Counted from the stretch's first letter, positions 1 through 64,000 are shown. The stretch: DNA of 64,000 nt from Paraglaciecola polaris LMG 21857 (GCF_000315055.1 NZ_BAER01000138.1:1-64000), one strand, 5' to 3'. The notes: a model not told the origin generated them from the sequence alone. Program-made: numbers and translations.

Positions 1-38
1 TGTGTCGGTGCAGCTGTTGTAGCGGCTGTCCCGAAGCG

Positions 39-120
39 AGATGCGCATTATAGAGATACAAACCCTTAGCGCAACCCTTATTTCAAAAAAACCGTTCGAC
101 CGCTGGTTTTATAAACAATG
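39..120 (-). promoter_or_regulatory. Stable-RNA (rrn P1-like) promoter firing off the left edge
   Basis: Read on the minus strand, TTGCGC (74 to 69) is followed by a 16-nt spacer and a perfect TATAAT (52 to 47), then a GC-rich discriminator beginning GCGC and a GC-rich leader. Upstream of the -35 element is an A/T-rich tract with a run of T (about 80-95) that could act as an UP element. A perfect -10, a 16-bp spacer and a GC discriminator are typical of growth-rate-regulated rRNA and tRNA promoters. The transcribed gene would lie left of the window, so the target is inferred. Confidence 0.55.
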
Positions 121-850
121 TGACTATCTTTAGGGCACATTGCTTTATTTATCAGCAGGGACTGTGCAGTTCAAATAGAAACCCGCCCCTTATAACAGCT
201 ACTTGTGAATCAATAGTCGGTAATATAGATAATAATTTCAGCACACTTAGCATCTGAACAGTAACAAGCAGCTAACTTTTAATCGCCTATATATAAGCGG
301 GCATATTTGCCGACACGAATAGTGGTTATTGGCATCTATGGCTTTTATCGCTCGAGATAATTTTGCTGTTTCTGATTCAGTTGTCAAAAGTCACGATACT
401 GTTAATAGATAATTAGAAAGGAATTATATGCACAATGACTTAATGAAGGCTTGGCGAGTTATGGTTATTCATGCCTGGAGTACGCACTACCCTTTCTTAG
501 AACGGTGCCACTAATACGGTAGCGAAGTCAGGTTACGCCATTTAGTTAAATGGAAGCCTGTTGCATGGTTTGATAAAACAGGACAATCCCAAATGGAATT
601 TAGCGGCGCTAAAGAGCGCACAGTGTAATCTAACAACTACGAAACCGAAGTTCATAGCAGTTATGGGTAGATTACAAGAAGTGTAGCTAGCGTTCCGAAT
701 TCACATTTTAATATTACATATACTTCTCACACAAGATTCGTTACCAGCGGATTTAAGCACGCTCGAAGCCATCAAGAACGATACGTATTATTATCGCGTT
801 AAAATTGGTCATGGAATTCATGCAAAGAAAACTGACAGGGAGAAAATAAA
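121..850. other. Stretch without a recognisable gene
   Basis: No convincing coding region is visible on either strand. A 28-codon frame at 428-514 has a well-placed AAAGGA six bases before its ATG. After its stop codon the same frame continues open to about 618, giving about 64 codons with a single internal stop. I do not recognise either translation. It may be a decayed small gene or chance. Otherwise the stretch is A/T-rich spacer between the leftward stable-RNA promoter and the pssA terminator. Confidence 0.4.
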
Positions 851-851
851 G

Positions 852-881
852 ACTATCAGGCCAAATGAACGACCTGATAGT
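852..881 (-). terminator. Terminator after pssA
   Basis: The inverted repeat ACTATCAGG (852-860) / CCTGATAGT (873-881) has a 12-nt loop. On the minus strand the stem is followed by TCTTTATTTTCT, a U-rich tail. It lies about 65 bases past the pssA stop codon, so it fits a rho-independent terminator for pssA. Confidence 0.7.
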
Positions 882-946
882 GTTTTAGAATACTGAATTG
901 TCCGGGCTAACATAACAAGCCTGCGCTTATGTTATGAATAAGCGGA

Positions 947-1783
947 TTACTTTTCTTTGCTCGGAGAGTCTTGCTCGTTATCTTTTGACTCTGGACTTCC
1001 ATTTTGCTCTTCGTTTTCGTCTGACATAAAGTCTGCATCGTTTTCGTCTGCGTCCCCTACTACGTGTTCAAGCTTCACTTTATCGACACTGCGGAAAGTA
1101 TTAATCGGCCCAGCGAGTGCGTACAAGGCAAATACGACAAATAAGACTAAAGCAGGTTCAGTCGCTACCACAACGAATATCAACATGATCAGCAACAGGG
1201 CAACAAACGGTACTTTGCCATGCCAGTTAACTTCTTTAAATGAGTTATATTTAAAGTTACTGACCATTAATAGGCCTGCGAGACTGGTCACTAGCGCGAC
1301 TATCACGCCGTAATCGTCTCCATTGACGTCATATTCTCCACCAACCCACACTAAACCGGCAACAAGGGCCGCAGCAGCTGGACTGGCAAGTCCTTGAAAG
1401 TAACGTTTGTCTGCAGTACCAATTTGAGTATTGAAACGTGCGAGTCTTAAGGCGGCGCCTGCCACATAAATAAAAGCAGCTAACCAGCCAATTTTTCCTA
1501 GGCCACTTAGTCCCCAATTGTACGCTACCAATGCTGGTGCCATACCAAACGACACCATATCGGCCATGGAGTCATACTCAGCACCAAACTCACTTTGCGT
1601 ATTAGTCATACGCGCTACCCGGCCATCGAGTCCATCAAAAATCATCGCTACAAATATAGCAACGGCTGCGGCTTCGAAGTGCCCATTCATAGACGCGACA
1701 ACGGCGTAAAAACCAGAGAATAAACCAGCAGTGGTTAATAAGTTAGGTAAAAGGTAAATACCTTTTCGCTTAGATTCGGGCAT
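947..1783 (-). CDS. pssA: CDP-diacylglycerol--serine O-phosphatidyltransferase
   Basis: Integral membrane enzyme that makes phosphatidylserine from CDP-diacylglycerol and serine, the first committed step to phosphatidylethanolamine. The CDP-alcohol phosphatidyltransferase signature is complete: D50, D53-G54, A57-R58, G67, D71 and D75, counted from the chosen start. Several hydrophobic helices follow, and the C-terminal ~40 residues form a charged, Asp/Glu/Asn-rich tail that is probably disordered. The frame is open 13 codons further upstream, but ATG 1783 is preceded five bases away by AAAGGAG, while the upstream ATG has no comparable site, so the 278-residue form is preferred. The gene is transcribed alone and ends at the hairpin near 866. 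The family assignment is firm. The acidic tail is of unknown function. Confidence 0.93.
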   Translation of the reverse strand: MPESKRKGIYLLPNLLTTAGLFSGFYAVVASMNGHFEAAAVAIFVAMIFDGLDGRVARMTNTQSEFGAEYDSMADMVSFGMAPALVAYNWGLSGLGKIGWLAAFIYVAGAALRLARFNTQIGTADKRYFQGLASPAAAALVAGLVWVGGEYDVNGDDYGVIVALVTSLAGLLMVSNFKYNSFKEVNWHGKVPFVALLLIMLIFVVVATEPALVLFVVFALYALAGPINTFRSVDKVKLEHVVGDADENDADFMSDENEEQNGSPESKDNEQDSPSKEK

Positions 1784-2158
1784 AACAGCTCCTTTGGTAA
1801 AATAACGGCGCCAAGATAACATAAACGTTTAGTGTTAGTTATTGGACAATTTAAAAAAACAGTAAGATTACGCCACTGCTTTTTTATTGTTGTATATTTG
1901 GCGTATCAGTAAGCATACCTATTATACGTATTTCCTATATTCGCTTATACAACAAAATGTATAATATGATCACTGTCGATGTATGGAGTCACAAAGCTGA
2001 CCACTTGTCTGATTTCTTTACATGTTTATCAACGCTTCATTATGAAAGTTAATAACCAATTGTATTGTAAAGATTATTTATCGGTGGCATGAATAGTGCT
2101 ATACCGCAACCATAAGAATTTATAACACTCAGCATCTTTAAAGGACTGGAAGGTTAAT
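1784..2158. other. Divergent intergenic region, pssA / PEP-CTERM gene
   Basis: This 375-base A/T-rich spacer separates two divergent genes. It should hold the pssA promoter on the minus strand, which I could not pin down. On the plus strand it holds a sigma-54 element at 2085-2101 and, about 40 bases further up, the short inverted repeat TTCATTATGAA (2036-2046), a possible activator site. No small gene was recognised. Confidence 0.5.
2085..2101 (+). promoter_or_regulatory. Sigma-54 (RpoN) promoter candidate
   Basis: The sequence TGGCATGAATAGTGCTA has GG (2086-2087) and GC (2098-2099) exactly ten bases apart and agrees with the -24/-12 consensus TGGCAC-N5-TTGCA at most positions. Transcription would begin near 2111, leaving a leader of about 48 bases before the ATG at 2159. 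PEP-CTERM genes in related bacteria are known to be controlled by the PrsK/PrsR two-component system with RpoN, so the location makes biological sense. No experimental support is available here. Confidence 0.6.
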
Positions 2159-2944
2159 ATGAAGAAATTATTTATTTTGCGCAGTGCAGCGCTAGCGGCA
2201 TCGCTAATGACTATGTCATTTGCTAGCTTTGCTACCGAGACCACTTCTTGGAATTTCAGAACTTATAATGGTAACGATTATGGGACTGGCACCGGCACTA
2301 ATTCGTATGGCAATACATTGAACTTTAGTTCTTCGGATACTAATTTGTCAGTAACGGCTTGGGCGGATACTAATGAAATTAGTGGTCCGGACACAATTGA
2401 GACTGCTACTGCAGCCAATAATTCTTATGGTTTGCTTAACTACAACCGCAACAACGATCTTCATTACGTTGATAATAGTACTGATACCGACATGTTGTTA
2501 TTTAGTTTTGATGATTTCGTTAATATTTCGGAAATCAACATCGGTTATATTGGAAGGTACGACAACGGATCGTTGGCGGGTTCAGACATTAGTATAGCAG
2601 CCTTTAGTGATGTGCCTACCTTGTCCGGAAGTACTTGGAAGGAAGTATCTGAAGCTACTAATTTGCTTTACAGCGCAAATTTCGCCTCATTGAATGAGGG
2701 AACGAATAATATTAATGTAGACAGTGAAATCGAAGCGCGTTATTGGTTAATAGGAGCATACAACAGTAACTTTGGTGATACTTTCAACTTCCAAAAAGAT
2801 TACCTCAAAATAGCTGGTATAACTACAATCGCTGGTACAGGACCAGATCCTAAGCCACCTACAGATGTTGCGGAACCTAGCTCACTAGCAGTGCTGGCTT
2901 CGTTCGGTCTATTTGCTGTGTGGCGTCGTCGTAAAACTGCATAA
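2159..2944 (+). CDS. PEP-CTERM sorting domain protein
   Basis: Exported surface protein of 261 residues, predicted substrate of an exosortase. It begins with a Sec signal peptide (about residues 1-25, ending A-S-F-A). It ends with a compact sorting tail: a PEP-like E-P-S-S motif, a hydrophobic helix of about 15 residues and a terminal W-R-R-R-K cluster. The mature part is rich in Asn, Ser, Thr and Asp, low in Lys and has no domain I recognise, which is common for these substrates. The ATG has AAGG about eight bases upstream. A strong terminator follows directly, so the mRNA is monocistronic. The next gene, prsT, belongs to the same export system. No exosortase gene lies in the window. Confidence 0.88.
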   Translation: MKKLFILRSAALAASLMTMSFASFATETTSWNFRTYNGNDYGTGTGTNSYGNTLNFSSSDTNLSVTAWADTNEISGPDTIETATAANNSYGLLNYNRNNDLHYVDNSTDTDMLLFSFDDFVNISEINIGYIGRYDNGSLAGSDISIAAFSDVPTLSGSTWKEVSEATNLLYSANFASLNEGTNNINVDSEIEARYWLIGAYNSNFGDTFNFQKDYLKIAGITTIAGTGPDPKPPTDVAEPSSLAVLASFGLFAVWRRRKTA

Positions 2945-2961
2945 ACACTTTTAAAGTTTTG

Positions 2962-2990
2962 AAAACCTCACTTTGTGAGGTTTTTTTTTG
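2962..2990 (+). terminator. Terminator after the PEP-CTERM gene
   Basis: A perfect 10-bp stem AAAACCTCAC / GTGAGGTTTT (2962-2971 and 2975-2984) with a TTT loop runs into a stretch of T to 2989. This is a textbook rho-independent terminator 18 bases past the stop codon. Confidence 0.93.
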
Positions 2991-3101
2991 CCTTAATACG
3001 TACGCTCATATAAACGCATCTATTAAATAGCCGAGGCATTCGGGCGAAATATATCGTAATATTTTACTCATGCATTCTAAGGAAAAGAGTCGACCTAACT
3101 T

Positions 3102-5897
3102 ATGAAACTTTGTTCATTACCCATCTCGCTTAGCGCCATTGCATTTTGCGCTGTATTACCCTCTTTGGCTTTCGCTGACACATCAGAGAATTATGAGAAA
3201 GCACTATCTTCGTTCAATCAAGAAGCGTTCTCCGAATCTTACATTCACCTCAAGAACGCCCTACAAGAGTCGCCCTCTCATTTACCATCGAAACTGCTAA
3301 TGGGTCGCGTTTTATTAGTGGACGGCTATGTTAATGATGCTATCACGGAGTTTGAAGAAGTGATGGCTGCTGGCGCGGATTTAAATTTGGTACTTGTACC
3401 ACTAGCGAATGCCTATCTTATTAGCCGCAGGTTTGATGCACTTATAGATCTGCCAACACCGCGCAGTTTATCTTCATCAGTAAAACTCGATGTTCAACTA
3501 TTAAAAGCGGCGGCGCATATTCAGAAAAAGGAACTCGAGCAAGCAAAGTCGATTTATGAGAATGCCCAACTTCAGTTAGGTGAAAACAGCAATATATTAA
3601 ATGGATTAGCGCAGATAGCACTTTTGAATAAAGAGTATGCTCAAGCTAACCAATATCTAGATAGCGCACTCTCAATCGACGACAAAAACTCAAAGAGTCT
3701 AATGATGCGTGGTTTGGTATTACAAAGCCAAGGCAAAAGTGACAAAGCACGAAACCAGTTTGAGCTTGCTTACCAATTTGATGACTTCGATCCAACCATT
3801 AAACGCGCGCTCGCAAATAGTTATGTAGAAGCGAATATGCTCAGTAAAGCTGAGGAGATGATTGCGCTCATTGAAGAGCAGACTTCTGGTGACTTGCAGA
3901 CACAGCTATTAAAAGCCCGTGTATTAGCGATGCAGGAGAAAAGCTCTGAAGCCGATGCCTTATTGGCCCAGCTTAATCAAATGTTGAGCTTAGCGACTGA
4001 AAAAAATAAAGAACAAACAAGCTGGATCAGCTTAGTTGCTGGCATAACCGCTTATATTAATAAAAATTACGAAGTCACCGTACGGGAATTAAGCCGCTAT
4101 ATTAAATCAAGCTCTGCTCCTCCCGAGTTATTAGGCATGCTGGCCGAGGCGCATATTCGACAGGGTGACTCAAAGAAGGCTATGGAGTTGCTTGAACTCA
4201 ATGAAAGTATTGTACTTAACAGCATTCCTGTATCGTCTTTATTGTGCGACCTGTATTTAGCCAGTAACAAAGTATTCAAATGCAATAGTCTTGTTGAAGA
4301 ACTAAAGCAAGAACATGACATTAACCATACCGTCATTCTATTAGAAGCAAAGTTGCTGGTGCGCCGAGACAAGATTGATGAAGCACTTGCTCTATTGAAC
4401 AACAGTAATATTGATACGAGCGCAGAAGATGTTCTGCTTTTTAAAGCGACACTCGAAGCCAATAATCAACGTTATGCAGAAGCGTTATTATCCGCTAATA
4501 AATTGATTGAATTACAATCTGATAATTTGAATTATCAGAACTTACATGCCGATCTGAATATTCGTTTAGGCAATTACCAACAAGCTACGACCTCTTTAAA
4601 CAGCGTACTCTCAAAAGATCCAGAAAACATAGCAGCGCTTATGAACTTATCTAGAGTGCAATTTACACAAAACCTGCTTCCAGAGTCTCACCAAACTATT
4701 GATAAGGTAGTCGCTCTCCAACCCACGAATATCACAGCTCTCGTCTTGCGTGCGCAAATATTAGTTAAACAACAGAGCCTTGATAGTGCTATCGAAAGTC
4801 TGCTTACAGCAAAAGCTGTTGATCCTAACAAAGCAGCTCCCCATGAATTGCTAGCGAATATTTATCGCCAACAACAGAAGTATTCAGTCGCGTTAACTGA
4901 AATGAATGCTCTTTTGAAAATTGATCGCTTAAATTCTGCGTATATATTTGAGAAAGCAAATTTACTGATAGCGTTAGATGAACCGCAAAAAGCAAGAAGC
5001 CAATTAGACATTATATTTGGTCAATGGTCAGGTGACGCTCCTCGACTGGTTGAGTTAAGTCGATCTCAACTACAAGCAAAAGATATTAATGGCGCAAAGT
5101 TGAGCCTAGAACGAGCCTCAACTATTGCCCCCCAATACGCATTAGCAAAACTTGAATATGGACAATTACTTATTCGCCAGGGAAGTTTACCCGAAGCTAA
5201 AACCGTTATTGACAACATGCAAAAAGACTTTGCAAACAATCCAAACGTATATGTATTACAAGGCAGTTACTTCACTGCTATAAATAATATCGACCGAGCC
5301 TATAGTGCGTATTTTGAATCTGTCACTCTAAAACCCGACTTTACTCTGCCTCTTATAGAGTTATATAAAATAGCCAGTCAAGGTCATCATCAAGAAGAGT
5401 TCAAACAGTATTTAAGTAATCACTTATCCGTAAACAAAGATGCGCACTTCCAAAGACATTTACTTGGCGATTTACTTTATATCGAGGACGATATGCAGGC
5501 CGCTGAGGCTCAATACGTGAAGCTGCTTGCAGTTGAAAATTTACCGAACAAAGCGCGCATATACAACAATTTGGCATTAATTAAGGCTAATGCAGAGCCT
5601 AATAAAGGGTTAGAGTATGCTGAATTAGCAGTGGAACTGGTGCCAAATTCAGCGGCGATTTTAGATACAAAAGGCTGGTTATTGGTTCAAAATGCTCGAT
5701 ATCAAGAGGCATTAACGACACTACGAACAGCATTTACCATGCAATCAAATGATCCCTCTATTCGCTATCATCTAGCCGCCGCCCTAAAGGGACTAGGCAA
5801 ACCTGAGCAAGCGAGAAATGAGTTAAAACAAGCACTTTCCGGTACGACTCCATTTCCTGAAAAACAGGAAGCTCAAGCTTTGCTAAAAACTCTATAA
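3102..5897 (+). CDS. prsT: PEP-CTERM system TPR-repeat protein PrsT
   Basis: Large periplasmic or envelope TPR protein of 931 residues belonging to the family that accompanies PEP-CTERM/exosortase systems and exopolysaccharide production. The opening after the signal peptide (YEKALSSFNQEAFSESYIHL) and the following HLKNALQ-type motif are characteristic of the family. More than a dozen tetratricopeptide helical pairs follow to the C-terminus. The family is annotated as lipoprotein, but here the signal peptide ends A-F-A-D and its only cysteine (residue 17, in I-A-F-C) lacks a proper lipobox, so signal peptidase I cleavage is more likely. The ATG has no close Shine-Dalgarno; AAGGAAA lies about 17 bases away. 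Its exact role in sorting is not established. Confidence 0.87.
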   Translation: MKLCSLPISLSAIAFCAVLPSLAFADTSENYEKALSSFNQEAFSESYIHLKNALQESPSHLPSKLLMGRVLLVDGYVNDAITEFEEVMAAGADLNLVLVPLANAYLISRRFDALIDLPTPRSLSSSVKLDVQLLKAAAHIQKKELEQAKSIYENAQLQLGENSNILNGLAQIALLNKEYAQANQYLDSALSIDDKNSKSLMMRGLVLQSQGKSDKARNQFELAYQFDDFDPTIKRALANSYVEANMLSKAEEMIALIEEQTSGDLQTQLLKARVLAMQEKSSEADALLAQLNQMLSLATEKNKEQTSWISLVAGITAYINKNYEVTVRELSRYIKSSSAPPELLGMLAEAHIRQGDSKKAMELLELNESIVLNSIPVSSLLCDLYLASNKVFKCNSLVEELKQEHDINHTVILLEAKLLVRRDKIDEALALLNNSNIDTSAEDVLLFKATLEANNQRYAEALLSANKLIELQSDNLNYQNLHADLNIRLGNYQQATTSLNSVLSKDPENIAALMNLSRVQFTQNLLPESHQTIDKVVALQPTNITALVLRAQILVKQQSLDSAIESLLTAKAVDPNKAAPHELLANIYRQQQKYSVALTEMNALLKIDRLNSAYIFEKANLLIALDEPQKARSQLDIIFGQWSGDAPRLVELSRSQLQAKDINGAKLSLERASTIAPQYALAKLEYGQLLIRQGSLPEAKTVIDNMQKDFANNPNVYVLQGSYFTAINNIDRAYSAYFESVTLKPDFTLPLIELYKIASQGHHQEEFKQYLSNHLSVNKDAHFQRHLLGDLLYIEDDMQAAEAQYVKLLAVENLPNKARIYNNLALIKANAEPNKGLEYAELAVELVPNSAAILDTKGWLLVQNARYQEALTTLRTAFTMQSNDPSIRYHLAAALKGLGKPEQARNELKQALSGTTPFPEKQEAQALLKTL

Positions 5898-5940
5898 GTT
5901 AGATGCTTGTTAGTTAAGTCAGCATTCGGTTTAAAATAAC

Positions 5941-5968
5941 AAAAACGGCTACCAAGGTAGCCGTTTTT
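5941..5968. terminator. Bidirectional terminator, prsT / clpB
   Basis: A perfect stem AAAAACGGCTACC / GGTAGCCGTTTTT (5941-5953 and 5956-5968) sits between two convergent genes. The A and T runs flanking the GC core let it work on both strands. Confidence 0.92.
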
Positions 5969-6001
5969 GTTATGGGCGGAAAAGAAATCAACATCTAACT
6001 G

Positions 6002-8578
6002 TTAATTAATGATGAGTCCATTTTCATCTGCATCAATACTGACCACACTGTCAGCAATGAGTTTTCCTGATAAAATCTTCTGTGCCAGTGGATTTTCAAT
6101 TTCCATTTGAATCGCTCGTTTTAACGGACGCGCCCCGTAAACAGGATCAAACCCTGCTTCCGCGAGTTTTTGTAACGCAGCATCGGTTAATTCTAATCCT
6201 ATGCCCTTTTCTTCTAAACGTTTGCGCAAGAACTGTAATTGCTTACTGGCAATAGAGGTGATTTGCTCGAGTCCCAAAGGATGAAATACAACCGTCTCAT
6301 CGACGCGATTTAAAAATTCAGGTCTGAAATGCGTACTCAGTACATCAAGCACAGACTGCTTCATTTTTTCGTAATCATTCTCACTGTGCTGCTCTTGAAT
6401 AATATCTGAACCCAAATTAGACGTCATAATGATAACAGTATTTTTGAAATCAACGGTGCGACCTTGTCCGTCGGTTAAACGACCATCATCGAGTACTTGA
6501 AGCAAAATATTAAATACATCAGGATGAGCCTTTTCTATCTCATCAAGCAAGATGACCGAGTAAGGCTTACGGCGAACAGCTTCAGTTAAATATCCACCTT
6601 CTTCATATCCTACATAACCAGGAGGAGCTCCCACTAATCGAGATACTGAATGTTTCTCCATAAATTCTGACATATCAATGCGTACCATGGCATCTTCAGT
6701 ATCAAACAAAAAGTGTGCAAGGGTTTTACATAACTCGGTTTTACCCACCCCTGTTGGCCCCAAGAATAAGAAAGAGCCTATGGGTTTATTCGGATCAGCG
6801 AGCCCCGCACGTGAACGACGTATCGCGTTAGACACGGCATTGACCGCCTCACTTTGCCCCACCACGCGCTCGTGTAGTGCACTCTCCATACTCATAAGCT
6901 TGTCTTTTTCACCTTCGAGCATTTTTGATACAGGAATGCCCGTCCAGCGTGAAAGCACATCAGCGATTTCATTTTCCGTTACGCGGCTTTTCAATAACTG
7001 ATGTTCGACAGACTGAGATTCACTCTCAGTCGCAATTTCAAGCTTACTTTCAAGTTCAGGTATGCGGCCATATTGCAGCTCAGACATGCGGCTTAAATCG
7101 GATGCTCGACGGGCGATTTCTAAATCCAATTTTGCTTGCTCAAGCTCAGCACGAATATTCTGCGTACCTTGCATGGCTTGTTTTTCTGCTTTCCAGATCG
7201 TTTCCAATTCAGAAAACTTGAACTCAGCCTGTTCTCGCTCAATTTCAATAAGCTCTAAGCGTTTATGACTTGCGTCGTCTTTCTCTTTAGCTAGGGCTTG
7301 TTCTTCGAGTTTTAGCTGAATGATACGGCGCTCGAGCCTATCCATATCCTCAGGTTTGGAATCCATTTGCATACGGATACTTGACGCTGCTTCATCGATA
7401 AGATCAATGGCTTTGTCAGGCAATTGTCTGTCACTGATATAACGATGAGACAAAGAAGCTGCGGCCACAATAGCGGGATCGGTTATTTCTACAGAATGAT
7501 GTAGCTCGTAACGCTCCTTCAAACCACGCAATATCGCAACGGTATCTTCTACGCTTGGCTCTTCCACCAGCACTTTCTGGAAACGCCTTTCGAGTGCCGC
7601 GTCTTTTTCAATAAATTGCCTATATTCATCTAATGTTGTCGCGCCGACACAATGCAATTCGCCTCGCGCCAAAGCGGGTTTGAGCATATTGCCCGCATCC
7701 ATTGCGCCTTCGCCTTTACCCGCGCCAACCATGGTGTGTAATTCGTCAATAAATAGAATGACGCGGCCTTCCTCTTTAGCCAGTTCATTTAACACCGCTT
7801 TTAAACGCTCTTCGAACTCACCACGGTATTTTGCACCTGCGATTAACGCTCCCATATCCAGGGATAAAACCCGTTTATTTTTCAGTCCTTCGGGTACTTC
7901 TGAGTTAATAATCCGCTGAGCTAGTCCTTCTGCAATCGCGGTTTTACCCACACCTGGCGCACCAATCAACACAGGATTATTTTTGGTCCGGCGTTGTAAA
8001 ACTTGTATAGTACGGCGGATTTCATCGTCTCGACCAATAACTGGATCAAGCTTGCCCTGCTCTGCTCGTTCCGTTAGATCTGTGGTAAATTTTTCAAGCG
8101 CTTGACGCACATCTTCAGCATTAGGGTCATTAACCGTTTGACCGCCGCGCATATCCTCTATTGCTTTATCAATAGCGTCTTCGTTAGCGCCAACTTGGCG
8201 TAGCAAATCACCAAGCTTTCCTTTGTCTTGCGCAGCGGCTAAGACAAATATTTCCGACGTAATAAACTTGTCTTTGCGCTTTTGCGCGATTTTATCGCTC
8301 AGATTTAACAGTACAACTGTTTCTTTGGCTAACTGTACGTCGCCTCCCACACCTTCAACACGCGGAATGTGATCCACCGCCTCAGCTAATGCCGAGCGTA
8401 ACGCGTTGACATTGACTTTGGCATGTTCAAACAAGGAACGTACAGAGCCACCCTGCTGGTTCAGCAAGGCGGTCATCAAATGTACAGGTTCAATGTATTG
8501 GTGGTCACGCCCAAGCGCGATGGATTGGGCATCTGATATGGCAAGCTGAAACTTGCTGGTAAAACTATCTAAACGCAT
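6002..8578 (-). CDS. clpB: ATP-dependent disaggregase ClpB
   Basis: Cytoplasmic AAA+ chaperone that, with DnaK/DnaJ/GrpE, pulls polypeptides out of heat-denatured aggregates through its hexameric pore. At 858 residues it is almost the same length as E. coli ClpB. Visible in order are the N-terminal Clp repeats (about 1-145), the first AAA domain with Walker A GAPGVGKT and the pore loop K-Y-R-G, a long charged coiled-coil M domain (about 410-530), the second AAA domain with Walker A GPTGVGKT and pore loop G-Y-V-G-Y, and the C-terminal oligomerisation domain. The M domain distinguishes it from ClpA and ClpC. It is the last gene of the rluD-pgeF-clpB arrangement and has its own heat-shock type promoter in the 123-base gap before it. 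Confidence 0.98.
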
Positions 8579-8616
8579 ATGCCACTCACTTTATAATGGA
8601 TTAATAATTAACCTAT

Positions 8617-8644
8617 TAATGGTGTGCGGCTGAGAATATTCAAG
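8617..8644 (-). promoter_or_regulatory. Heat-shock sigma-32 promoter candidate for clpB
   Basis: On the minus strand CTTGAA (8644 to 8639), a 14-base spacer and CACCATTA (8624 to 8617) match the RpoH consensus CTTGAAA / CCCCATNT well. The element lies about 40 bases before the clpB ATG. Heat-shock control of clpB by sigma-32 is established in E. coli; its use here is inferred. Confidence 0.55.
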
Positions 8645-8701
8645 CTTTGGAAAGATTTTTAATCAAAGATTATTGCGCTAGATCAAGGAAATAAAAGCTT
8701 A

Positions 8702-9439
8702 TTAAGAGTGCAAGTAGATACCTGACACCATGCGTCCGGTATTACTTATACCTTGATGGGTAGCACGTCGATGAGAAAAAAACTGCTTTTCGTTTTTATA
8801 GGTGCACATATCCGCCGTGTAAATATCGCTGATCCCCAACGCTGCTAGTTTGGCTTGGGCAATAGCCTGTAAATTAGCCTGGTATTTACCTTCACTTCGC
8901 CCCTTAACAAAGCAGTGGCTGTAGTGTGCAAAACGGTTCAACACGGTTTCGTTCACTTCAAAATTGACCTGACTAATATGCGGGCCAATCCAAGCGAGTA
9001 TATCCGTTGGGCTGCTTCGCATAATTTCACAGCTATTCTCAATGACCCCATCAGCTAGCCCCTTCCAGCCTGCGTGCACAGCAGCAACTTCATTGCCTTG
9101 TTTATTACACAAAAGAATCGGTAAACAATCAGCCGTCATCACAGCACAAACCACATTAGTCAAAATTGTACGACTTGCATCAAAACGCTGATTCTGTGCA
9201 GAAGCAGCATCCAATGTCACGCAGCCAACGCCATGAACTTGCTCTAACCATTTGATATTTTGATATCTAGGTAGGTTTTGACGATTCATTTGCACAGCGA
9301 GATGCTCGTCGCCTACGTGCCCCCCTACATTCAATGAATCATAAGGGAACTCACTGACACCGCCGGTCCGAGTAGTAGAAAACGCCCGCACGTTTGCGGG
9401 GGCAGACCACTGAGGAGTGATAAAATCAAGTGTCGACAT
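8702..9439 (-). CDS. pgeF: Peptidoglycan editing factor PgeF (YfiH, laccase-fold)
   Basis: Member of the YfiH/DUF152 family, 245 residues. The E. coli protein removes wrongly incorporated L-serine-containing peptidoglycan precursors, and other members act as purine nucleoside phosphorylase or polyphenol oxidase-like enzymes. The family's metal-site segments are present: M-T-A-D-C-L-P, A-V-H-A-G-W-K-G and the late I-G-P-H. The start lies three bases after the rluD stop, so the two are co-transcribed. The order rluD-pgeF-clpB is the same as in E. coli, which supports the call. The biochemical activity of this particular protein cannot be decided from sequence. Confidence 0.92.
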   Translation of the reverse strand: MSTLDFITPQWSAPANVRAFSTTRTGGVSEFPYDSLNVGGHVGDEHLAVQMNRQNLPRYQNIKWLEQVHGVGCVTLDAASAQNQRFDASRTILTNVVCAVMTADCLPILLCNKQGNEVAAVHAGWKGLADGVIENSCEIMRSSPTDILAWIGPHISQVNFEVNETVLNRFAHYSHCFVKGRSEGKYQANLQAIAQAKLAALGISDIYTADMCTYKNEKQFFSHRRATHQGISNTGRMVSGIYLHS

Positions 9440-9442
9440 TAG

Positions 9443-10426
9443 CTACACTAGGTCGTCCGGATTCAGTGCGGTATCTTCTTTTAACACCGCCAGCAGGTTA
9501 ACAAAATCATCAGGAAGTGGCGCTTTAAACGACATCCACTCACCAGTGATAGGGTGCTCAAGCTCCAATTGAATGGCGTGTAAGGCTTGGCGTTTAAACC
9601 CTCGAATGGTCTCTATCATAATGTCGCTTGCTGCTTTAGGTAAACGCGGACGCCCACCATATGCTTGGTCTCCCACTAGAGGGTGACGTAAATGCGCCAT
9701 ATGTACGCGAATTTGATGTGTTCTGCCTGACGCCAGCTTTAAACGAAGATGCGTATGGGCGCGGAACTTTTGTTTAACTCGGTAGTGCGTCAAAGCAGGC
9801 TTGCCTGATTGCACTACCGCCATGTTGGTACGTTTAGTTGGGTGGCGGCCTATTGGCTCATCAATACTGCCACCAGCAATCAGATTGCCATACACCACAG
9901 CCTCGTATTCTCGGCTTATTTCACGGGCTTGCAGCTTTTCAACTAAATGAGTTTGTGCAGGGATCGTTTTAGCCACCACCATTAAACCCGTGGTGTCTTT
10001 ATCCAATCGATGCACTATGCCGGCACGCGGTACACTGCCTATATCAGGTACATGATTAAGTAACGCATTCAAAATTGTGCCATTGGCATTACCTGCCCCA
10101 GGATGCACAACGAGATTAGTCGGCTTATTGATGACAAGAATATGCTCGTCTTCATAGACAATGTTTAAATCAATATTCTGTGCGCTGTGTCGCTCTTGTA
10201 CTTCAATGCTGGCATCGATTTCAATTAACTCTTCACCAAGTAACTTTTCTCTTGGTTTGTTCACTATCTGACCATCGACCGAGACTTGATCAGCCAATAT
10301 CCAATCTTTTATTCGAGATCGTGAATAATCAGGGAACATTTCAGCCAAAGCTTGATCCAAACGTTTACCTAATAACGTTTGCGGCACCATGGCCTGTAGT
10401 TGTATTTTTTCATAGCTGGTAGACAT
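9443..10426 (-). CDS. rluD: 23S rRNA pseudouridine(1911/1915/1917) synthase RluD
   Basis: Converts three uridines in helix 69 of 23S rRNA to pseudouridine, needed for efficient ribosome assembly and termination. The 327-residue protein starts with an S4 RNA-binding domain (about residues 17-75) and carries the RluA-family catalytic motif H-R-L-D-K-D-T-T-G, whose Asp is the nucleophile, followed by the conserved R-T-H-Q-I-R-V-H motif. It heads the rluD-pgeF operon and lies divergent to bamD, as in other gammaproteobacteria. Confidence 0.96.
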   Translation of the reverse strand: MSTSYEKIQLQAMVPQTLLGKRLDQALAEMFPDYSRSRIKDWILADQVSVDGQIVNKPREKLLGEELIEIDASIEVQERHSAQNIDLNIVYEDEHILVINKPTNLVVHPGAGNANGTILNALLNHVPDIGSVPRAGIVHRLDKDTTGLMVVAKTIPAQTHLVEKLQAREISREYEAVVYGNLIAGGSIDEPIGRHPTKRTNMAVVQSGKPALTHYRVKQKFRAHTHLRLKLASGRTHQIRVHMAHLRHPLVGDQAYGGRPRLPKAASDIMIETIRGFKRQALHAIQLELEHPITGEWMSFKAPLPDDFVNLLAVLKEDTALNPDDLV

Positions 10427-10599
10427 GCAAAGGAGACCCTAGTAGTGTTTCTGAACGATTTATATGTGCATAGCCCAATACGCTGGGTTAGAATATGCAG
10501 CTGTTATCGGTTCAATAAAACCCTATTCTAACGGATTTTTGTCAGCAATGAATCGACGAACGCTTATCGCAAGCATAAATAAGAGCAAATAAGATAAAT

Positions 10600-11367
10600 A
10601 TGATGAGAAAGTTATCGTTACCCAAGATTTTTCTAGCCGCAGCGATTATCGCGATAAGTGGCTGTTCGTCCTCTCCCGATGAAGAAGAAGTCGTTGTCAA
10701 TAACCGTAGTGCTCAATCTTTGTATGAAGATGCTAAAGAAAAAATGGCAATTGGTAACTTCAATGCCGCTACCGCAACCCTCAGTGCATTAGACTCAAGA
10801 TACCCATTTGGCCCGTTATCGAATCAGGTTCAGTTGGACTTGATTTATGCTTACTACAAATCAGGTAAAGTGAATGAAGCTATTTCGACGATTGATCGTT
10901 TCACTCGCTTAAACCCAAATCATGCTGATGTTGATTACGCTATATATATGCGTGGATTAACCAACATGGAATCTGACAAAAACTTATTCCAAGAATTGGT
11001 CGGTATTGACCGTTCAGATCGTGATCCAAGTAAATCCCGTGAAGCATTCGAAGATTTCAGACGTTTAATCGAAAAATACCCAGACAGCAAATATGCCGCA
11101 GACGCACAAAAGCGTATGCTGCACATTAAAAGTCGTCTAGCGAAGTATGAAATCGCTATTGCACGTTTTTATATGCGCCGTGAAGCATATGTAGCCGCAG
11201 CAAACCGCGGTCGTTACGTGCTGGAGTACTACCCAGATACAGATCATGTGCAAGAAGCACTAGAAATCATGGTGGAATGTTACGATCAACTTAAGCTCGA
11301 TGATTTGAAAAATAACGTGATGAAAACCCTTAAACTTAACTATCCAGATAGCAGCTTTATCAGCTAG
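10600..11367 (+). CDS. bamD: Outer membrane assembly lipoprotein BamD
   Basis: Essential lipoprotein of the BAM complex, which folds beta-barrel proteins into the outer membrane. The signal peptide ends in the lipobox I-S-G-C with the lipidated cysteine at residue 22. Five TPR-like repeats follow (for example around residues 37-75, 76-110 and 150-180). At 255 residues it matches the usual size. Two ATG codons are adjacent; the first is used here. The gene stands alone between the divergent rluD and a bidirectional terminator. Confidence 0.96.
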   Translation: MMRKLSLPKIFLAAAIIAISGCSSSPDEEEVVVNNRSAQSLYEDAKEKMAIGNFNAATATLSALDSRYPFGPLSNQVQLDLIYAYYKSGKVNEAISTIDRFTRLNPNHADVDYAIYMRGLTNMESDKNLFQELVGIDRSDRDPSKSREAFEDFRRLIEKYPDSKYAADAQKRMLHIKSRLAKYEIAIARFYMRREAYVAAANRGRYVLEYYPDTDHVQEALEIMVECYDQLKLDDLKNNVMKTLKLNYPDSSFIS

Positions 11368-11392
11368 CTCGATACCTAAGTCAGTCATACAA

Positions 11393-11417
11393 AAAAACGC
11401 GCTCAAGGCGCGTTTTT
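11393..11417. terminator. Bidirectional terminator, bamD / chrR-like gene
   Basis: Perfect 10-bp stem AAAAACGCGC / GCGCGTTTTT (11393-11402, 11408-11417) with loop TCAAG between two convergent genes. Confidence 0.93.
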
Positions 11418-11443
11418 GTATCTATATATAAGTTAACAGAGGA

Positions 11444-12115
11444 TTATTTAAAAAATAACTGGCTGAATGGATTTAACAGCCGAGCCAAACCCGATGTGAA
11501 ATGTAAGGGCTTGTCTACCATAGTAAATACCAAGCAACCTTCGTCAGCTTCAGAAAACGGCATATGTTTATTGCTACCGTCCATAATCGTAAAGTCCCCG
11601 CAATCGTAGTCAGCTAACCCGTCGCTAAATTGACCATCAATCACTAACGTAAATTCTGTCCCCTTATGTGTGTGTTCAGGTACACGGCCACCTTTTTCCA
11701 TATAAATAAAGTTAGCTTGTCCTTCTTGACCTAAATCAACAGGCGCCTGCCATAACTTACCTACTAAACGCGACCAGTTGCCTGTTTTACGGGTATAGCG
11801 AGCAAGAGCTCTTGGCAGAGCAAAGTGACGCCCATCCAACTCCAATAAATTACTGACAGGTTGCACTCTGGCTGGCTCAAAATCTGCTGTTTGGGTGATT
11901 TGCAACATCATGTCTTTGAAATCTTGCTCGACAACAACTGAGTCAACAGGGGCTGCGAACACTTCTGCGCTTAGCTCTTCTTGTGCCTGTGTCGTTAACG
12001 CTTGGCAACGAGGGCACATATCGACATGAGCTGAAATCATCAGTGCCAAATTAGTCGGGCACGTGCCTTCAGCAAAAGCACGAAGGTGTGCTAATTGTGG
12101 GTGGAAATTAATCAT
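11444..12115 (-). CDS. chrR: ChrR-type cupin anti-sigma factor
   Basis: Zinc-binding anti-sigma factor of 223 residues that holds the adjacent ECF sigma factor inactive until stress, singlet oxygen in the Rhodobacter system. The N-terminal anti-sigma domain has the Zn motif H-V-D-M-C-P-R-C (H-x3-C-x2-C, about residues 30-37), with an upstream histidine. The C-terminal half is a cupin fold with metal-site residues in H-T-H-K-G-T-E-F and later H. In the known protein the cupin half is the sensor part. The start codon overlaps the sigma gene by eight bases, so the pair is translationally coupled. The inducing signal here is inferred from the family. Confidence 0.9.
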   Translation of the reverse strand: MINFHPQLAHLRAFAEGTCPTNLALMISAHVDMCPRCQALTTQAQEELSAEVFAAPVDSVVVEQDFKDMMLQITQTADFEPARVQPVSNLLELDGRHFALPRALARYTRKTGNWSRLVGKLWQAPVDLGQEGQANFIYMEKGGRVPEHTHKGTEFTLVIDGQFSDGLADYDCGDFTIMDGSNKHMPFSEADEGCLVFTMVDKPLHFTSGLARLLNPFSQLFFK

Positions 12116-12722
12116 TATCTTTTAACATCTCTTTCAGGCGTTGCAGGGCCAATCGAGTTCGAGATTTAACCGTGCCAAGAGGAATGGACAGTTGGTCTGC
12201 GACTTCTTGTTGCGATTTACCTTCAATATAAATAGCTTCGATGACAACACGTTGTTTTTGCGGCAGTTCATCAAACAACTGCCCGAGTTCTTGAAGGATA
12301 ACTTGGTCATCAAGAGCAACCTCGTTAACATCTGCGGTTTGCTCACAAAGAATGGGCCACAGATCATCAGCACAAATGTCTTCTTTACGATTTCGTTGTT
12401 TGCGCAACATATCAAAGCGTATGTTGCGCGCGATGGTAAAAATCCATGTAGAAGGCGCGCCCTTATCAGCATTAAATAAGCGTGATTTCTGCCATACGTT
12501 AGACATGGTGTCTTGCACTAACTCCATGGCGAGCGCTTCGTTACCCATTTGCTTCAATGCATAAGATCGAAGTCGTGGGGCGAAATAATTGAATACCTCA
12601 GCAAAAGAACGTTTACAGCGGGCCTGCCCAACCAAAGCTAAATATGCAGACATTTCGTCAGCACAATCTTTAGGGACAACTGCATTTGAATGTTTTGATT
12701 CCAAAGGGATTCCGACAAGCAT
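12108..12722 (-). CDS. ECF RNA polymerase sigma factor (RpoE/ECF11-like, ChrR-regulated)
   Basis: Sigma-70 family factor of the extracytoplasmic type. Region 2 (about residues 40-110, including D-T-M-S-N-V-W and the R-N-I-R-F-D-M-L-R segment) contacts the -10 element. Region 4 (about 145-200, with the helix-turn-helix around Q-Q-E-V-A-D-Q-L and G-T-V-K-S-R) contacts the -35 element. Pairing with a cupin anti-sigma identifies the group controlled by ChrR. GTG 12725 is in frame, but ATG 12722 has AGGTGA six bases upstream and is preferred. Its own promoter, TGATCT-N18-TATAAA, matches the one before the divergent lipid operon, suggesting autoregulation and a shared regulon. Confidence 0.92.
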   Translation of the reverse strand: MLVGIPLESKHSNAVVPKDCADEMSAYLALVGQARCKRSFAEVFNYFAPRLRSYALKQMGNEALAMELVQDTMSNVWQKSRLFNADKGAPSTWIFTIARNIRFDMLRKQRNRKEDICADDLWPILCEQTADVNEVALDDQVILQELGQLFDELPQKQRVVIEAIYIEGKSQQEVADQLSIPLGTVKSRTRLALQRLKEMLKDND

Positions 12723-12750
12723 CACTTTTCACCTGTGTTTGCGATTAGGC

Positions 12751-12780
12751 TTTATACAGGCTTATTGGTGAAAAAGATCA
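12751..12780 (-). promoter_or_regulatory. ECF sigma autoregulatory promoter candidate
   Basis: On the minus strand TGATCT (12780 to 12775), an 18-base spacer and TATAAA (12756 to 12751). The -35 box overlaps the stop codon of the upstream LON-domain gene. It closely resembles the TGATCC-type -35 of ECF11/ChrR promoters and is matched by the element at 13440-13469. The start site would be about 20 bases before the sigma ATG. Confidence 0.65.
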
Positions 12781-13344
12781 TTTCACCAATTGTGTCAAAA
12801 AATCGATCGTTTTGACATAGTCACTTTGCTGAATAAAATGTTGTTTTTGTTCAGCAGAAACGGGTAGAAGCTCTAACCAGCGATAGATCACCCAAATCGG
12901 ATTGTCAAAACTAGGCGATGGGTACAGCGCTTGAATCTCCGGATACTTTTCAAAAATATCGACGAGTCTCTGTCGAATCAAAGATGCATCGGTTTGCGGT
13001 TGCACTTGCCAAGCGGGTAGCAAGGTACATTGCCCTAAGCGCAAACCGTCATGCTCGATGTCTATATGCTGAATTGAAAAACATTTTTCACCTTCTACAG
13101 TTATTCCAAGTAATCCATCACTTAACAGATCAAAATCAATCACCTTAACCAGGGTTCCTACCGAGTGGATATGCTCATTGCGCGTTTTATCGCCGTTAGC
13201 ATTTAACATACAAATGCCAAAGCCAGTCTGCGCCGCACAGGCATCTTTAACCATGCGCACGTAACGTGGCTCAAAAATACGTAATGCCATGCGCCCTTGA
13301 GGTAATACGTGAGCGGACAATGGAAACAAAGGTAAAGTAAACAT
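12778..13344 (-). CDS. LON peptidase N-terminal (substrate-binding) domain protein
   Basis: Stand-alone LON substrate-binding domain of 188 residues with no ATPase or protease part. The typical opening, with a P-L-F-P-L motif, and the R-I-F-E-P-R-Y motif near residue 25 are present. Such proteins are common in proteobacteria but their role is unknown. The gene lies directly upstream of the sigma gene on the same strand, and the sigma promoter overlaps its stop codon. It may therefore read through into the sigma operon. A weaker CGATCC-N17-TATCAA element upstream hints that it could belong to the same regulon, but this is speculative. Confidence 0.85.
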   Translation of the reverse strand: MFTLPLFPLSAHVLPQGRMALRIFEPRYVRMVKDACAAQTGFGICMLNANGDKTRNEHIHSVGTLVKVIDFDLLSDGLLGITVEGEKCFSIQHIDIEHDGLRLGQCTLLPAWQVQPQTDASLIRQRLVDIFEKYPEIQALYPSPSFDNPIWVIYRWLELLPVSAEQKQHFIQQSDYVKTIDFLTQLVK

Positions 13345-13439
13345 ATTCAGATTTAAACAGCGATACTCTAATAGTCGTTAGTCTTTGATACGCCATGATA
13401 AAGATTTGGATCGTTGATAATGCAAAATTAGTTAAAAGG

Positions 13440-13469
13440 TGATCTAAAATTCGATTTAACTCCTAATAC
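13440..13469 (+). promoter_or_regulatory. ECF sigma promoter candidate for the lipid-modification operon
   Basis: TGATCT (13440-13445), an 18-base spacer and TAATAC (13464-13469). The -35 hexamer and spacer length are identical to those of the promoter before the ECF sigma gene. A start near 13477 would give a leader of about 40 bases. This ties the operon 13517-18998 to the sigma factor at 12108-12722. Confidence 0.68.
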
Positions 13470-13516
13470 TATGGATACCCAGTCAACATTCGTCGACGAA
13501 TAATGAGTACGTATAA

Positions 13517-13939
13517 ATGGATGCAGTAGAACATTTCGTGAAATTTTATAAGAAGCTAGACAACCAGTCGCTCACCGAGCTTGCCTTGCTGTACAGCGAT
13601 AACATAGTGTTTGTCGATCCGGTTAGAAAACACCAAGGCTTACCAGCCATGCGCCATTACTTCGCCCAGCTACTGCAAAATGTCAGCACATGTACATTCG
13701 ACATATTACAGGTTGATAAGGCGGATCCCACAGTCACCGTCACTTGGGTGATGCATTTTAACCATCCTAAACTCAAAAGTGGTAAGACCGTCAGTGTTGA
13801 TGGTATTAGCCAATTGGTCATTACTAACAATAAAATTAGTTACCAGCGGGATTATTATGATTTAGGCAGCATGCTATACGAGCATATTCCATTAATTGGC
13901 TCGTTCATCCGCTATCTCAAAGGAAGATTAGCAACATGA
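13517..13939 (+). CDS. NTF2/SnoaL-like protein
   Basis: Small cone-shaped NTF2-fold protein of 140 residues. The pattern F-V-K-F-Y-K-K-L ... Y-S-D-N-I-V-F-V-D-P followed by a G-x-x-A-M-R-x-Y segment is typical of SnoaL-like domains, which act as cyclases, isomerases or ligand-binding partners. It is the first gene of the seven-gene operon, and its end overlaps the SDR start by four bases. The substrate is not known; the setting points to a lipid or lipid-derived molecule. Confidence 0.82.
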   Translation: MDAVEHFVKFYKKLDNQSLTELALLYSDNIVFVDPVRKHQGLPAMRHYFAQLLQNVSTCTFDILQVDKADPTVTVTWVMHFNHPKLKSGKTVSVDGISQLVITNNKISYQRDYYDLGSMLYEHIPLIGSFIRYLKGRLAT

Positions 13940-14667
13940 AACGGATGTTAGTCACAGGCGCCACTTCCGGAATAGGCGAAGCGTTAGTAAAACTCGCGGC
14001 GAACAAAGACTACAGGGTTATCGCCTGTGGACGCAACGGCGAAAAGTTAAACACACTTAGCACGATTCAAAATGTGTCAGCACTTAAGTTCGATGTTAGC
14101 GATCAACAACAAACGCTGAATGCGTTGCGACACACCAGTGCAGATATTTATGTACTTAATGCAGGCGTGTGTGAATATGTCGAAATAGACACTTTTGATC
14201 CTGCCATGTTCAGACGTGTATTCGAAGCCAATTTTTTTGGTGTGGTGAATTGCATAGATGCACTGTTACCCCAGCTCGTTACGGGTAATCAATTAGTCAT
14301 AGTGGATAGCATGGCTCGCCTTCTACCGTTCACCCAGAGCCAAGCCTACGGTGCAAGTAAAGCGGCATTGCATTATCTAACTAAAACGATGGAAGTCGAT
14401 TTAGCGTCCCGGGGGATCATAGTACAAAGCGTATCGCCTGGCTTCGTAGCCACCCCCCTCACAAATAAAAATGATTTTGATATGCCCATGCGTATTTCAG
14501 TGGATGAAGCCGTCGCAAGCCTATTACATGGCATAGAAAAACACACGAGCAGTATCTTTTTTCCAACGATATTCGGCATGCTACTTCGTACGCTTTATCG
14601 GCTACCGAGTTCACTCAAAGTCGCATTAAGCAAACGAATGAAGAATAACAAACAGGACGTAAATTAA
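13936..14667 (+). CDS. Short-chain dehydrogenase/reductase
   Basis: NAD(P)-dependent oxidoreductase of 243 residues. The cofactor motif T-G-A-T-S-G-I-G is at residues 7-14, N-A-G near 75, and the catalytic triad is Ser125, Tyr138 and Lys142 (Y-G-A-S-K). The C-terminal ~25 residues are basic and could associate with membranes. It overlaps the preceding gene by four bases and the FAD gene follows after one base, so the three are tightly coupled. SDR enzymes reduce or oxidise hydroxyl and keto groups; the substrate here is inferred to be a fatty-acid derivative. Confidence 0.9.
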   Translation: MKRMLVTGATSGIGEALVKLAANKDYRVIACGRNGEKLNTLSTIQNVSALKFDVSDQQQTLNALRHTSADIYVLNAGVCEYVEIDTFDPAMFRRVFEANFFGVVNCIDALLPQLVTGNQLVIVDSMARLLPFTQSQAYGASKAALHYLTKTMEVDLASRGIIVQSVSPGFVATPLTNKNDFDMPMRISVDEAVASLLHGIEKHTSSIFFPTIFGMLLRTLYRLPSSLKVALSKRMKNNKQDVN

Positions 14668-14668
14668 G

Positions 14669-15940
14669 ATGCGTAAGCGAATTGCCATTATCGGTAGCGG
14701 AATTTCAGGACTTACCTGTGGTTATTTACTCCACAAAAAGCATGATATCACTGTGTATGAAGCCAACGATTATATCGGCGGTCATACCGCAACAAAAGAC
14801 GTCACTGTCAAAGGGCGTGATTATGCCATCGATACCGGTTTCATCGTATACAACGATTGGACTTACCCTAACTTTATAAAACTAATGGACACATTACAGG
14901 TTAAAAGTCAGCCAACTGAAATGAGCTTCAGTGTCAAAAACATGGAGCGAAACCTGGAGTACAACGGCAATACTATTAATAGCCTATTTGCTCAAAGACG
15001 TAATATTTTTCGCCCCTTTTTCTGGCGTATCGTAAGAGATCTACTGCGTTTTAATAAATTGTGTAAAGCACAAGATGCAGAAAGTATTGATAAGCAACAA
15101 AATTTATTTACCTTTCTAACCGAGCATCAGTTTAGTGACGCATTTATCTATAACTATATATTGCCAATGTGCGCGGCAATTTGGTCCACTAGCGTCGAAG
15201 ATATCAAAACGTTTCCTTTCCAATTTTTCTTACGGTTTTTCAATAATCATGGCTTGCTCAATATCACGGTCCGTCCCCAGTGGTACACGCTTGTCGGCGG
15301 CTCAAGAGAATACATTGCCCCTTTAACAAAAGGATTCGCCAATAACATTCAATTACGCACCCCTGTCACGAGTGTGTCAAAACGAGAGCTCGGTTATCAA
15401 GTAAATAACGCTAACGGCAGTGCCCATTACGATGAAGTGATATTTGCCTGTCATAGCGACCAAGCACTGAGCATGCTCGATAATCCTGGTATCCCTCAGC
15501 GGGAGCTTGTCAGTAATATTTTGGGGCCGATAAAATACATTCCTAATGAGGTGATTTTGCACACAGACAGCAGCGTCCTTCCTAAGCGTAAACTTGCCTG
15601 GGCAAGCTGGAATTACGCCATAGCGAATGAAAATAAAGCCCATCAGTCCCCAGCGGTTCTCACTTACAACATGAACATTTTGCAATGTTTAGCGTCTGAT
15701 ACTACCTTTTGCGTCACGCTAAATGACCGCAGTAATATTGCCAAAAATACGATATTAGGGGTTTATCAATACGCTCACCCACAATTCAACGAAGCGGCTA
15801 TACATGCCCAGTCGCGACGAGACGAAATATCATCCATCAATGGTTTACATTTTTGCGGCGCTTATTGGTACAACGGTTTTCATGAAGATGGGGTACGCAG
15901 TGCCTTAGATGTTTGCCAACACTTTGGTGAAATGCTTTGA
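14669..15940 (+). CDS. FAD-dependent amine-oxidase-like oxidoreductase
   Basis: Flavoprotein of 423 residues in the NAD/FAD-binding amine oxidase superfamily. The dinucleotide motif G-S-G-I-S-G-L is at residues 9-15, followed by an acidic residue ending strand 2 (Y-E-A-N-D) and G-G-H. The C-terminal FAD motif F-C-G-A-Y-W-Y-N-G-F-H-E-D-G-V-R-S-A is clear. Homologues sit beside DUF1365 and Cfa-like genes in ChrR-controlled clusters. In Rhodobacter a protein of this kind is linked to furan fatty acid synthesis, probably by desaturating a methylated acyl chain; that is from memory and is inference for this protein. Confidence 0.88.
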   Translation: MRKRIAIIGSGISGLTCGYLLHKKHDITVYEANDYIGGHTATKDVTVKGRDYAIDTGFIVYNDWTYPNFIKLMDTLQVKSQPTEMSFSVKNMERNLEYNGNTINSLFAQRRNIFRPFFWRIVRDLLRFNKLCKAQDAESIDKQQNLFTFLTEHQFSDAFIYNYILPMCAAIWSTSVEDIKTFPFQFFLRFFNNHGLLNITVRPQWYTLVGGSREYIAPLTKGFANNIQLRTPVTSVSKRELGYQVNNANGSAHYDEVIFACHSDQALSMLDNPGIPQRELVSNILGPIKYIPNEVILHTDSSVLPKRKLAWASWNYAIANENKAHQSPAVLTYNMNILQCLASDTTFCVTLNDRSNIAKNTILGVYQYAHPQFNEAAIHAQSRRDEISSINGLHFCGAYWYNGFHEDGVRSALDVCQHFGEML

Positions 15941-16668
15941 TGCAAAGCGCTATTTACAAAGGTCGAGTTTTTCATGCTCGCCACTTCCCTAAGAAAAATT
16001 CATTTAATTACGATATTTTTCTAATGTGGCTCAAACTTGACGAACTGAATGAAGCAGAAAAAAAAGTGCGTTATTTTTCTGCTTCACGCTGGGCACCGTT
16101 GCAATACAAACGCCAAGATTATCTAGGCGACAATAGTGAACCTCTTGAGAAAAGTGTACTGACACGCATGAGTGAGCTAGCTGCAAAGCCACTGAGTGGC
16201 GATGTGTATCTACTTGGGCAAGTTCGCACCTTTGGGTTGTATTTCAGCCCTGTCAATTTTTACTATTTACGCCAGCCTGATGGTGAATATAGTCATATGT
16301 TGGCTGAAGTCAGCAATACCCCATGGAACGAACGGCACCACTACTTAGTGGACTTAAACGATCAGCAAGACTCCCAAAAAGCGTTTCATGTATCCCCTTT
16401 CAATCCCTTGGATATGCAATATAAATGGTCGGTTATGCAACCCTCTGAAAAACTTAATTTAACGCTCAAGTGTGTCAAAGACATCACTCATTTAGATACC
16501 GGGTTGAATTTAACCCGTGTCGAATTGAACTCTAAATCAGTATTACGCGTATTGATATCAATCCCAAGCATGGCGATTAAAACGGTCGTCGGTATTTATT
16601 GGCAGGCAATAAAATTATTTATCAAACGTGTGCCGTTTTACGCCCACGCAACTCAAGGTAAGAAGTAA
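15940..16668 (+). CDS. DUF1365 family protein
   Basis: Uncharacterised conserved protein of 242 residues, family DUF1365, nearly always encoded between the FAD oxidoreductase and a Cfa-like methyltransferase. The family opening Y-K-G-R-V-F-H-A-R-H and the central F-G-L-Y-F-S-P-V-N-F-Y motif are present. The start is ATG 15940, which overlaps the TGA of the preceding gene by one base (TGATG). A TTG one codon earlier is in frame but less likely. A hydrophobic stretch near residues 200-225 may anchor it to the membrane. Its function is unknown. Confidence 0.88.
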   Translation: MQSAIYKGRVFHARHFPKKNSFNYDIFLMWLKLDELNEAEKKVRYFSASRWAPLQYKRQDYLGDNSEPLEKSVLTRMSELAAKPLSGDVYLLGQVRTFGLYFSPVNFYYLRQPDGEYSHMLAEVSNTPWNERHHYLVDLNDQQDSQKAFHVSPFNPLDMQYKWSVMQPSEKLNLTLKCVKDITHLDTGLNLTRVELNSKSVLRVLISIPSMAIKTVVGIYWQAIKLFIKRVPFYAHATQGKK

Positions 16669-16669
16669 T

Positions 16670-17923
16670 ATGATGAACAGCGAACAGACACTGCAAGAAA
16701 TAGATTCCCTTTCTTGGCAAGATAAAATCAGCCGCCAAATCATGTTGAAAATATTTGCCAGCTTGCCTGAGGGAGAAATGGTGATCAAAGAAAACGGTGT
16801 GCTGATTGATGTCTTTGGTGAAAAAGGCTCAGACCTGCATGCTGAAATTAACTTTCTCGATTTGCGAGCATATCGCCGTTTGCTTTTTGGCGGCAGTGTT
16901 GCCTCTGGCGAAACCTACACAGATGGTATGTGGACCACACCCAATTTAACCAATGTCATTCGTATTTTTGCTCGTAACTTGCCTATGCTCGATCGCTGGG
17001 AAGGCAAAATGGAATGGTTGGCTTTACCCCTTAGAAAGATTGCCCATTTAGCCAAACGCAATTCCGCCGGTCAGGCAAAAAAGAACATCGCTGATCATTA
17101 CGATTTAGGCAATAAATTGTATAGCCGCTTTCTCGATCAAAGCATGATGTATTCATCAGCAATTTATCCCCATCAAGACGCTAACTTGCATCAAGCACAG
17201 CAACATAAATTGAAAACAATTTGTGAAAAGCTGCAATTAACACCAAACGACCATCTATTAGAAATTGGCACAGGATGGGGCGGTCTAGCCATTTATGCCG
17301 CTAAACATTACGGCTGCCGTGTCACGACTACCACCATCTCAGAAGAGCAATATCGCTTCGCCGAGCAATGGGTCGAACAAGAGAACTTACAGCAACAAAT
17401 CACCTTGTTAAAAAAAGACTACCGCTTGTTAGACGGTCAATACGACAAACTGGTGTCAATTGAAATGATTGAAGCCGTTGGCAAGGAATATCTAGGGACA
17501 TTTTTTCAGCAATGTTCAAACCGCTTAAAGAAAGACGGAATTATGCTACTGCAAGCCATCACTATCAGTGACCATCGCCTCAATAGCTATGCTAAAAGCG
17601 TAGACTTTATTCAAAAGCATATTTTCCCTGGTGGCTTCTTACCGTCTCAATTGTTAATTAATCAGCATTTAAAAAAGCACACCGACATGATGATCCGTGA
17701 TCTGCATGATATCGGTTTAGACTATGCAAAAACGCTGCAACATTGGCATCAAGCCTTTAACAACAACATAGATGCGCTATCCCAAGACGGCTACGACGAG
17801 CGCTTTAGCAACATGTGGCGTTATTATTTTAGTTACTGTGAAGGTGGCTTTTTGGAGCGTACCATCAGTACCGTGCAACTAGTATTAAGTAAACCCGCCT
17901 ATTCGGCACCGCTAAGTCGATAA
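16670..17923 (+). CDS. cfa: Cyclopropane-fatty-acid synthase-like SAM methyltransferase
   Basis: Methyltransferase of 417 residues that adds a methylene or methyl group from S-adenosylmethionine to unsaturated acyl chains of membrane phospholipids. The N-terminal ~130 residues form the lipid-binding part. The catalytic domain has the Cfa motif H-Y-D-L-G-N and the SAM motif E-I-G-T-G-W-G-G. Cfa-type residues Y-F-S-Y-C-E-G-G-F occur near the C-terminus. The frame is open back to 16628, but ATG 16670, two bases past the DUF1365 stop and after AAGG, is the better start. Operon context suggests the ChrR-linked group that makes modified, possibly furan, fatty acids. Confidence 0.92.
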   Translation: MMNSEQTLQEIDSLSWQDKISRQIMLKIFASLPEGEMVIKENGVLIDVFGEKGSDLHAEINFLDLRAYRRLLFGGSVASGETYTDGMWTTPNLTNVIRIFARNLPMLDRWEGKMEWLALPLRKIAHLAKRNSAGQAKKNIADHYDLGNKLYSRFLDQSMMYSSAIYPHQDANLHQAQQHKLKTICEKLQLTPNDHLLEIGTGWGGLAIYAAKHYGCRVTTTTISEEQYRFAEQWVEQENLQQQITLLKKDYRLLDGQYDKLVSIEMIEAVGKEYLGTFFQQCSNRLKKDGIMLLQAITISDHRLNSYAKSVDFIQKHIFPGGFLPSQLLINQHLKKHTDMMIRDLHDIGLDYAKTLQHWHQAFNNNIDALSQDGYDERFSNMWRYYFSYCEGGFLERTISTVQLVLSKPAYSAPLSR

Positions 17924-17924
17924 T

Positions 17925-18434
17925 ATGATGCCATTTCCAGCGACTATCGCACTTTGCATAATGTTACTTTCCCCTGCCACATATGGTGCATCACCGATAA
18001 GCCTTTTAAAGCCCGTCGGCAGCGCTACCTTGTCGGTGGTGTTCTGGGATATTTACCATTCCACCCTATATAGCAGCGATGGCAACTACACAGACGCCCA
18101 ACGACCAGTTGCACTGCAAATAGAATATCTACGGGATATCGACGCCGAGGATTTGTTAGAGGCAACTGCCGAGGAATGGGACAAACTGGCTATTGCAAAA
18201 GACGTTTATCAGCCTTGGCTTAAAAATCTCCGAGTCATTTGGCCTGATATAAAAGAACATGACACGCTTTTATTTGTCCTCAAGAGTGACCAGAGCACAG
18301 AGTTCTATTTTAACCATACACGGCTTGGTAGCTTTGATGATAAAGACTTCGGGAGTAATTTTTTACGTATTTGGCTAGATCCAAAAGCCAGCTATCCGAA
18401 ACTGCGCAAACAACTGATCGGCAAATCAAAATAG
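17925..18434 (+). CDS. Chalcone isomerase-like exported protein
   Basis: Protein of 169 residues with an N-terminal signal peptide (about 1-21, ending T-Y-G-A) and the bacterial chalcone-isomerase-like domain, seen in the opening G-S-A-T-L-S-V-V-F-W-D-I-Y pattern and the later L-R-D-I-D-A-E-D motif. Plant relatives of the fold bind fatty acids, so a fatty-acid-binding role in the periplasm is plausible. The gene starts one base past the cfa stop and abuts the DUF3833 gene. Catalysis cannot be claimed. Confidence 0.8.
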   Translation: MMPFPATIALCIMLLSPATYGASPISLLKPVGSATLSVVFWDIYHSTLYSSDGNYTDAQRPVALQIEYLRDIDAEDLLEATAEEWDKLAIAKDVYQPWLKNLRVIWPDIKEHDTLLFVLKSDQSTEFYFNHTRLGSFDDKDFGSNFLRIWLDPKASYPKLRKQLIGKSK

Positions 18435-18443
18435 GTGAAAATC

Positions 18444-18998
18444 ATGTACTCCATAAAAGTCCTTCTTATCTCCGCAAGCCTACTGTTACTCAATGCTTGT
18501 AGCACGGCTATAGATGAATACCGAGGCTCGACCCCGACCTTCTCGCTAAAAGATTTTTTTAGTGGTGAGTTAACGGCCTGGGGAATAGTGCAAGACTATT
18601 CAGGTAAGCTCACACGTCGATTCTGTGTGGATATCACCGCGACTTGGCAGGGTAATAATGGGCAATTTAACGAAGAATTTTATTTCAATGATGGTACACG
18701 CCAAACACGGATATGGGACATATCTATTAACCCTGATGGCTCAGTAATCGGCAGTGCTGGGGATGTAGTTGGCCAAGCCTCAGGTTCATCCCAAGGCAGT
18801 GCATTTAACTGGCAATACACGTTAACGGTCCCCATGGATGGAAACGAATACGATTTTGCCATTGATGATTGGATGTACGCTTTGGATGATAAACGCATGA
18901 TGAATCGTTCTTACATGAAAAAATTCGGTGTGACGGTTGCCGAGTTCTCAATATTTTTTGATAAGAGTGCTCGTTTGCCTTCGTGTACTACCACGTAA
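18444..18998 (+). CDS. DUF3833 lipoprotein
   Basis: Predicted lipoprotein of 184 residues. The signal peptide ends L-L-N-A-C (lipidated Cys at about residue 18) and the mature part is the DUF3833 domain, with motifs F-F-x-G-x-L-x-A-W-G and R-x-F-x-V-D and a lipocalin-like strand pattern. GTG 18435 directly after the preceding stop is in frame, but ATG 18444 has AGGTGA placed as its Shine-Dalgarno and is preferred. It is the last gene of the operon. The envelope location together with a chalcone-isomerase-like partner suggests handling of the lipid product, but the function is unknown. Confidence 0.85.
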   Translation: MYSIKVLLISASLLLLNACSTAIDEYRGSTPTFSLKDFFSGELTAWGIVQDYSGKLTRRFCVDITATWQGNNGQFNEEFYFNDGTRQTRIWDISINPDGSVIGSAGDVVGQASGSSQGSAFNWQYTLTVPMDGNEYDFAIDDWMYALDDKRMMNRSYMKKFGVTVAEFSIFFDKSARLPSCTTT

Positions 18999-19030
18999 AC
19001 AGACGGACATTTACCGTCATGAGCAAATGC

Positions 19031-19059
19031 AAAACGCCCCGTAAGTTGGGTCGTTTTTT
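19031..19059. terminator. Terminator between the lipid operon and pomB
   Basis: AAAACGCCC (19031-19039) and GGGTCGTTTT (19048-19057) form a stem with one bulged T, followed by further T. It sits between convergent genes and probably serves the plus-strand operon mainly. Confidence 0.75.
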
Positions 19060-19069
19060 GATTTTATGC

Positions 19070-19987
19070 TTACTCAACTATCGAAATAGGTTCAGACTCT
19101 TTGGCTTTACCTTGCTTAACGGCAATTTCGACTCGACGATTACGGCTTCTAGCTTGAGCGTCATCGTCACCTAACAAGGGGGCCGTATCCGCTTTCCCCA
19201 CCACAGCCATTCGGCTTTCGTCAAACCCAGGGGCTTTGCGCAACTCTTCAGCTACAGCCACCGCCCGCTGCGCAGATAAATCCCAATTTGAACGATACAA
19301 TTCGTTAGAAATCACTAAGCTATCACTGTGGCCTGAAATTTCAATATCACCGGGCATATCCGCCAGTAAGATACCTATTTTACGCAGAATAGGCTTAAAT
19401 TGAGGTTGTAAAAATGCCGAGCCCGCGGAGAAGGAGCCATTTTCACGAATGCGAATAATCAGTTGCTGCCCCAATGATTCCATTTCAATTGCCCCATCTA
19501 GAATCTCTTTCTCTAGCTGTTGAGCAACTTTTTTCATCTTCTCGTTAGCTTCTTCTTGGCTCGCTTTAGTACTTGATGTGGATTGCTCGCTTGCAGTTTG
19601 TTGAGCTGCGCCGCCTTTTTGCTCACCTCGTTGCTTTTGACGACCACCGGCAGAGTCTTCGTTACCAGCCTGAAATTCTAGCATTTGCTGGGTCATTTCT
19701 ATGGTTTGCTGCTGGATTGTTTCAATTGGCGTTGGATCTGGCCGCCCAGGTCGAAACTCCATGGCAATGACACTGGTGCCTTTGGGGATATCTTTTACTT
19801 CGATCTTATTCTGCACGCCAAACGCGAACTTCATGGAACCAGCAATTTGCTTAAATTTGAGTACATCCATTTCTGAAAACGACAACAACAAGACGAAAAA
19901 GCACATCAGCAAGGACATTAAATCGGCAAATGTACCCATCCATGCTGGCAAGCCAGCGGGTGGGCATTTTGGGCATTCGTCTTCCAT
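19070..19987 (-). CDS. pomB: Flagellar motor stator protein PomB (MotB family)
   Basis: Stator subunit that anchors the motor to peptidoglycan. The single membrane helix (about residues 17-37) carries the ion-binding Asp22 in F-A-D-L-M. A long Gln/Ser/Thr-rich linker follows, then a C-terminal OmpA-like peptidoglycan-binding domain with G-H-S-D and N-W-D-L-S-A-Q-R-A. The 305-residue size and the PomA partner point to the sodium-driven PomAB type known from Vibrio rather than proton-driven MotAB. The gene starts three bases after pomA ends. Confidence 0.92.
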   Translation of the reverse strand: MEDECPKCPPAGLPAWMGTFADLMSLLMCFFVLLLSFSEMDVLKFKQIAGSMKFAFGVQNKIEVKDIPKGTSVIAMEFRPGRPDPTPIETIQQQTIEMTQQMLEFQAGNEDSAGGRQKQRGEQKGGAAQQTASEQSTSSTKASQEEANEKMKKVAQQLEKEILDGAIEMESLGQQLIIRIRENGSFSAGSAFLQPQFKPILRKIGILLADMPGDIEISGHSDSLVISNELYRSNWDLSAQRAVAVAEELRKAPGFDESRMAVVGKADTAPLLGDDDAQARSRNRRVEIAVKQGKAKESEPISIVE

Positions 19988-19990
19988 GAC

Positions 19991-20755
19991 TTATGCGTCT
20001 TCCGTTGCTTTGCCGCGTTTGCTCGCAGCTAAATAATTTTTCAATATGCCTTCGATGACCCGTGGATTTTGCCCATCAGCAATGCCAATAATGCCATCCA
20101 AAATGAGGCTTTGATTGAGTTTCTCTTCCACCGCTCGATTGCCCAACTTTTCCGCTATGGGTAGACACACCACATTCGCTAACACCGCCCCGTATAGCGT
20201 GGTTAACAGGGCTACCGCCATCGCTGGACCGATTGACTTAGGATCGTCCATATTCGATAACATGGCGACCAAACCGATAAGCGTACCAATCATTCCCATG
20301 GCGGGGGCAACATCCCCCAGGCCTTTGAAGATACTGGCGCCAAACTCGTGTCGTTCCGTGGTCATGGAGATGTCTTTGCCCAATGTGGCGCGCACAACAT
20401 CTACATCGTGGCCATCAACCAACATATCGACGCCTTTTTGCATGAATTCATTTTCTATTTGTGCTTCTTCTAAGGCTAAAAAACCGCCTTTACGAGCGGC
20501 ATCTGCCATCTCAACAATTTTTTCAATTTGCGAATCAGGTGACTCTATTTTGAACATAAACGCTTTGCCAGCAATTTTACCTGCCCCAAAGAATTGTCCT
20601 AAAGTGAACTGAGATAACACCACAAATAGACTGCCGCACACAACGATCAAAATAGATGGGACGTTAAAAAACATTCCTAAATCACCGCCTAGCACCATGG
20701 CCATGATCACGAAACCAAATGCGCCAATCATGCCAATAAGGGTTGCTAAATCCAC
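19991..20755 (-). CDS. pomA: Flagellar motor stator protein PomA (MotA family)
   Basis: Ion-channel subunit of the stator with four membrane helices (about 5-25, 30-50, 150-170 and 180-205). The two periplasm-facing helices contain G-M-I-G-T-L-I-G-L and the proline that lines the channel, and the cytoplasmic loop has charged residues for rotor contact. At 254 residues it matches PomA. The pair is divergent from xseB-ispA-dxs, the same layout as in Vibrio. Confidence 0.93.
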   Translation of the reverse strand: MDLATLIGMIGAFGFVIMAMVLGGDLGMFFNVPSILIVVCGSLFVVLSQFTLGQFFGAGKIAGKAFMFKIESPDSQIEKIVEMADAARKGGFLALEEAQIENEFMQKGVDMLVDGHDVDVVRATLGKDISMTTERHEFGASIFKGLGDVAPAMGMIGTLIGLVAMLSNMDDPKSIGPAMAVALLTTLYGAVLANVVCLPIAEKLGNRAVEEKLNQSLILDGIIGIADGQNPRVIEGILKNYLAASKRGKATEDA

Positions 20756-21095
20756 TATGTACTCCCATCAAAAAAAATGTATTACGCGAAATAAAAATGG
20801 AGTCGAGTTCTAAAAACGACTGTTAAATAAATTACTAATCACAGGGTATGCGTTTAGGTTATTGACTTGGTTAGTCATTTTATCGACAAAGTTGAAATAA
20901 TCTATAGTCCATACGTACAAATCCTTGTCAATATAGCGCTATATCTCCTTCGCTTCTTGCCATACTCATTTAATTAAGCATTAATTTACAGCGTTCGTTC
21001 GTGCTTTGTGGGTTGAAAAAGGTTTGACCACTATTTACCCCTCAGGTAAGGTGCGCTCAACTCGTAAAGAGCATGACTAAATAGAAGCGAAACCT
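20756..21095. other. Divergent promoter region, pomAB / xseB
   Basis: This 340-base A/T-rich spacer holds a perfect 14-bp palindrome ATATAGCGCTATAT at 20931-20944. On the minus strand TTGACA just beside the palindrome is followed 19 bases later by TATAGA, a possible pomAB promoter. On the plus strand the xseB promoter candidate is at 21024-21052. No sigma-28 flagellar promoter and no small gene were seen. Confidence 0.5.
21024..21052 (+). promoter_or_regulatory. Sigma-70 promoter candidate for xseB-ispA-dxs
   Basis: TTGACC (21024-21029), a 17-base spacer and TAAGGT (21047-21052) followed by a GC discriminator, about 40 bases before the xseB ATG. Confidence 0.5.
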
Positions 21096-21347
21096 ATGAC
21101 CAGCCGTAAAAAAACCGAAAACTTAAGCTTTGAAGAATCAATGCAAGAGCTCGATGACATAGTCAATCAAATGGAAGAAGGTGAGTTGAGTTTAGAAGAT
21201 GCCCTGGGGCGTTTTGAGCGCGGTATCCAATTAGCCCGCCACAGTCAAAACAAGCTCAAACAAGCTGAACAGAAAGTTCAAATATTAATGGGTCAAGACG
21301 AGCAAGCGCCGCTAGCAGACTTTGATCCCTCCAATGCCCAAGATTAA
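21096..21347 (+). CDS. xseB: Exodeoxyribonuclease VII small subunit
   Basis: Small helical subunit (83 residues) of the single-strand-specific exonuclease VII. The signature F-E-E-S-M-Q-E-L-D-D-I-V, then L-E-x-G-E-L-S-L-E-D-A-L, is complete. The ispA start codon follows its stop directly, so the two are translationally coupled. The order xseB-ispA-dxs is standard in gammaproteobacteria. Confidence 0.95.
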   Translation: MTSRKKTENLSFEESMQELDDIVNQMEEGELSLEDALGRFERGIQLARHSQNKLKQAEQKVQILMGQDEQAPLADFDPSNAQD

Positions 21348-22238
21348 ATGACCTTTGAGACCCAACAAAAACGTGTACATCAACACGTAGATACATTACT
21401 TCAAGCACAAATTTCCGGATTAGGGGATCACGCTCCGACCCTAAAAAGTGCCATGCAATACGCATTATTGATGGGCGGGAAACGTATGCGCCCGTTTCTG
21501 CTTTATGCCACAGGTGAAGCATTGGGCGTAGAAGAACAAGACCTAGATGCTCCCGCTTTGGCTCTTGAATGCGTTCATGCATACTCGTTGGTACATGATG
21601 ACTTACCCGCAATGGATGACGACGACTTACGTCGCGGTCATCCCACCTGTCATATTCAATTTGACGAAGCCAGTGCCATACTCGCAGGCGATGCCTTGCA
21701 AACCCTCGCCTTTGAAATCATTGTTAACCACCCCTTATCTGATTTTGCTAATCAGCAACGAATTGAGTTAATTAGAATATTAAGCCGAGCGTCTGGCTAT
21801 TCTGGTATGTGCGGCGGCCAAGCAATTGATCTTGATTCAACCAATAAACGTATTAGTCAGTCGCAGTTGGAATTGCTACACAGCAAAAAAACTGGCGCGC
21901 TTATTTTGGCGGCAGTAGAGATGGCCTGCGTACTTAGTCCGAACATAACGGATGACAGCAAAGCGCTGTTGAACAAGTATGCCCAGACCATAGGCTTAGC
22001 ATTTCAAGTGCAAGACGATATCTTAGATGTAGTTGGAGACTCAGCAATTCTAGGCAAACCTCAAGGGTCTGACCAACAACAAAATAAAAGTACCTACCCT
22101 GCATTGCTTGGTATTGAAGGCGCTCAGCGTTATCTCAGTGAACTTCACCAAGAAGCACTTCAAGCTTTGCGTGCTTTGCCATACAATACACAGGTGCTGA
22201 GATCGTTCACCGATTTCGTCATTCATCGTAATCACTGA
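21348..22238 (+). CDS. ispA: Farnesyl diphosphate synthase
   Basis: Condenses dimethylallyl diphosphate with two isopentenyl diphosphates to farnesyl diphosphate, the precursor of quinone side chains and undecaprenyl phosphate. The first Asp-rich motif D-D-L-P-A-M-D-D-D-D-L-R (from about residue 84) and the second D-D-I-L-D are present, as are the G-K-R-M-R-P-F and K-T-G-A-L motifs. The length of 296 residues is normal. It sits between xseB and dxs, which supplies the isoprenoid precursors. Confidence 0.96.
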   Translation: MTFETQQKRVHQHVDTLLQAQISGLGDHAPTLKSAMQYALLMGGKRMRPFLLYATGEALGVEEQDLDAPALALECVHAYSLVHDDLPAMDDDDLRRGHPTCHIQFDEASAILAGDALQTLAFEIIVNHPLSDFANQQRIELIRILSRASGYSGMCGGQAIDLDSTNKRISQSQLELLHSKKTGALILAAVEMACVLSPNITDDSKALLNKYAQTIGLAFQVQDDILDVVGDSAILGKPQGSDQQQNKSTYPALLGIEGAQRYLSELHQEALQALRALPYNTQVLRSFTDFVIHRNH

Positions 22239-22286
22239 TTACGAACGATACATCATCATCCAATAATAATAGTAGAAACGTACCTC

Positions 22287-24149
22287 ATGACCCTGGATTT
22301 AGCCCACTACCCTCTTCTGGCTTTGGCGGACACACCCGAGCAACTGCGCGAGTTACCGCAAGATAAACTAAAGCAAGTAGCCAAAGAATTACGTCAATAT
22401 TTACTGACTAGCGTAAGCCAAAGTAGTGGACATTTTGCCTCAGGTTTAGGCACAGTCGAATTGACGGTTGCGTTGCATTACGTTTACAACACCCCATTCG
22501 ACCGTTTGATATGGGATGTGGGTCATCAAGCTTATCCGCACAAGATATTAACCGGTCGACGTGGCCGTATGCCAAGCATTCGTCAGAAAAACGGCCTACA
22601 TCCATTCCCTTGGCCAAATGAAAGTGAATATGACACCTTTGCCGTGGGTCATTCATCTACGTCCATCAGCGCAGCCGTAGGTATGGCTGTCGCCGCAGAA
22701 AAAGAAGCTTTGGGCCGAAAAGTAGTGGCGGTGATTGGGGACGGCGCAATGACAGCCGGCATGGCATTTGAAGCATTAAATCATGGCGGAGACATAGACA
22801 AAGACATGTTAGTTATTTTAAACGATAACGAAATGTCAATTTCCGAAAACGTTGGTGCGCTAAATAGCCATCTAGCCCGCCTATTAACCGGCAACTTTTT
22901 CAATTCCATTCGCGATGGCGGTAAAAAGCTGCTCAGCACAGTGCCACCCATTAAAGAATTCGCCAGCCGCGCAGAAGAACATATTAAGGGAATGGTTGTC
23001 CCTGGTACCATCTTTGAAGAACTCGGCTTTAACTATATTGGCCCTATTGACGGTCATGATGTAAATGGCGTGGTTGATACCCTAAAAAATATGCGCAATA
23101 TCAAAGGCGCACAGATCCTGCACGTGGTCACCAAAAAAGGCAAAGGCTACGAGCTAGCCGAAAAAGATCCGATTAAATTTCATGCCGTACCGAAATTTAA
23201 TCCATCTGCAGATGGTTTACCAAAAGCCGCTCCTAGCGATCCTACTTTTTCGAATATATTTGGTCGCTGGTTATGTGACATGGCAGACCAAGATCCTAAC
23301 CTCATGGCCGTCACACCTGCCATGCGTGAAGGCTCAGGTATGGTGGAATTCTCACAGAAATATCCAAAGCAATATTTTGACGTTGCCATTGCTGAGCAAC
23401 ACGCAGTAACGTTCGCTGCAGGCTTGGCAAAAGAAGGTCAAAACGCCGTAGTGGCGATTTACTCAACCTTTTTGCAGCGTGCTTACGACCAACTCATTCA
23501 CGACGTAGCAATACAAAACTTACCCGTGTTATTTGCCATAGACCGCGCAGGCTTAGTCGGTGCAGACGGCCCCACACACCAAGGCGCGTTTGATATCCCA
23601 TTTCTACGTTGTATTCCAAACATGGTGATCATGGCCCCTGCCGATGAAAACGAATGCCGCCAGATGCTCTACACGGGTCATAAACTTGATAAGCCTGCTG
23701 CCGTAAGATACCCACGAGGTTCAGGCACAGGGGTCACGCCAGAAACGACCATGCAGGCCTTAGAAATAGGTAAGAGCCGAGCTATTCGTGCAGGGCAAAA
23801 AATAGCCATACTGAATTTTGGCGTATTATTACCTTACGCTGAAAAGGCGGCCGAGATGCTAAATGCCACTGTGATCGATATGCGCTTTGTTAAACCCCTT
23901 GATATCGAAGCGGTCAATCAAGTCGCAAGCGAGCATGAACTGCTCATTACGTTAGAAGATGGCGCCATTGCGGGCGGCGCCGGTGGTGCTGTAGCGGAAT
24001 ATATACTGAGTACCACACACACTAGTCGCTTACTGCAAATAGGCTTGCCAGATGCATTTATTATGCAAGGAACGCAGACTGAGATGTATGCCGAATTAGG
24101 CATGGATGATGTGGGTATTATCGCTAAGGCCCAAGCGTTTTTTAAGTAA
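22287..24149 (+). CDS. dxs: 1-deoxy-D-xylulose-5-phosphate synthase
   Basis: First enzyme of the non-mevalonate isoprenoid pathway; joins pyruvate and glyceraldehyde 3-phosphate using thiamine diphosphate. It has 620 residues, as in E. coli. The thiamine-diphosphate motif begins G-D-G-A-M-T-A-G and ends in [17 protein letters not shown] is near the N-terminus, and the second half has the transketolase-type A-E-Q-H-A-V-T-F. The product also feeds thiamine and pyridoxal synthesis. Confidence 0.97.
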
Positions 24150-24195
24150 ACTTACCCCTAAGCCACTGTAAAATAGCTAACGTGTCCTCAAAGCG

Positions 24196-24639
24196 TTAAC
24201 GCTGGGCCAATAGCCTGTCTAGGTTGTTGGCGAATGCTTGTTTCTCTTTATTCCCGTATGCACCAGGCCCACCGGTATGCACGCCACTGCTGCGCATGGT
24301 GTCCATAAAGTCACGTATATTCAAAATACTGCCAATGCTTTCTTTACTGTATAGTTCACCACGTGGGTTAAGCGCGTGGGCGCCTTTTTCAATCACTTCT
24401 GCCGCCAAGGGAATATCAGCGGTGATCACCAAATCATTAGCAACACACTGCTCAACAATGTAGTCATCTGCTACGTCAAAGCCACTTTGTACCTGAACAC
24501 TGGTAATATTTTTATCAGGTGGTACAGGGATGTGTTGATTGGCCACGAGTGTCATTTCAACTTGTGTGCGCTGGGCGGCTTTAAATAAAATCTGTTTCAC
24601 CAGAACTGGACAAGCGTCCGCATCAACCCAAATTTTCAT
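24196..24639 (-). CDS. YaiI/YqxD family protein (DUF188)
   Basis: Conserved cytoplasmic protein of 147 residues. The opening I-W-V-D-A-D-A-C-P and the later D-Y-I-V-E, T-A-D-I-P-L-A and R-G-x-x-Y motifs are typical of DUF188. The fold resembles PIN/FEN nucleases, but no function is established. It is convergent to dxs, with only 46 bases between the two stop codons and no clear terminator. Confidence 0.9.
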
Positions 24640-24737
24640 GCTATTCCTTTATTTAAATTAAACTTTTTTGACAATACTTTGCAGTAAAAAGAGGGATATC
24701 AGCTAGCCATTTGTTGCTAATTAGAAGCTCTAAATGT

Positions 24738-24755
24738 TGATCCTCAATAGGATCA
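24738..24755 (-). terminator. Hairpin after pgpA, weak terminator
   Basis: TGATCCT / AGGATCA (24738-24744, 24749-24755) forms a perfect 7-bp stem with a 4-base loop 21 bases past the pgpA stop codon. The tail on the minus strand is A/T-rich but lacks a U run, so termination is only probable. Confidence 0.4.
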
Positions 24756-24775
24756 TCATGCACAATATTAATCGA

Positions 24776-25264
24776 TTACAGCCAACCCATGTAAAGGATT
24801 AGGTGCATAAGAATAAGCGTAAAAAAGCCAGCGAGCAGATCATCAACCATGATACCAAACCCTCCGTGCACCCGCGCATCAAGGTAGCTAATAGGCCAAG
24901 GTTTAAGAATATCAAATATACGAAACAGCACAAAACCCAGCAATAACGTTTGCCAGCTAATCGGCACCGCAATCATGGCAATTAGCATCCCGGCAATTTC
25001 ATCCCATACGATAGATGAGTCATCATGTACCATCATATCTCTGGCGGTTTTATCGCATAGCCAAATACCCACTACCGACACCAACAGCGTGATCAGTAAA
25101 TATCCGCTTAACGAGGTACTATAAGCCAGCAGGCACACGAGCGGTAAAGCGGCAAGGGTACCAAAGGTGCCTGGGGCTTTAGGCGCTAAGCCGCTACCGA
25201 AGCCTAATGCTAAAAAGTGTATTGGGTTAGCTAACGACACCCGTTTACGAATATGTCTATCCAT
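24776..25264 (-). CDS. pgpA: Phosphatidylglycerophosphatase A
   Basis: Membrane phosphatase of 162 residues that makes phosphatidylglycerol from its phosphate. The family opening H-F-L-A-L-G-F-G-S-G-L-A-P-K-A-P-G-T and the D-K-T-A-R-D segment are present, along with W-D-E-I-A-G-M. Hydrophobic helices account for most of the rest. Its ATG overlaps the thiL stop by one base (TAATG), placing it at the end of the rib-nusB-thiL-pgpA block as in many proteobacteria. Confidence 0.94.
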   Translation of the reverse strand: MDRHIRKRVSLANPIHFLALGFGSGLAPKAPGTFGTLAALPLVCLLAYSTSLSGYLLITLLVSVVGIWLCDKTARDMMVHDDSSIVWDEIAGMLIAMIAVPISWQTLLLGFVLFRIFDILKPWPISYLDARVHGGFGIMVDDLLAGFFTLILMHLILYMGWL

Positions 25265-26262
25265 TATGCTCGCTTAGCGCTATTGCTCGGCTGGGCAGAA
25301 CTAAAGTGCTCAAAACCGGTTTGGCTATAAGCATAACTTTGTTCATCAAGTTTCAAATCAACTTTGCCTACGGCGCCATTAATTTGGCCAATACATGTGG
25401 CCGGTACATTGCTGCATGCCAACACTCTATCCACACTACTCTTTTGTTCTTCGCTTACAGTAAAAAGCAATTCATAATCATCCCCTGCGCTCAAAGCGTA
25501 GTGAAATGCTCGGTCTCGGTCAACCGACTCTAACAAGGCGTTAGACAAGGGCAATTTGTCTAGTTGTAAACAAGCACCACATTGAGATGCATTCAGAATA
25601 TGCTTAATGTCTGCCAACAAACCATCTGAAATATCAATACAAGCACTGGCTACCCTGCGTAAACTCGTGCCTGCGAAGACTCTAGGCGTAGGATAATGTA
25701 AACGATTAAGTAAATATTCTCGGTGCTGGGGATTTTCAACTTGGACTTTATCAAGCAGTATATCTAACCCTAAGCCCGCATCACCGATAGAACCAGTGAC
25801 ATACACAAAATCACCAGGCTTAGCACCAGAGCGTTTTAACGCTTGATCAGCAGTCACAAAACCTTGTGCGGTAATGGTAATGGCAAGCGGACCTTGTACA
25901 GTATCACCGCCGATAAGTTGTACAGAATAATATTCAGTTAACTCTTTAAAACCATCTGAAAACGCTTGCAACCATTGCTCGTCAACATTCGGTAGTGACA
26001 AAGATAAACTCAACCAAGCTGGTTCTGCCCCCATTGCGGCCAGATCACTCAAGTTTACTGCAATGGCTTTTTGTGCAATGGCCTTAGGCGACGCATCGGG
26101 TAAGAAGTGCACACCGCTGATAAGCGTATCTGTGGTGGTAGCTAATGCTTGGCCGGCAGGAATTTGGGTAATAGCGCAGTCGTCGCCGATGCCTAACAAC
26201 ACATCTTTACGTTGAAAACTAACACTGCGGAAATAGGTATCGATTAATGAAAATTCTTTCAC
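25264..26262 (-). CDS. thiL: Thiamine-monophosphate kinase
   Basis: Phosphorylates thiamine monophosphate to the active diphosphate. The 332-residue protein has the AIR-synthase/ThiL fold: the N-terminal G-I-G-D-D-C-A motif, T-T-D-T-L-I-S-G-V-H-F, V-N-L-S-D-L-A-A-M-G-A-E-P and I-D-I-S-D-G-L-L-A-D. A 73-base gap separates it from nusB and contains a weak inverted repeat (AGGGG/CCCCT, about 26293-26319). Confidence 0.95.
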   Translation of the reverse strand: MKEFSLIDTYFRSVSFQRKDVLLGIGDDCAITQIPAGQALATTTDTLISGVHFLPDASPKAIAQKAIAVNLSDLAAMGAEPAWLSLSLSLPNVDEQWLQAFSDGFKELTEYYSVQLIGGDTVQGPLAITITAQGFVTADQALKRSGAKPGDFVYVTGSIGDAGLGLDILLDKVQVENPQHREYLLNRLHYPTPRVFAGTSLRRVASACIDISDGLLADIKHILNASQCGACLQLDKLPLSNALLESVDRDRAFHYALSAGDDYELLFTVSEEQKSSVDRVLACSNVPATCIGQINGAVGKVDLKLDEQSYAYSQTGFEHFSSAQPSNSAKRA

Positions 26263-26335
26263 ATTATTATTTTAAAAACTCTGAGATTTAAAGGGGCGCA
26301 ATTGGTTGAGCAACCCCTTCAAATATAACGCTCTT

Positions 26336-26758
26336 TTATGACAACTCGTGTTTACGAAGGGTCTTGATTGCTTTATCTAGTACACCATTGACAAACTTAT
26401 GGCTTTCTTCAGCACCGAACGATTTTGCTAGCTCAATCGCTTCATTGATGACGACTTTGTATGGCACATCAATACGCTCAACAAGTTCGTAAGTAGCCAG
26501 TCGTAAGATAGCTTTTTCAACTGGGTCAAGCTCTTCAGGCAAACGCCCCAAATAAGGCTTAATTTTAGCGTCCAACTCAGCTGTTTTACGCACGACTGCA
26601 CGCAACAACTCAAGAAAATACTCAGTATCAACCTCTTGCATATTATTGCTAGTAACAATACTCAGCTCTATCTGATCGAGTGGATTTTTTGACATCTGCC
26701 AAGAATAAACGGCTTGAACCGCGAGTTCTCTAGCTTTACGACGGGCTGCTGGTTTCAC
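26336..26758 (-). CDS. nusB: Transcription antitermination factor NusB
   Basis: All-helical RNA-binding protein of 140 residues that binds boxA RNA with NusE (S10) to keep rRNA transcription from stopping. The [14 protein letters not shown] opening and the C-terminal [13 protein letters not shown] motif are clear. It begins directly after the ribH stop, the usual ribH-nusB coupling. Confidence 0.96.
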
Positions 26759-27235
26759 CTACTTTGCCCCTTCGATATTGGCCATTACGTTAACCATTTC
26801 CAATGCACCTAGTGCAGCTTCAGCGCCTTTGTTACCGGCTTTTGTCCCTGAACGTTCAATTGCTTGTTCAATACTGTCAGTGGTAATAACACCAAAAGAC
26901 ACTGGAATACCGTACTCAAGAGACACCTGAGCCAAACCTTTATTACATTCACCAGCAACAAATTCAAAATGAGGTGTGCCACCACGGATAACCGCACCTA
27001 AGGCAATAATGGCATCGAACGTGCCTTTTTCGGCTAATTTTTTAGCTGCAATTGGCAACTCATAAGCACCGGGAACACGCACCAAAGTGATATCTTGGTC
27101 GTTTACCTCTCCGTGACGCTCTAGTGTATCTAGTGCACCATCAACCAAACTTTCAACAACGAAACTGTTGAAACGTGACACAACTATCGCAAATTTTTTG
27201 CCTGTTGCGCGAATATTACCTTCAATGACATTCAT
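26759..27235 (-). CDS. ribH: 6,7-dimethyl-8-ribityllumazine synthase
   Basis: Penultimate enzyme of riboflavin synthesis, forming lumazine from the pyrimidine and butanone phosphate substrates. It has 158 residues. The family segments [29 protein letters not shown] and V-S-F-G-V-I-T-T are present. A terminator at 27346-27374 separates it from ribBX, so it is probably transcribed from its own promoter with nusB. Confidence 0.96.
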
Positions 27236-27345
27236 GCTTAATTAGCCTTAACTATAAAAAATGGCGCGTATAATAGCACATAGCAATTTGATCCCAAACA
27301 GCTTAATGCAGCGATTATAAATTGCACATTTAGCGTGATAAAAAC

Positions 27346-27374
27346 AAACAACGCCTGATAGTCAGGCGTTGTTT
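27346..27374 (-). terminator. Terminator after ribBX
   Basis: A perfect 13-bp stem AAACAACGCCTGA / TCAGGCGTTGTTT with a 3-base loop lies 25 bases past the ribBX stop. On the minus strand it is followed by GTTTTTATC. It splits the riboflavin block into two transcription units. Confidence 0.88.
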
Positions 27375-27398
27375 AGTGAATGATTAAGCCAAAAGCGG

Positions 27399-28496
27399 TT
27401 AATCGACGTATTCAACCACTTCTAGGCCGTAACCTGATAAGGCGTGATACTTTTTAGGTCGACTCAATAGGCGCATCTTTTTAACGCCTAAACTAGCCAA
27501 TATCTGACTGCCAACGCCAACTGTACGAGATGTTCCGGTCCAAGCTGCACCAAGGGGTTTTTCGCCCGCATCTTCGGCTTGAAATTGCGTGACTTGCGTT
27601 AATAAATCTTCATCTTTACCAAGTAAAACCAACACACCGCCTTCGGTAGCGATACGGGTTAATGCTTGGGGTAAATTCATGCTGCGCTCAATAGCACGCT
27701 CAGAACCTAATAAATCGCTCAAAGTGTTGTGCAAGTGAACGCGCACCAAGGTGGGCTCTTCCGGCTTAATTTCGCCTTTGCACAAAGCAAAATGCACTTG
27801 ATTATCAATAGAGTCTTTGTAGGTCACTAAATCAAACTCACCGTATTCGGTAGGCAGCTTGCACTTAGCGACCTGCTCGATAGTCGTTTCATTCAAATTA
27901 CGGTATTCAATTAAATCTGCAATGGTGCCAATTTTAAGATCATGTTTTTTAGCGAACTCTTGTAGTTCAGGGCCCCGGGCCATGGTGCCATCTTCGTTTA
28001 GAACTTCAACGATAACGGATGCTGGCTCTAGGCCCGCCAAACGTGGTAAATCAACCCCGGCTTCAGTGTGCCCGGCGCGATTCAATACGCCGCCTTCTTT
28101 CGCAATCAAGGGGAAAATATGACCTGGCTGTACAATGTCGTTGGCTGTTGCTTCTGGTGCAACGGCAGCCAAAATAGTACGCGCACGATCCGCAGCAGAA
28201 ATACCTGTGGTGACACCTTCTCGGGCTTCGATAGACACAGTAAAATTAGTCGAGAACTGTGCACCATTGTTGTCGACCATCAAAGGTAAATTCAAACGTT
28301 TACAACGCTCAGCGGTCATGGGTAAACACACCAACCCCCGTGCATGGGTAACCATAAAGTTAATGTCTTTGGCCGTTACGTGCTCGGCGGCCATAATGAT
28401 ATCGCCTTCATTTTCACGGTCTTCGTCATCCATCAAGATAACCATTTTTCCTAGACGAATGTCTTCGATAATTTCCGCTGTTGTATTCATTGGCAT
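27399..28496 (-). CDS. ribB: 3,4-dihydroxy-2-butanone 4-phosphate synthase with degenerate RibA domain (RibBX)
   Basis: Makes the four-carbon butanone precursor of riboflavin from ribulose 5-phosphate. The N-terminal RibB domain (about 1-205) is intact, with [10 protein letters not shown] and G-H-T-E-A-G-V-D-L. The C-terminal ~160 residues have the RibA fold but not its function. The zinc motif C-x-G-D-x-F-G-S-x-R-C-D-C of GTP cyclohydrolase II is absent; the matching segment is [15 protein letters not shown]. Such RibBX variants are widespread in proteobacteria, where a separate RibA does the cyclohydrolase step. Calling it bifunctional would be wrong. The second domain's role is unclear, possibly regulatory. 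No FMN riboswitch precedes it. Confidence 0.92.
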
Positions 28497-28594
28497 AATG
28501 TAATGATTCTTTATTGTTGTTTCGTGGGGTTAAGCAGTTATCTGCGTATGTAATTGTGTGCTACAAACACACCACTGGTCCGTCAGCATGTGTC

Positions 28595-29260
28595 CTAACG
28601 TAAAAAACCGTTCTCGGCTAAAAACGCCATGCTGATGTCTGATTTTTGTTGGCCCGTTTCTGCGGCTTTATCACCCTGCATCAAACGCTCTAGGTAACGC
28701 GCGACCACGTCCACTTCTAAATTGATTTTAGTACCTTTTTTATAACCACCAATAATGGTCTCTTGCAAGCTATGAGGAATAAGGGTTATTAAGAATTTGG
28801 CTCCATCAACCGCATTCACCGTTAAACTCACGCCATCGACTGTTATTGAGCCTTTTTCAGCTAGGTACCTGGCTAATTCGTCAGGCGCTTGAACCCATAT
28901 TTCGACGTAGCGCCCTACCGGATTAATTGACTGCACTTCGCCCACACCATCAACGTGTCCGCTGACGATATGTCCGCCAAAACGAGACGTAGGCAACATG
29001 GCTTTCTCTAGGTTAACTTTACTGCCCGCTTGGTAATTAGCAAAGCCGCTACGTTTGATCGTTTCGTGCGATACATCTGCACTAAAGCCGCTGGTGCTGA
29101 TATCCACTACCGTCAAACACACGCCATTATTGGCAATACTGTCACCTAGGGCGACGTCCGACATATCCAGTTTATTCACCCGTATGCTGAGGCGAATATC
29201 GTCGCCGGTTGGCGTTAAGGATTCAATGTGCCCAACATCTTCTATTATTCCGGTAAACAT
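28595..29260 (-). CDS. ribE: Riboflavin synthase alpha subunit
   Basis: Final enzyme of riboflavin synthesis; dismutates two lumazine molecules. The 221-residue protein has the two lumazine-binding repeats: the first opens M-F-T-G-I-I-E-D-V-G and contains S-I-A-N-N-G-V-C-L-T-V, the second contains G-H-I-V-S-G-H-V-D-G-V-G and S-I-T-V-D-G-V-S-L-T-V. It lies between ribD and ribBX in the same direction. Confidence 0.95.
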   Translation of the reverse strand: MFTGIIEDVGHIESLTPTGDDIRLSIRVNKLDMSDVALGDSIANNGVCLTVVDISTSGFSADVSHETIKRSGFANYQAGSKVNLEKAMLPTSRFGGHIVSGHVDGVGEVQSINPVGRYVEIWVQAPDELARYLAEKGSITVDGVSLTVNAVDGAKFLITLIPHSLQETIIGGYKKGTKINLEVDVVARYLERLMQGDKAAETGQQKSDISMAFLAENGFLR

Positions 29261-29363
29261 AATGTCTTTTCACTTATCTTAAACGTGCTAAAAGCAATCA
29301 CTGAGAATTAATCCCATCGTATACGCTACACCGCGTAGGATTGCTTAATCAATATAGTGTAAT

Positions 29364-30482
29364 TTATGTAAAGTAGGCCGTCAGTTTCAGATCAGGCCCA
29401 ACGTGACGTACATCGCTCCATTGTAATGCAAAAGCTTGCTGCATTTGGGTTAATTCGTCCACTGCAAATAAATCTCGCCCTTTATCCCCTAATAGTTTGG
29501 GCGCTTGATACAAAATCAATTCATCAATCAATTTATTCTGTAATAAAGCACCTGCAAGCTTAGCGCCCGCCTCTACCCAAACACTGTTAAAGCCACGTTG
29601 TCCAAGGTGTTGCATCACATCTTGCAAGTCAAGTTGCGCCCCTTTTGACTTGGCTTGGTACTGTTCAACGTGAGAGGGGAATTCAGCCGAATTCAACTGG
29701 CTATTGATGAGCACGATGGGTGACGATAAGCTAAATAAATGTAAATCTGGGTGCATTTGGTTACGACCATCCAATAATACTCGGCTGGGCTGTCGTAATT
29801 CATCAATGGCGATATCCTCCATAGCAAAACCTAATTCACTGTGGCGAACAGTTAAAGATGGGTTGTCAGCTAGCACAGTGCCCGAACCGGAAAGGATCGC
29901 ACAACTTCTAGCTCGATGACGCTGCACATCTTGCCGTGCAAGTGGCCCAGTTATCCACTGACTCAATCCATTGTGAAGGGCTGTTTTGCCATCCAAGCTC
30001 GAGGCCAGTTTAACGGTTACCCAGGGTTGCCCGGTCGTCATACGCTTAATAAAACCTCGGTTTAAGCGCTTGGCTTCATTTTCGAGTAAGCCACTGCTTA
30101 CCTCTACACCTGCGGCGTTTAATTTTTTCAGGCCATTGCCCGCCACTAAAGGATTAGGGTCAACCATAGCCGCCACAACCCGCTTAATACCTGCATTTAG
30201 CAGAGCTTGCGCGCAGGGGCCTGTGCGCCCATGGTGGCTGCAAGGCTCCAAGGTTACGTATGCGGTTGCGCCGTTAGCTTGCTCGCCTGCTTCAGCCAAG
30301 GCATGTATTTCAGCGTGAGCAGTACCGGCTTTTTTATGCCAGCCTTGGCCGATAATATGACCCTGGGAGTCGGTAATGACACAGCCCACGTTAGGGTTGG
30401 GAGAAGTCGTATATTGGCCTTTTTCAGCCAAACGAATGGCCAATGCCATCATTTTCGCGTCATGCGCTGTGAATTGCGTCAC
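29364..30482 (-). CDS. ribD: Bifunctional riboflavin deaminase/reductase RibD
   Basis: Carries out the second and third steps of riboflavin synthesis. The N-terminal deaminase domain has the zinc site H-A-E-I-H-A (around residue 53) and P-C-S-H-H-G-R-T-G-P-C. The C-terminal reductase domain (about 150-372) binds NADPH, with K-L-A-S-S-L-D-G-K and the late W-V-E-A-G-A-K-L motif. Length 372 residues. It follows nrdR by 49 bases, the classic nrdR-ribD pairing. Confidence 0.95.
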   Translation of the reverse strand: MTQFTAHDAKMMALAIRLAEKGQYTTSPNPNVGCVITDSQGHIIGQGWHKKAGTAHAEIHALAEAGEQANGATAYVTLEPCSHHGRTGPCAQALLNAGIKRVVAAMVDPNPLVAGNGLKKLNAAGVEVSSGLLENEAKRLNRGFIKRMTTGQPWVTVKLASSLDGKTALHNGLSQWITGPLARQDVQRHRARSCAILSGSGTVLADNPSLTVRHSELGFAMEDIAIDELRQPSRVLLDGRNQMHPDLHLFSLSSPIVLINSQLNSAEFPSHVEQYQAKSKGAQLDLQDVMQHLGQRGFNSVWVEAGAKLAGALLQNKLIDELILYQAPKLLGDKGRDLFAVDELTQMQQAFALQWSDVRHVGPDLKLTAYFT

Positions 30483-30531
30483 TGTAAAACCTTATAATTC
30501 AACTCGTACCCACAAAATTCCACTCAGCAGG

Positions 30532-30981
30532 TTAGTCACCTAAACGAGCGATCTCTTCGCCAAACTCACGGATATCTTCAAAGGAACGGTACACAGAGGC
30601 AAAGCGCACATAAGCGACTTTATCTAACTCTTTGAGCGCATCCATTATCAAGTTACCGAGAAACTCACTGGTGATCTCACGCTCACCCGTGGCACGCATG
30701 GACGATTTGAGGCGGCTAATGCATTGCTCTACTTGTTCAGTACTCACGGGGCGCTTTTCCAGGGCGCGCTGCAAACCCGCACGCAACTTGTCTTCGTTGA
30801 AGGGTTCGCGAGAACCATCACGCTTGACCACACGGGGCATGACTAACTCGGCCATTTCGAAAGTCGTGAAGCGCTCTTTACACATAGTACATTCGCGACG
30901 ACGACGCACTTGATGCCCGTCAGCGACTAAGCGAGAGTCAATCACCTTGGTTTCTTGGATAGAACAGAAGGGACAAAACAT
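30532..30981 (-). CDS. nrdR: Transcriptional repressor NrdR
   Basis: ATP/dATP-sensing repressor of ribonucleotide reductase genes. The N-terminal zinc ribbon has C-P-F-C and C-T-M-C pairs (residues 3-6 and about 31-34). The ATP-cone domain follows from about residue 49 with [11 protein letters not shown]. Length 149 residues, as usual. In many proteobacteria nrdR lies next to glyA; here an 8.5-kb accessory block separates them. Confidence 0.97.
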
Positions 30982-31108
30982 AGTGTTCTCTTGTACTGTG
31001 GAAATGTCAGTAAATTAGCAAAAAAACGCTTAGGTTGATAGATGTAGGGTTCAGTAAAAGTGAGACGATCGTAAACTTATGACATAAAGTTAAAATACCG
31101 CGTCATTA

Positions 31109-31849
31109 TTAAATAACCCGCATTCCAACTTGATTACTCACGATACAATTGGCCCCCATTTTTTTCAAAATTTTACAGCTTTCCTTAGCTTGCTGCTGCG
31201 TATCATAAAAACCTGCTTTGATGCGATAAAAAGTCACACCGGATAAATCAACCTCTTGATAGATAGCGTGTAAATCATCGAGTTCTGGCGCGTAAGATGA
31301 TTGTAGTGTACGCCAAGATTCAGCTAATTTATTTTTATCCGTCACGGCTGTAAGCTGCAATGTGTATTGGCCATTTCTCGATACGTTTTCTATTATCTTC
31401 TCATTTAGCGGCGAAGTATGCTTATTAGCCGTCTCACTAACGTTAACATTTGCACGCGGTGTGTTTTGTACGGTGTTTAATGTTAGCTGCTCAACCGCCA
31501 CGTCCTTAGCTTTAAGTTTGCTCTGGCTTTTCTTAACAGGTGGTCTATTCGATTCAGATGCAACTAAAGCTGCACTTTGCGTCTCTTGAATTTCTGCCGC
31601 TTCAGCAATTTGCGTTAGTTGTGAAATAAGGGCTTTTAACTCTGGTTCGAGTGCGGCAAGTCGCTGCAAGCTTGGTTTCATCTGTTCAAACTCCGCCATT
31701 TTTGCGTGAAACTCTTCTGCGCTTAGTCCATTTGGTACCTCTGCGACATTAGAGTTCGTAGTCGTCGCGCACCCACCTAGCAATAATATGCTAACCGTGC
31801 CTAACAATAGGCTTTTCATATTTAAACAAGCTAACTTAATTATTTTCAT
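31109..31849 (-). CDS. SPOR-domain lipoprotein
   Basis: Predicted lipoprotein of 246 residues. The signal peptide ends L-L-G-G-C (Cys27). Next comes a helical segment (about 45-90) containing E-F-E-Q-M-K-P-S-L-Q-R-L-x3-E-x2-L-x2-L-I-x2-L, then a low-complexity linker. The C-terminal ~85 residues resemble a SPOR peptidoglycan-binding domain (strand Y-T-L-Q-L, later Y-R-I-K-A-G-F-Y) with a C-x9-C pair. The helical segment is closely matched in the FlgO protein at 37236-38303. It is the last gene of the chaperone-usher block, 22 bases after the usher. ATG 31819 is an alternative start, but the longer form has AGAGA upstream. Role inferred: peptidoglycan anchoring or positioning of the pilus machinery. 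Confidence 0.75.
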   Translation of the reverse strand: MKIIKLACLNMKSLLLGTVSILLLGGCATTTNSNVAEVPNGLSAEEFHAKMAEFEQMKPSLQRLAALEPELKALISQLTQIAEAAEIQETQSAALVASESNRPPVKKSQSKLKAKDVAVEQLTLNTVQNTPRANVNVSETANKHTSPLNEKIIENVSRNGQYTLQLTAVTDKNKLAESWRTLQSSYAPELDDLHAIYQEVDLSGVTFYRIKAGFYDTQQQAKESCKILKKMGANCIVSNQVGMRVI

Positions 31850-31870
31850 TTTCTATGTCTCTTCAAAGTC

Positions 31871-34800
31871 TTAAATATCAAAGGTAAAAGGCGCAACATT
31901 GCATGATATATTTTTGGCAGAAAAACGAGCACACACCGCATTGGCGTGGGCTTGTTTAGGATAAAAGGCAACGTTTAGTGTGTATTTTTTATCACCGTCA
32001 GCTTTGTAATAAAAAGGCTTAGGGTCAACAACATACACACCTTTTTTGATCAGTATCTGCCAAAATGCTTTCAGTATTTTGAGTGAATTAAACTCACCAA
32101 TAGACACCACATAACCCTCAGCGGCCTCTCGTTCTTGCAGGGTGAAATCGGCACCATTCACAATTTCACCCGCGCTGGCCAAACTGACTTCGACGGCTTT
32201 ACCCGCTCGTAAATTCTTTTTATCTAAATAGCTGCCTTCAATACGCATTTTATATTTATCGGGCAATAAGTCGGTGAATAAATAGTACCCATCGAATTGA
32301 GTCACGGTACTATTGACTTCATTGCCCTTACTATCGTACAAACGAATGGGTGCATAGGTTGCGACTTCTTCACCACCACTGGCATTGCTAACGTAAACAA
32401 CGCCTTCTAACTCGCCAGATTGCACCACAGGAAAGTCGAGCACATCGAGATGTCCGGCTCTGGGGGTAACGGATACGCCTGGAATGGCATTAATTAGGAA
32501 TGGATCCTCTAGGCTTCGCCTATCTAACACGATATCGGTTCGCACGTTGTTAGTCATGCTGCTGAGCATGGCGACACCTGTTTCATCAGTGGTGCCATGT
32601 CGATAATTTTGCAGTGCCTTTATTTTCGCGTTCTTGATTAACGGCTCGTCGGTATCAAACTGACCGTTTAAGTTTAAATCTTCAAATACCCTCACCGCCA
32701 TCGCTCCGCTATTAGCCATCGACCGACGATTCATAAAGAATTGCTCGCCGAGCGGGTCGTAACCAAAACTAAAGCGCATGTTCAAACCGATCGACCAATC
32801 GCCGTCTTTGTCATATTCAGTGTCGGCAGTGAAATAAAACAAGTCGTGCTGCCAATTCAAGCCTAGTTTTGCGCGGTAATCATCAAGCTGCGGGTAGTAA
32901 ATAATTTCAAGCTGGCTCTGCAACTCAGTGGTCAATGGCATGTATAGTTCAGTGCTGACTTGCTCTAATTGTGATTCTGGTTTAATTGAATAAATTGCAT
33001 TTAAGCGCGTGAAAACCCGGCCAAAACTCTTTTGTAAACGAAGCGTCCCGCTAAATAGCTCTTCGGAAAATTCATCATCGGTTTTAAGCCAGTTCAATTC
33101 ATGAGATACAAAGAGCAAGCGACTATTAATCGACAACTGATTAGAGAATAAATCACTGCTTAAACCATCTTCAATCGTGGTGTGCCGCCATTCATTTTGA
33201 TAATTCACCCCAAAACCACTCGCTTTGTACAACTCACCTGACATATTCAGCGCGAACTGTTGATATAACTGGGTATCATCTGAGCTAGTTTGCTCATTCT
33301 CTTGTTGATCACCAACAAACGAAACGCTACGTTCGTCCATGTAATAATCGGCATTTAACGCTGTATCGCCGATGCGAGTTCGAGCGCCAAATTCTGCTCG
33401 GGTTTGTTGATCTTGATTAATTTGCACTATGCCGTCAAGCAACACACGATCAAACAGCGCCAGATTTGAGCCTAAAGAAAAATACTGCTGATCATCACCT
33501 TCATCTGCCAATAGCGAAGAAACACCCGCGCTCAATGAAAACCAATCGGTAATTCCTCGGTTATATACCCCAGACAACAACACTCCTGGATCTTGCGCTG
33601 TGCTGACAGTAGAAATACCAAATAAAGATTCTCCGACATCAGCGACTGAAAAACGATATTGCCCCTCGCCTTGTTCTACCGAGTTAGTGGTAATGAAATA
33701 TTGCTCAGTTTTGCTTTCAATTTGCCCTTGGGGACCGTACATGATGAGTTCGAATTGGTTATCACCGAATACTAAGTCTATGTCGTTAAACTCGTAACGG
33801 CCACTTTGCAGGCTCATTTGCTGGTCGATTAATATCCCGTTGCGGTATAGCTCAATATCCCAGCCCAACTGAATATCACCGGTAAGGTTAATCGTTTTGT
33901 TATCATTAATTTGTGCGAGCTTACGATTGGTCACACTGAAGCCACGACTTTGAGAGGCGGTATTGCCGATACCCACGTTTACAGGGGTGATATCGCCAAA
34001 CTGGATCTGCGTGGCTTTAAGCGGCCCAAGTAAATCGCTATTAAGGGATTGTTTAGATAACGTCAGACGTACATCACTCAATTCATCTCTATCGTTACCT
34101 GCGACAAAAAATTGACTGTTTAAGTAGGCGAAATCATGACTACCTAAAACAGAGTAGCGCGCGCTGTCACGATCAGGGTCGATTGTGCTAGCTAGCTGCA
34201 CATCTATCAAGGGAGCTGTTATCGCTTGGTAATTTGACTCCAGCATAGGCAAAACGGCTTCACCTCGACTTGAGCCTTGGCTGACTCTACGGTTTTGACG
34301 CGCTAAACGTTGCTCAATGGGTAACGAGGTATCAGAGTGGGTGTACAGCTCTAAGTTGGCAAAATCAAACTCAAAGTCTAATCCCATCCACTCGCTTATT
34401 GCACCCGCCTCAACGTAGATATCACCGTCTTCAGTTAAGGTATAATCTTGACTTTCAAGCTTATAGTTTTGCCCATCTACCGTGACCAAAATAGGTTCAT
34501 CTTGAACTGAAGGTAATCGTAAATCAAAGGCGTGGTCTTCACTAATAAACCAACCTGAAGCACCGCCGTTATTTTTTGCACTCTCTTTTGGCTCTACAAA
34601 TTGAATGGCAAAATCGAGAGTTTCGAATAACGTCATCAGACTGATGCGCGCTTGCTTGGTGCTTTTAATGGCGTACACGTCCGCCAAATAAAGCTTACCG
34701 ATATTTAACGACAAAAAGAGTTCTTCGCCTGGGGCAAAGCGAGAAGACACAGCGCTTTTGTCGACAGTATTGCGAGCAGAGGTAACTATTGGCTGTTGAT

Positions 34801-34954
34801 ATTTTTGATTCACGTCTTTGAGCAAAGCAATCAGCTCTTTATTCGACAAAGCCGAAGATAAATTAGCCTTAGTATTTGCAAAGGTTGTTTGGCTCAATAG
34901 CGTAATGATTACAAATATATATAAAACGCTGACAGCAGGGAAAATACGTGACAT
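31871..34954 (-). CDS. Usher-like outer membrane protein with C-terminal SPOR-like domain
   Basis: Protein of 1027 residues with a signal peptide (about 1-26). The N-terminal ~200 residues are a periplasmic domain. Residues about 235-730 show alternating strands of a large beta-barrel, with the usher-like stretch L-Y-R-N-G-x-L-I-D-Q around 380 before G-R-Y-E-F-N-D-I. Near 755-775 is a calcium-binding style D-L-N-L-N-G-Q-F-D-T-D-E-P loop typical of SdrD/carboxypeptidase-regulatory domains, and a second such domain lies near 850-935. The last ~80 residues resemble a SPOR domain with the same C-x9-C spacing as the next gene's product. It presumably secretes the DUF4402 subunits. Ushers normally end in small plug-like periplasmic domains, so this tail is unusual. 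Confidence 0.75.
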   Translation of the reverse strand: MSRIFPAVSVLYIFVIITLLSQTTFANTKANLSSALSNKELIALLKDVNQKYQQPIVTSARNTVDKSAVSSRFAPGEELFLSLNIGKLYLADVYAIKSTKQARISLMTLFETLDFAIQFVEPKESAKNNGGASGWFISEDHAFDLRLPSVQDEPILVTVDGQNYKLESQDYTLTEDGDIYVEAGAISEWMGLDFEFDFANLELYTHSDTSLPIEQRLARQNRRVSQGSSRGEAVLPMLESNYQAITAPLIDVQLASTIDPDRDSARYSVLGSHDFAYLNSQFFVAGNDRDELSDVRLTLSKQSLNSDLLGPLKATQIQFGDITPVNVGIGNTASQSRGFSVTNRKLAQINDNKTINLTGDIQLGWDIELYRNGILIDQQMSLQSGRYEFNDIDLVFGDNQFELIMYGPQGQIESKTEQYFITTNSVEQGEGQYRFSVADVGESLFGISTVSTAQDPGVLLSGVYNRGITDWFSLSAGVSSLLADEGDDQQYFSLGSNLALFDRVLLDGIVQINQDQQTRAEFGARTRIGDTALNADYYMDERSVSFVGDQQENEQTSSDDTQLYQQFALNMSGELYKASGFGVNYQNEWRHTTIEDGLSSDLFSNQLSINSRLLFVSHELNWLKTDDEFSEELFSGTLRLQKSFGRVFTRLNAIYSIKPESQLEQVSTELYMPLTTELQSQLEIIYYPQLDDYRAKLGLNWQHDLFYFTADTEYDKDGDWSIGLNMRFSFGYDPLGEQFFMNRRSMANSGAMAVRVFEDLNLNGQFDTDEPLIKNAKIKALQNYRHGTTDETGVAMLSSMTNNVRTDIVLDRRSLEDPFLINAIPGVSVTPRAGHLDVLDFPVVQSGELEGVVYVSNASGGEEVATYAPIRLYDSKGNEVNSTVTQFDGYYLFTDLLPDKYKMRIEGSYLDKKNLRAGKAVEVSLASAGEIVNGADFTLQEREAAEGYVVSIGEFNSLKILKAFWQILIKKGVYVVDPKPFYYKADGDKKYTLNVAFYPKQAHANAVCARFSAKNISCNVAPFTFDI

Positions 34955-35045
34955 AAAGATCCATTTCTAATTGACAGCAAATAGATAGCAAACAACGCGC
35001 CAAGTTATTCGTCGGATAATTGACATCACTCCACCTAGGAAAGCG

Positions 35046-35873
35046 CTACCTAATACTAGGTGTTATTTTAAAAGACTTAGTTGTGAGCACTCGTCCCTTA
35101 TATCTTCCTTGCCCCTCATACACAATTGATAACACGCCACGAGTTGGCTCAAATGGAGCACCGACCCAAATTAAATTAGCAACTGCTTTTTCTAGCTCAG
35201 TATAAACACTGTAGCCACTTAGCCGTGCCACTACTATTGGCTCATCAGCGCTCCCATGAGGTAACCAATAGGCTGTAATATCGCCATAAGAAGAGTAGCT
35301 CCCACTCCTATTAAAGTTGACCGAAATAGTACCTTTTGCACTCTGGGGATCGAACATGAATTTTACCGATTCAGCATTTATTTCAAGGTCGTTTTCTCCC
35401 TGACGAACAACTACTGGCAGTGAATAACTCATGCGCAGTTTTAAGTCTATTGCGAAGCCCGTTTGCTTTGAAATTTTTTCTTCTTGGGAAGGCAATGACC
35501 GTAATGTTAAATGTGAGCGATATTCGCCAGCAGCTAAACCTTTAGGTTTTCTTAAGGCTAGCTTCACAACCTGTCGCTCATTAGGCTGCAAAGTGACTTG
35601 CCGCGGACTATAACGCAGCATATTGCTTGCCACTGGAAAACCACTCTCGTCTTGTACTGCTTCGTAACCACCGTGCGAAAGCGCTCGCTTTTGCTGCCAC
35701 TCCATACGATAAGTTTGAACACTATTACTCGTGTTGACTAATACAATTTCCTTTGAGCGTTCTCTTAAATCGAATGAGACATAGGTTGGCGATACAAGTA
35801 AATTTGCATTAACAACAGTAGAGGTAATAAACAATAAAAACGTTAACACATGAGCAAAGAACCTGATTTTCAT
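35046..35873 (-). CDS. PapD-like periplasmic pilus chaperone
   Basis: Chaperone of 275 residues that should bind pilin subunits in the periplasm by donor-strand complementation and deliver them to the usher. After the signal peptide (about 1-23, ending V-N-A-N) comes the first Ig domain with L-L-V-S-P-T-Y-V-S-F, V-Q-T-Y-R-M-E-W and R-Y-S-P-R-Q-V-T-L-Q-P-N-E-R-Q-V-V-K-L, the conserved G1-strand/Arg region. The second Ig domain follows from about residue 150. The start has AAGGAAGG just upstream. It lies between the subunit genes and the usher, in the usual order. The sequence looks closer to archaic or alternate chaperones than to FimC/PapD, a tentative judgement. Confidence 0.85.
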   Translation of the reverse strand: MKIRFFAHVLTFLLFITSTVVNANLLVSPTYVSFDLRERSKEIVLVNTSNSVQTYRMEWQQKRALSHGGYEAVQDESGFPVASNMLRYSPRQVTLQPNERQVVKLALRKPKGLAAGEYRSHLTLRSLPSQEEKISKQTGFAIDLKLRMSYSLPVVVRQGENDLEINAESVKFMFDPQSAKGTISVNFNRSGSYSSYGDITAYWLPHGSADEPIVVARLSGYSVYTELEKAVANLIWVGAPFEPTRGVLSIVYEGQGRYKGRVLTTKSFKITPSIR

Positions 35874-35902
35874 TAACCTTCCTTAATAAAGATAAATTGA
35901 GT

Positions 35903-36403
35903 TTAATAATTGATAGTGAAGCGAATATCGAAAATGAAATCGGTATCTAAATAGCTTTGGCCTGTACCAGAAGACTCTATAGTTCCCCCTAAGGTTAAAC
36001 TTGCCTCACCAGCACTATCGGTTGTAATCGAGGCTGGTATATCTAAATCTATCAAAATAAATTCAGCTGAAATGCCTGATTGTACCTGACCTGTTACCGG
36101 CGTAATTGCGCTAAGATATAAAGTTGTATAAGGAGGGTAATTGAAAAATCTAACTGAAGCAGGTTCACCAGTAGTTATTATTCGAAGAGAGTTAGATGAA
36201 AACGCCTGACCATGCCGAGTTACCGTTAGGGTACTAACATCCGCATTATTGACAATGGAAAATTTACCAAAATCGAGATTTTCTTCGAATATTATTTCAG
36301 ACAAGGCACATCGCTGGAATAAGATCAGCAACGTGCCAAGTTTTAAAGCTGTACGAATAGTATTTAAAAAAAACTGACTGCAACAAACGCTTAGATTATC
36401 CAT
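35903..36403 (-). CDS. DUF4402-like minor pilin subunit
   Basis: Secreted protein of about 166 residues with a long signal sequence (hydrophobic L-G-T-L-L-I-L-F, cleavage probably after A-L-S). The body has the DUF4402 pattern: L-D-F-G-K-F near the start of the mature part, a middle region of short strands with G-E-A-S-L-T-L-G-G, and a terminal D-I-R-F-T-I-N-Y beta-strand. It follows the larger DUF4402 gene after about 20 bases, so it may be a tip or adaptor subunit. TTG 36412 is in frame and has GAG upstream; ATG 36403 is chosen but the start is uncertain. Confidence 0.7.
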   Translation of the reverse strand: MDNLSVCCSQFFLNTIRTALKLGTLLILFQRCALSEIIFEENLDFGKFSIVNNADVSTLTVTRHGQAFSSNSLRIITTGEPASVRFFNYPPYTTLYLSAITPVTGQVQSGISAEFILIDLDIPASITTDSAGEASLTLGGTIESSGTGQSYLDTDFIFDIRFTINY

Positions 36404-36424
36404 AACAGTCAATTCAAACTCAGT

Positions 36425-37024
36425 TTAATACGCAACGACTATGTCGTAATTACCACTGTAAATCGCGTCAATGTATGCGGTAGTACTAGCTGTATCATCG
36501 GTATTTAATGTGGCACCAACGGCAAACGTAACTTCACCAGCCGCATCAGTTTGCAAGTTCGCTGCAGCATAGACAGTATTAGCATTTGGTCCGGTTAATA
36601 TATAACCAGTCCAGGTATCTGCTATTAGTTTAGGCGCAGAAGGAGGAGCCGATGCTCCAGTCAAGTTAACATCAGTAGTAGGTACCGTTAGTGTTAGACT
36701 AGTAAAAGGGGCAACACCGGATACAGCGTATTCACCAGGAGTACCCGGCACCAAAATCTGCATAACAGCAGCCGCGCCACCAGAAGCTGGTGTAGACGGG
36801 TCAATTGTTGGGTTAGCAGGAATAATCATAGTTGCTTGCACTGTCCCAGCAGGGTCAGCCGTGGCCCTTACAGTGCCAAATGAAATGGCAGCTGTTTCGT
36901 CTAGCGTAAACGCATTTTGAACAGTTGCCGTTGCTACAGAAGACGCAGTTTCTTGAGCCTGAGCCGCACTAACCAATAAAAGTGATGCTGCTAATCCAGT
37001 GGCTATTTTGTTAATTTTTGTCAT
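36425..37024 (-). CDS. DUF4402 major pilin-like subunit
   Basis: Secreted protein of 199 residues with a clean signal peptide (about 1-23, V-S-A-A-Q-A-Q). The mature part is the DUF4402 domain: T-A-T-V-Q-N-A-F-T-L-D-E-T-A-A-I-S-F-G-T-V-R-A at its start, G-E-V-T-F-A-V-G near the end, and the closing Y-S-G-N-Y-D-I-V-V-A-Y strand. It is poor in charged residues and rich in Ala, Thr, Pro and Val, as expected of a polymerising subunit. It is the first gene after the FlgO genes, has a good GGGAA upstream and a 200-base A/T-rich leader region, so it probably has its own promoter. Function as structural pilin is inferred. Confidence 0.83.
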   Translation of the reverse strand: MTKINKIATGLAASLLLVSAAQAQETASSVATATVQNAFTLDETAAISFGTVRATADPAGTVQATMIIPANPTIDPSTPASGGAAAVMQILVPGTPGEYAVSGVAPFTSLTLTVPTTDVNLTGASAPPSAPKLIADTWTGYILTGPNANTVYAAANLQTDAAGEVTFAVGATLNTDDTASTTAYIDAIYSGNYDIVVAY

Positions 37025-37235
37025 TGTGGTTCCCTAATTTTTTATAAACATAAAGTCATATCGCCAAAATAAACACAGTTGTTTACTGAGGGCTAATTCT
37101 TTTATCGGTGTATTGCGTATTTTATTGAGCTATTTATGCAACTTTTTGTTAAAAAATGCGAAAAAAGTTAATTTTAGGGAAATTAAATTGCTTGTAAATT
37201 AATCAATTAAACGAAAACATGTCAGTAACGAGTGA

Positions 37236-38303
37236 TTAAGGCTGGATCTGTTGCAAAAGGCCTTTAGGCACAAAAGTACTGGCTGCGGCGATCACGCTGT
37301 TATCATCAATTGATACCACTCGACTATTGATTTTCACCCCTCTATTGGTCGCGACTAATGTGCCGGTCAGGATGTAATCCATTTCAGTTTGTCCTTGCAG
37401 TTTTTGGCCATCTCGCGAGAGTGCTAAATCTCCCATAGCGGACACGTCTATGTGTTTAGTTAGCTTAAAGTCCACCACATTAACCCCGTACTGAGGTAAT
37501 TCAGTGGCCAAGGCTTCGGCAAACTGATTACCTAAACTGCTGGAGCTACGCAACGTCTCGTCAAAATCGACAAAACTAGCCACGCCTACTCGCACGCCTT
37601 CTAGTGCACTGAATTTCGCTAACTTTCCAGCTAATTGCTGAGCATAATCGGTAAGCTGAATTTTACTGTTCGCAAAAATGCCGCTATTGCGACTAACATA
37701 ATGTGAGGACGCAACCGAGCGTGCTTCAGCATTCATTACGCTATCTTCCCCTTGCAATCCTGAAACATTATTTAACTTGCTGTAGCGCACCGTTCTGGCG
37801 AGTTTCTGTAGTTCATTCATCAAATACTTAAGTTCTTCAGGAGATTCGGTTAATGATGCTAATGGGTTTATAGATTGAATTTGATTGTCCGCATTACTTT
37901 TCGTGTTGCCACCAGTTGAAGCTGGCATATTTTGCTTATTGTCTCCCATCAAAATGCCTTCGGGCTGATTTTCGGCATACTGCGGTTGACCTTGCATATA
38001 CTGCTCTAACGACGGCGACGTGCCAATAACTGATAGATTACTTAACGCATCAATCAAGAATGCTAAATCCTCTTCACTCTTAACTAGCCTTTCGAGCGCT
38101 GGCTTTTGTGTTTCCCATTCAATTTTTTGTTGTTCGAGCATGCTTTTTAATTCAATGTATTGCGGATCACTGGTATCCACTGCAATTTCGTCTTGATCTT
38201 TAAACATCGAACAACCTGCGAGCGTAACTAAAACGATTGCGAGACTGCAGTGCATCAACACACTGCGAGGTAAAAAAGTGAAACACAGATTATATTTATT
38301 CAC
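37236..38303 (-). CDS. FlgO-domain lipoprotein with N-terminal helical module
   Basis: Largest of three FlgO-family proteins in a row. The lipobox is V-T-L-A-G-C. A helical segment after it contains E-W-E-T-Q-K-P-A-L-E-R-L-x3-E-x2-L-x2-L-I-x2-L, strongly similar to the SPOR lipoprotein at 31109. The C-terminal ~140 residues are the FlgO domain (V-G-V-A-S-F-V-D-F, L-G-N-Q-F-A-E-A-L, D-Y-I-L-T-G-T-L). In Vibrio, FlgO is an outer-membrane lipoprotein of the flagellar base. Here the setting is a pilus cluster. Start is uncertain: GTG 38312 and ATG 38255 are also in frame. GTG 38303 gives a Lys/Arg-containing signal peptide and has GAG about eight bases upstream. Confidence 0.78.
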   Translation of the reverse strand: MNKYNLCFTFLPRSVLMHCSLAIVLVTLAGCSMFKDQDEIAVDTSDPQYIELKSMLEQQKIEWETQKPALERLVKSEEDLAFLIDALSNLSVIGTSPSLEQYMQGQPQYAENQPEGILMGDNKQNMPASTGGNTKSNADNQIQSINPLASLTESPEELKYLMNELQKLARTVRYSKLNNVSGLQGEDSVMNAEARSVASSHYVSRNSGIFANSKIQLTDYAQQLAGKLAKFSALEGVRVGVASFVDFDETLRSSSSLGNQFAEALATELPQYGVNVVDFKLTKHIDVSAMGDLALSRDGQKLQGQTEMDYILTGTLVATNRGVKINSRVVSIDDNSVIAAASTFVPKGLLQQIQP

Positions 38304-38358
38304 TATAAACACTCAACTATCTGATTAATTGCCATAATATCCATCGTCCAATCTCGTC

Positions 38359-39027
38359 TTAGCTTTTTTCACTTTGCTTGAATTTAAGACTGATACCGGA
38401 ATTACCCTGGCTACCGTGCAACGCGTTTACTACACTGGCAGGAATAAAGCCTTGGGCACTTGATAGTACTTTTTTAGTATCAATAGACACCATACGAGCA
38501 TTCACTATTACACCATCTTGGTGCTTAACCATAGTACCGCCCATGACATACTGTACTGGCATATCAGGGTTTAGCTCTTCGTAATCACGACTGAAGTTGA
38601 AATCGCCTGATGGGGTAACGCGAATGTAATCTGAGCTTTTGAAGTCCAAAACATTTAGCCCAAACTGATGTAGTTCATGCATGAAGCTTTCAGCCAACTG
38701 ATTGCCTAATAAGTCCGTTTCGTCAAAATTACCATCTAGGTAAACGAAACTAGTGACACCGATATCCATACTGTTATCGGGTGTGTCCATATTGGCAATT
38801 AACTCTTGCATTATCCCCTGTACATAGTGATTTACGTCACCCACTTCCACACGCTTGTAAATGTCAGACATGCGCTGGTTATTAAAGCGACTGCCTTGAG
38901 GCATGTTCAGTTCAACTGGACTATTAGCGGATTTATCTTCCACGTCCTCATCATTTGAGAAAAAACTTGAACAAGACGTGCTGAATAAACAAATTAGCGG
39001 CACAGCGAAAAGGTTTGTAGTTTTCAT
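38359..39027 (-). CDS. FlgO-domain lipoprotein
   Basis: Second FlgO-family protein, about 222 residues from ATG 39027, which is preceded by AGTGAG; GTG 39039 is a further in-frame start. The signal peptide ends F-S-T-S-C, an imperfect lipobox. The FlgO domain occupies most of the mature chain: I-G-V-T-S-F-V-Y-L-D, L-L-G-N-Q-L-A-E-S-F, V-L-D-F-K-S-S-D-Y-I-R-V and Y-V-M-G-G-T-M-V. It is very similar in plan to its two neighbours, which implies tandem duplication followed by divergence. Confidence 0.78.
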   Translation of the reverse strand: MKTTNLFAVPLICLFSTSCSSFFSNDEDVEDKSANSPVELNMPQGSRFNNQRMSDIYKRVEVGDVNHYVQGIMQELIANMDTPDNSMDIGVTSFVYLDGNFDETDLLGNQLAESFMHELHQFGLNVLDFKSSDYIRVTPSGDFNFSRDYEELNPDMPVQYVMGGTMVKHQDGVIVNARMVSIDTKKVLSSAQGFIPASVVNALHGSQGNSGISLKFKQSEKS

Positions 39028-39042
39028 GATTAAACTCACTTT

Positions 39043-39627
39043 TTATAATGACGAGCGATAAAGCTTGTTATGCTTTATTTGGATTTGATTGGCGTTCAAT
39101 CCAATAACGCTATTCGGAATATTATCTGACACCGCAGCGATAACGGTTCCCTCGCGCAAATCCAATAACCGGGCATTAACCGTAGTCGTTTGATTGCCTT
39201 GCAGTAGAGTTCCCACGACCATATAACGCACATTAATGTCTTTACTGATGTCGGCACTATCACGACTGAGTAATCGCTCGTGATCCTTAAACAATTGCAC
39301 CTGATTAGCTGCGCGTATCTCCACTACGTTAAAACCTCGCTGTGTCGATACAGTTAACATACTCTCTTGTAACTGCAGGCCAAGCATATTCAAAGAATGA
39401 TTAGCTTGAGACAGTGCTAGGCTTTCTAGTTCAGTAAAACTCACCACCGCCAAATTCCCGTATTCAATAGGCGGCAAGTTACCGAACAGCCTATTTGCGA
39501 CTTGCTCTGTGTGCATTAATAAAGGCTCTTCGGCCACAACCTGCCCTACTTCGGCATCTTCTTGCCATGAAGGTAGATGGGAACACCCCATTAAAGAAAG
39601 TAACAATAGGCTTAATAAGATCTTCAA
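39043..39627 (-). CDS. FlgO-domain lipoprotein
   Basis: First gene of the FlgO trio, 194 residues from TTG 39627. That start has GGAG eight bases upstream and yields a normal lipoprotein signal peptide ending L-L-S-L-M-G-C. A GTG at 39654 is in frame but would add nine residues before the signal sequence and has no ribosome site. The FlgO domain shows V-V-S-F-T-E-L-E-S-L, N-V-V-E-I-R and Y-M-V-V-G-T-L-L-Q-G. It lies about 130 bases downstream of the glyA terminator. The three proteins could form a mixed ring or scaffold in the outer membrane. Confidence 0.78.
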   Translation of the reverse strand: MKILLSLLLLSLMGCSHLPSWQEDAEVGQVVAEEPLLMHTEQVANRLFGNLPPIEYGNLAVVSFTELESLALSQANHSLNMLGLQLQESMLTVSTQRGFNVVEIRAANQVQLFKDHERLLSRDSADISKDINVRYMVVGTLLQGNQTTTVNARLLDLREGTVIAAVSDNIPNSVIGLNANQIQIKHNKLYRSSL

Positions 39628-39757
39628 AACATCTGCTCCGCTTTCGGTGCCCACTGAGGTTAGGCATACGCATTGAATACGCTAATTTTTGGTCAAAGCG
39701 TCAAAAAACGGCGCTTAAACTGTTCATACTAACGGTTTCAGCAAATTTCAGGCCATA

Positions 39758-39792
39758 AAAAAATCCGCTGAGGAAACCTCAACGGATTTTTA
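39758..39792 (-). terminator. Terminator after glyA
   Basis: AAAAATCCGCTGAGG (39758-39772) and CCTCAACGGATTTTT (39776-39790 plus A/T flank) form a long stem with one C/A mismatch and a 3-base loop. On the minus strand it ends in a T run. Confidence 0.88.
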
Positions 39793-39877
39793 TGATTAGA
39801 ACGCAATTTGTAAGCAACTTAGCAATTGACGTCGAACATTGGTGTTCGACCTCAAATACTCATTACCGAAATTAGTT

Positions 39878-41134
39878 TTAGCCGTAAACGGGGAACTCAC
39901 CGCAAAGGGCCAGTACTTCACCTTTTATGCGTTCGATGACTGATTCGTCTTCGATGTTGTCGATAACATCACAAATCCAAGTCGCCACTTGCTTCGCTTG
40001 GGCTTCTTTGAAACCACGGCGGGTGATGGCCGGAGAACCGATACGTAAACCACTGGTCACAAACGGAGAGCGTGGGTCGTTTGGTACTGAGTTTTTGTTT
40101 ACTGTGATGTTTGCGCGGCCTAGGGCTGCATCCGCATCTTTACCTGTGATGTCTTTCGCAATCAAATCAAGTAAGAACAAATGATTGTCAGTGCCACCAG
40201 ATACTATGTTGTAACCGCGTTCTTGCATCACGCTAACCATTGCCTTGGCGTTAACTAAGACTTGCTGTTGGTATTCTTTAAAATCTGGTTGTAGTGCTTC
40301 TTTAAAGGCAACGGCTTTAGCCGCGATCACGTGGCACAAAGGACCCCCTTGATTACCAGGGAATACTGAGCTGTTGAGCTTTTTATAGATAGCTTCATCA
40401 CCACAGGCTGATAAAATCAAGCCACCACGTGGGCCCGCTAAGGTTTTATGGGTTGTGGTAGTGACAACGTGTGCGTGCGGTAACGGGTTAGGATACAACC
40501 CTGCTGCGACTAAGCCCGCTACGTGAGCCATATCCACTAACAAGTATGCACCTACTTTGTCCGCAATTTCGCGGAAACGCTGCCAATCGACAATGCCTGA
40601 GTATGCAGAAAAGCCACCGATGATCATTTTCGGTTTGTGTTCAACCGCTAGTGCTTCCACTACGTCGTAATCAATTTTGCCGGTTTGCTCATCGATACCG
40701 TACTGTACTGCATTATAGGTTTTACCAGAGAAGCTAACGTGGGCCCCGTGGGTCAAGTGACCACCGTGCGCTAAGCTCATGCCTAGTACGGTATCACCAG
40801 CTTCAAGTAACGCCATAAATACCGCTGAGTTAGCTTGAGAGCCAGAATGAGGTTGTACGTTTGCGTAGTCACAACCGAATAATTGATTTGCCCGAGCAAT
40901 GGCTAGATCTTCTGCCACGTCTACGTATTCACAGCCGCCGTAATAGCGTTTGTGTGGGTAACCTTCAGCGTATTTATTGGTTAACTGTGAACCTTGGGCT
41001 TCAAGCACCCGGGGACTACAGTAGTTTTCAGAGGCGATCAGCTCAATGTGATCTTCTTGGCGCTGGGTTTCTTGCGCGATAGCTTGACTCAATTCGGGAT
41101 CAAAATCGGCAATATTCATGTCACGTGATAACAT
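39878..41134 (-). CDS. glyA: Serine hydroxymethyltransferase
   Basis: Pyridoxal-phosphate enzyme interconverting serine and glycine with tetrahydrofolate; main source of one-carbon units. The 418-residue protein has [15 protein letters not shown]-x-x-R-Y-Y-G-G-C and the PLP-lysine motif [14 protein letters not shown]. It is transcribed alone. An in-frame ATG five codons later (M-N-I-A-D) is an alternative start. Confidence 0.98.
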
Positions 41135-41300
41135 CAGGTCTCCTCAGGGGCGCCCGCTACACTTGCTTAATAGAAATAGCTAAACCGTTACGCTGTGGTC
41201 TATCAAGAATCAACATTCTCAACAGACACTTAACGCCATGGCTGCAAATTCCATCAAACGCAATGCTACGCTGGCTATTTAAGTGCTTAAAAGAGCGCAC

Positions 41301-41328
41301 ATTCTAGTCATTTTGCACTTTTTGTACA
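41301..41328 (-). promoter_or_regulatory. Sigma-70 promoter candidate for glyA
   Basis: On the minus strand TGTACA (41328 to 41323), 16 bases and TAGAAT (41306 to 41301), followed by a GC-rich discriminator. The leader would be about 160 bases long, which leaves room for regulator sites not identified here. Confidence 0.4.
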
Positions 41329-41372
41329 TAGCTTTTATGCAATCTTCTATAACCGAATAATGTAAAGAAGGA

Positions 41373-41393
41373 TCACCACTGTTTAAGTGGTGA
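41373..41393 (-). terminator. Hairpin after the Gfo/Idh gene
   Basis: TCACCACT / AGTGGTGA (41373-41380, 41386-41393) with a 5-base loop lies 11 bases past the stop codon. The following minus-strand tail is ATCCTTCTTT, only partly U-rich. Confidence 0.5.
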
Positions 41394-41403
41394 ACCAGTC
41401 AGC

Positions 41404-42414
41404 CTACACGCACTCTGCGTCAGGGGTGAATTTCAGGCCAATTTGGCGACGAATTTCATCCATGGTTTGCATCACAGCAAGGCTGTCGTGATGGGGCATG
41501 TATTCACTGCAAATTTGCTTTTTGGCAATCATATTCATGGCTTCTTCAATTTGATATTCAAAGCCGTTAATGCGGTGGGCAAATTCAATTACTTCATCTT
41601 GCATATCTTCTTGCTGCAATATCGCTTTATTACCGTTCCAGAACATATACGGCAAAACAATGCGCCCTTTGCTGCCCATTAAGGTCATAGAGTTACTCGC
41701 CTGGGCGGCAATCGTACAGGTAAACTGGGCGAAGCGCCCTGATGGATAACGCATGTTGACCAGCGTATTTTCATCTACCTGATGGTTGCCAAAGTCACTC
41801 ATTGCTCGAATTTCACTTGGGTGTTCTTGCATGAATAATTGGCTCAGAGTAATGCTATACACGCCTAAATCGAGTAACGCCCCGCCCCCTAGATTTGGGT
41901 CGTGCAGGCGGTGCCCTTGCTCATCACCAAAAGCAAAACCAATATCCGAGCAAATATATTGCAGTTCACCGATGCGTCCCTCATCAAGCCACAGTTGCAC
42001 TTGTTCGAAACACGGCATAAAGCGGCTCCACAATCCTTCTTGCAGCAATAAGTTTTTTTCTTTGGCTAAGGCTATTAACTGTTCCGTTTGCGCAGCATTG
42101 ATGGTCAGTGGTTTTTCCATGAGTACATGTTTGCCCGCCTCTAAGCACATTTTGGCCTGCTGATAATGCAAGCTCTGGGGCGTAGCAATGTAAACTACAT
42201 CCACCTTGTCATCACTCAGTAGCCCTTCATAGCTGCCATAGGCTATAGGCGTGTTCTGCTTTTGGGTAGCATATTTGTCAGCAAACGCTTGCGCCTTAAT
42301 AAGACTGCGACTGGCCACGGCATAGAGTGAGCCTTGTGTTGAAGGAACTAACGCGTCAGCGAACATATCTGCGATTGAGCCAGGGCCGATAATGCCCCAA
42401 TTAAGTGATGTCAT
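41404..42414 (-). CDS. Gfo/Idh/MocA family oxidoreductase
   Basis: NAD(P)-dependent sugar or polyol oxidoreductase of 336 residues. The N-terminal Rossmann fold opens W-G-I-I-G-P-G-S-I-A. The family motif E-K-P-L-T-I-N (residues about 98-104) carries the catalytic lysine, and the C-terminal alpha/beta domain follows from about 125 with G-G-G-A-L-L-D-L-G-V-Y. The substrate cannot be predicted. It resembles trans-dihydrodiol dehydrogenase-like members. It is not in an obvious operon. Confidence 0.9.
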   Translation of the reverse strand: MTSLNWGIIGPGSIADMFADALVPSTQGSLYAVASRSLIKAQAFADKYATQKQNTPIAYGSYEGLLSDDKVDVVYIATPQSLHYQQAKMCLEAGKHVLMEKPLTINAAQTEQLIALAKEKNLLLQEGLWSRFMPCFEQVQLWLDEGRIGELQYICSDIGFAFGDEQGHRLHDPNLGGGALLDLGVYSITLSQLFMQEHPSEIRAMSDFGNHQVDENTLVNMRYPSGRFAQFTCTIAAQASNSMTLMGSKGRIVLPYMFWNGNKAILQQEDMQDEVIEFAHRINGFEYQIEEAMNMIAKKQICSEYMPHHDSLAVMQTMDEIRRQIGLKFTPDAECV

Positions 42415-42562
42415 GTTACTCCTTCATCTGAATGGTGCGCCACGTGGCATACGTCGGCGAAAGTAAATTAAACCTGTTGCGAGCTTTTGCTGCCAGGCTA
42501 CCGTGATTGAGTGCTCCGCCTATGGGCACTCAGTTTGTGGCGATGACTCGCACGGGCATCGG

Positions 42563-43867
42563 TTAAGGGTTAGAAAGTCGATACATCAGAACCGCTGTTT
42601 TCTCGATGTTTTGCTTAAACGTGGTCATGTCGGCGACTTCATCTTTGGTGTGACCCCCCTTGCCCATCAAGCCTAAGCCGTCAATGGCCATTTTGACATG
42701 CCCTGCGGTAAACGAAATATCGGCCGCTCCTGCATTACGAGGGTTAACGGCTGTTACTGGGCCATAACCTAAGTCCACGCTTACCTGACTGTATTGGGCA
42801 AGCAACGACTTATTACCCTTGGTTTCTTTCATCGGAGGGTAACCTTCGTCAAAGCTAAACGTTGCATTCGTTTGCGCTAGGTGCTGGCCAACAATATTCT
42901 GCATGATTTTTTGTGCTTGTATAAGCTGCTCGGTAGATGCCGCACGTAAGCCACCTTTAACCGTGGCATTTTGCGCAACCACATTGGTTTTACCAAAAGC
43001 ACTGACGTCATCTCCGCCATTGCTCTGATCCACCCGTGTACCACCAGCAATCACCCCAGGGTTAAAACTGAGTAAAGGTAAGTCGGCTAACTGCAAACGA
43101 AAAGCCTGTAAAATACGCGCCATCTCAAATATTGCCCCGTCGCCGACTTTATCGGTAAATATTTGCGAAGAATGGGCGGCATTACCTGACGTACTTACCT
43201 GCCACGTTGCCGCACCGCGTCTTGCGGTAACTGCGGTTTGAATATCGCCGTCGGCGTCTTCAAACCCAAGGGCAACATCCGCCCATATTGCTGCATCTAT
43301 CAAGGCCTTTTTTGATTTCGCCAATGGACGACCGCTGGACTCTTCATCTCCGGTCAGCACCACTTTAATATTTAAGCGTTGTAACATGCCTTGCGCTTTT
43401 AACGATTTGATGGCCGCTAGCATGATCACATTACCGCCTTTCATATCAGAAATACCCGGACCCGCAATGTGCTCGCTATTTATCTCTTTGGTCTGTTGAA
43501 AGCTGTCATTTTTGGCGAAAACCGTGTCTAAGTGGCCAATCAGCAATAATTTTTGCCCTTTGGGATGTGTTTTCGACTCATAGGTTGCGACCAAGTGCCC
43601 AGCGCGATTAAATTCACTGCCATCGACCCACTCGGTTTTAAAACCAAGGGCGTCATATTCGTCTCTAAGTATCTCCCCCACCTTCTTAACACCAGCAAAA
43701 TTCATGGTCCCGCTATTGATATTAACCGTTTTGATCAACAAAGCTTTGGCGCTATCTAGCTCTTGGCCTGCTTGGGTAACCAAGGCATTTTCGACTAAGC
43801 GACTCGCGAATACAGGTTGGCAAGTCAGCCCAGCACAAATAATGAAAACAGCTGATTTTTTTAACAT
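42563..43867 (-). CDS. Exported M20 family metallopeptidase (glutamate carboxypeptidase-like)
   Basis: Zinc hydrolase of 434 residues with a signal peptide (about 1-21, ending V-F-A-S), so probably periplasmic. The metal-binding and catalytic motifs are G-H-L-D-T-V-F (His and Asp), D-M-K-G-G, G-D-E-E-S-S-G-R with the general-base Glu, and a late G-L-G-L-M-G-K-G-G-H-T containing the last His ligand. The middle dimerisation domain (about 210-330) is present. M20 enzymes of this kind remove C-terminal glutamate from peptides or folates. It is divergent to ettA. Confidence 0.9.
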   Translation of the reverse strand: MLKKSAVFIICAGLTCQPVFASRLVENALVTQAGQELDSAKALLIKTVNINSGTMNFAGVKKVGEILRDEYDALGFKTEWVDGSEFNRAGHLVATYESKTHPKGQKLLLIGHLDTVFAKNDSFQQTKEINSEHIAGPGISDMKGGNVIMLAAIKSLKAQGMLQRLNIKVVLTGDEESSGRPLAKSKKALIDAAIWADVALGFEDADGDIQTAVTARRGAATWQVSTSGNAAHSSQIFTDKVGDGAIFEMARILQAFRLQLADLPLLSFNPGVIAGGTRVDQSNGGDDVSAFGKTNVVAQNATVKGGLRAASTEQLIQAQKIMQNIVGQHLAQTNATFSFDEGYPPMKETKGNKSLLAQYSQVSVDLGYGPVTAVNPRNAGAADISFTAGHVKMAIDGLGLMGKGGHTKDEVADMTTFKQNIEKTAVLMYRLSNP

Positions 43868-44140
43868 AGCACTCTCTTTTAAAACTCAAGGATAAGGCAA
43901 ATACTACGCGAGAGACATCAGGGATGCACATCGAATTTTGTCAAATAATGTGTGCCGTTTACGGCTGCTTTTTTAGCCCCGCGTAACAGCGAAATGTTAT
44001 GTCATATCAACAAGATATTTCTCACCTAAACGTGCTTAAATGGCCCAAAGCAGACAAATCAAAAAATAGTCGTCCCTTAGGCTTTCATCACCTATGCCCA
44101 GTGTTTACAATAGGCCAAATTTTATGGAGTAATTTACATC

Positions 44141-45808
44141 ATGGCGCAATACGTATATAGCATGAATCGCGTGGGCAAAATCGTGCCCCCGAACAAGTTT
44201 ATTCTTAAAGACATTTCCCTCAGTTTCTTCCACGGTGCCAAAATTGGCGTATTGGGGGTAAACGGTTCAGGTAAATCGACCCTGCTCAAAATTATGGCCG
44301 GTATCGATAAGGAAATCGAAGGAGAAGCCATTCCACAAGCGGGCTTAAAAATTGGTTACTTGCCCCAAGAGCCGCAACTAGATCAAAGTAAAGATGTGCG
44401 CGGTAATATCGAAGAAGCCGTGGCTGATGTGGTACACGCACTTAAACGCATAGAAGAAGTCTACGCCGCATACGCCGAAGAAGATGCTGATTTTGACGCC
44501 CTAGCCAAAGAGCAAGGTGAGTTAGAAGCGATTATTCAAAGCAAAGACGGCCATAACCTAGACAATGCCCTTGAGCGTGCCGCCGATGCCCTGCGTTTAC
44601 CGCCTTGGGACGCCGACGTCAGTAAATTGTCTGGTGGTGAGCGCCGCCGCGTTGCTCTGTGTCGTTTATTACTTGAAAAGCCTGATATGTTGCTGCTCGA
44701 TGAGCCAACCAACCACTTGGACGCAGAATCGGTTGCTTGGTTAGAACGCTTCTTACACGATTACGAAGGTACCGTTGTGGCCATTACCCATGACCGTTAT
44801 TTCTTGGATAACGTCGCAGGTTGGATCCTCGAGCTTGACCGTGGCCAAGGTATTCCATGGGAAGGCAACTACTCCTCTTGGTTAGAGCAAAAAGACGCTC
44901 GTTTAAAACAAGAAGAAAAAACCGAAAGTGCCCGCCAGAAATCGATTAAAACCGAATTAGAATGGGTGCGTTCCAATGCTAAAGGTCGTCAATCAAAAAG
45001 CAAAGCCCGTATGGCACGTTTTGAAGAGCTCAGCACTGGCGATTACCAAAAGCGTAACGAAACCAACGAACTGTTTATCCCGCCGGGAGAGCGTTTGGGC
45101 GAACAGGTTATTGAAGTCAATAATTTGCGTAAAAGCTACGGCGAGCGCTTATTGATCGACGATTTAACCTTTGCTATGCCAAAAGGCGCTATCGTCGGGA
45201 TAGTCGGACCCAACGGCGCGGGTAAATCAACTCTGTTCAGAATGTTAAGTGGCGAAGAACAAGCAGATTCCGGCGACGTCATAGTCGGTAAAACTGTGAA
45301 ACTTGCCAGTGTCGACCAGTTCCGCGACCACATGGATGGCAACAATACTGTTTATAAAGAAATTTCTGATGATTCAGACATCATTCGTATCGGTAACTTC
45401 GAGTTAAATAGCCGCGCCTATTGCAGCCGTTTTAACTTCAAAGGAAACGACCAACAAAAATTCATCAAAGATTTATCTGGCGGTGAACGTAACCGCGTAC
45501 ATTTAGCCAAATTACTCAAGGCTGGCGGCAATGTGCTGTTACTCGATGAACCGACCAATGACTTAGATGTGGAAACGTTACGGGCGCTCGAAAATGCATT
45601 ATTAGAGTTCCCCGGTTGCGCCATGGTTATTTCCCATGATCGTTGGTTCTTAGACCGAATTGCCACCCATATCATGGATTACCGTGACGAAGGAAAAATT
45701 AATTTCTTCGCGGGTAACTACTCTGAGTACACCACTTGGCTTAAAGAAACCCAAGGCAAAGATGTCGTTGAACCTCATCGCTTGAAGTACAAAAAAATCA
45801 GTAAATAG
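44141..45808 (+). CDS. ettA: Energy-dependent translational throttle protein EttA
   Basis: ABC-F ATPase that binds the ribosomal E site and gates the first peptide bond according to the ATP/ADP ratio. Length 555 residues, the same as E. coli EttA. Two ATP-binding cassettes are present: Walker A G-V-N-G-S-G-K-S-T at about 39-47 with signature L-S-G-G-E-R-R-R, and G-P-N-G-A-G-K-S-T at about 355 with D-L-S-G-G-E-R-N-R. The family's P-site interaction linker lies between (about 250-310). There are no membrane helices. Confidence 0.97.
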   Translation: MAQYVYSMNRVGKIVPPNKFILKDISLSFFHGAKIGVLGVNGSGKSTLLKIMAGIDKEIEGEAIPQAGLKIGYLPQEPQLDQSKDVRGNIEEAVADVVHALKRIEEVYAAYAEEDADFDALAKEQGELEAIIQSKDGHNLDNALERAADALRLPPWDADVSKLSGGERRRVALCRLLLEKPDMLLLDEPTNHLDAESVAWLERFLHDYEGTVVAITHDRYFLDNVAGWILELDRGQGIPWEGNYSSWLEQKDARLKQEEKTESARQKSIKTELEWVRSNAKGRQSKSKARMARFEELSTGDYQKRNETNELFIPPGERLGEQVIEVNNLRKSYGERLLIDDLTFAMPKGAIVGIVGPNGAGKSTLFRMLSGEEQADSGDVIVGKTVKLASVDQFRDHMDGNNTVYKEISDDSDIIRIGNFELNSRAYCSRFNFKGNDQQKFIKDLSGGERNRVHLAKLLKAGGNVLLLDEPTNDLDVETLRALENALLEFPGCAMVISHDRWFLDRIATHIMDYRDEGKINFFAGNYSEYTTWLKETQGKDVVEPHRLKYKKISK

Positions 45809-45857
45809 TCTAGGCTAAAGTCGATATTAACGACCTTTTTAGTCAACCTGATGTAAG

Positions 45858-45890
45858 AGTCGCTGAGGATAACCCGATGCGGCTTTTTTA
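45858..45890 (+). terminator. Terminator after ettA
   Basis: AGTCGC (45858-45863) pairs with GCGGCT (45879-45884), with one G-U pair in the RNA, followed by TTTTTT and further T-rich sequence. The loop holds a small GG/CC inner pairing. The stem is short but the tail is good. Confidence 0.55.
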
Positions 45891-45974
45891 TTTATCCCTC
45901 TAGCTTGAAATAACTGTAAAACCGTGCAAAATCGCCAAAAGATCAAGAAGGGTACGTACACCCTCTACTAACGG

Positions 45975-48900
45975 ATGATGACCATGTATTTTCGCGTTCA
46001 AGTACGCAAGTTTTGTCGGTCCTTAAGCGGCTATTTTTGGGCATCATGCACATTTGTCCTGGCTACCCTTTTTGCTATGTTAGTGAGCAATGTATTCGCC
46101 CCAGGCGAAGCCTTGTGGTTATTTTTACCCGCCGTATTGATTGTCTCTGCATACAAAAGCAAAACGGCCGCCATATTGTTTGCCGTTAGTGCCTTGTGTG
46201 TAGTCAGCTATATTTATCGTCATCAGATCCCCTATGCTTTTCTGTCCGCATTTTCGTTACAGGGAGTGTGGTTTTTATGCCTGAGCACTACATTAAGTGT
46301 TTTGCTTACGCACCGCTCTCGCCAACTGAAACAGGCGGCATTTAGCGAGAACCCTAAGCTGCTCAGTACAGACAGTAACGGCAAAATCATCACTGATGTA
46401 CTTGAGCGTTTTGCCGTATTTATGGGGGTTATCACCCCTGACGGTATTTTGCGCGAGGCCAATAAAACCGCATTGTTGTCTGCATCCTTAAAAGAAAGTG
46501 ACGTGATAGGTTTACCCTTCGAACAAACGTATTGGTGGGCCCATGACGAGAACGTGCAGCAACTTATTCGCCGCGCCATCAATAAAGCCAAACACGGTGT
46601 CCCCTCACGCTTTGATACCATGGCCCGTGTTACCGATGGCGAGCTTATCGATATAGATTTTATGCTGCATCCTATTTTTGATGAGCATGGCAGTGTCATG
46701 CAACTTATCCCGTCGGGCATCGACATTACTAACCGCAAACGCACAGAGCGCAACTCAGCTATGCTCACTCAGGTCAGCGCAGATCTGCTCAGCGCCAGTA
46801 ATTTAGAGAGAATTAAAACGATAATTACCGATAATCTGGTTCGTCATCTAAATTTAAGCGCCTGTATGTTTTGCGAAGCTCACACTATTTCAGAACGTCT
46901 GACTATCACGCATCATTGGCAAAATACACCGCAACATAATGTATTTAGCGATGCCGATGAAATCCCTTTTGAAGTTGCTATGTGCCAAAAAGAAAACCTC
47001 CCCTTAGTGGTAAACGATGTCACTAAAGATCCCCAGTACGCAACCGCTGATTATCAGCAAAGAGCCATAGGCGCCATGATTTGCGTGCCCATCAGTTTAG
47101 GTAAGAAAAATTATTTTGTGCTGAGCGTATATCGCGATACACCTTATAACTGGCGAGAAGACGAAATAGAACTGGTGATTGAATTCACCCGGCGTTTTTG
47201 GTTAAGAACAGAACACTTAAGGGTGTTAGATACATTGCGCGCCAGCAAAGCCACCTTAGATTTGACGTTAGAAGCAGCTCAGGTGGGCGATTGGGATCTC
47301 GATTTAACTAACGACACATCAAAGCGCTCGTTACACCATGATCGCTGTTTTGGTTACAATGAAGCGATCCCCGAAGATCAATGGGCCATCAAGGATTTTA
47401 TGCAACATGTTCATCCTGAAGATCGCCAAGAAGTCGAAAACAAATTCGCCCGTGCAATTGAGCAACTCATTGATTTTCGCTGTGAATGCCGAGTAATTTG
47501 GCCCGACGAAAGCATACACTGGATAGCCATTCACGGCAGTTTATATAAGCCCCATGAAGGCAAACCTAATCGTATGTTAGGCATAGTGGCCGATATTAGT
47601 GAGCGCAAACGCACCGAAGCCTTACAAGTTGCACAGACCAATGCACTAGCACTTATGGCCCAAGAAGCGCCATTAAATGTTGTATTAACCACATTGCTGA
47701 TATCCTTAGAGGAACATTCTAAAAACGGCATGATAGGTACGATCATGTTGGTAGATGAGCATACTCATACACTACGACTTGTAGCAGGACCAAGTCTTCC
47801 AGCTTTGTATATTGAACAAATAGACGGCTTAAGTATTGATGCACAAATGGGCGCCTGTGGTACATCGGCGGCGACTAAGCAAGCGGTATTTGTGCCCGAC
47901 ATCGCTTCAGATCCCTCATGGACTAAATACCGCGAGATAGCGCTTTCGCACAATTTACGCGCTTGTTGGTCATTGCCCATCATCTCAGGAAAAGATGTAC
48001 TGGGTGTGTTTGCTATGTATTACCCAGCGCCTCAGTTACTAGACCAAGTTGATTTCGAAGGTCTCGACATCATCATGCGCACCGCAGAGCTCGTAATAAA
48101 ACGCCGCCAAGATGAGCAGGCCATGCGTCTCAGTGAAGAACGCTTTCGCGCAGTAGCCGACAACATACCGCAGATGGCATGGATGGCAAACGCCCAAGGT
48201 GAAATTGAGTGGTTTAATCAGCGACTCCTGTCATATACAGGTACCACCATGGAGCAAAACCTGCAGGGTGGCTGGAAAGCTCACCATCACCCAGATTATG
48301 AACAAGCCGTATTGGCTAAGTTTGCTCGATGTCTAGAACAAGGCATCAACTGGGAAGACACTTTTCCACTTAAAGACCGCGACGGAAATTACCGCTGGTT
48401 TTTGTCACGTATGAACGCAATCCATGACCAAGATGGCAAGTTAGTACGCTTCTTCGGCACAAATACCGACGTCACCGAACAGCGCAAAATGGCAGAAAAA
48501 CTGACCAAACTGACCAACAAGCTGTCGGTAGCAGATAAACGCAAAGACGAGTTTCTGGCCACCTTGGCCCATGAGCTGCGTAACCCACTTGCTCCTTTAC
48601 TTAATTCGATGGAGCTGATCCGCAACGATCAAACTGAGCCAGACAAGATTCAAGCAGCTGTGGTTACTATGGAGCGCCAAGTGGTTCAAATGGTTCGCTT
48701 AATTGATGACTTGCTGGATATTAGCCGCATCACCAAAGACAAACTCTCCCTAAAGCGCGAATCGATAGAGCTTGGGAAGATAATTGAGCATGCAGTTGAA
48801 ATGGCCAGCCCATATGTCAACCGTTTAGGGCATACGCTACAAGTGGTCTTACCCCAAAATATTATCCATTTACAAGCCGATCCCGCTCGTTTAGCCCAAG

Positions 48901-49646
48901 TATTAGGCAACCTGCTCAATAATGCGTGTAAATACACGCCCAAGAAAGGGCACATTACCCTGAGCGTGGTACAAGAAAACAAACAGGTAAAAATCTGCGT
49001 CAAAGATAACGGCTTGGGGATCAGCGCAGATATGAGCACACGGGTATTTGAACTATTTACCCAAGTGGAGCATCATCTAGAGCAATCCGAAGGCGGCCTC
49101 GGCATAGGGCTTTCGTTGGTAAAGCGCTTAGTTGAAATGCATGGTGGTCATGTTGAGTGCCGTAGTAACGGTTTAGGTTGTGGCAGTGAATTTATCGTTT
49201 ATTTGCCCTGTGAAGCAACCAATACTACGCGTAGTATCCCCACAAAAAGCCTGAAAAAATCGACCATTAATAGAGCCCTTAATGTGCTCATAGTGGACGA
49301 CAACCAAGACAGCGCCGACAGCATGCAAATGTTACTCGACATGCATGAGCACAACACTCGCGTGGTATATGACGGAGAACAAGCCCTAATAGCCGCCGAT
49401 GAATACAGACCCGACGTAATATTGCTCGATATCGGTTTGCCCATACTCGATGGTTACCAAGTGTGTGAAGCCATTCGAAAACTGGATTGGGGTAAAGATA
49501 TCACCATCATCGCGCTGACAGGCTGGGGACAAGAGGAAGACAGACGTAAATCGAGCGAAGCAGGCTTTAACCACCATATGGTTAAACCTATCACCTTGAG
49601 TGCTTTACTTGAATTATTAGCCGAAGTGTCCCCTCAATCAAACTAG
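45975..49646 (+). CDS. Multi-sensor hybrid histidine kinase
   Basis: Membrane-bound sensor kinase of 1223 residues. Four hydrophobic helices (about 17-105) resemble the DUF4118/MASE type sensor. Then, by eye: PAS (about 130-255), GAF (about 265-415), PAS with PAC segment (about 430-550), GAF (about 555-715), PAS with PAC (about 725-845), HisKA with phospho-acceptor His866 in A-H-E-L-R-N-P-L, HATPase with N-N-A-C-K-Y and G-L-G-I-G-L motifs, and a C-terminal receiver with Asp1152 in L-L-D-I-G-L-P. No response regulator gene is adjacent, so output must pass through an unlinked partner. The start could be any of three close ATG codons (45975, 45978, 45984). Signals are unknown. Confidence 0.9.
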   Translation: MMTMYFRVQVRKFCRSLSGYFWASCTFVLATLFAMLVSNVFAPGEALWLFLPAVLIVSAYKSKTAAILFAVSALCVVSYIYRHQIPYAFLSAFSLQGVWFLCLSTTLSVLLTHRSRQLKQAAFSENPKLLSTDSNGKIITDVLERFAVFMGVITPDGILREANKTALLSASLKESDVIGLPFEQTYWWAHDENVQQLIRRAINKAKHGVPSRFDTMARVTDGELIDIDFMLHPIFDEHGSVMQLIPSGIDITNRKRTERNSAMLTQVSADLLSASNLERIKTIITDNLVRHLNLSACMFCEAHTISERLTITHHWQNTPQHNVFSDADEIPFEVAMCQKENLPLVVNDVTKDPQYATADYQQRAIGAMICVPISLGKKNYFVLSVYRDTPYNWREDEIELVIEFTRRFWLRTEHLRVLDTLRASKATLDLTLEAAQVGDWDLDLTNDTSKRSLHHDRCFGYNEAIPEDQWAIKDFMQHVHPEDRQEVENKFARAIEQLIDFRCECRVIWPDESIHWIAIHGSLYKPHEGKPNRMLGIVADISERKRTEALQVAQTNALALMAQEAPLNVVLTTLLISLEEHSKNGMIGTIMLVDEHTHTLRLVAGPSLPALYIEQIDGLSIDAQMGACGTSAATKQAVFVPDIASDPSWTKYREIALSHNLRACWSLPIISGKDVLGVFAMYYPAPQLLDQVDFEGLDIIMRTAELVIKRRQDEQAMRLSEERFRAVADNIPQMAWMANAQGEIEWFNQRLLSYTGTTMEQNLQGGWKAHHHPDYEQAVLAKFARCLEQGINWEDTFPLKDRDGNYRWFLSRMNAIHDQDGKLVRFFGTNTDVTEQRKMAEKLTKLTNKLSVADKRKDEFLATLAHELRNPLAPLLNSMELIRNDQTEPDKIQAAVVTMERQVVQMVRLIDDLLDISRITKDKLSLKRESIELGKIIEHAVEMASPYVNRLGHTLQVVLPQNIIHLQADPARLAQVLGNLLNNACKYTPKKGHITLSVVQENKQVKICVKDNGLGISADMSTRVFELFTQVEHHLEQSEGGLGIGLSLVKRLVEMHGGHVECRSNGLGCGSEFIVYLPCEATNTTRSIPTKSLKKSTINRALNVLIVDDNQDSADSMQMLLDMHEHNTRVVYDGEQALIAADEYRPDVILLDIGLPILDGYQVCEAIRKLDWGKDITIIALTGWGQEEDRRKSSEAGFNHHMVKPITLSALLELLAEVSPQSN

Positions 49647-49680
49647 ATTAAGGGGATGTTTAGTCCAAGATTGAACGAGA

Positions 49681-50571
49681 CTAACTGAGCATGACCAACA
49701 AACTCGGTGGCAGCGCTTTAAAGTCAAAAGCCATCGCCACGCTCAAAGCTGTAATGGTTAAAATAGAAAAGCCAAATATTTGTCTCGCCCACACCACCAG
49801 CTCAATATTCTTACGATAGCCCCTGAGCGCCATAAATAACCACCATAAACTCGTCACGCAAGCCAAACTCATAAAAGTTAATCCTGTATAACCACTCAAT
49901 GGTAGTAGTGCACTGACAATAGCAAACACCGCTATATACAATACAATATGCAACTTGGTTTTCGCGATCCCTTGGGCCACCGGTAACACTGGAATGTTGG
50001 CCTTGGCGTAGTCATCAAAGCGAAATATAGCGATGGCATAAGAATGCGGCATTTGCCACAAACTGAACATCAACAAAAGAATGCCTGCACCAGCATCAAA
50101 CTGGCCGCTGGCGGCGCAATACCCCACAACCGGGGGCACCGCACCTGACAAGCTGCCTACTAATGTGCCGTAAACCGAATGACGCTTCATGTATAAACTA
50201 TATACCCCAACGTACACCACATAACCAAGCACAGCAAAACCCACTGCTATGTTATTGGTGTAGTGAATGAGCAAGCCAAATCCCAACGCTCCTAGGGCTA
50301 AACCAAACTGCAACGCATGGGAAATAGTGACATCACCGGTGACGGTAGCCCGCTTACAGGTGCGCTGCATTTTGCCGTCTATGTCTTTATCGATACAGTT
50401 ATTAATCACACAGCCAGAGGCCACCACGAGCGATAAGCCTAACACTGTCATCATCATCAAAAGCCCATCGATCTCCCCCCGGGAGGCAAGCAAAAAACCA
50501 CCCGCTACGGAAATCAAATTGCCCATAATGATGCCTGGCTTCGTAATATTTAGATAACGTTTGATTGTCAT
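49681..50571 (-). CDS. cyoE: Heme o synthase (protoheme IX farnesyltransferase)
   Basis: Integral membrane UbiA-type prenyltransferase of 296 residues that attaches a farnesyl group to heme b to make heme o for the bo3 oxidase. The first Asp-rich motif [18 protein letters not shown] is clear, as is the second region with W-Q-M-P-H-S-Y and [11 protein letters not shown]. It ends the cyo operon, 12 bases after cyoD. Confidence 0.96.
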
Positions 50572-50583
50572 GGTGGCCTCCCT

Positions 50584-50901
50584 TTACATCATCATTGCGT
50601 TGGCGCTATAGATAATCCAAATGGATAATCCAACGACCATGACAATAATCAGTGCGGTAAACAAAAACGCAAAGGTATCCATACGTCCACGGACCGAAAA
50701 ATCGAGATGCAAAAAGTACTTCAAATGCACCACGATTTGTACAACGGCCAGCGCTATTACACTGTAAAAGGTGGTGGCTTTGCTAAAGTTACCGGTCATC
50801 ACGATCCAAAATGGGATCGCGGTCAACACCACAGATAATACAAAGCCAATTAAATACGATTTTACGCTGCCGTGAGCAGCGCCTTCTGCTGAATGACTCA
50901 T
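50584..50901 (-). CDS. cyoD: Cytochrome o ubiquinol oxidase subunit IV
   Basis: Small three-helix subunit that helps assemble the CuB site of the bo3 oxidase. The start ATG 50901 overlaps the cyoC stop by one base (TGATG) and has AGGGG eight bases upstream. The frame is open for 15 codons more, but those lie inside cyoC and lack a site. The 105-residue length fits the family; Y-L-I-G-F-V-L-S-V-V-L-T-A-I-P-F and V-H-L-K-Y-F-L-H-L are typical. Confidence 0.94.
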   Translation of the reverse strand: MSHSAEGAAHGSVKSYLIGFVLSVVLTAIPFWIVMTGNFSKATTFYSVIALAVVQIVVHLKYFLHLDFSVRGRMDTFAFLFTALIIVMVVGLSIWIIYSANAMMM

Positions 50902-51545
50902 CACATTGCCCCTAATAAATAAACAACAGTGAATACACAGACCCACACGATATCCAAGAAATGCCAGAATAAGCTCAGGCAGCCCAAGCGGGTAACGGTT
51001 TGTGTGCCTAAGCCGCGTTTTAATACCTCAAACACCATGACTAGCATCCAAATTAAACCCGCGGTAACGTGCAAACCATGCATGCCGACTAAGGCAAAAA
51101 ACGAGCTTAAAAAGGCACTGCGATCGGGACCGTTTCCTTCTACGATTAAATGATGAAATTCATACACTTCCATGGAAATAAACACGCACCCCAACGCCAT
51201 AGTGACCAACAACCACAACAGGGTACCTGCGCGGTTTTGATTGTGGGCACACAACAGCGCGAAGCCATAAGTGATACTACTGACTAACAAAGCCGCAGTT
51301 TCAATCGCCACGAAATTAAGGTCGAATATATCTTTACCTGATACGCCGCCATCGGTGTTCATGAACAACACCGCGTAGGTGGCAAAAACGGAAGCAAACA
51401 AGATGCAGTCCGTCATCAAGTACAGCCAAAAGCCGAATAAGGTATTACCCGAGGTATCATGATGTTCACCATGTCCCCCGTCATGATGCTCGGTATCTAA
51501 ACCGTGCTCAGGGACAAATTTTAGGGTTTCTGGTACCGCGCTCAT
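50901..51545 (-). CDS. cyoC: Cytochrome o ubiquinol oxidase subunit III
   Basis: Five-helix subunit III of the heme-copper oxidase, 214 residues, with a His-rich N-terminal segment ([11 protein letters not shown]). Family motifs [11 protein letters not shown] and [10 protein letters not shown] are present. The start overlaps cyoB by four bases and the end overlaps cyoD by one base. Confidence 0.95.
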
Positions 51546-53536
51546 ACGAGTTCCTCCTTCACCGTTGCGACATTCGCAAGGTGAGCCTGTTCAATTTCGG
51601 CAATTTCCTGGGGCTCAACATAATAATCCACATAGCTGGCGTAACAGCGGGCAATTAAGGCCACTACCATACCCACTGAGCCAACTATCGCTAACCACCA
51701 AATATGCCAAATTAAGGCAAAACCCACTATGCCCAGCGCGCCGGCTATTTGCATGCCTGCCGCTGTATTTCGAGGCATATGAATAGGTAAGTACTCATCT
51801 GGCGCTTGATACTCTATGCCTTTATCTTTCATATCGGTAAATGCATCTATGTCGTGCACCTTAGGTAAGGTGGCAAAATTATAAAACTGCGGTGGTGATG
51901 CCGTTGACCATTCAAGGGTATGGCCGTTCCACGGATCGCCATCTAAGTCAGGGTTTTGCTCACGATCACGAATGCTCACGTACAACTGGACGAATTGCAG
52001 AATGATGCCAACAAAAATGATCACCGCGCCTAACGCTGCTATATACAACCAAATGTTCCAATCTGGGTTGTTCGTGTGATTAAGGCGACGGGTCATACCT
52101 AAAAAGCCCAATACGTAAAGCGGCATAAAGGCCACATAGAAACCAACCTGCCAGCACCAGAACGAATATTTACCTAAGCGCTCGTTCAGATGAAAGCCCG
52201 TTGCTTTAGGGAACCAAAACGCGAAACCGGCCATGTAGCCAAATACTGCGCCACCTATGATGGTGTTATGGAAATGCGCCACAAGAAACAAACTATTGTG
52301 TAGTACGTAATCTGCCCCAGGTACTGCCAGTAATACCCCTGTCATACCTCCTATGCTGAAGGTCACCATAAAACCTAAGGTCCACAAAACAGGCACTGTG
52401 ATACGCAAACGTCCGCGATACATAGTAAATAGCCAATTGAATAATTTGACTCCTGTGGGTATGGCAATAATCATAGTCATCACGCCAAAGAAAGCGTTCA
52501 CATCAGCACTTGAGCCCATGGTGAAGAAGTGATGTAACCACACCACAAAACCAAGGATAGAGATCGCACCGCTGGCCCACACCATTGAGGTGTAACCAAA
52601 CAAACGTTTGCCGGTGAAAGTCGAAATTACTTCTGAGAAAATACCAAAAGCCGGTAAGACTAAAATGTAAACTTCAGGATGACCCCAAGCCCAGAAAAGG
52701 TTGATATACATCATGGCGTTACCGCCGCCGTCGTTGGTAAAAAAGTGGAAATCCAAATAACGGTCTAAGGTCAATAAACCCAGTACGGCGGTTAGAATTG
52801 GAAAAGAGGCCACAATCAAGATATTTGCCCAGGTACATGTCCAGGTGAAGATCGGCATTTGCATTAACTTCATACCCGGCGCACGCATTTTGAACACAGT
52901 GACAAGAAAGTTAACCCCTGTGAGCAAAGTTCCTATGCCGGATATCTGCAAGGCCCAAATATAATAATCGACCCCTACCCCAGGGCTAAACGACATCTCC
53001 GATAATGGCGGGTATGCCAACCAACCGGTTTTCGCAAATTCCCCTAAACCTAAAGAGATATTAATCAATACGGCACCTGAGGCTGTAAGCCAAAAGCTCA
53101 GGTTATTCATAAAGGGGAATGCCACATCACGGGCGCCAATTTGCAAAGGCAACACTATGTTCATCAAACCAATCATAAAAGGCATGGCCATGAAGATGAT
53201 CATGATGATGCCGTGGGCGGTAAATATTTGGTCGTAGTGTTCTGGGGGCAAGTACCCCTCAGAGCCATTGGTGGCGATCGCGAGTTGTGCACGCATCATA
53301 ATGGCATCAGAGAAGCCACGAATAAGCATAACGAGCGCCAAAATGATGTACATCATACCAAGGCGTTTGTGATCCACCGAGGTGAGCCAGTTATTCCACA
53401 GCACACCCCATTTTTCATATTTTGTGATAAGGCCAACAACAGCCAAGCCGATGACACCAATCACGGCCAGCGTTACCATAATAATGGGTTCGTGGTACGG
53501 AATGGCGTCAAGGGTAAGATTTCCTAATAGCGACAT
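51542..53536 (-). CDS. cyoB: Cytochrome o ubiquinol oxidase subunit I
   Basis: Catalytic subunit of 664 residues that reduces oxygen to water at the heme o3/CuB centre and pumps protons. Many membrane helices are evident. The heme ligand His in T-A-H-G-I-I-M, the CuB motif W-G-H-P-E-V-Y and the H-H metal pair in V-W-L-H-H-F-F are visible, together with the G-A-R-D-V-A-F-P-F and K-channel regions. It begins two bases after cyoA. Confidence 0.98.
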
Positions 53537-53538
53537 AA

Positions 53539-54435
53539 TTAGTCCTCCGCCTGCATGTGCATTTGAGCTGAATGCTCAGATTGTTCGTGATGATCCATGG
53601 TGCCCATAAACTGCATCACAACATGGTTGAATAGTTCACTTTCCACTGACCCGAAGTAGTCCACCGGGTTGTTTTCGCTAGGCAGAGCCAATTGCGCATA
53701 ACGCTCATCAGTAAGGATTGCAGGACTATGCTTAACGGCAAGCACCCATTCATCGAATGCTTGTTCGCTCGGCTTAGCGATCGCGTTAAATTTCATACCG
53801 GTGAAACCAGCACCACTGTAATTGGCAGAAATGCCGTCGAATTGCCCTGCTTCATTGGCAATCAAGTTGACACGCGTTGTCATACCCGCCATGGAGTATA
53901 TTTGACTACCCAATTGCGGAATGAAGAATGAGTTCATAGTGGTATCAGACGTGATCTTAAATTCCACGGGTACATCTTTCGGGAAAACCACTTCATTTAC
54001 CGTGGCAATACCTTGCTCGGGGTATATGAATAGCCATTTCCAATTCAGCGAGACCACTTGAATGGTGATAGGTTTATGGTCGTGCTCTAACGCTTTGTAC
54101 GGGTCAAGCTTTTGCGTGGAATACCAAGTGAGGGTGCCCAAAATGGCAATAATAACAATCGGAATTAACCACACCACCACTTCAATCTTGGTGGAATGCG
54201 CCCATTTAGGATCATAAATCTCTTGCTCACGTCCCTCACGGTAACGCCAAGCAAAATATAACGTCATTCCAATAACCGGAATAACTACCAGCAGCATCAA
54301 GACCGTTGCCACCACAATTAAATACTTTTCATCGATGCCTACCTGACCTTTTGGATCAAGCACACCACCTTCACAGCCCGACAATAGCAATAGACTTGCC
54401 GTCAAAGCCGAATAACCTAACTTACGGATTAACAA
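53539..54435 (-). CDS. cyoA: Cytochrome o ubiquinol oxidase subunit II
   Basis: Lipoprotein subunit II of the bo3 oxidase. The signal peptide ends L-L-L-S-G-C. Two membrane helices and a periplasmic cupredoxin domain follow. The copper-binding Cys/His residues of cytochrome c oxidases are missing (the segment reads [12 protein letters not shown]), as expected for a quinol oxidase. The start is taken as TTG 54435, with AGGGG seven bases upstream; GTG 54453 is in frame but has no ribosome site. First gene of cyoABCDE. A promoter-like TTGCAG-N18-TATCTT lies about 100 bases upstream. Confidence 0.95.
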
Positions 54436-54496
54436 AGGAATTCCCCTACCCACATTATTTATAGCACTGCCTTTAGTGAATCAGGCAGAATCAAAC

Positions 54497-54511
54497 TCCG
54501 GCCATGCCGGA
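54497..54511 (-). other. Short GC hairpin in the cyoA leader
   Basis: TCCGGC / GCCGGA around a 3-base loop lies 62 bases before the cyoA start, with no U tract on either side. It is probably part of the cyo leader mRNA, but it could also mark the end of the upstream small gene. Role unknown. Confidence 0.3.
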
Positions 54512-54646
54512 CTTAACGCGTGAGCGGGCTCAAGATAAAATAAGTGTAAAAATATCTGCAATGGATCTGTATCAGGCGTGATGCGCAAAACTCAGCACAT
54601 GATTGACACAAAATAGAAGCAACAGCTTATTTAACGATTTGAGCCG

Positions 54647-54994
54647 CTAAGAAAATAAGGGAGGAGCGCGTGATCCATGGGCAGACGGCACTTGGCTGAT
54701 AACTGCGGGAACAATAAATAGGGGTTTGGGTTTGGCCGCCAGGTTACGCAACACATAATCAGGCACTAGATTTAATAGCCACAGATAATGTTGTGCAAAA
54801 TAACCACTAAGGACCATTACCCATAAAAATAGCGCGGTACTGAGTAAATCAAAAGACGAGAAGTCTAAGGCTAAGCCGACAAACTCCGCACCTTCGTAGA
54901 AACCGCCAAGAAAAACGGTAAACGATCCGAACAGCCCAATAACACCAGTCACAAAGCACACCTTCGCTAAAAGCGAATGACGTGATAGCTTCAT
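54647..54994 (-). CDS. Small two-helix membrane protein of unknown function
   Basis: Predicted inner-membrane protein of about 115 residues. Two hydrophobic helices are visible (roughly residues 8-28 and 45-67 from the ATG), separated by F-Y-E-G-A-E-F, and a Pro-rich C-terminus. I do not recognise a family. It lies upstream of cyoA on the same strand and might be co-expressed or share regulation with the oxidase. TTG 55048 gives a form 18 residues longer; neither start has a strong ribosome site. It could be a lineage-specific gene, and the existence of a protein is likely but unproven. Confidence 0.5.
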   Translation of the reverse strand: MKLSRHSLLAKVCFVTGVIGLFGSFTVFLGGFYEGAEFVGLALDFSSFDLLSTALFLWVMVLSGYFAQHYLWLLNLVPDYVLRNLAAKPKPLFIVPAVISQVPSAHGSRAPPLFS

Positions 54995-55048
54995 CAACGC
55001 TCTACTGCGTCGCTTGAAACTGTGTGAATGGGGGGCTTGTTGATTCAA

Positions 55049-55431
55049 CGTTTAATCCAAGGGGCTTAACACACGTTAAAACACGCCATATTGATCTGCG
55101 ACATGCTTCACTCATTTTTTGATGCGCGGATACTAGCAAATACAATTCCACGGCACAAAGCACAACCAGCGATAAATTGTAAATATTCGTTATTAAAATC
55201 ATGCATTTACAAAAATTAAACAATTAAAGATCGTATAAATAACAATCGACATCTGGCGATGAGAATCATTCTTATGAGCAATATGACTGAGCACATTGTG
55301 AATCTTGATTTACATATCGATAATTATCAGTTTACTATGCTTAACTAACGGCAAGGTTAAGGCTACAAATACACACAATAAAACGCCTTAATTGCCCTAT
55401 CGGCAGACCCAAAACACGCAAGGAAAATAAG
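55049..55431. other. Intergenic region with Fur-like sites
   Basis: This 383-base A/T-rich spacer lies between a leftward small gene and the rightward amidohydrolase. It contains the Fur-like sequence at 55260-55274 and the 10-bp palindrome GATAATTATC at 55319-55328, a second possible half of an iron-control region. An open frame on the minus strand at 55002-55223 overlaps the small gene and is not believed to be real. Confidence 0.45.
55260..55274 (+). promoter_or_regulatory. Fur box candidate
   Basis: TGAGAATCATTCTTA matches the 7-1-7 Fur consensus TGATAATNATTATCA at 11 of 14 scored positions. It lies about 160 bases before the amidohydrolase start. The match is suggestive only, since A/T-rich DNA gives chance hits. 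Confidence 0.4.
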
Positions 55432-56727
55432 ATGAAAACAGCGCTTATGACATTGGTAGTATCAATAGCATCACTTCATACCATGACAGCACGAGCAAAT
55501 GACGTTCCCCAGCAGCAACTCGCAAACGTCAAAGATAAAGTCATCGCTTGGCGCCGTGACATTCATCAGCATCCCGAGCTCGGTAACCGAGAAACTCGCA
55601 CCGCAGAAATGGCCGCATCACATCTTGAGCAATTAGGCATACAGGTCGAGCGTAATATTGCGTACACAGGAGTTGTCGGCATATTAACCGGCGATTTACC
55701 CGGCCCCACGGTCATGTTACGTGCCGATATGGACGCCCTACCTGTTACTGAAAAAGGTGATTTACCCTTTAAATCAACCCTAACGACCCATTACCGAGGA
55801 GTCGATGTGGGTATTATGCATGCCTGTGGTCACGATACACACGTGGCGATGTTGATGGGAGCGGCAGAAGTATTAGCCGGTATGAAAAAGCAGTTACGCG
55901 GTAAAGTGATGTTCGTTTTTCAACCCGCGGAAGAAGGGGCGCCAGAAGGTGAAGAAGGCGGCGCAGAACTGATGCTAAAACAGGGTATATTCAAAAAACA
56001 CAAACCTGAGGTAGCATTTGGTCTACATATTACATCTGGTCTGAACACAGGGTATCTTGGTTATCGTAGTGGCCCGTTTATGGCCAGCGCAGACCGATTT
56101 GAAATTACTATTCACGGCGAGCAAACGCATGGCTCAACGCCTTGGAATGGAGTAGATCCTATTTCGGCAGCGGCCCAAGTTGTAACCGGCATTAACCACA
56201 TTATAAGCCGTCAAATCGACATCACCAAAGAGCCCGCCATTATATCATTTGGCAAAATATCCGGCGGTGTGCGTAATAATATCATTCCCGAGGAAGTCGA
56301 AATGGTGGGCACCATACGTAACTTCGATATGGACAATCGACAACGCATTTTTGATAAAATTAAACATACCGCTACTCACATTGCAGCTTCGTCTGGCGCA
56401 ACGGCAGAGGTCGACATTATTGAAGGATATCCAGTGACGATCAACAATCCCGCCTTGACGGCGCAAATGTTGCCAAGTTTACACAAGCTGGCTGGTGAGG
56501 ATAAGGTTGTAGTAACCCCGAAAATAACCGGTGCCGAGGACTTCTCGTTCTACGCACTCGAGATCCCAAGCTTGTTTGTATTTTTAGGGGCTACGCCCCA
56601 AGACCAAGATGCCAGCAAAGCCGCCAGTAACCACTCCCCCTATTTTTTTGCCGACGAAGACGCACTTCATTTAGGCACAGCTGCGCTAACTCAGTTGACG
56701 TTAGATTATATGGCACAAGCTAATTAG
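55432..56727 (+). CDS. Exported M20D amidohydrolase (hippurate hydrolase/N-acyl-amino acid amidohydrolase type)
   Basis: Secreted metal-dependent amidase of 431 residues with a signal peptide (about 1-22, T-A-R-A-N). The catalytic domain has W-R-R-D-I-H-Q-H-P-E-L, the metal motif H-A-C-G-H-D-T-H, and Q-P-A-E-E-G with the general-base Glu. The lid domain with G-V-D-P-I-S-A-A-A and N-I-I-P-E is in the middle. Relatives cleave N-acyl amino acids or hippurate. A Fur-like box upstream may tie it to iron supply, for example through siderophore turnover, but this is speculation. A long hairpin terminator follows. Confidence 0.92.
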   Translation: MKTALMTLVVSIASLHTMTARANDVPQQQLANVKDKVIAWRRDIHQHPELGNRETRTAEMAASHLEQLGIQVERNIAYTGVVGILTGDLPGPTVMLRADMDALPVTEKGDLPFKSTLTTHYRGVDVGIMHACGHDTHVAMLMGAAEVLAGMKKQLRGKVMFVFQPAEEGAPEGEEGGAELMLKQGIFKKHKPEVAFGLHITSGLNTGYLGYRSGPFMASADRFEITIHGEQTHGSTPWNGVDPISAAAQVVTGINHIISRQIDITKEPAIISFGKISGGVRNNIIPEEVEMVGTIRNFDMDNRQRIFDKIKHTATHIAASSGATAEVDIIEGYPVTINNPALTAQMLPSLHKLAGEDKVVVTPKITGAEDFSFYALEIPSLFVFLGATPQDQDASKAASNHSPYFFADEDALHLGTAALTQLTLDYMAQAN

Positions 56728-56737
56728 TTGACCGTGA

Positions 56738-56804
56738 AGCAATATAAGAATCATCTCGCAACATTTCTGAGCGAAGCTAGTGGTATTCTTATATTGCTGT
56801 TTTT
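56738..56804 (+). terminator. Long-loop terminator after the amidohydrolase
   Basis: A perfect 14-bp stem AGCAATATAAGAAT (56738-56751) / ATTCTTATATTGCT (56785-56798) encloses 33 bases, including a small TCGC/GCGA hairpin, and is followed by GTTTTTT. The T tract supports termination; the long structured loop is unusual. Confidence 0.75.
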
Positions 56805-56886
56805 TATCAAAAACGGCATGATCCTGTCGCTAATTTACGGTGTGATGTTGTGATAATGACCAGTGATATAAGAGAATGATTTAGGA

Positions 56887-57525
56887 ATGCCAACACAAAG
56901 TGTTATCCCTGCCAAACAACAACGCAGTCAAGACACCCAGCGGAATCTAATGAACGCGGTACATCATTGCCTACAAAGTAAATTTTTTGAGCATATCAGT
57001 ATCAAAGAATTGTGTGAGCATGCCAATGTGTCTGTGGGGACCTTTTATCGGCGCTTTAAGAATAAAGACACATTATTACCACTTCTATATCAGGATTTCG
57101 GCCGAGATCTAATCGCTTGGATTGACGCCCTAGAACAAAATCAGTACGCCTCTTTATCACATGCGGTTAGCGGTGTTACTCAACAATGCCATGATTTCTT
57201 TGCCGCCAATCGTAGCTTATTTCGTACCATACATCTTAACTCCCGCCTGCATTCAGACCTGGTGGTAGGCGAAGCGCTGGTCGACAGACGAGAAGTGTAC
57301 ACCCGTATTGCCAATATTTTACTCAGATTCAGTGCCAATATCACAGCGGCAGATAAAACCGCAGCGGTTAATTTGGTCATATTCACCTTGATCAGTACCT
57401 TACTGGATAAAGTACTTTATCCACAAATTACCCCGGCCATCGCGTGCGAATTAGATTCACAGGCGTTATGCGATGAATTGCCAAAAATGTTAATGCTTTA
57501 TTTATGTAACAAGCAAAATACCTAA
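56887..57525 (+). CDS. TetR/AcrR family transcriptional regulator
   Basis: DNA-binding repressor of 212 residues. The N-terminal helix-turn-helix spans about residues 15-60, with I-K-E-L-C-E-H-A-N-V-S-V-G-T-F-Y-R-R-F the recognition region. The C-terminal ligand-binding part is helical and of unknown specificity. It precedes the Nramp-like transporter gene by 109 bases in the same direction, so that gene is a possible target. Confidence 0.9.
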   Translation: MPTQSVIPAKQQRSQDTQRNLMNAVHHCLQSKFFEHISIKELCEHANVSVGTFYRRFKNKDTLLPLLYQDFGRDLIAWIDALEQNQYASLSHAVSGVTQQCHDFFAANRSLFRTIHLNSRLHSDLVVGEALVDRREVYTRIANILLRFSANITAADKTAAVNLVIFTLISTLLDKVLYPQITPAIACELDSQALCDELPKMLMLYLCNKQNT

Positions 57526-57634
57526 ACGTGTATGGACTGGATGGATGTGAAGTTTTTAGCATCAATCAACAGCATACTGAAATTTATCCAAATAGAGATT
57601 GATCAAAAATCATTCATAAAACGGTAGCAGTATC

Positions 57635-58927
57635 ATGAAACTCACTAGAATAATGGCCTTACTCGGGCCAGGTATCGTTTGGGCCGCCACTAGCATTGGC
57701 GTATCACATATCGTTCAAGCCACCCGTGCGGGCGCCGATTTCGGTTTCGCCTTACTGGGCTTCATATTATTGGCCCATGTGGTGAAATACCCTTTTTTCC
57801 TGTTTGGTCCTAAATACGCAGGCTTAACCGGAAAAAGCTTACTTGATGGTTATCGTTCAGTCGGCAAGTGGGCGTTTTATTTATTTCTGGCCTTAACCTT
57901 CCTCACCATGTTTTTTGTCCAATCTGGTGTGACAATCGTCACCGCAGCACTGGCGATGAACCTGTTTGGTGATGTGCTATCCCTTTCCCAGTGGGCAGCG
58001 TTGGTATTGGGTATTGTATGCGCCGTACTTTTGATTGGGCATTACAAAGTACTCAATACCATGCTTAAATGGATGATGTTAATTCTGGTTGTTTGTAGCG
58101 TAATCGCTTGGTTTGCTGCGATCGGACGCTTGGGCTTTACCCCATCAGTGGATGCCCCTACGATTAGCTTAGGTGCCGCGGCCAGCATTGCGTTTATCGT
58201 TGCGCTTATCGGCTGGATGCCCACAGCCATTGAAGTATCAGTGTGGCATTCCCTGTGGATTTTATCTCGAGGCGCCAAGCCCGGTGCCGAAAACGCCAAG
58301 AATGCCACCACCGACTTTAATATCGGTTATGGGGTTAGCTTATTATTGGCTATCATCTTTTTATGGTTAGGTGCCTTATTGATGTTTGGCCAAGGCGATG
58401 GTTTCGCTGATTCTGCCGCCGCATTTGCCGGTCAATTGGTCAGTATATATAGTACGGCTTTGGGAGATTGGAGCTGGTTGTTAATGGCCATAGTGACCTT
58501 TGTGGCACTATTTTCAACCACCTTTGCTGTTGCTGATGGTTTCCCGCAAGTGTGGAAGCGAGCCTATGAATTAAACCGTGATAAAGCAACAAATACAAAC
58601 TTGGCACCTACCCAGACATCCCCCGCTGCCCCTAAAAGCCGGGGCGGCGGCATCGTTTATTTGCTGTCGTTAGCCATTTTAGCCATAGGTAGCTGGTGGA
58701 TCATTACCGATTTTAGCGCCGACATTAAAGCCTTGTTGGATTTTGTTACCACGGTTTCGTTTGTTAGCGCGCCCATATATGCCTGGTTAAATTATAAGGT
58801 GATGATGGGCGCTGACGTTAGCCCAGAGCACAAACCTCAAGGTGCGTTTCGTATCTATACCCTGACCTGCCTAACAATCTTAACCCTATTTAGTGTGTTT
58901 TTTGTATGCTGGAAAACGCTAGGATAA
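57635..58927 (+). CDS. Nramp-fold transporter with non-canonical metal site
   Basis: Inner-membrane transporter of 430 residues with about 11 helices and the Nramp opening G-P-G-I-V-W-A. True Nramp manganese/iron carriers have D-P-G-N in helix 1 and M-P-H in helix 6. Here helix 1 reads A-T-S-I-G-V-S-H and helix 6 reads G-W-M-P-T-A-I-E. The metal-binding Asp and Asn are lost while Met-Pro is kept. The substrate is therefore probably not a transition metal; Mg2+ or an organic solute is possible, as in divergent Nramp-related branches. A TetR-family regulator lies upstream. Confidence 0.85.
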   Translation: MKLTRIMALLGPGIVWAATSIGVSHIVQATRAGADFGFALLGFILLAHVVKYPFFLFGPKYAGLTGKSLLDGYRSVGKWAFYLFLALTFLTMFFVQSGVTIVTAALAMNLFGDVLSLSQWAALVLGIVCAVLLIGHYKVLNTMLKWMMLILVVCSVIAWFAAIGRLGFTPSVDAPTISLGAAASIAFIVALIGWMPTAIEVSVWHSLWILSRGAKPGAENAKNATTDFNIGYGVSLLLAIIFLWLGALLMFGQGDGFADSAAAFAGQLVSIYSTALGDWSWLLMAIVTFVALFSTTFAVADGFPQVWKRAYELNRDKATNTNLAPTQTSPAAPKSRGGGIVYLLSLAILAIGSWWIITDFSADIKALLDFVTTVSFVSAPIYAWLNYKVMMGADVSPEHKPQGAFRIYTLTCLTILTLFSVFFVCWKTLG

Positions 58928-58970
58928 AACCACCCGGTTTTCAGCACGAACACCTACCCCCAGTTCAATC

Positions 58971-58995
58971 ATACCGTCATCCCTGATGACGGTAT
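58971..58995 (+). terminator. Hairpin between the Nramp-like and GFA genes
   Basis: A perfect 10-bp stem ATACCGTCAT / ATGACGGTAT with a 5-base loop lies 44 bases past the transporter stop and 26 before the next start. There is no T run, so it is a weak terminator or a leader structure. Confidence 0.45.
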
Positions 58996-59020
58996 CAATC
59001 TAATATAATGAGGACGTGTT

Positions 59021-59431
59021 ATGAACATTACCGGTCGTTGCCACTGCGGCGAACTAGAATTTAGTGCAGTTGTCGATCCTGAAAAAGCCATGATATGCCA
59101 TTGTGCCGATTGCCAAGTATTGTCTGCCAGTGCTTTTCGCACAGTCGTTGTCACCGAACTTGATGGGTTAACGTTTACCAAAGGCAAACCTAAGGAATAC
59201 GTCAAGATCGCGCAAAGTGGCAACCATCGCGCTCAAGGATTTTGTGAGCATTGTGGCACTGGCATTTATGCCTCTGCCGTGGGCGACGAGCCTAAGATCT
59301 ATAATCTGCGCATAGGGGCAATCGAGCAGCGCCACGCACTCCCCCCCAAACGACAAATTTGGTCTAGCGCCGCACTTAAATGGTTGCCCAGCATAAAAGA
59401 CTTGCCCAGTTTCGATAAAGGCCCTATTTAA
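59021..59431 (+). CDS. GFA family glutathione-dependent formaldehyde-activating-like protein
   Basis: Small zinc protein of 136 residues in the GFA family. The structural zinc ligands are visible: C7-x-C9 (C-H-C-G), C26-x-C28-x2-C31 and C75-x2-C78 (C-E-H-C-G). Family members are named for formaldehyde activation, but most have no proven activity, so only the family is claimed. No formaldehyde dehydrogenase gene is nearby. Confidence 0.9.
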   Translation: MNITGRCHCGELEFSAVVDPEKAMICHCADCQVLSASAFRTVVVTELDGLTFTKGKPKEYVKIAQSGNHRAQGFCEHCGTGIYASAVGDEPKIYNLRIGAIEQRHALPPKRQIWSSAALKWLPSIKDLPSFDKGPI

Positions 59432-59745
59432 CGTCCTCTACGATAATCCCTTTATTACCAGATGAACTGTAAATATTACAGTCCATCTGGTAATTGTTAC
59501 CTTGAATAAAACCTTCCAACTGAACTTGTAAATCCACCTAATCGTCCCTAGCTAGTATACTGTAGGCGCTGAAAAGCTTGCATTCATGCTGGCTTACTCT
59601 TTGCGTATATCGAAAGCATTAACTATTTTTGAATAGTCAGTGTGAGTACTCTGTCAGGTACGTTTCATACCCCTAACAAGGGTAAAAACGGCTTAACAAG
59701 CACTTCTCATTTGACCTATTCGCATTCACTAGTAGGGAGAGCATC
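59432..59745. other. Intergenic region with a large hairpin
   Basis: This 314-base spacer begins with a 41-base near-perfect hairpin at 59454-59494. The remainder is the leader of the PRC-barrel gene, ending in AGGGAG eight bases or so before its ATG. No promoter could be assigned with confidence and no small gene was seen. Confidence 0.45.
59454..59494. repeat. 41-base imperfect palindrome
   Basis: ATTACCAGATG / CATCTGGTAAT (59454-59464, 59484-59494) is the outer stem, a single A/C mismatch follows, and ACTGTAA / TTACAGT (59466-59472, 59476-59482) is the inner stem around loop ATA. That makes 18 paired bases per arm. No T run follows on either strand, so it is not a standard terminator. Confidence 0.75.
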
Positions 59746-60507
59746 ATGCTTGCAGGTTTACGAGACATTCAACGATTTACCATAGCAGCAACAGACGGCG
59801 ATATCGGTATCATCAAAGACTTTTTGTTTGATGACCGAGCTTGGACGGTTCGATACATGTATGTCGATACGCACAAATGGCTGCCCCTAGGGGAGAAAGT
59901 GCTTATTTCTCCCATATCCTTGAGAGAAATTGACACAGAGGATGAAAAAATCCACGTTGCTTTAAGCAAGCAACAAGTTAAAGACAGCCCTTCCATCGAT
60001 GAAGAAAAAACCGTATCTCGGGAATACGAGGAGATATTGTTTTCCTATCTAGGTTACGGTTACTACTGGACTGGGCCTGGGGCTTGGGGCGAATATGCCC
60101 ACCCCACGGCATTGGTTAATCAACAGGCTCTCGAACAAGCAAACAGCAATCTACAGGAACATGAAAAGAGCCACGCAAATCATTTGCGCTCTATTGATGA
60201 GTTGCAAGGTTACGATGTTATCGCTGGTGGCGAAACCGTTGGGCATATTCATGATTTAATTTTGGATACCGAAAACTGGGAAGTGCCCATGCTGGTCATC
60301 GACACGCACAATTGGTTGCCAGGTGGTAAGAAGCTACTGTTAGCGCCTAAACATATCAACGACATTAACTGGCTAGAGCAACGGGTACACTGTACCTTAC
60401 CCGCTGAAGATATCGAACATTGCCCTGAGTGCGATCATGACTTGTTAAACGATCTTGACTATAAACTTAAGGTCAAACGTACGTTGCAAAGTTTACCAAA
60501 AATCTAG
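59746..60507 (+). CDS. Double PRC-barrel domain protein
   Basis: Cytoplasmic protein of 253 residues made of two PRC-barrel domains. The first is at about residues 5-80 (G-D-I-G-I-I-K-D-F-L-F-D-D, then V-D-T-H-K-W-L-P-L-G), the second at about 150-225 (G-E-T-V-G-H-I-H-D-L-I-L-D, then I-D-T-H-N-W-L-P-G-G). The repeats are clearly similar and so arose by duplication. A Tyr/Gly/Trp-rich linker (Y-G-Y-Y-W-T-G-P-G-A-W-G) separates them. PRC barrels bind partners in photosynthetic centres, rRNA processing and stress proteins. The function here is unknown. A C-P-E-C motif lies near the C-terminus. Confidence 0.85.
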   Translation: MLAGLRDIQRFTIAATDGDIGIIKDFLFDDRAWTVRYMYVDTHKWLPLGEKVLISPISLREIDTEDEKIHVALSKQQVKDSPSIDEEKTVSREYEEILFSYLGYGYYWTGPGAWGEYAHPTALVNQQALEQANSNLQEHEKSHANHLRSIDELQGYDVIAGGETVGHIHDLILDTENWEVPMLVIDTHNWLPGGKKLLLAPKHINDINWLEQRVHCTLPAEDIEHCPECDHDLLNDLDYKLKVKRTLQSLPKI

Positions 60508-60526
60508 ACGGAACTTCATTAAACAG

Positions 60527-60562
60527 GCAATAAAGAGCGACGTTCAGCACGCTCTTTATTGC
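60527..60562 (+). terminator. Terminator after the PRC-barrel gene
   Basis: A perfect 13-bp stem GCAATAAAGAGCG / CGCTCTTTATTGC (60527-60539, 60550-60562) with a 10-base loop lies 20 bases past the stop codon. The T-rich part is inside the stem rather than after it. Confidence 0.65.
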
Positions 60563-60621
60563 ACATTCACCATCAGCTACGTAACACATTTTGCGTAAAA
60601 GCCTGACAGCCGGAGAACATC

Positions 60622-63345
60622 ATGCAGCAAGCCTCCCCTTATCTAAAAAGCCTGACCTTAGATGGCGAAAAATTTTCCTATTACGCCCTCGATAGCCTAG
60701 CTAACACACACGACATTAAGCGTTTACCTTTTGCCGCTAAAATTTTACTCGAAAATTTATTACGTCACAGCCAAGAAAGCTTTGTGCAAGACGAGGACAT
60801 ACAAAAACTCGCCAATTGGGATATCAATGACAGCGATTCCACTGAGATCGCGTTTGTCCCCTCTCGAGTGGTATTGCAAGATTTTACCGGCGTACCCGCC
60901 GTCGTAGACTTAGCTGCCATGCGCGATGCCATGGTCGACTTAGGTGGAGATCCACAAAAAATCAACCCGCTAAAACCAGTAGAACTGGTGATTGATCACT
61001 CTGTTATGGTGGATTATTTCGCCCAAAGCGACGCCTTTGATAAAAATACTGCCAAAGAAGTTGAGCGCAACAAAGAACGTTATCAATTTCTGCGCTGGGG
61101 CCAAAAAGCGTTCAATAATTTCAAAGTGGTTCCTCCGGGTAAAGGCATAGTGCATCAGGTCAACCTGGAATACTTAGCCCGAGTTACGTTTATAGAAGAA
61201 CAGGAAGACCAGACACTGCTCTACCCCGATACGTTAGTCGGCACAGATTCCCATACCACCATGATCAACGGCCTAGGTGTTTTAGGTTGGGGCGTGGGTG
61301 GCATTGAAGCTGAAGCCGCTATGCTCGGCCAACCTGTCACCATGCTTATCCCTGAGGTCGTCGGCATGGAGATCACAGGAGCATTGCCTCCTGGCACCAC
61401 TGCAACCGATTTAGTGCTAACGATTACCCAGAAACTGCGTGAGTTTGGTGTAGTGGGTAAGTTTGTGGAATTTTACGGCGAAGGGATCAAACAGTTAACC
61501 ATCGCCGATCGAGCAACCATCGCCAACATGGCTCCTGAATACGGGGCAACCTGTGGCATATTTCCACTCGATGAACAAACCGAAACCTACTTGCGCTTAA
61601 CGGGCCGCGAAGAGCGCAACATAAAACTGATTAAAGCTTATGCCCAAGCGCAAGGCATGTGGGGCTCTGAAGCCCAGAACAGTGCTATTTATCACGCTAA
61701 TCTGCACATCGACTTAGCTGAAGTGGTGACGTCCATCGCTGGGCCCAAACGTCCCCAAGACAGGATCCCTCTAACCGAGGCGGCAAGCCAGTTCAGCGCT
61801 TGGTTATCTGAGCAAGAGAAGCTCATTCTCAGCACTGATGATCCCGAAAAAGGACGTTTTGAATCAGAAGGTGGCCACCAAGCTGAAAAAAGCGAAAATT
61901 CCGCTCAGGTTGAATACAACGGACAACGTTTTAGCTTAAACGACGGTGCAGTGGTGATTGCTGCCATTACCAGTTGTACGAATACCTCCAACCCCTCTGT
62001 ATTAATAGCGGCGGGCTTACTGGCCAAAAAAGCCAGTGAACTGGGATTGTCTGTTAAACCTTGGGTCAAAACCAGCTTTGCACCGGGCTCACAAGTTGTC
62101 ACCGAATATCTAAACAAAGCGAACCTCACCCATGAACTGGAAAACTTAGGATTTCACCTAGTGGGTTATGGCTGCACTACCTGTATCGGTAATTCAGGCC
62201 CGCTACCAGAACCTATCAGCGCTGCGATCCGTAAAGAAAAACTGAATGTCACGTCGGTTCTTTCCGGTAATCGTAACTTTGAAGGGCGTATTCATTCCGA
62301 TGTAAAAGCAAATTATCTGGCATCGCCGCCGTTGGTTATTGCCTATGCTCTAGCAGGCAACATGCAGATTGATTTACTTAAAGAACCCCTTGGCACCAGT
62401 CATGAAGGCAAGCCAATTTACCTGCGTGATATTTGGCCCACCAATGACGAAATTCAAACCTTGGTTACTGAGGTGGTGAACAGTGAGATGTTCTCGGAAC
62501 GCTATAGCCATATTTTTGAGGGGGATGAGACCTGGAACAATTTAGATGTCGTCGATAGCGAACAGTATAATTGGCCTGAATCTACCTACGTGAAAAAACC
62601 AACCTTCTTTGACGGCATTCAACAACAACCTGAGGCCATTAGCGCCATTGAAAACGCCCGCTGTTTATTGAAACTTGGCGACAGTGTTACCACGGATCAT
62701 ATATCTCCTGCGGGCAGCATAGCGCCCGATGGCCCAGCAGCGCAATATCTGCAAGCCCATGGCGTAGATGAGCACGACTTTAACTCGTTTGGTTCTCGTC
62801 GGGGTAACCACGAAATTATGATGCGCGGCACATTTGCCAACGTTAGATTAAAAAATCAGTTAGCACCCGGTACCGAAGGCGGCTGGACACGCTTTCAACC
62901 ATCAAAAGAACAGATGTCTGTTTTTGACGCCGCCATGCAGTATCAAGAACAAGGTACCCCCACTGTCGTGATCGCCGGTAAAGAGTACGGCACAGGAAGT
63001 TCCAGAGATTGGGCCGCAAAAGGTCCACTGTTACTCGGCGTAAAAGCCGTGATTGCCGAAAGTTACGAGCGGATCCATCGGTCAAATTTGATTGGCATGG
63101 GAATTCTGCCGTTGCAATTTAATCCAGGTGACAGTGCCGCCAGCTTAAAACTCGATGGTACCGAGCAATATTCTATCAGTGCCGTTGATAGCGGGCAGAA
63201 GGAGGTGACTGTATCGGTCAAAGGCGAGCAAAATGAGTTTAGCTTTGTTGCAAAAATTCGCATTGATACACCCAATGAGTTTAGTTATTTCAGCGACGGC
63301 GGCATACTTCAGTACGTGCTGCGTAGTTTAAATAAAGACGTATGA
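60622..63345 (+). CDS. acnA: Aconitate hydratase AcnA
   Basis: Iron-sulphur enzyme of 907 residues that converts citrate to isocitrate in the TCA cycle. The three cluster cysteines are Cys452 (I-T-S-C-T-N-T-S-N-P), Cys518 and Cys521 (G-C-T-T-C-I-G-N-S-G). The early D-S-H-T-T-M-I-N-G and the late swivel-domain G-S-S-R-D-W-A-A-K-G motifs are present. Length and motifs are those of the AcnA/IRP1 type, the more oxidative-stress-resistant form, rather than AcnB. Transcribed alone with a strong terminator. Confidence 0.97.
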   Translation: MQQASPYLKSLTLDGEKFSYYALDSLANTHDIKRLPFAAKILLENLLRHSQESFVQDEDIQKLANWDINDSDSTEIAFVPSRVVLQDFTGVPAVVDLAAMRDAMVDLGGDPQKINPLKPVELVIDHSVMVDYFAQSDAFDKNTAKEVERNKERYQFLRWGQKAFNNFKVVPPGKGIVHQVNLEYLARVTFIEEQEDQTLLYPDTLVGTDSHTTMINGLGVLGWGVGGIEAEAAMLGQPVTMLIPEVVGMEITGALPPGTTATDLVLTITQKLREFGVVGKFVEFYGEGIKQLTIADRATIANMAPEYGATCGIFPLDEQTETYLRLTGREERNIKLIKAYAQAQGMWGSEAQNSAIYHANLHIDLAEVVTSIAGPKRPQDRIPLTEAASQFSAWLSEQEKLILSTDDPEKGRFESEGGHQAEKSENSAQVEYNGQRFSLNDGAVVIAAITSCTNTSNPSVLIAAGLLAKKASELGLSVKPWVKTSFAPGSQVVTEYLNKANLTHELENLGFHLVGYGCTTCIGNSGPLPEPISAAIRKEKLNVTSVLSGNRNFEGRIHSDVKANYLASPPLVIAYALAGNMQIDLLKEPLGTSHEGKPIYLRDIWPTNDEIQTLVTEVVNSEMFSERYSHIFEGDETWNNLDVVDSEQYNWPESTYVKKPTFFDGIQQQPEAISAIENARCLLKLGDSVTTDHISPAGSIAPDGPAAQYLQAHGVDEHDFNSFGSRRGNHEIMMRGTFANVRLKNQLAPGTEGGWTRFQPSKEQMSVFDAAMQYQEQGTPTVVIAGKEYGTGSSRDWAAKGPLLLGVKAVIAESYERIHRSNLIGMGILPLQFNPGDSAASLKLDGTEQYSISAVDSGQKEVTVSVKGEQNEFSFVAKIRIDTPNEFSYFSDGGILQYVLRSLNKDV

Positions 63346-63376
63346 TCCCCTAGATACTGAACAAAAGTAACTAATC

Positions 63377-63407
63377 AGCCGACCCCATTTCTAGGGTCGG
63401 CTTTTTT
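63377..63407 (+). terminator. Terminator after acnA
   Basis: A perfect 9-bp GC-rich stem AGCCGACCC / GGGTCGGCT (63377-63385, 63394-63402) runs into six T, 32 bases past the stop codon. Confidence 0.93.
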
Positions 63408-63654
63408 GTATTTAACGCTTCACCACCAGCCAGCCCATTTTTTAACCAAGTAAAATATCGTCATTGATCCAGTATAAGTTTCAGTTTGCACTATTTCGCT
63501 GTCCCCCTACCAAACATAAGCATTTGATTAAATAGATTTTTTTATATTATCCATCAAAAAATAATATTGGCATGAGAATCGCTTAATAATACTTATGCAA
63601 AGACTCACTATATTCACCAAGATAAGTGAATTCTTAAAATTAAAGGATAAAACC

Positions 63655-63813
63655 ATGAAAACTAAATTGATAAGCACATTAAAGACATTGATAAACTCAG
63701 CAGCTTTGGTGGCTATTCTGGTACTGGGCCTAACTTCATGCGCGACTATCGACGGTGCAGGACAGGATATTGAAAGCGCAGGCGAAGCCGTTCAAGACGC
63801 AGCCAACGAATAA
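63655..63813 (+). CDS. Entericidin A/B-like small lipoprotein
   Basis: Lipoprotein of 52 residues. The signal peptide ends L-G-L-T-S-C and the short mature part C-A-T-I-D-G-A-G-Q-D-I-E-S-A-G, then E-A-V-Q-D-A-A, is the entericidin pattern. In E. coli, EcnA and EcnB form an antidote/toxin pair induced in stationary phase; in most genomes the lone homologue is a small envelope protein of unclear role. The frame is open 20 codons upstream, but ATG 63655 has AAAGGA eight bases before it and gives a proper signal peptide. Confidence 0.85.
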   Translation: MKTKLISTLKTLINSAALVAILVLGLTSCATIDGAGQDIESAGEAVQDAANE

Positions 63814-63930
63814 TGTGCCCCACCATAAAAGTTAGCTAACAATGTCGTTCAGCTGCGTTTGAAAGAATAAAGCTCGGTATTCTGTCTGAAAATAGAGACA
63901 GCGATTGACAATGGTAACGTTAAATAGAGT

Positions 63931-64000
63931 ATGTATATGGCTAAAGCATTAAATTCAGCCAACTGCTTTGATACCCATTTACGTCAGGTCAGGTGCAGCA
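63931..64000 (+). CDS. Possible start of a truncated gene at the right edge
   Basis: A frame open to the end of the window begins at ATG 63931 or 63937 and encodes 22-24 residues with no recognisable domain. Only a weak AGAG precedes it. It may be the beginning of a real gene or chance; the window is too short to tell. Confidence 0.25.
   Translation, partial: MYMAKALNSANCFDTHLRQVRCS

Follow-up and report, generated by a model that had tools for sequence, protein, structure and literature searches.

What do pilus, FlgO and SPOR proteins build when they are encoded side by side? The question is raised by a window of 64,000 nucleotides from Paraglaciecola polaris LMG 21857, in which the initial annotation had described eight co-directional genes for FlgO, pilin, chaperone, usher and SPOR proteins between glyA and nrdR. 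We confirmed this layout: all eight genes lie on the minus strand at positions 31109-39654, flanked by glyA (39878-41134) and nrdR (30532-30981), and run from the glyA side to the nrdR side in the order flgO3, flgO2, flgO1, pilA, pilB, chaperone, usher and SPOR lipoprotein. The intergenic gaps, in this order, are 3, 46, 211, 12, 29, 91 and 21 bases, which divides the genes into three blocks, flgO3-flgO2-flgO1, pilA-pilB-chaperone and usher-SPOR lipoprotein, and promoter-like sites stand before flgO3, pilA and the usher gene, so that the eight genes are probably not a single operon. We interpret the locus as a chaperone-usher pilus within the flagellar regulon of polar-flagellated marine gammaproteobacteria, working by the mechanism proposed below, a reading to which we assign a probability of about 0.72. 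Its genes and promoter-like sites are as follows.

39740..39755, minus strand: sigma54-type (-24/-12) promoter TGGCCTGAAATTTGCT upstream of flgO3, from a TGGC-N7-TTGCW scan of the window
39043..39654, minus strand: FlgO3 lipoprotein (PF17680, E = 1.5e-29; lipobox LMGC; own clade in the FlgO tree)
38359..39039, minus strand: FlgO2 (PF17680, E = 1.2e-45; signal peptide, poor lipobox match STSC)
37236..38312, minus strand: FlgO1 lipoprotein (PF17680, E = 4.6e-38; lipobox LAGC; long N-terminal extension)
37102..37128, minus strand: FliA/sigma28-type promoter TCAA-N15-ACCGATAA upstream of pilA (2 of 12 positions mismatched)
36425..37024, minus strand: PilA, a DUF4402-type pilin (DUF4402 E = 4e-4; free N-terminal extension)
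35903..36412, minus strand: PilB, a second pilin-like subunit (homologous to PilA by iterated profiles)
35046..35873, minus strand: PapD-like periplasmic chaperone (PapD_N in 27 of 31 homologues at E ≤ 0.01)
34987..35002, minus strand: sigma54-type promoter TGGCGCGTTGTTTGCT before the usher gene (1 mismatch)
31871..34954, minus strand: usher (FimD/PapC fold, E = 1e-27; SdrD_B-like domain at residues 869-906; SPOR domain at residues 945-1020)
31109..31849, minus strand: SPOR lipoprotein (PF05036, E = 5e-6; lipobox LGGC)

Searching the PDB by sequence alone with the usher, chaperone and pilin produced no usable hit, and structure comparison was needed to place them. The AlphaFold model of the usher, built from 36 homologues (pLDDT 82), matches FimD/PapC structures with an E-value of 1e-27, 11-12% identity and a TM-score of up to 0.59 by target length; the Pfam Usher model has no match in the window usher. 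Its assignment as an outer-membrane usher of the FimD/PapC type, with predicted barrel, plug and C-terminal domains, is well supported. The earlier description of this protein as usher-like therefore stands as to its identity, but it overlooked the SdrD_B-like domain and the C-terminal SPOR tail. This tail matches Pfam SPOR with an E-value of 8e-6, shows the SPOR-type b-a-b-b-a-b order in the model and contains two cysteines, C1008 and C1018, that are invariant in the 36 homologues. Just 4 of these 36 reach Pfam SPOR on their own; the tail is called SPOR on the strength of the window protein, its predicted fold and the alignment. The separate SPOR lipoprotein carries invariant Q165, R209, C225 and C235 in 23 homologues, and Q165 and R209 are its putative glycan-binding residues. 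It resembles the septal proteins DamX, DedD and FtsN in its predicted SPOR fold, with a weak profile match to DamX (2lfv, E = 0.07) and a Y-x-L-Q-L stretch in common. Unlike these, it is a lipoprotein encoded in a pilus cluster, with a rapidly diverging linker that forms, besides the pilin-chaperone genes described below, a second variable patch between relatives, and the usher version of the domain lacks the invariant Q and R.

The claim of two DUF4402 pilins held in part. PilA matches DUF4402 (PF14352) below the curated cut-off (21.5 vs 25.2 bits), with 15 of its 27 homologues matching at E ≤ 0.01 (best 1.5e-10), whereas no Pfam family matches PilB, which only iterated profiles link to PilA. 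The PilA model (pLDDT 88) is beta-rich with an N-terminal extension; its best PDB match is the CfaB pilin, a weak one (E = 4e-3), and the other best matches (CS17, Caf1 and Csu) are likewise all chaperone-usher pilins. The window chaperone itself falls below the PapD_N curated cut-off, its best homologue reaches 4e-9, and the chaperone gene adjoins the usher gene in most loci. The system is thus like known chaperone-usher pili (FimD/PapC; CfaB, class 5; Csu, archaic) in the barrel and plug fold of its usher, in its PapD-like chaperone and in its small subunits, which are probably Ig-like and bear a free extension at the N-terminus, and we consider its chaperone-usher identity well supported. 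It differs from them in the divergence and SPOR tail of its usher, and in its DUF4402-type pilins, its SPOR and FlgO lipoproteins and its flagellar-type promoters. Some blocks lie beside a gene for an HMW1C-like glycosyltransferase; N-glycosylation of the pilins by this enzyme was considered and dropped, as the adjoining pilins are not richer in N-X-S/T (P = 0.56). A search of the window genome for the enzyme also gave no match, although its controls stayed silent too.

Usher relatives, falling into two classes, were found in 80 of 247 genomes of the family. In one set, 41 class I loci encode the chaperone (41/41), PilA (41/41), the SPOR lipoprotein (40/41) and PilB (39/41), with FlgO within 8 kb in 24. 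Among 80 named loci, which overlap the class I set, the chaperone is found in 79, PilA in 76, PilB in 74 and, counted within 10 kb of the usher, the SPOR lipoprotein in 77 and FlgO in 53, so that FlgO is missing near the usher in 27. These loci come from Shewanella, Psychromonas, Pseudoalteromonas, Thalassomonas, Rheinheimera, Bowmanella, Alteromonas, Colwellia, Marinomonas, Ferrimonas and one Vibrio, and their flanks vary: thyA/lgt and flgT/flgP in Pseudoalteromonas (in many of which the block directly abuts flgT/flgP), glyA/nrdR in the window and others elsewhere. Usher genes are present in 77 of 171 genomes with at least two FlgO genes, 2 of 46 with one and 1 of 30 with none, in counts that ignore relatedness. 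The recurrence of the same neighborhood in about 120 (partly overlapping) loci excludes a chance association, and the linkage of FlgO and SPOR genes to the usher holds across many genera and sites, so that the initial annotation withstands the refuting check on linkage that it had set.

The further proposal that the block was inserted as a unit has to be rejected. Comparison of the glyA-nrdR spacing in 22 Paraglaciecola genomes, with site classes assigned in 21, showed the two genes adjoining in 10, in agreement with the initial annotation's remark that they often do, a window-type block in 4, a FlgO triplet alone in 1, a TonB-type receptor in 3, a decarboxylase cluster in 1 and, in 2, a class II pilus with FlgO beside nrdR (in one of these, glyA lies beyond the stretch fetched). 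The FlgO triplet can occur apart from the pilus genes: one genome, G090, keeps three FlgO genes but lacks the five genes from the SPOR lipoprotein to pilA, and it is nested among the block carriers for FlgO1; we read this absence as a loss. The two species with a different pilus and FlgO beside nrdR argue further against insertion as a unit. A phage origin of the block was considered and rejected, PHROGs giving no match.

The initial annotation had also passed over the promoter-like sites, which resemble those of flagellar genes. TGGCCTGAAATTTGCT occurs at the same place in the glyA-flgO3 gap of 5 Paraglaciecola genomes, TCAA-N15-ACCGATAA is kept in the flgO1-pilA gap of 4, and a site of the TGGCGCGTTGTTTGCT type is present in the chaperone-usher gap of the other Paraglaciecola listed as carrying the block. 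The pilA-upstream site is the only match to TNAA-N16-CCGATAA in the window (0.1 expected), and the genome's own flagellin site is TAAAGAGTATGCTTCCCGAGTCGATAA. Against the pilA site count its 2 mismatches and the number of patterns like it in its genome, 77 vs 45 for a reversed control. To count such sites family-wide, similar upstreams were removed, and shuffles and 608 upstreams of other genes served as controls. Sigma28-type sites with up to 2 of 12 mismatches occur in 48 of 69 non-redundant pilin upstreams vs 60 of 608 controls, and with at most one mismatch 27 of 69 vs 14 of 608; several of these 14 are class II pilin genes or, by size and position, flgM, a known FliA target. Of the 48 pilin sites, 37 have a G directly after TAAA, a position that the search pattern did not cover. 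A point against the flagellar reading is that roughly one in three non-redundant pilin upstreams, including those of one Pseudoalteromonas luteoviolacea group, have no good sigma28 site. Sigma54-type sites with up to 2 mismatches were found in 43 of 53 non-redundant upstreams of FlgO runs and 25 of 48 SPOR genes that have an upstream of their own, compared with 73 of 608 other genes, and in 16 of 76 usher upstreams vs 2.7 expected. In cross-controls we saw no sigma54 enrichment for pilA and no sigma28 enrichment for FlgO; the shuffle and gene controls exclude base composition as the cause, and we regard the enrichment as well supported. Generic sigma70 promoters were also considered and set aside, being fewer than in shuffles. 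In Glaciecola, where usher-SPOR and pilA form separate units, the usher has a sigma54-type site and pilA mostly a sigma28-type site. With sigma54-type sites before FlgO, SPOR and usher genes and sigma28-type sites before pilins, the platform resembles middle and the subunits late flagellar genes, and the predicted promoter order parallels flagellum construction, platform first and subunits later. The flgO promoter of V. fischeri requires the flagellar activator FlrA (PMC3948606).

We therefore propose that RpoN (sigma54) and a flagellar activator would first make an outer-membrane platform consisting of the usher with its SPOR tail, the SPOR lipoprotein and the FlgO lipoproteins, and that FliA (sigma28) would later make the pilins and chaperone, so that the fibre would be built in swimming cells. 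Pilins would be loaded through the usher by donor-strand exchange, the SPOR lipoproteins would tether the platform to peptidoglycan, and the FlgO proteins, members of the ring-forming flagellar H-ring family, may brace the outer membrane around the platform, the flagellum or both. The fibre would serve attachment, probably at the end of swimming. A more specific version, in which the FlgO-paralogue/SPOR platform and the sigma54-then-sigma28 order define a flagellum-coupled chaperone-usher organelle assembled at the flagellar pole of swimming cells, we put forward only tentatively and think rather doubtful.

How FlgO came to lie beside a pilus bears directly on this proposal. FlgO, FlgP and FlgT form the flagellar H-ring of Vibrio (PMC6375700), and FlgO2 matches the FlgO chains of PDB entries 9yfg and 9yds (E = 6e-30), whose 58 copies per entry suggest a large ring. 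The block proteins have the same FlgO domain and a sigma54-type promoter in common with Vibrio FlgO, but they are three paralogues, lie away from flgP-flgT and are joined to a pilus cluster. In a FlgO tree made with a quick version of the tree search, there are three paralogue groups, and six flgT/flgP-linked FlgO genes form one supported group that is sister to the FlgO2 group. In all 30 single-FlgO genomes checked, no more than about 1.2 kb separates the gene from flgT, whereas in all 5 triplet or pair genomes fetched flgP and flgT are present without flgO between them. The window genome is among these five: its own flgP-flgT locus (L167) lacks flgO and its only FlgO genes are the three in the block. 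Block FlgO may therefore also serve the flagellum, and its persistence without a pilus in G090 indicates a pilus-independent role. All of this would fit a triplet that is simply a relocated and amplified flagellar flgO, with an H-ring function only and no part in the pilus, which would have docked at a tolerated, co-regulated site. We take this possibility seriously, but it accounts poorly for the separate FlgO pairs inside the pilus clusters of Bowmanella, Lacimicrobium, Alteromonas and Aestuariibacter, which form their own tree groups and coexist with another FlgO set. Nor does it readily explain one genome (G215) with three FlgO genes and a SPOR lipoprotein in a class II pilus cluster and flgO retained at flgT/flgP, where those relatives of G215 that were checked have a single, flagellar FlgO, or an association seen again and again at different sites and with both usher classes. 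The pilus-specific pairs and the co-acquisition in G215 point to a pilus role for FlgO too. The initial annotation had inferred a surface fibre with a dedicated scaffold; a putative fibre system with outer-membrane and cell-wall proteins is supported, but 'dedicated' is unproven because the FlgO triplet takes the place of the flgO that usually sits between flgP and flgT, even as these duplicates and this co-acquisition lend it some support.

Two other accounts seem to us less probable. A fibre that coats or anchors the flagellum, with the usher at the flagellar base or sheath and a FlgO ring common to both, would suit the flagellar-type promoters, the 58-chain assemblies and the Pseudoalteromonas blocks that abut flgT/flgP; against it, non-flagellar ushers work without such rings, and we consider it unlikely. 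Very unlikely is an ordinary adhesive pilus spread by horizontal transfer, with SPOR and FlgO as generic envelope neighbors and the promoters as AT-rich coincidence. Its several genomic locations, its exchangeable cassette (below) and a GC content slightly below that of the flanks are what such a pilus would show, but composition is excluded by the promoter controls and SPOR is present in 77 of the 80 loci. Ten related usher loci from other bacterial families of the taxonomic class bear on it as well: the tail-less ushers among them (L271, L273, L275 and L277) have no FlgO nearby and, where the pilin was identified, no good sigma28 site near it, though these loci are few, and two others (L269 and L270) have a SPOR tail on the usher with FlgO absent. 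In this small sample there is a hint that an older usher family may have acquired the SPOR tail and the flagellar-type wiring.

The preferred reading, a pilus of the flagellar regulon, describes a real and widespread chaperone-usher subfamily with flagellar-type transcription that is apparently undescribed; in the literature searched we found no paper on a chaperone-usher pilus with a FlgO/SPOR kit and flagellar-type promoters. Adhesion by pili and swimming by flagella are generally presented as opposing programs, and we know of no wall anchor for ushers. If the reading is correct, many marine bacteria carry an adhesive fibre that is made because they swim, ushers gain a candidate ring in the outer membrane and a candidate tether to peptidoglycan, and FlgO and SPOR proteins extend to a new organelle.

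The pilin-chaperone genes also proved to be an exchangeable cassette, likewise missed before. The sister species P. mesophila (G213) and P. chathamensis (G055) have 99% protein identity in glyA. Their DNA identity is mostly 80-98% in FlgO and 83-98% in the usher, but drops to about 50% across pilA, pilB and the chaperone (window positions about 37000-34850). The P. mesophila type of these three genes is shared with a third genome (G142; 96, 90 and 92%), and the P. chathamensis type with a fourth (G000; 92, 77 and 72%). Such divergence between close relatives indicates that pilins and chaperone are exchanged together while the usher stays conserved, and the pilA-pilB-chaperone cassette thus swaps between sister species.

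A distant second usher class, of 1100-1200 aa, is encoded at the compared loci L116, L114, L081, L085, L089 and L252, and we confirmed its SPOR tail in L114. Alongside this usher, the loci encode pilin-like proteins, either a single chaperone or a pair, FlgO and an uncharacterised 360-440 aa protein, and sigma28-type sites are present at some of them.

The pilA-pilB-chaperone cassette (window 37000-34850; L035, L036 and L034) has been swapped between sister species, with FlgO and the usher remaining conserved. The SPOR lipoprotein linker (window 31150-31700) is hypervariable, at 47-68% DNA identity even among sister species. Immediately 3′ of the SPOR lipoprotein, L040 carries an HMW1C-like glycosyltransferase gene (12114-13994), an identity established in that locus, and the ~630-aa genes of L037-L039, L043, L063, L072 and L073 match it by size and position only; pilin sequon counts gave no support for the pilin as its target. 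FlgO1 homologues 453-475 aa in length, each with a long N-terminal extension, are as follows:

L063:4331-5692, long FlgO1 homologue
L072:13980-15407, long FlgO1 homologue
L073:3967-5394, long FlgO1 homologue

Within the genus, insertions recur in the gap between glyA and nrdR: TonB-type receptors and a decarboxylase cluster occupy it in L121 (2672-5857), L129 (2009-4315) and L131.
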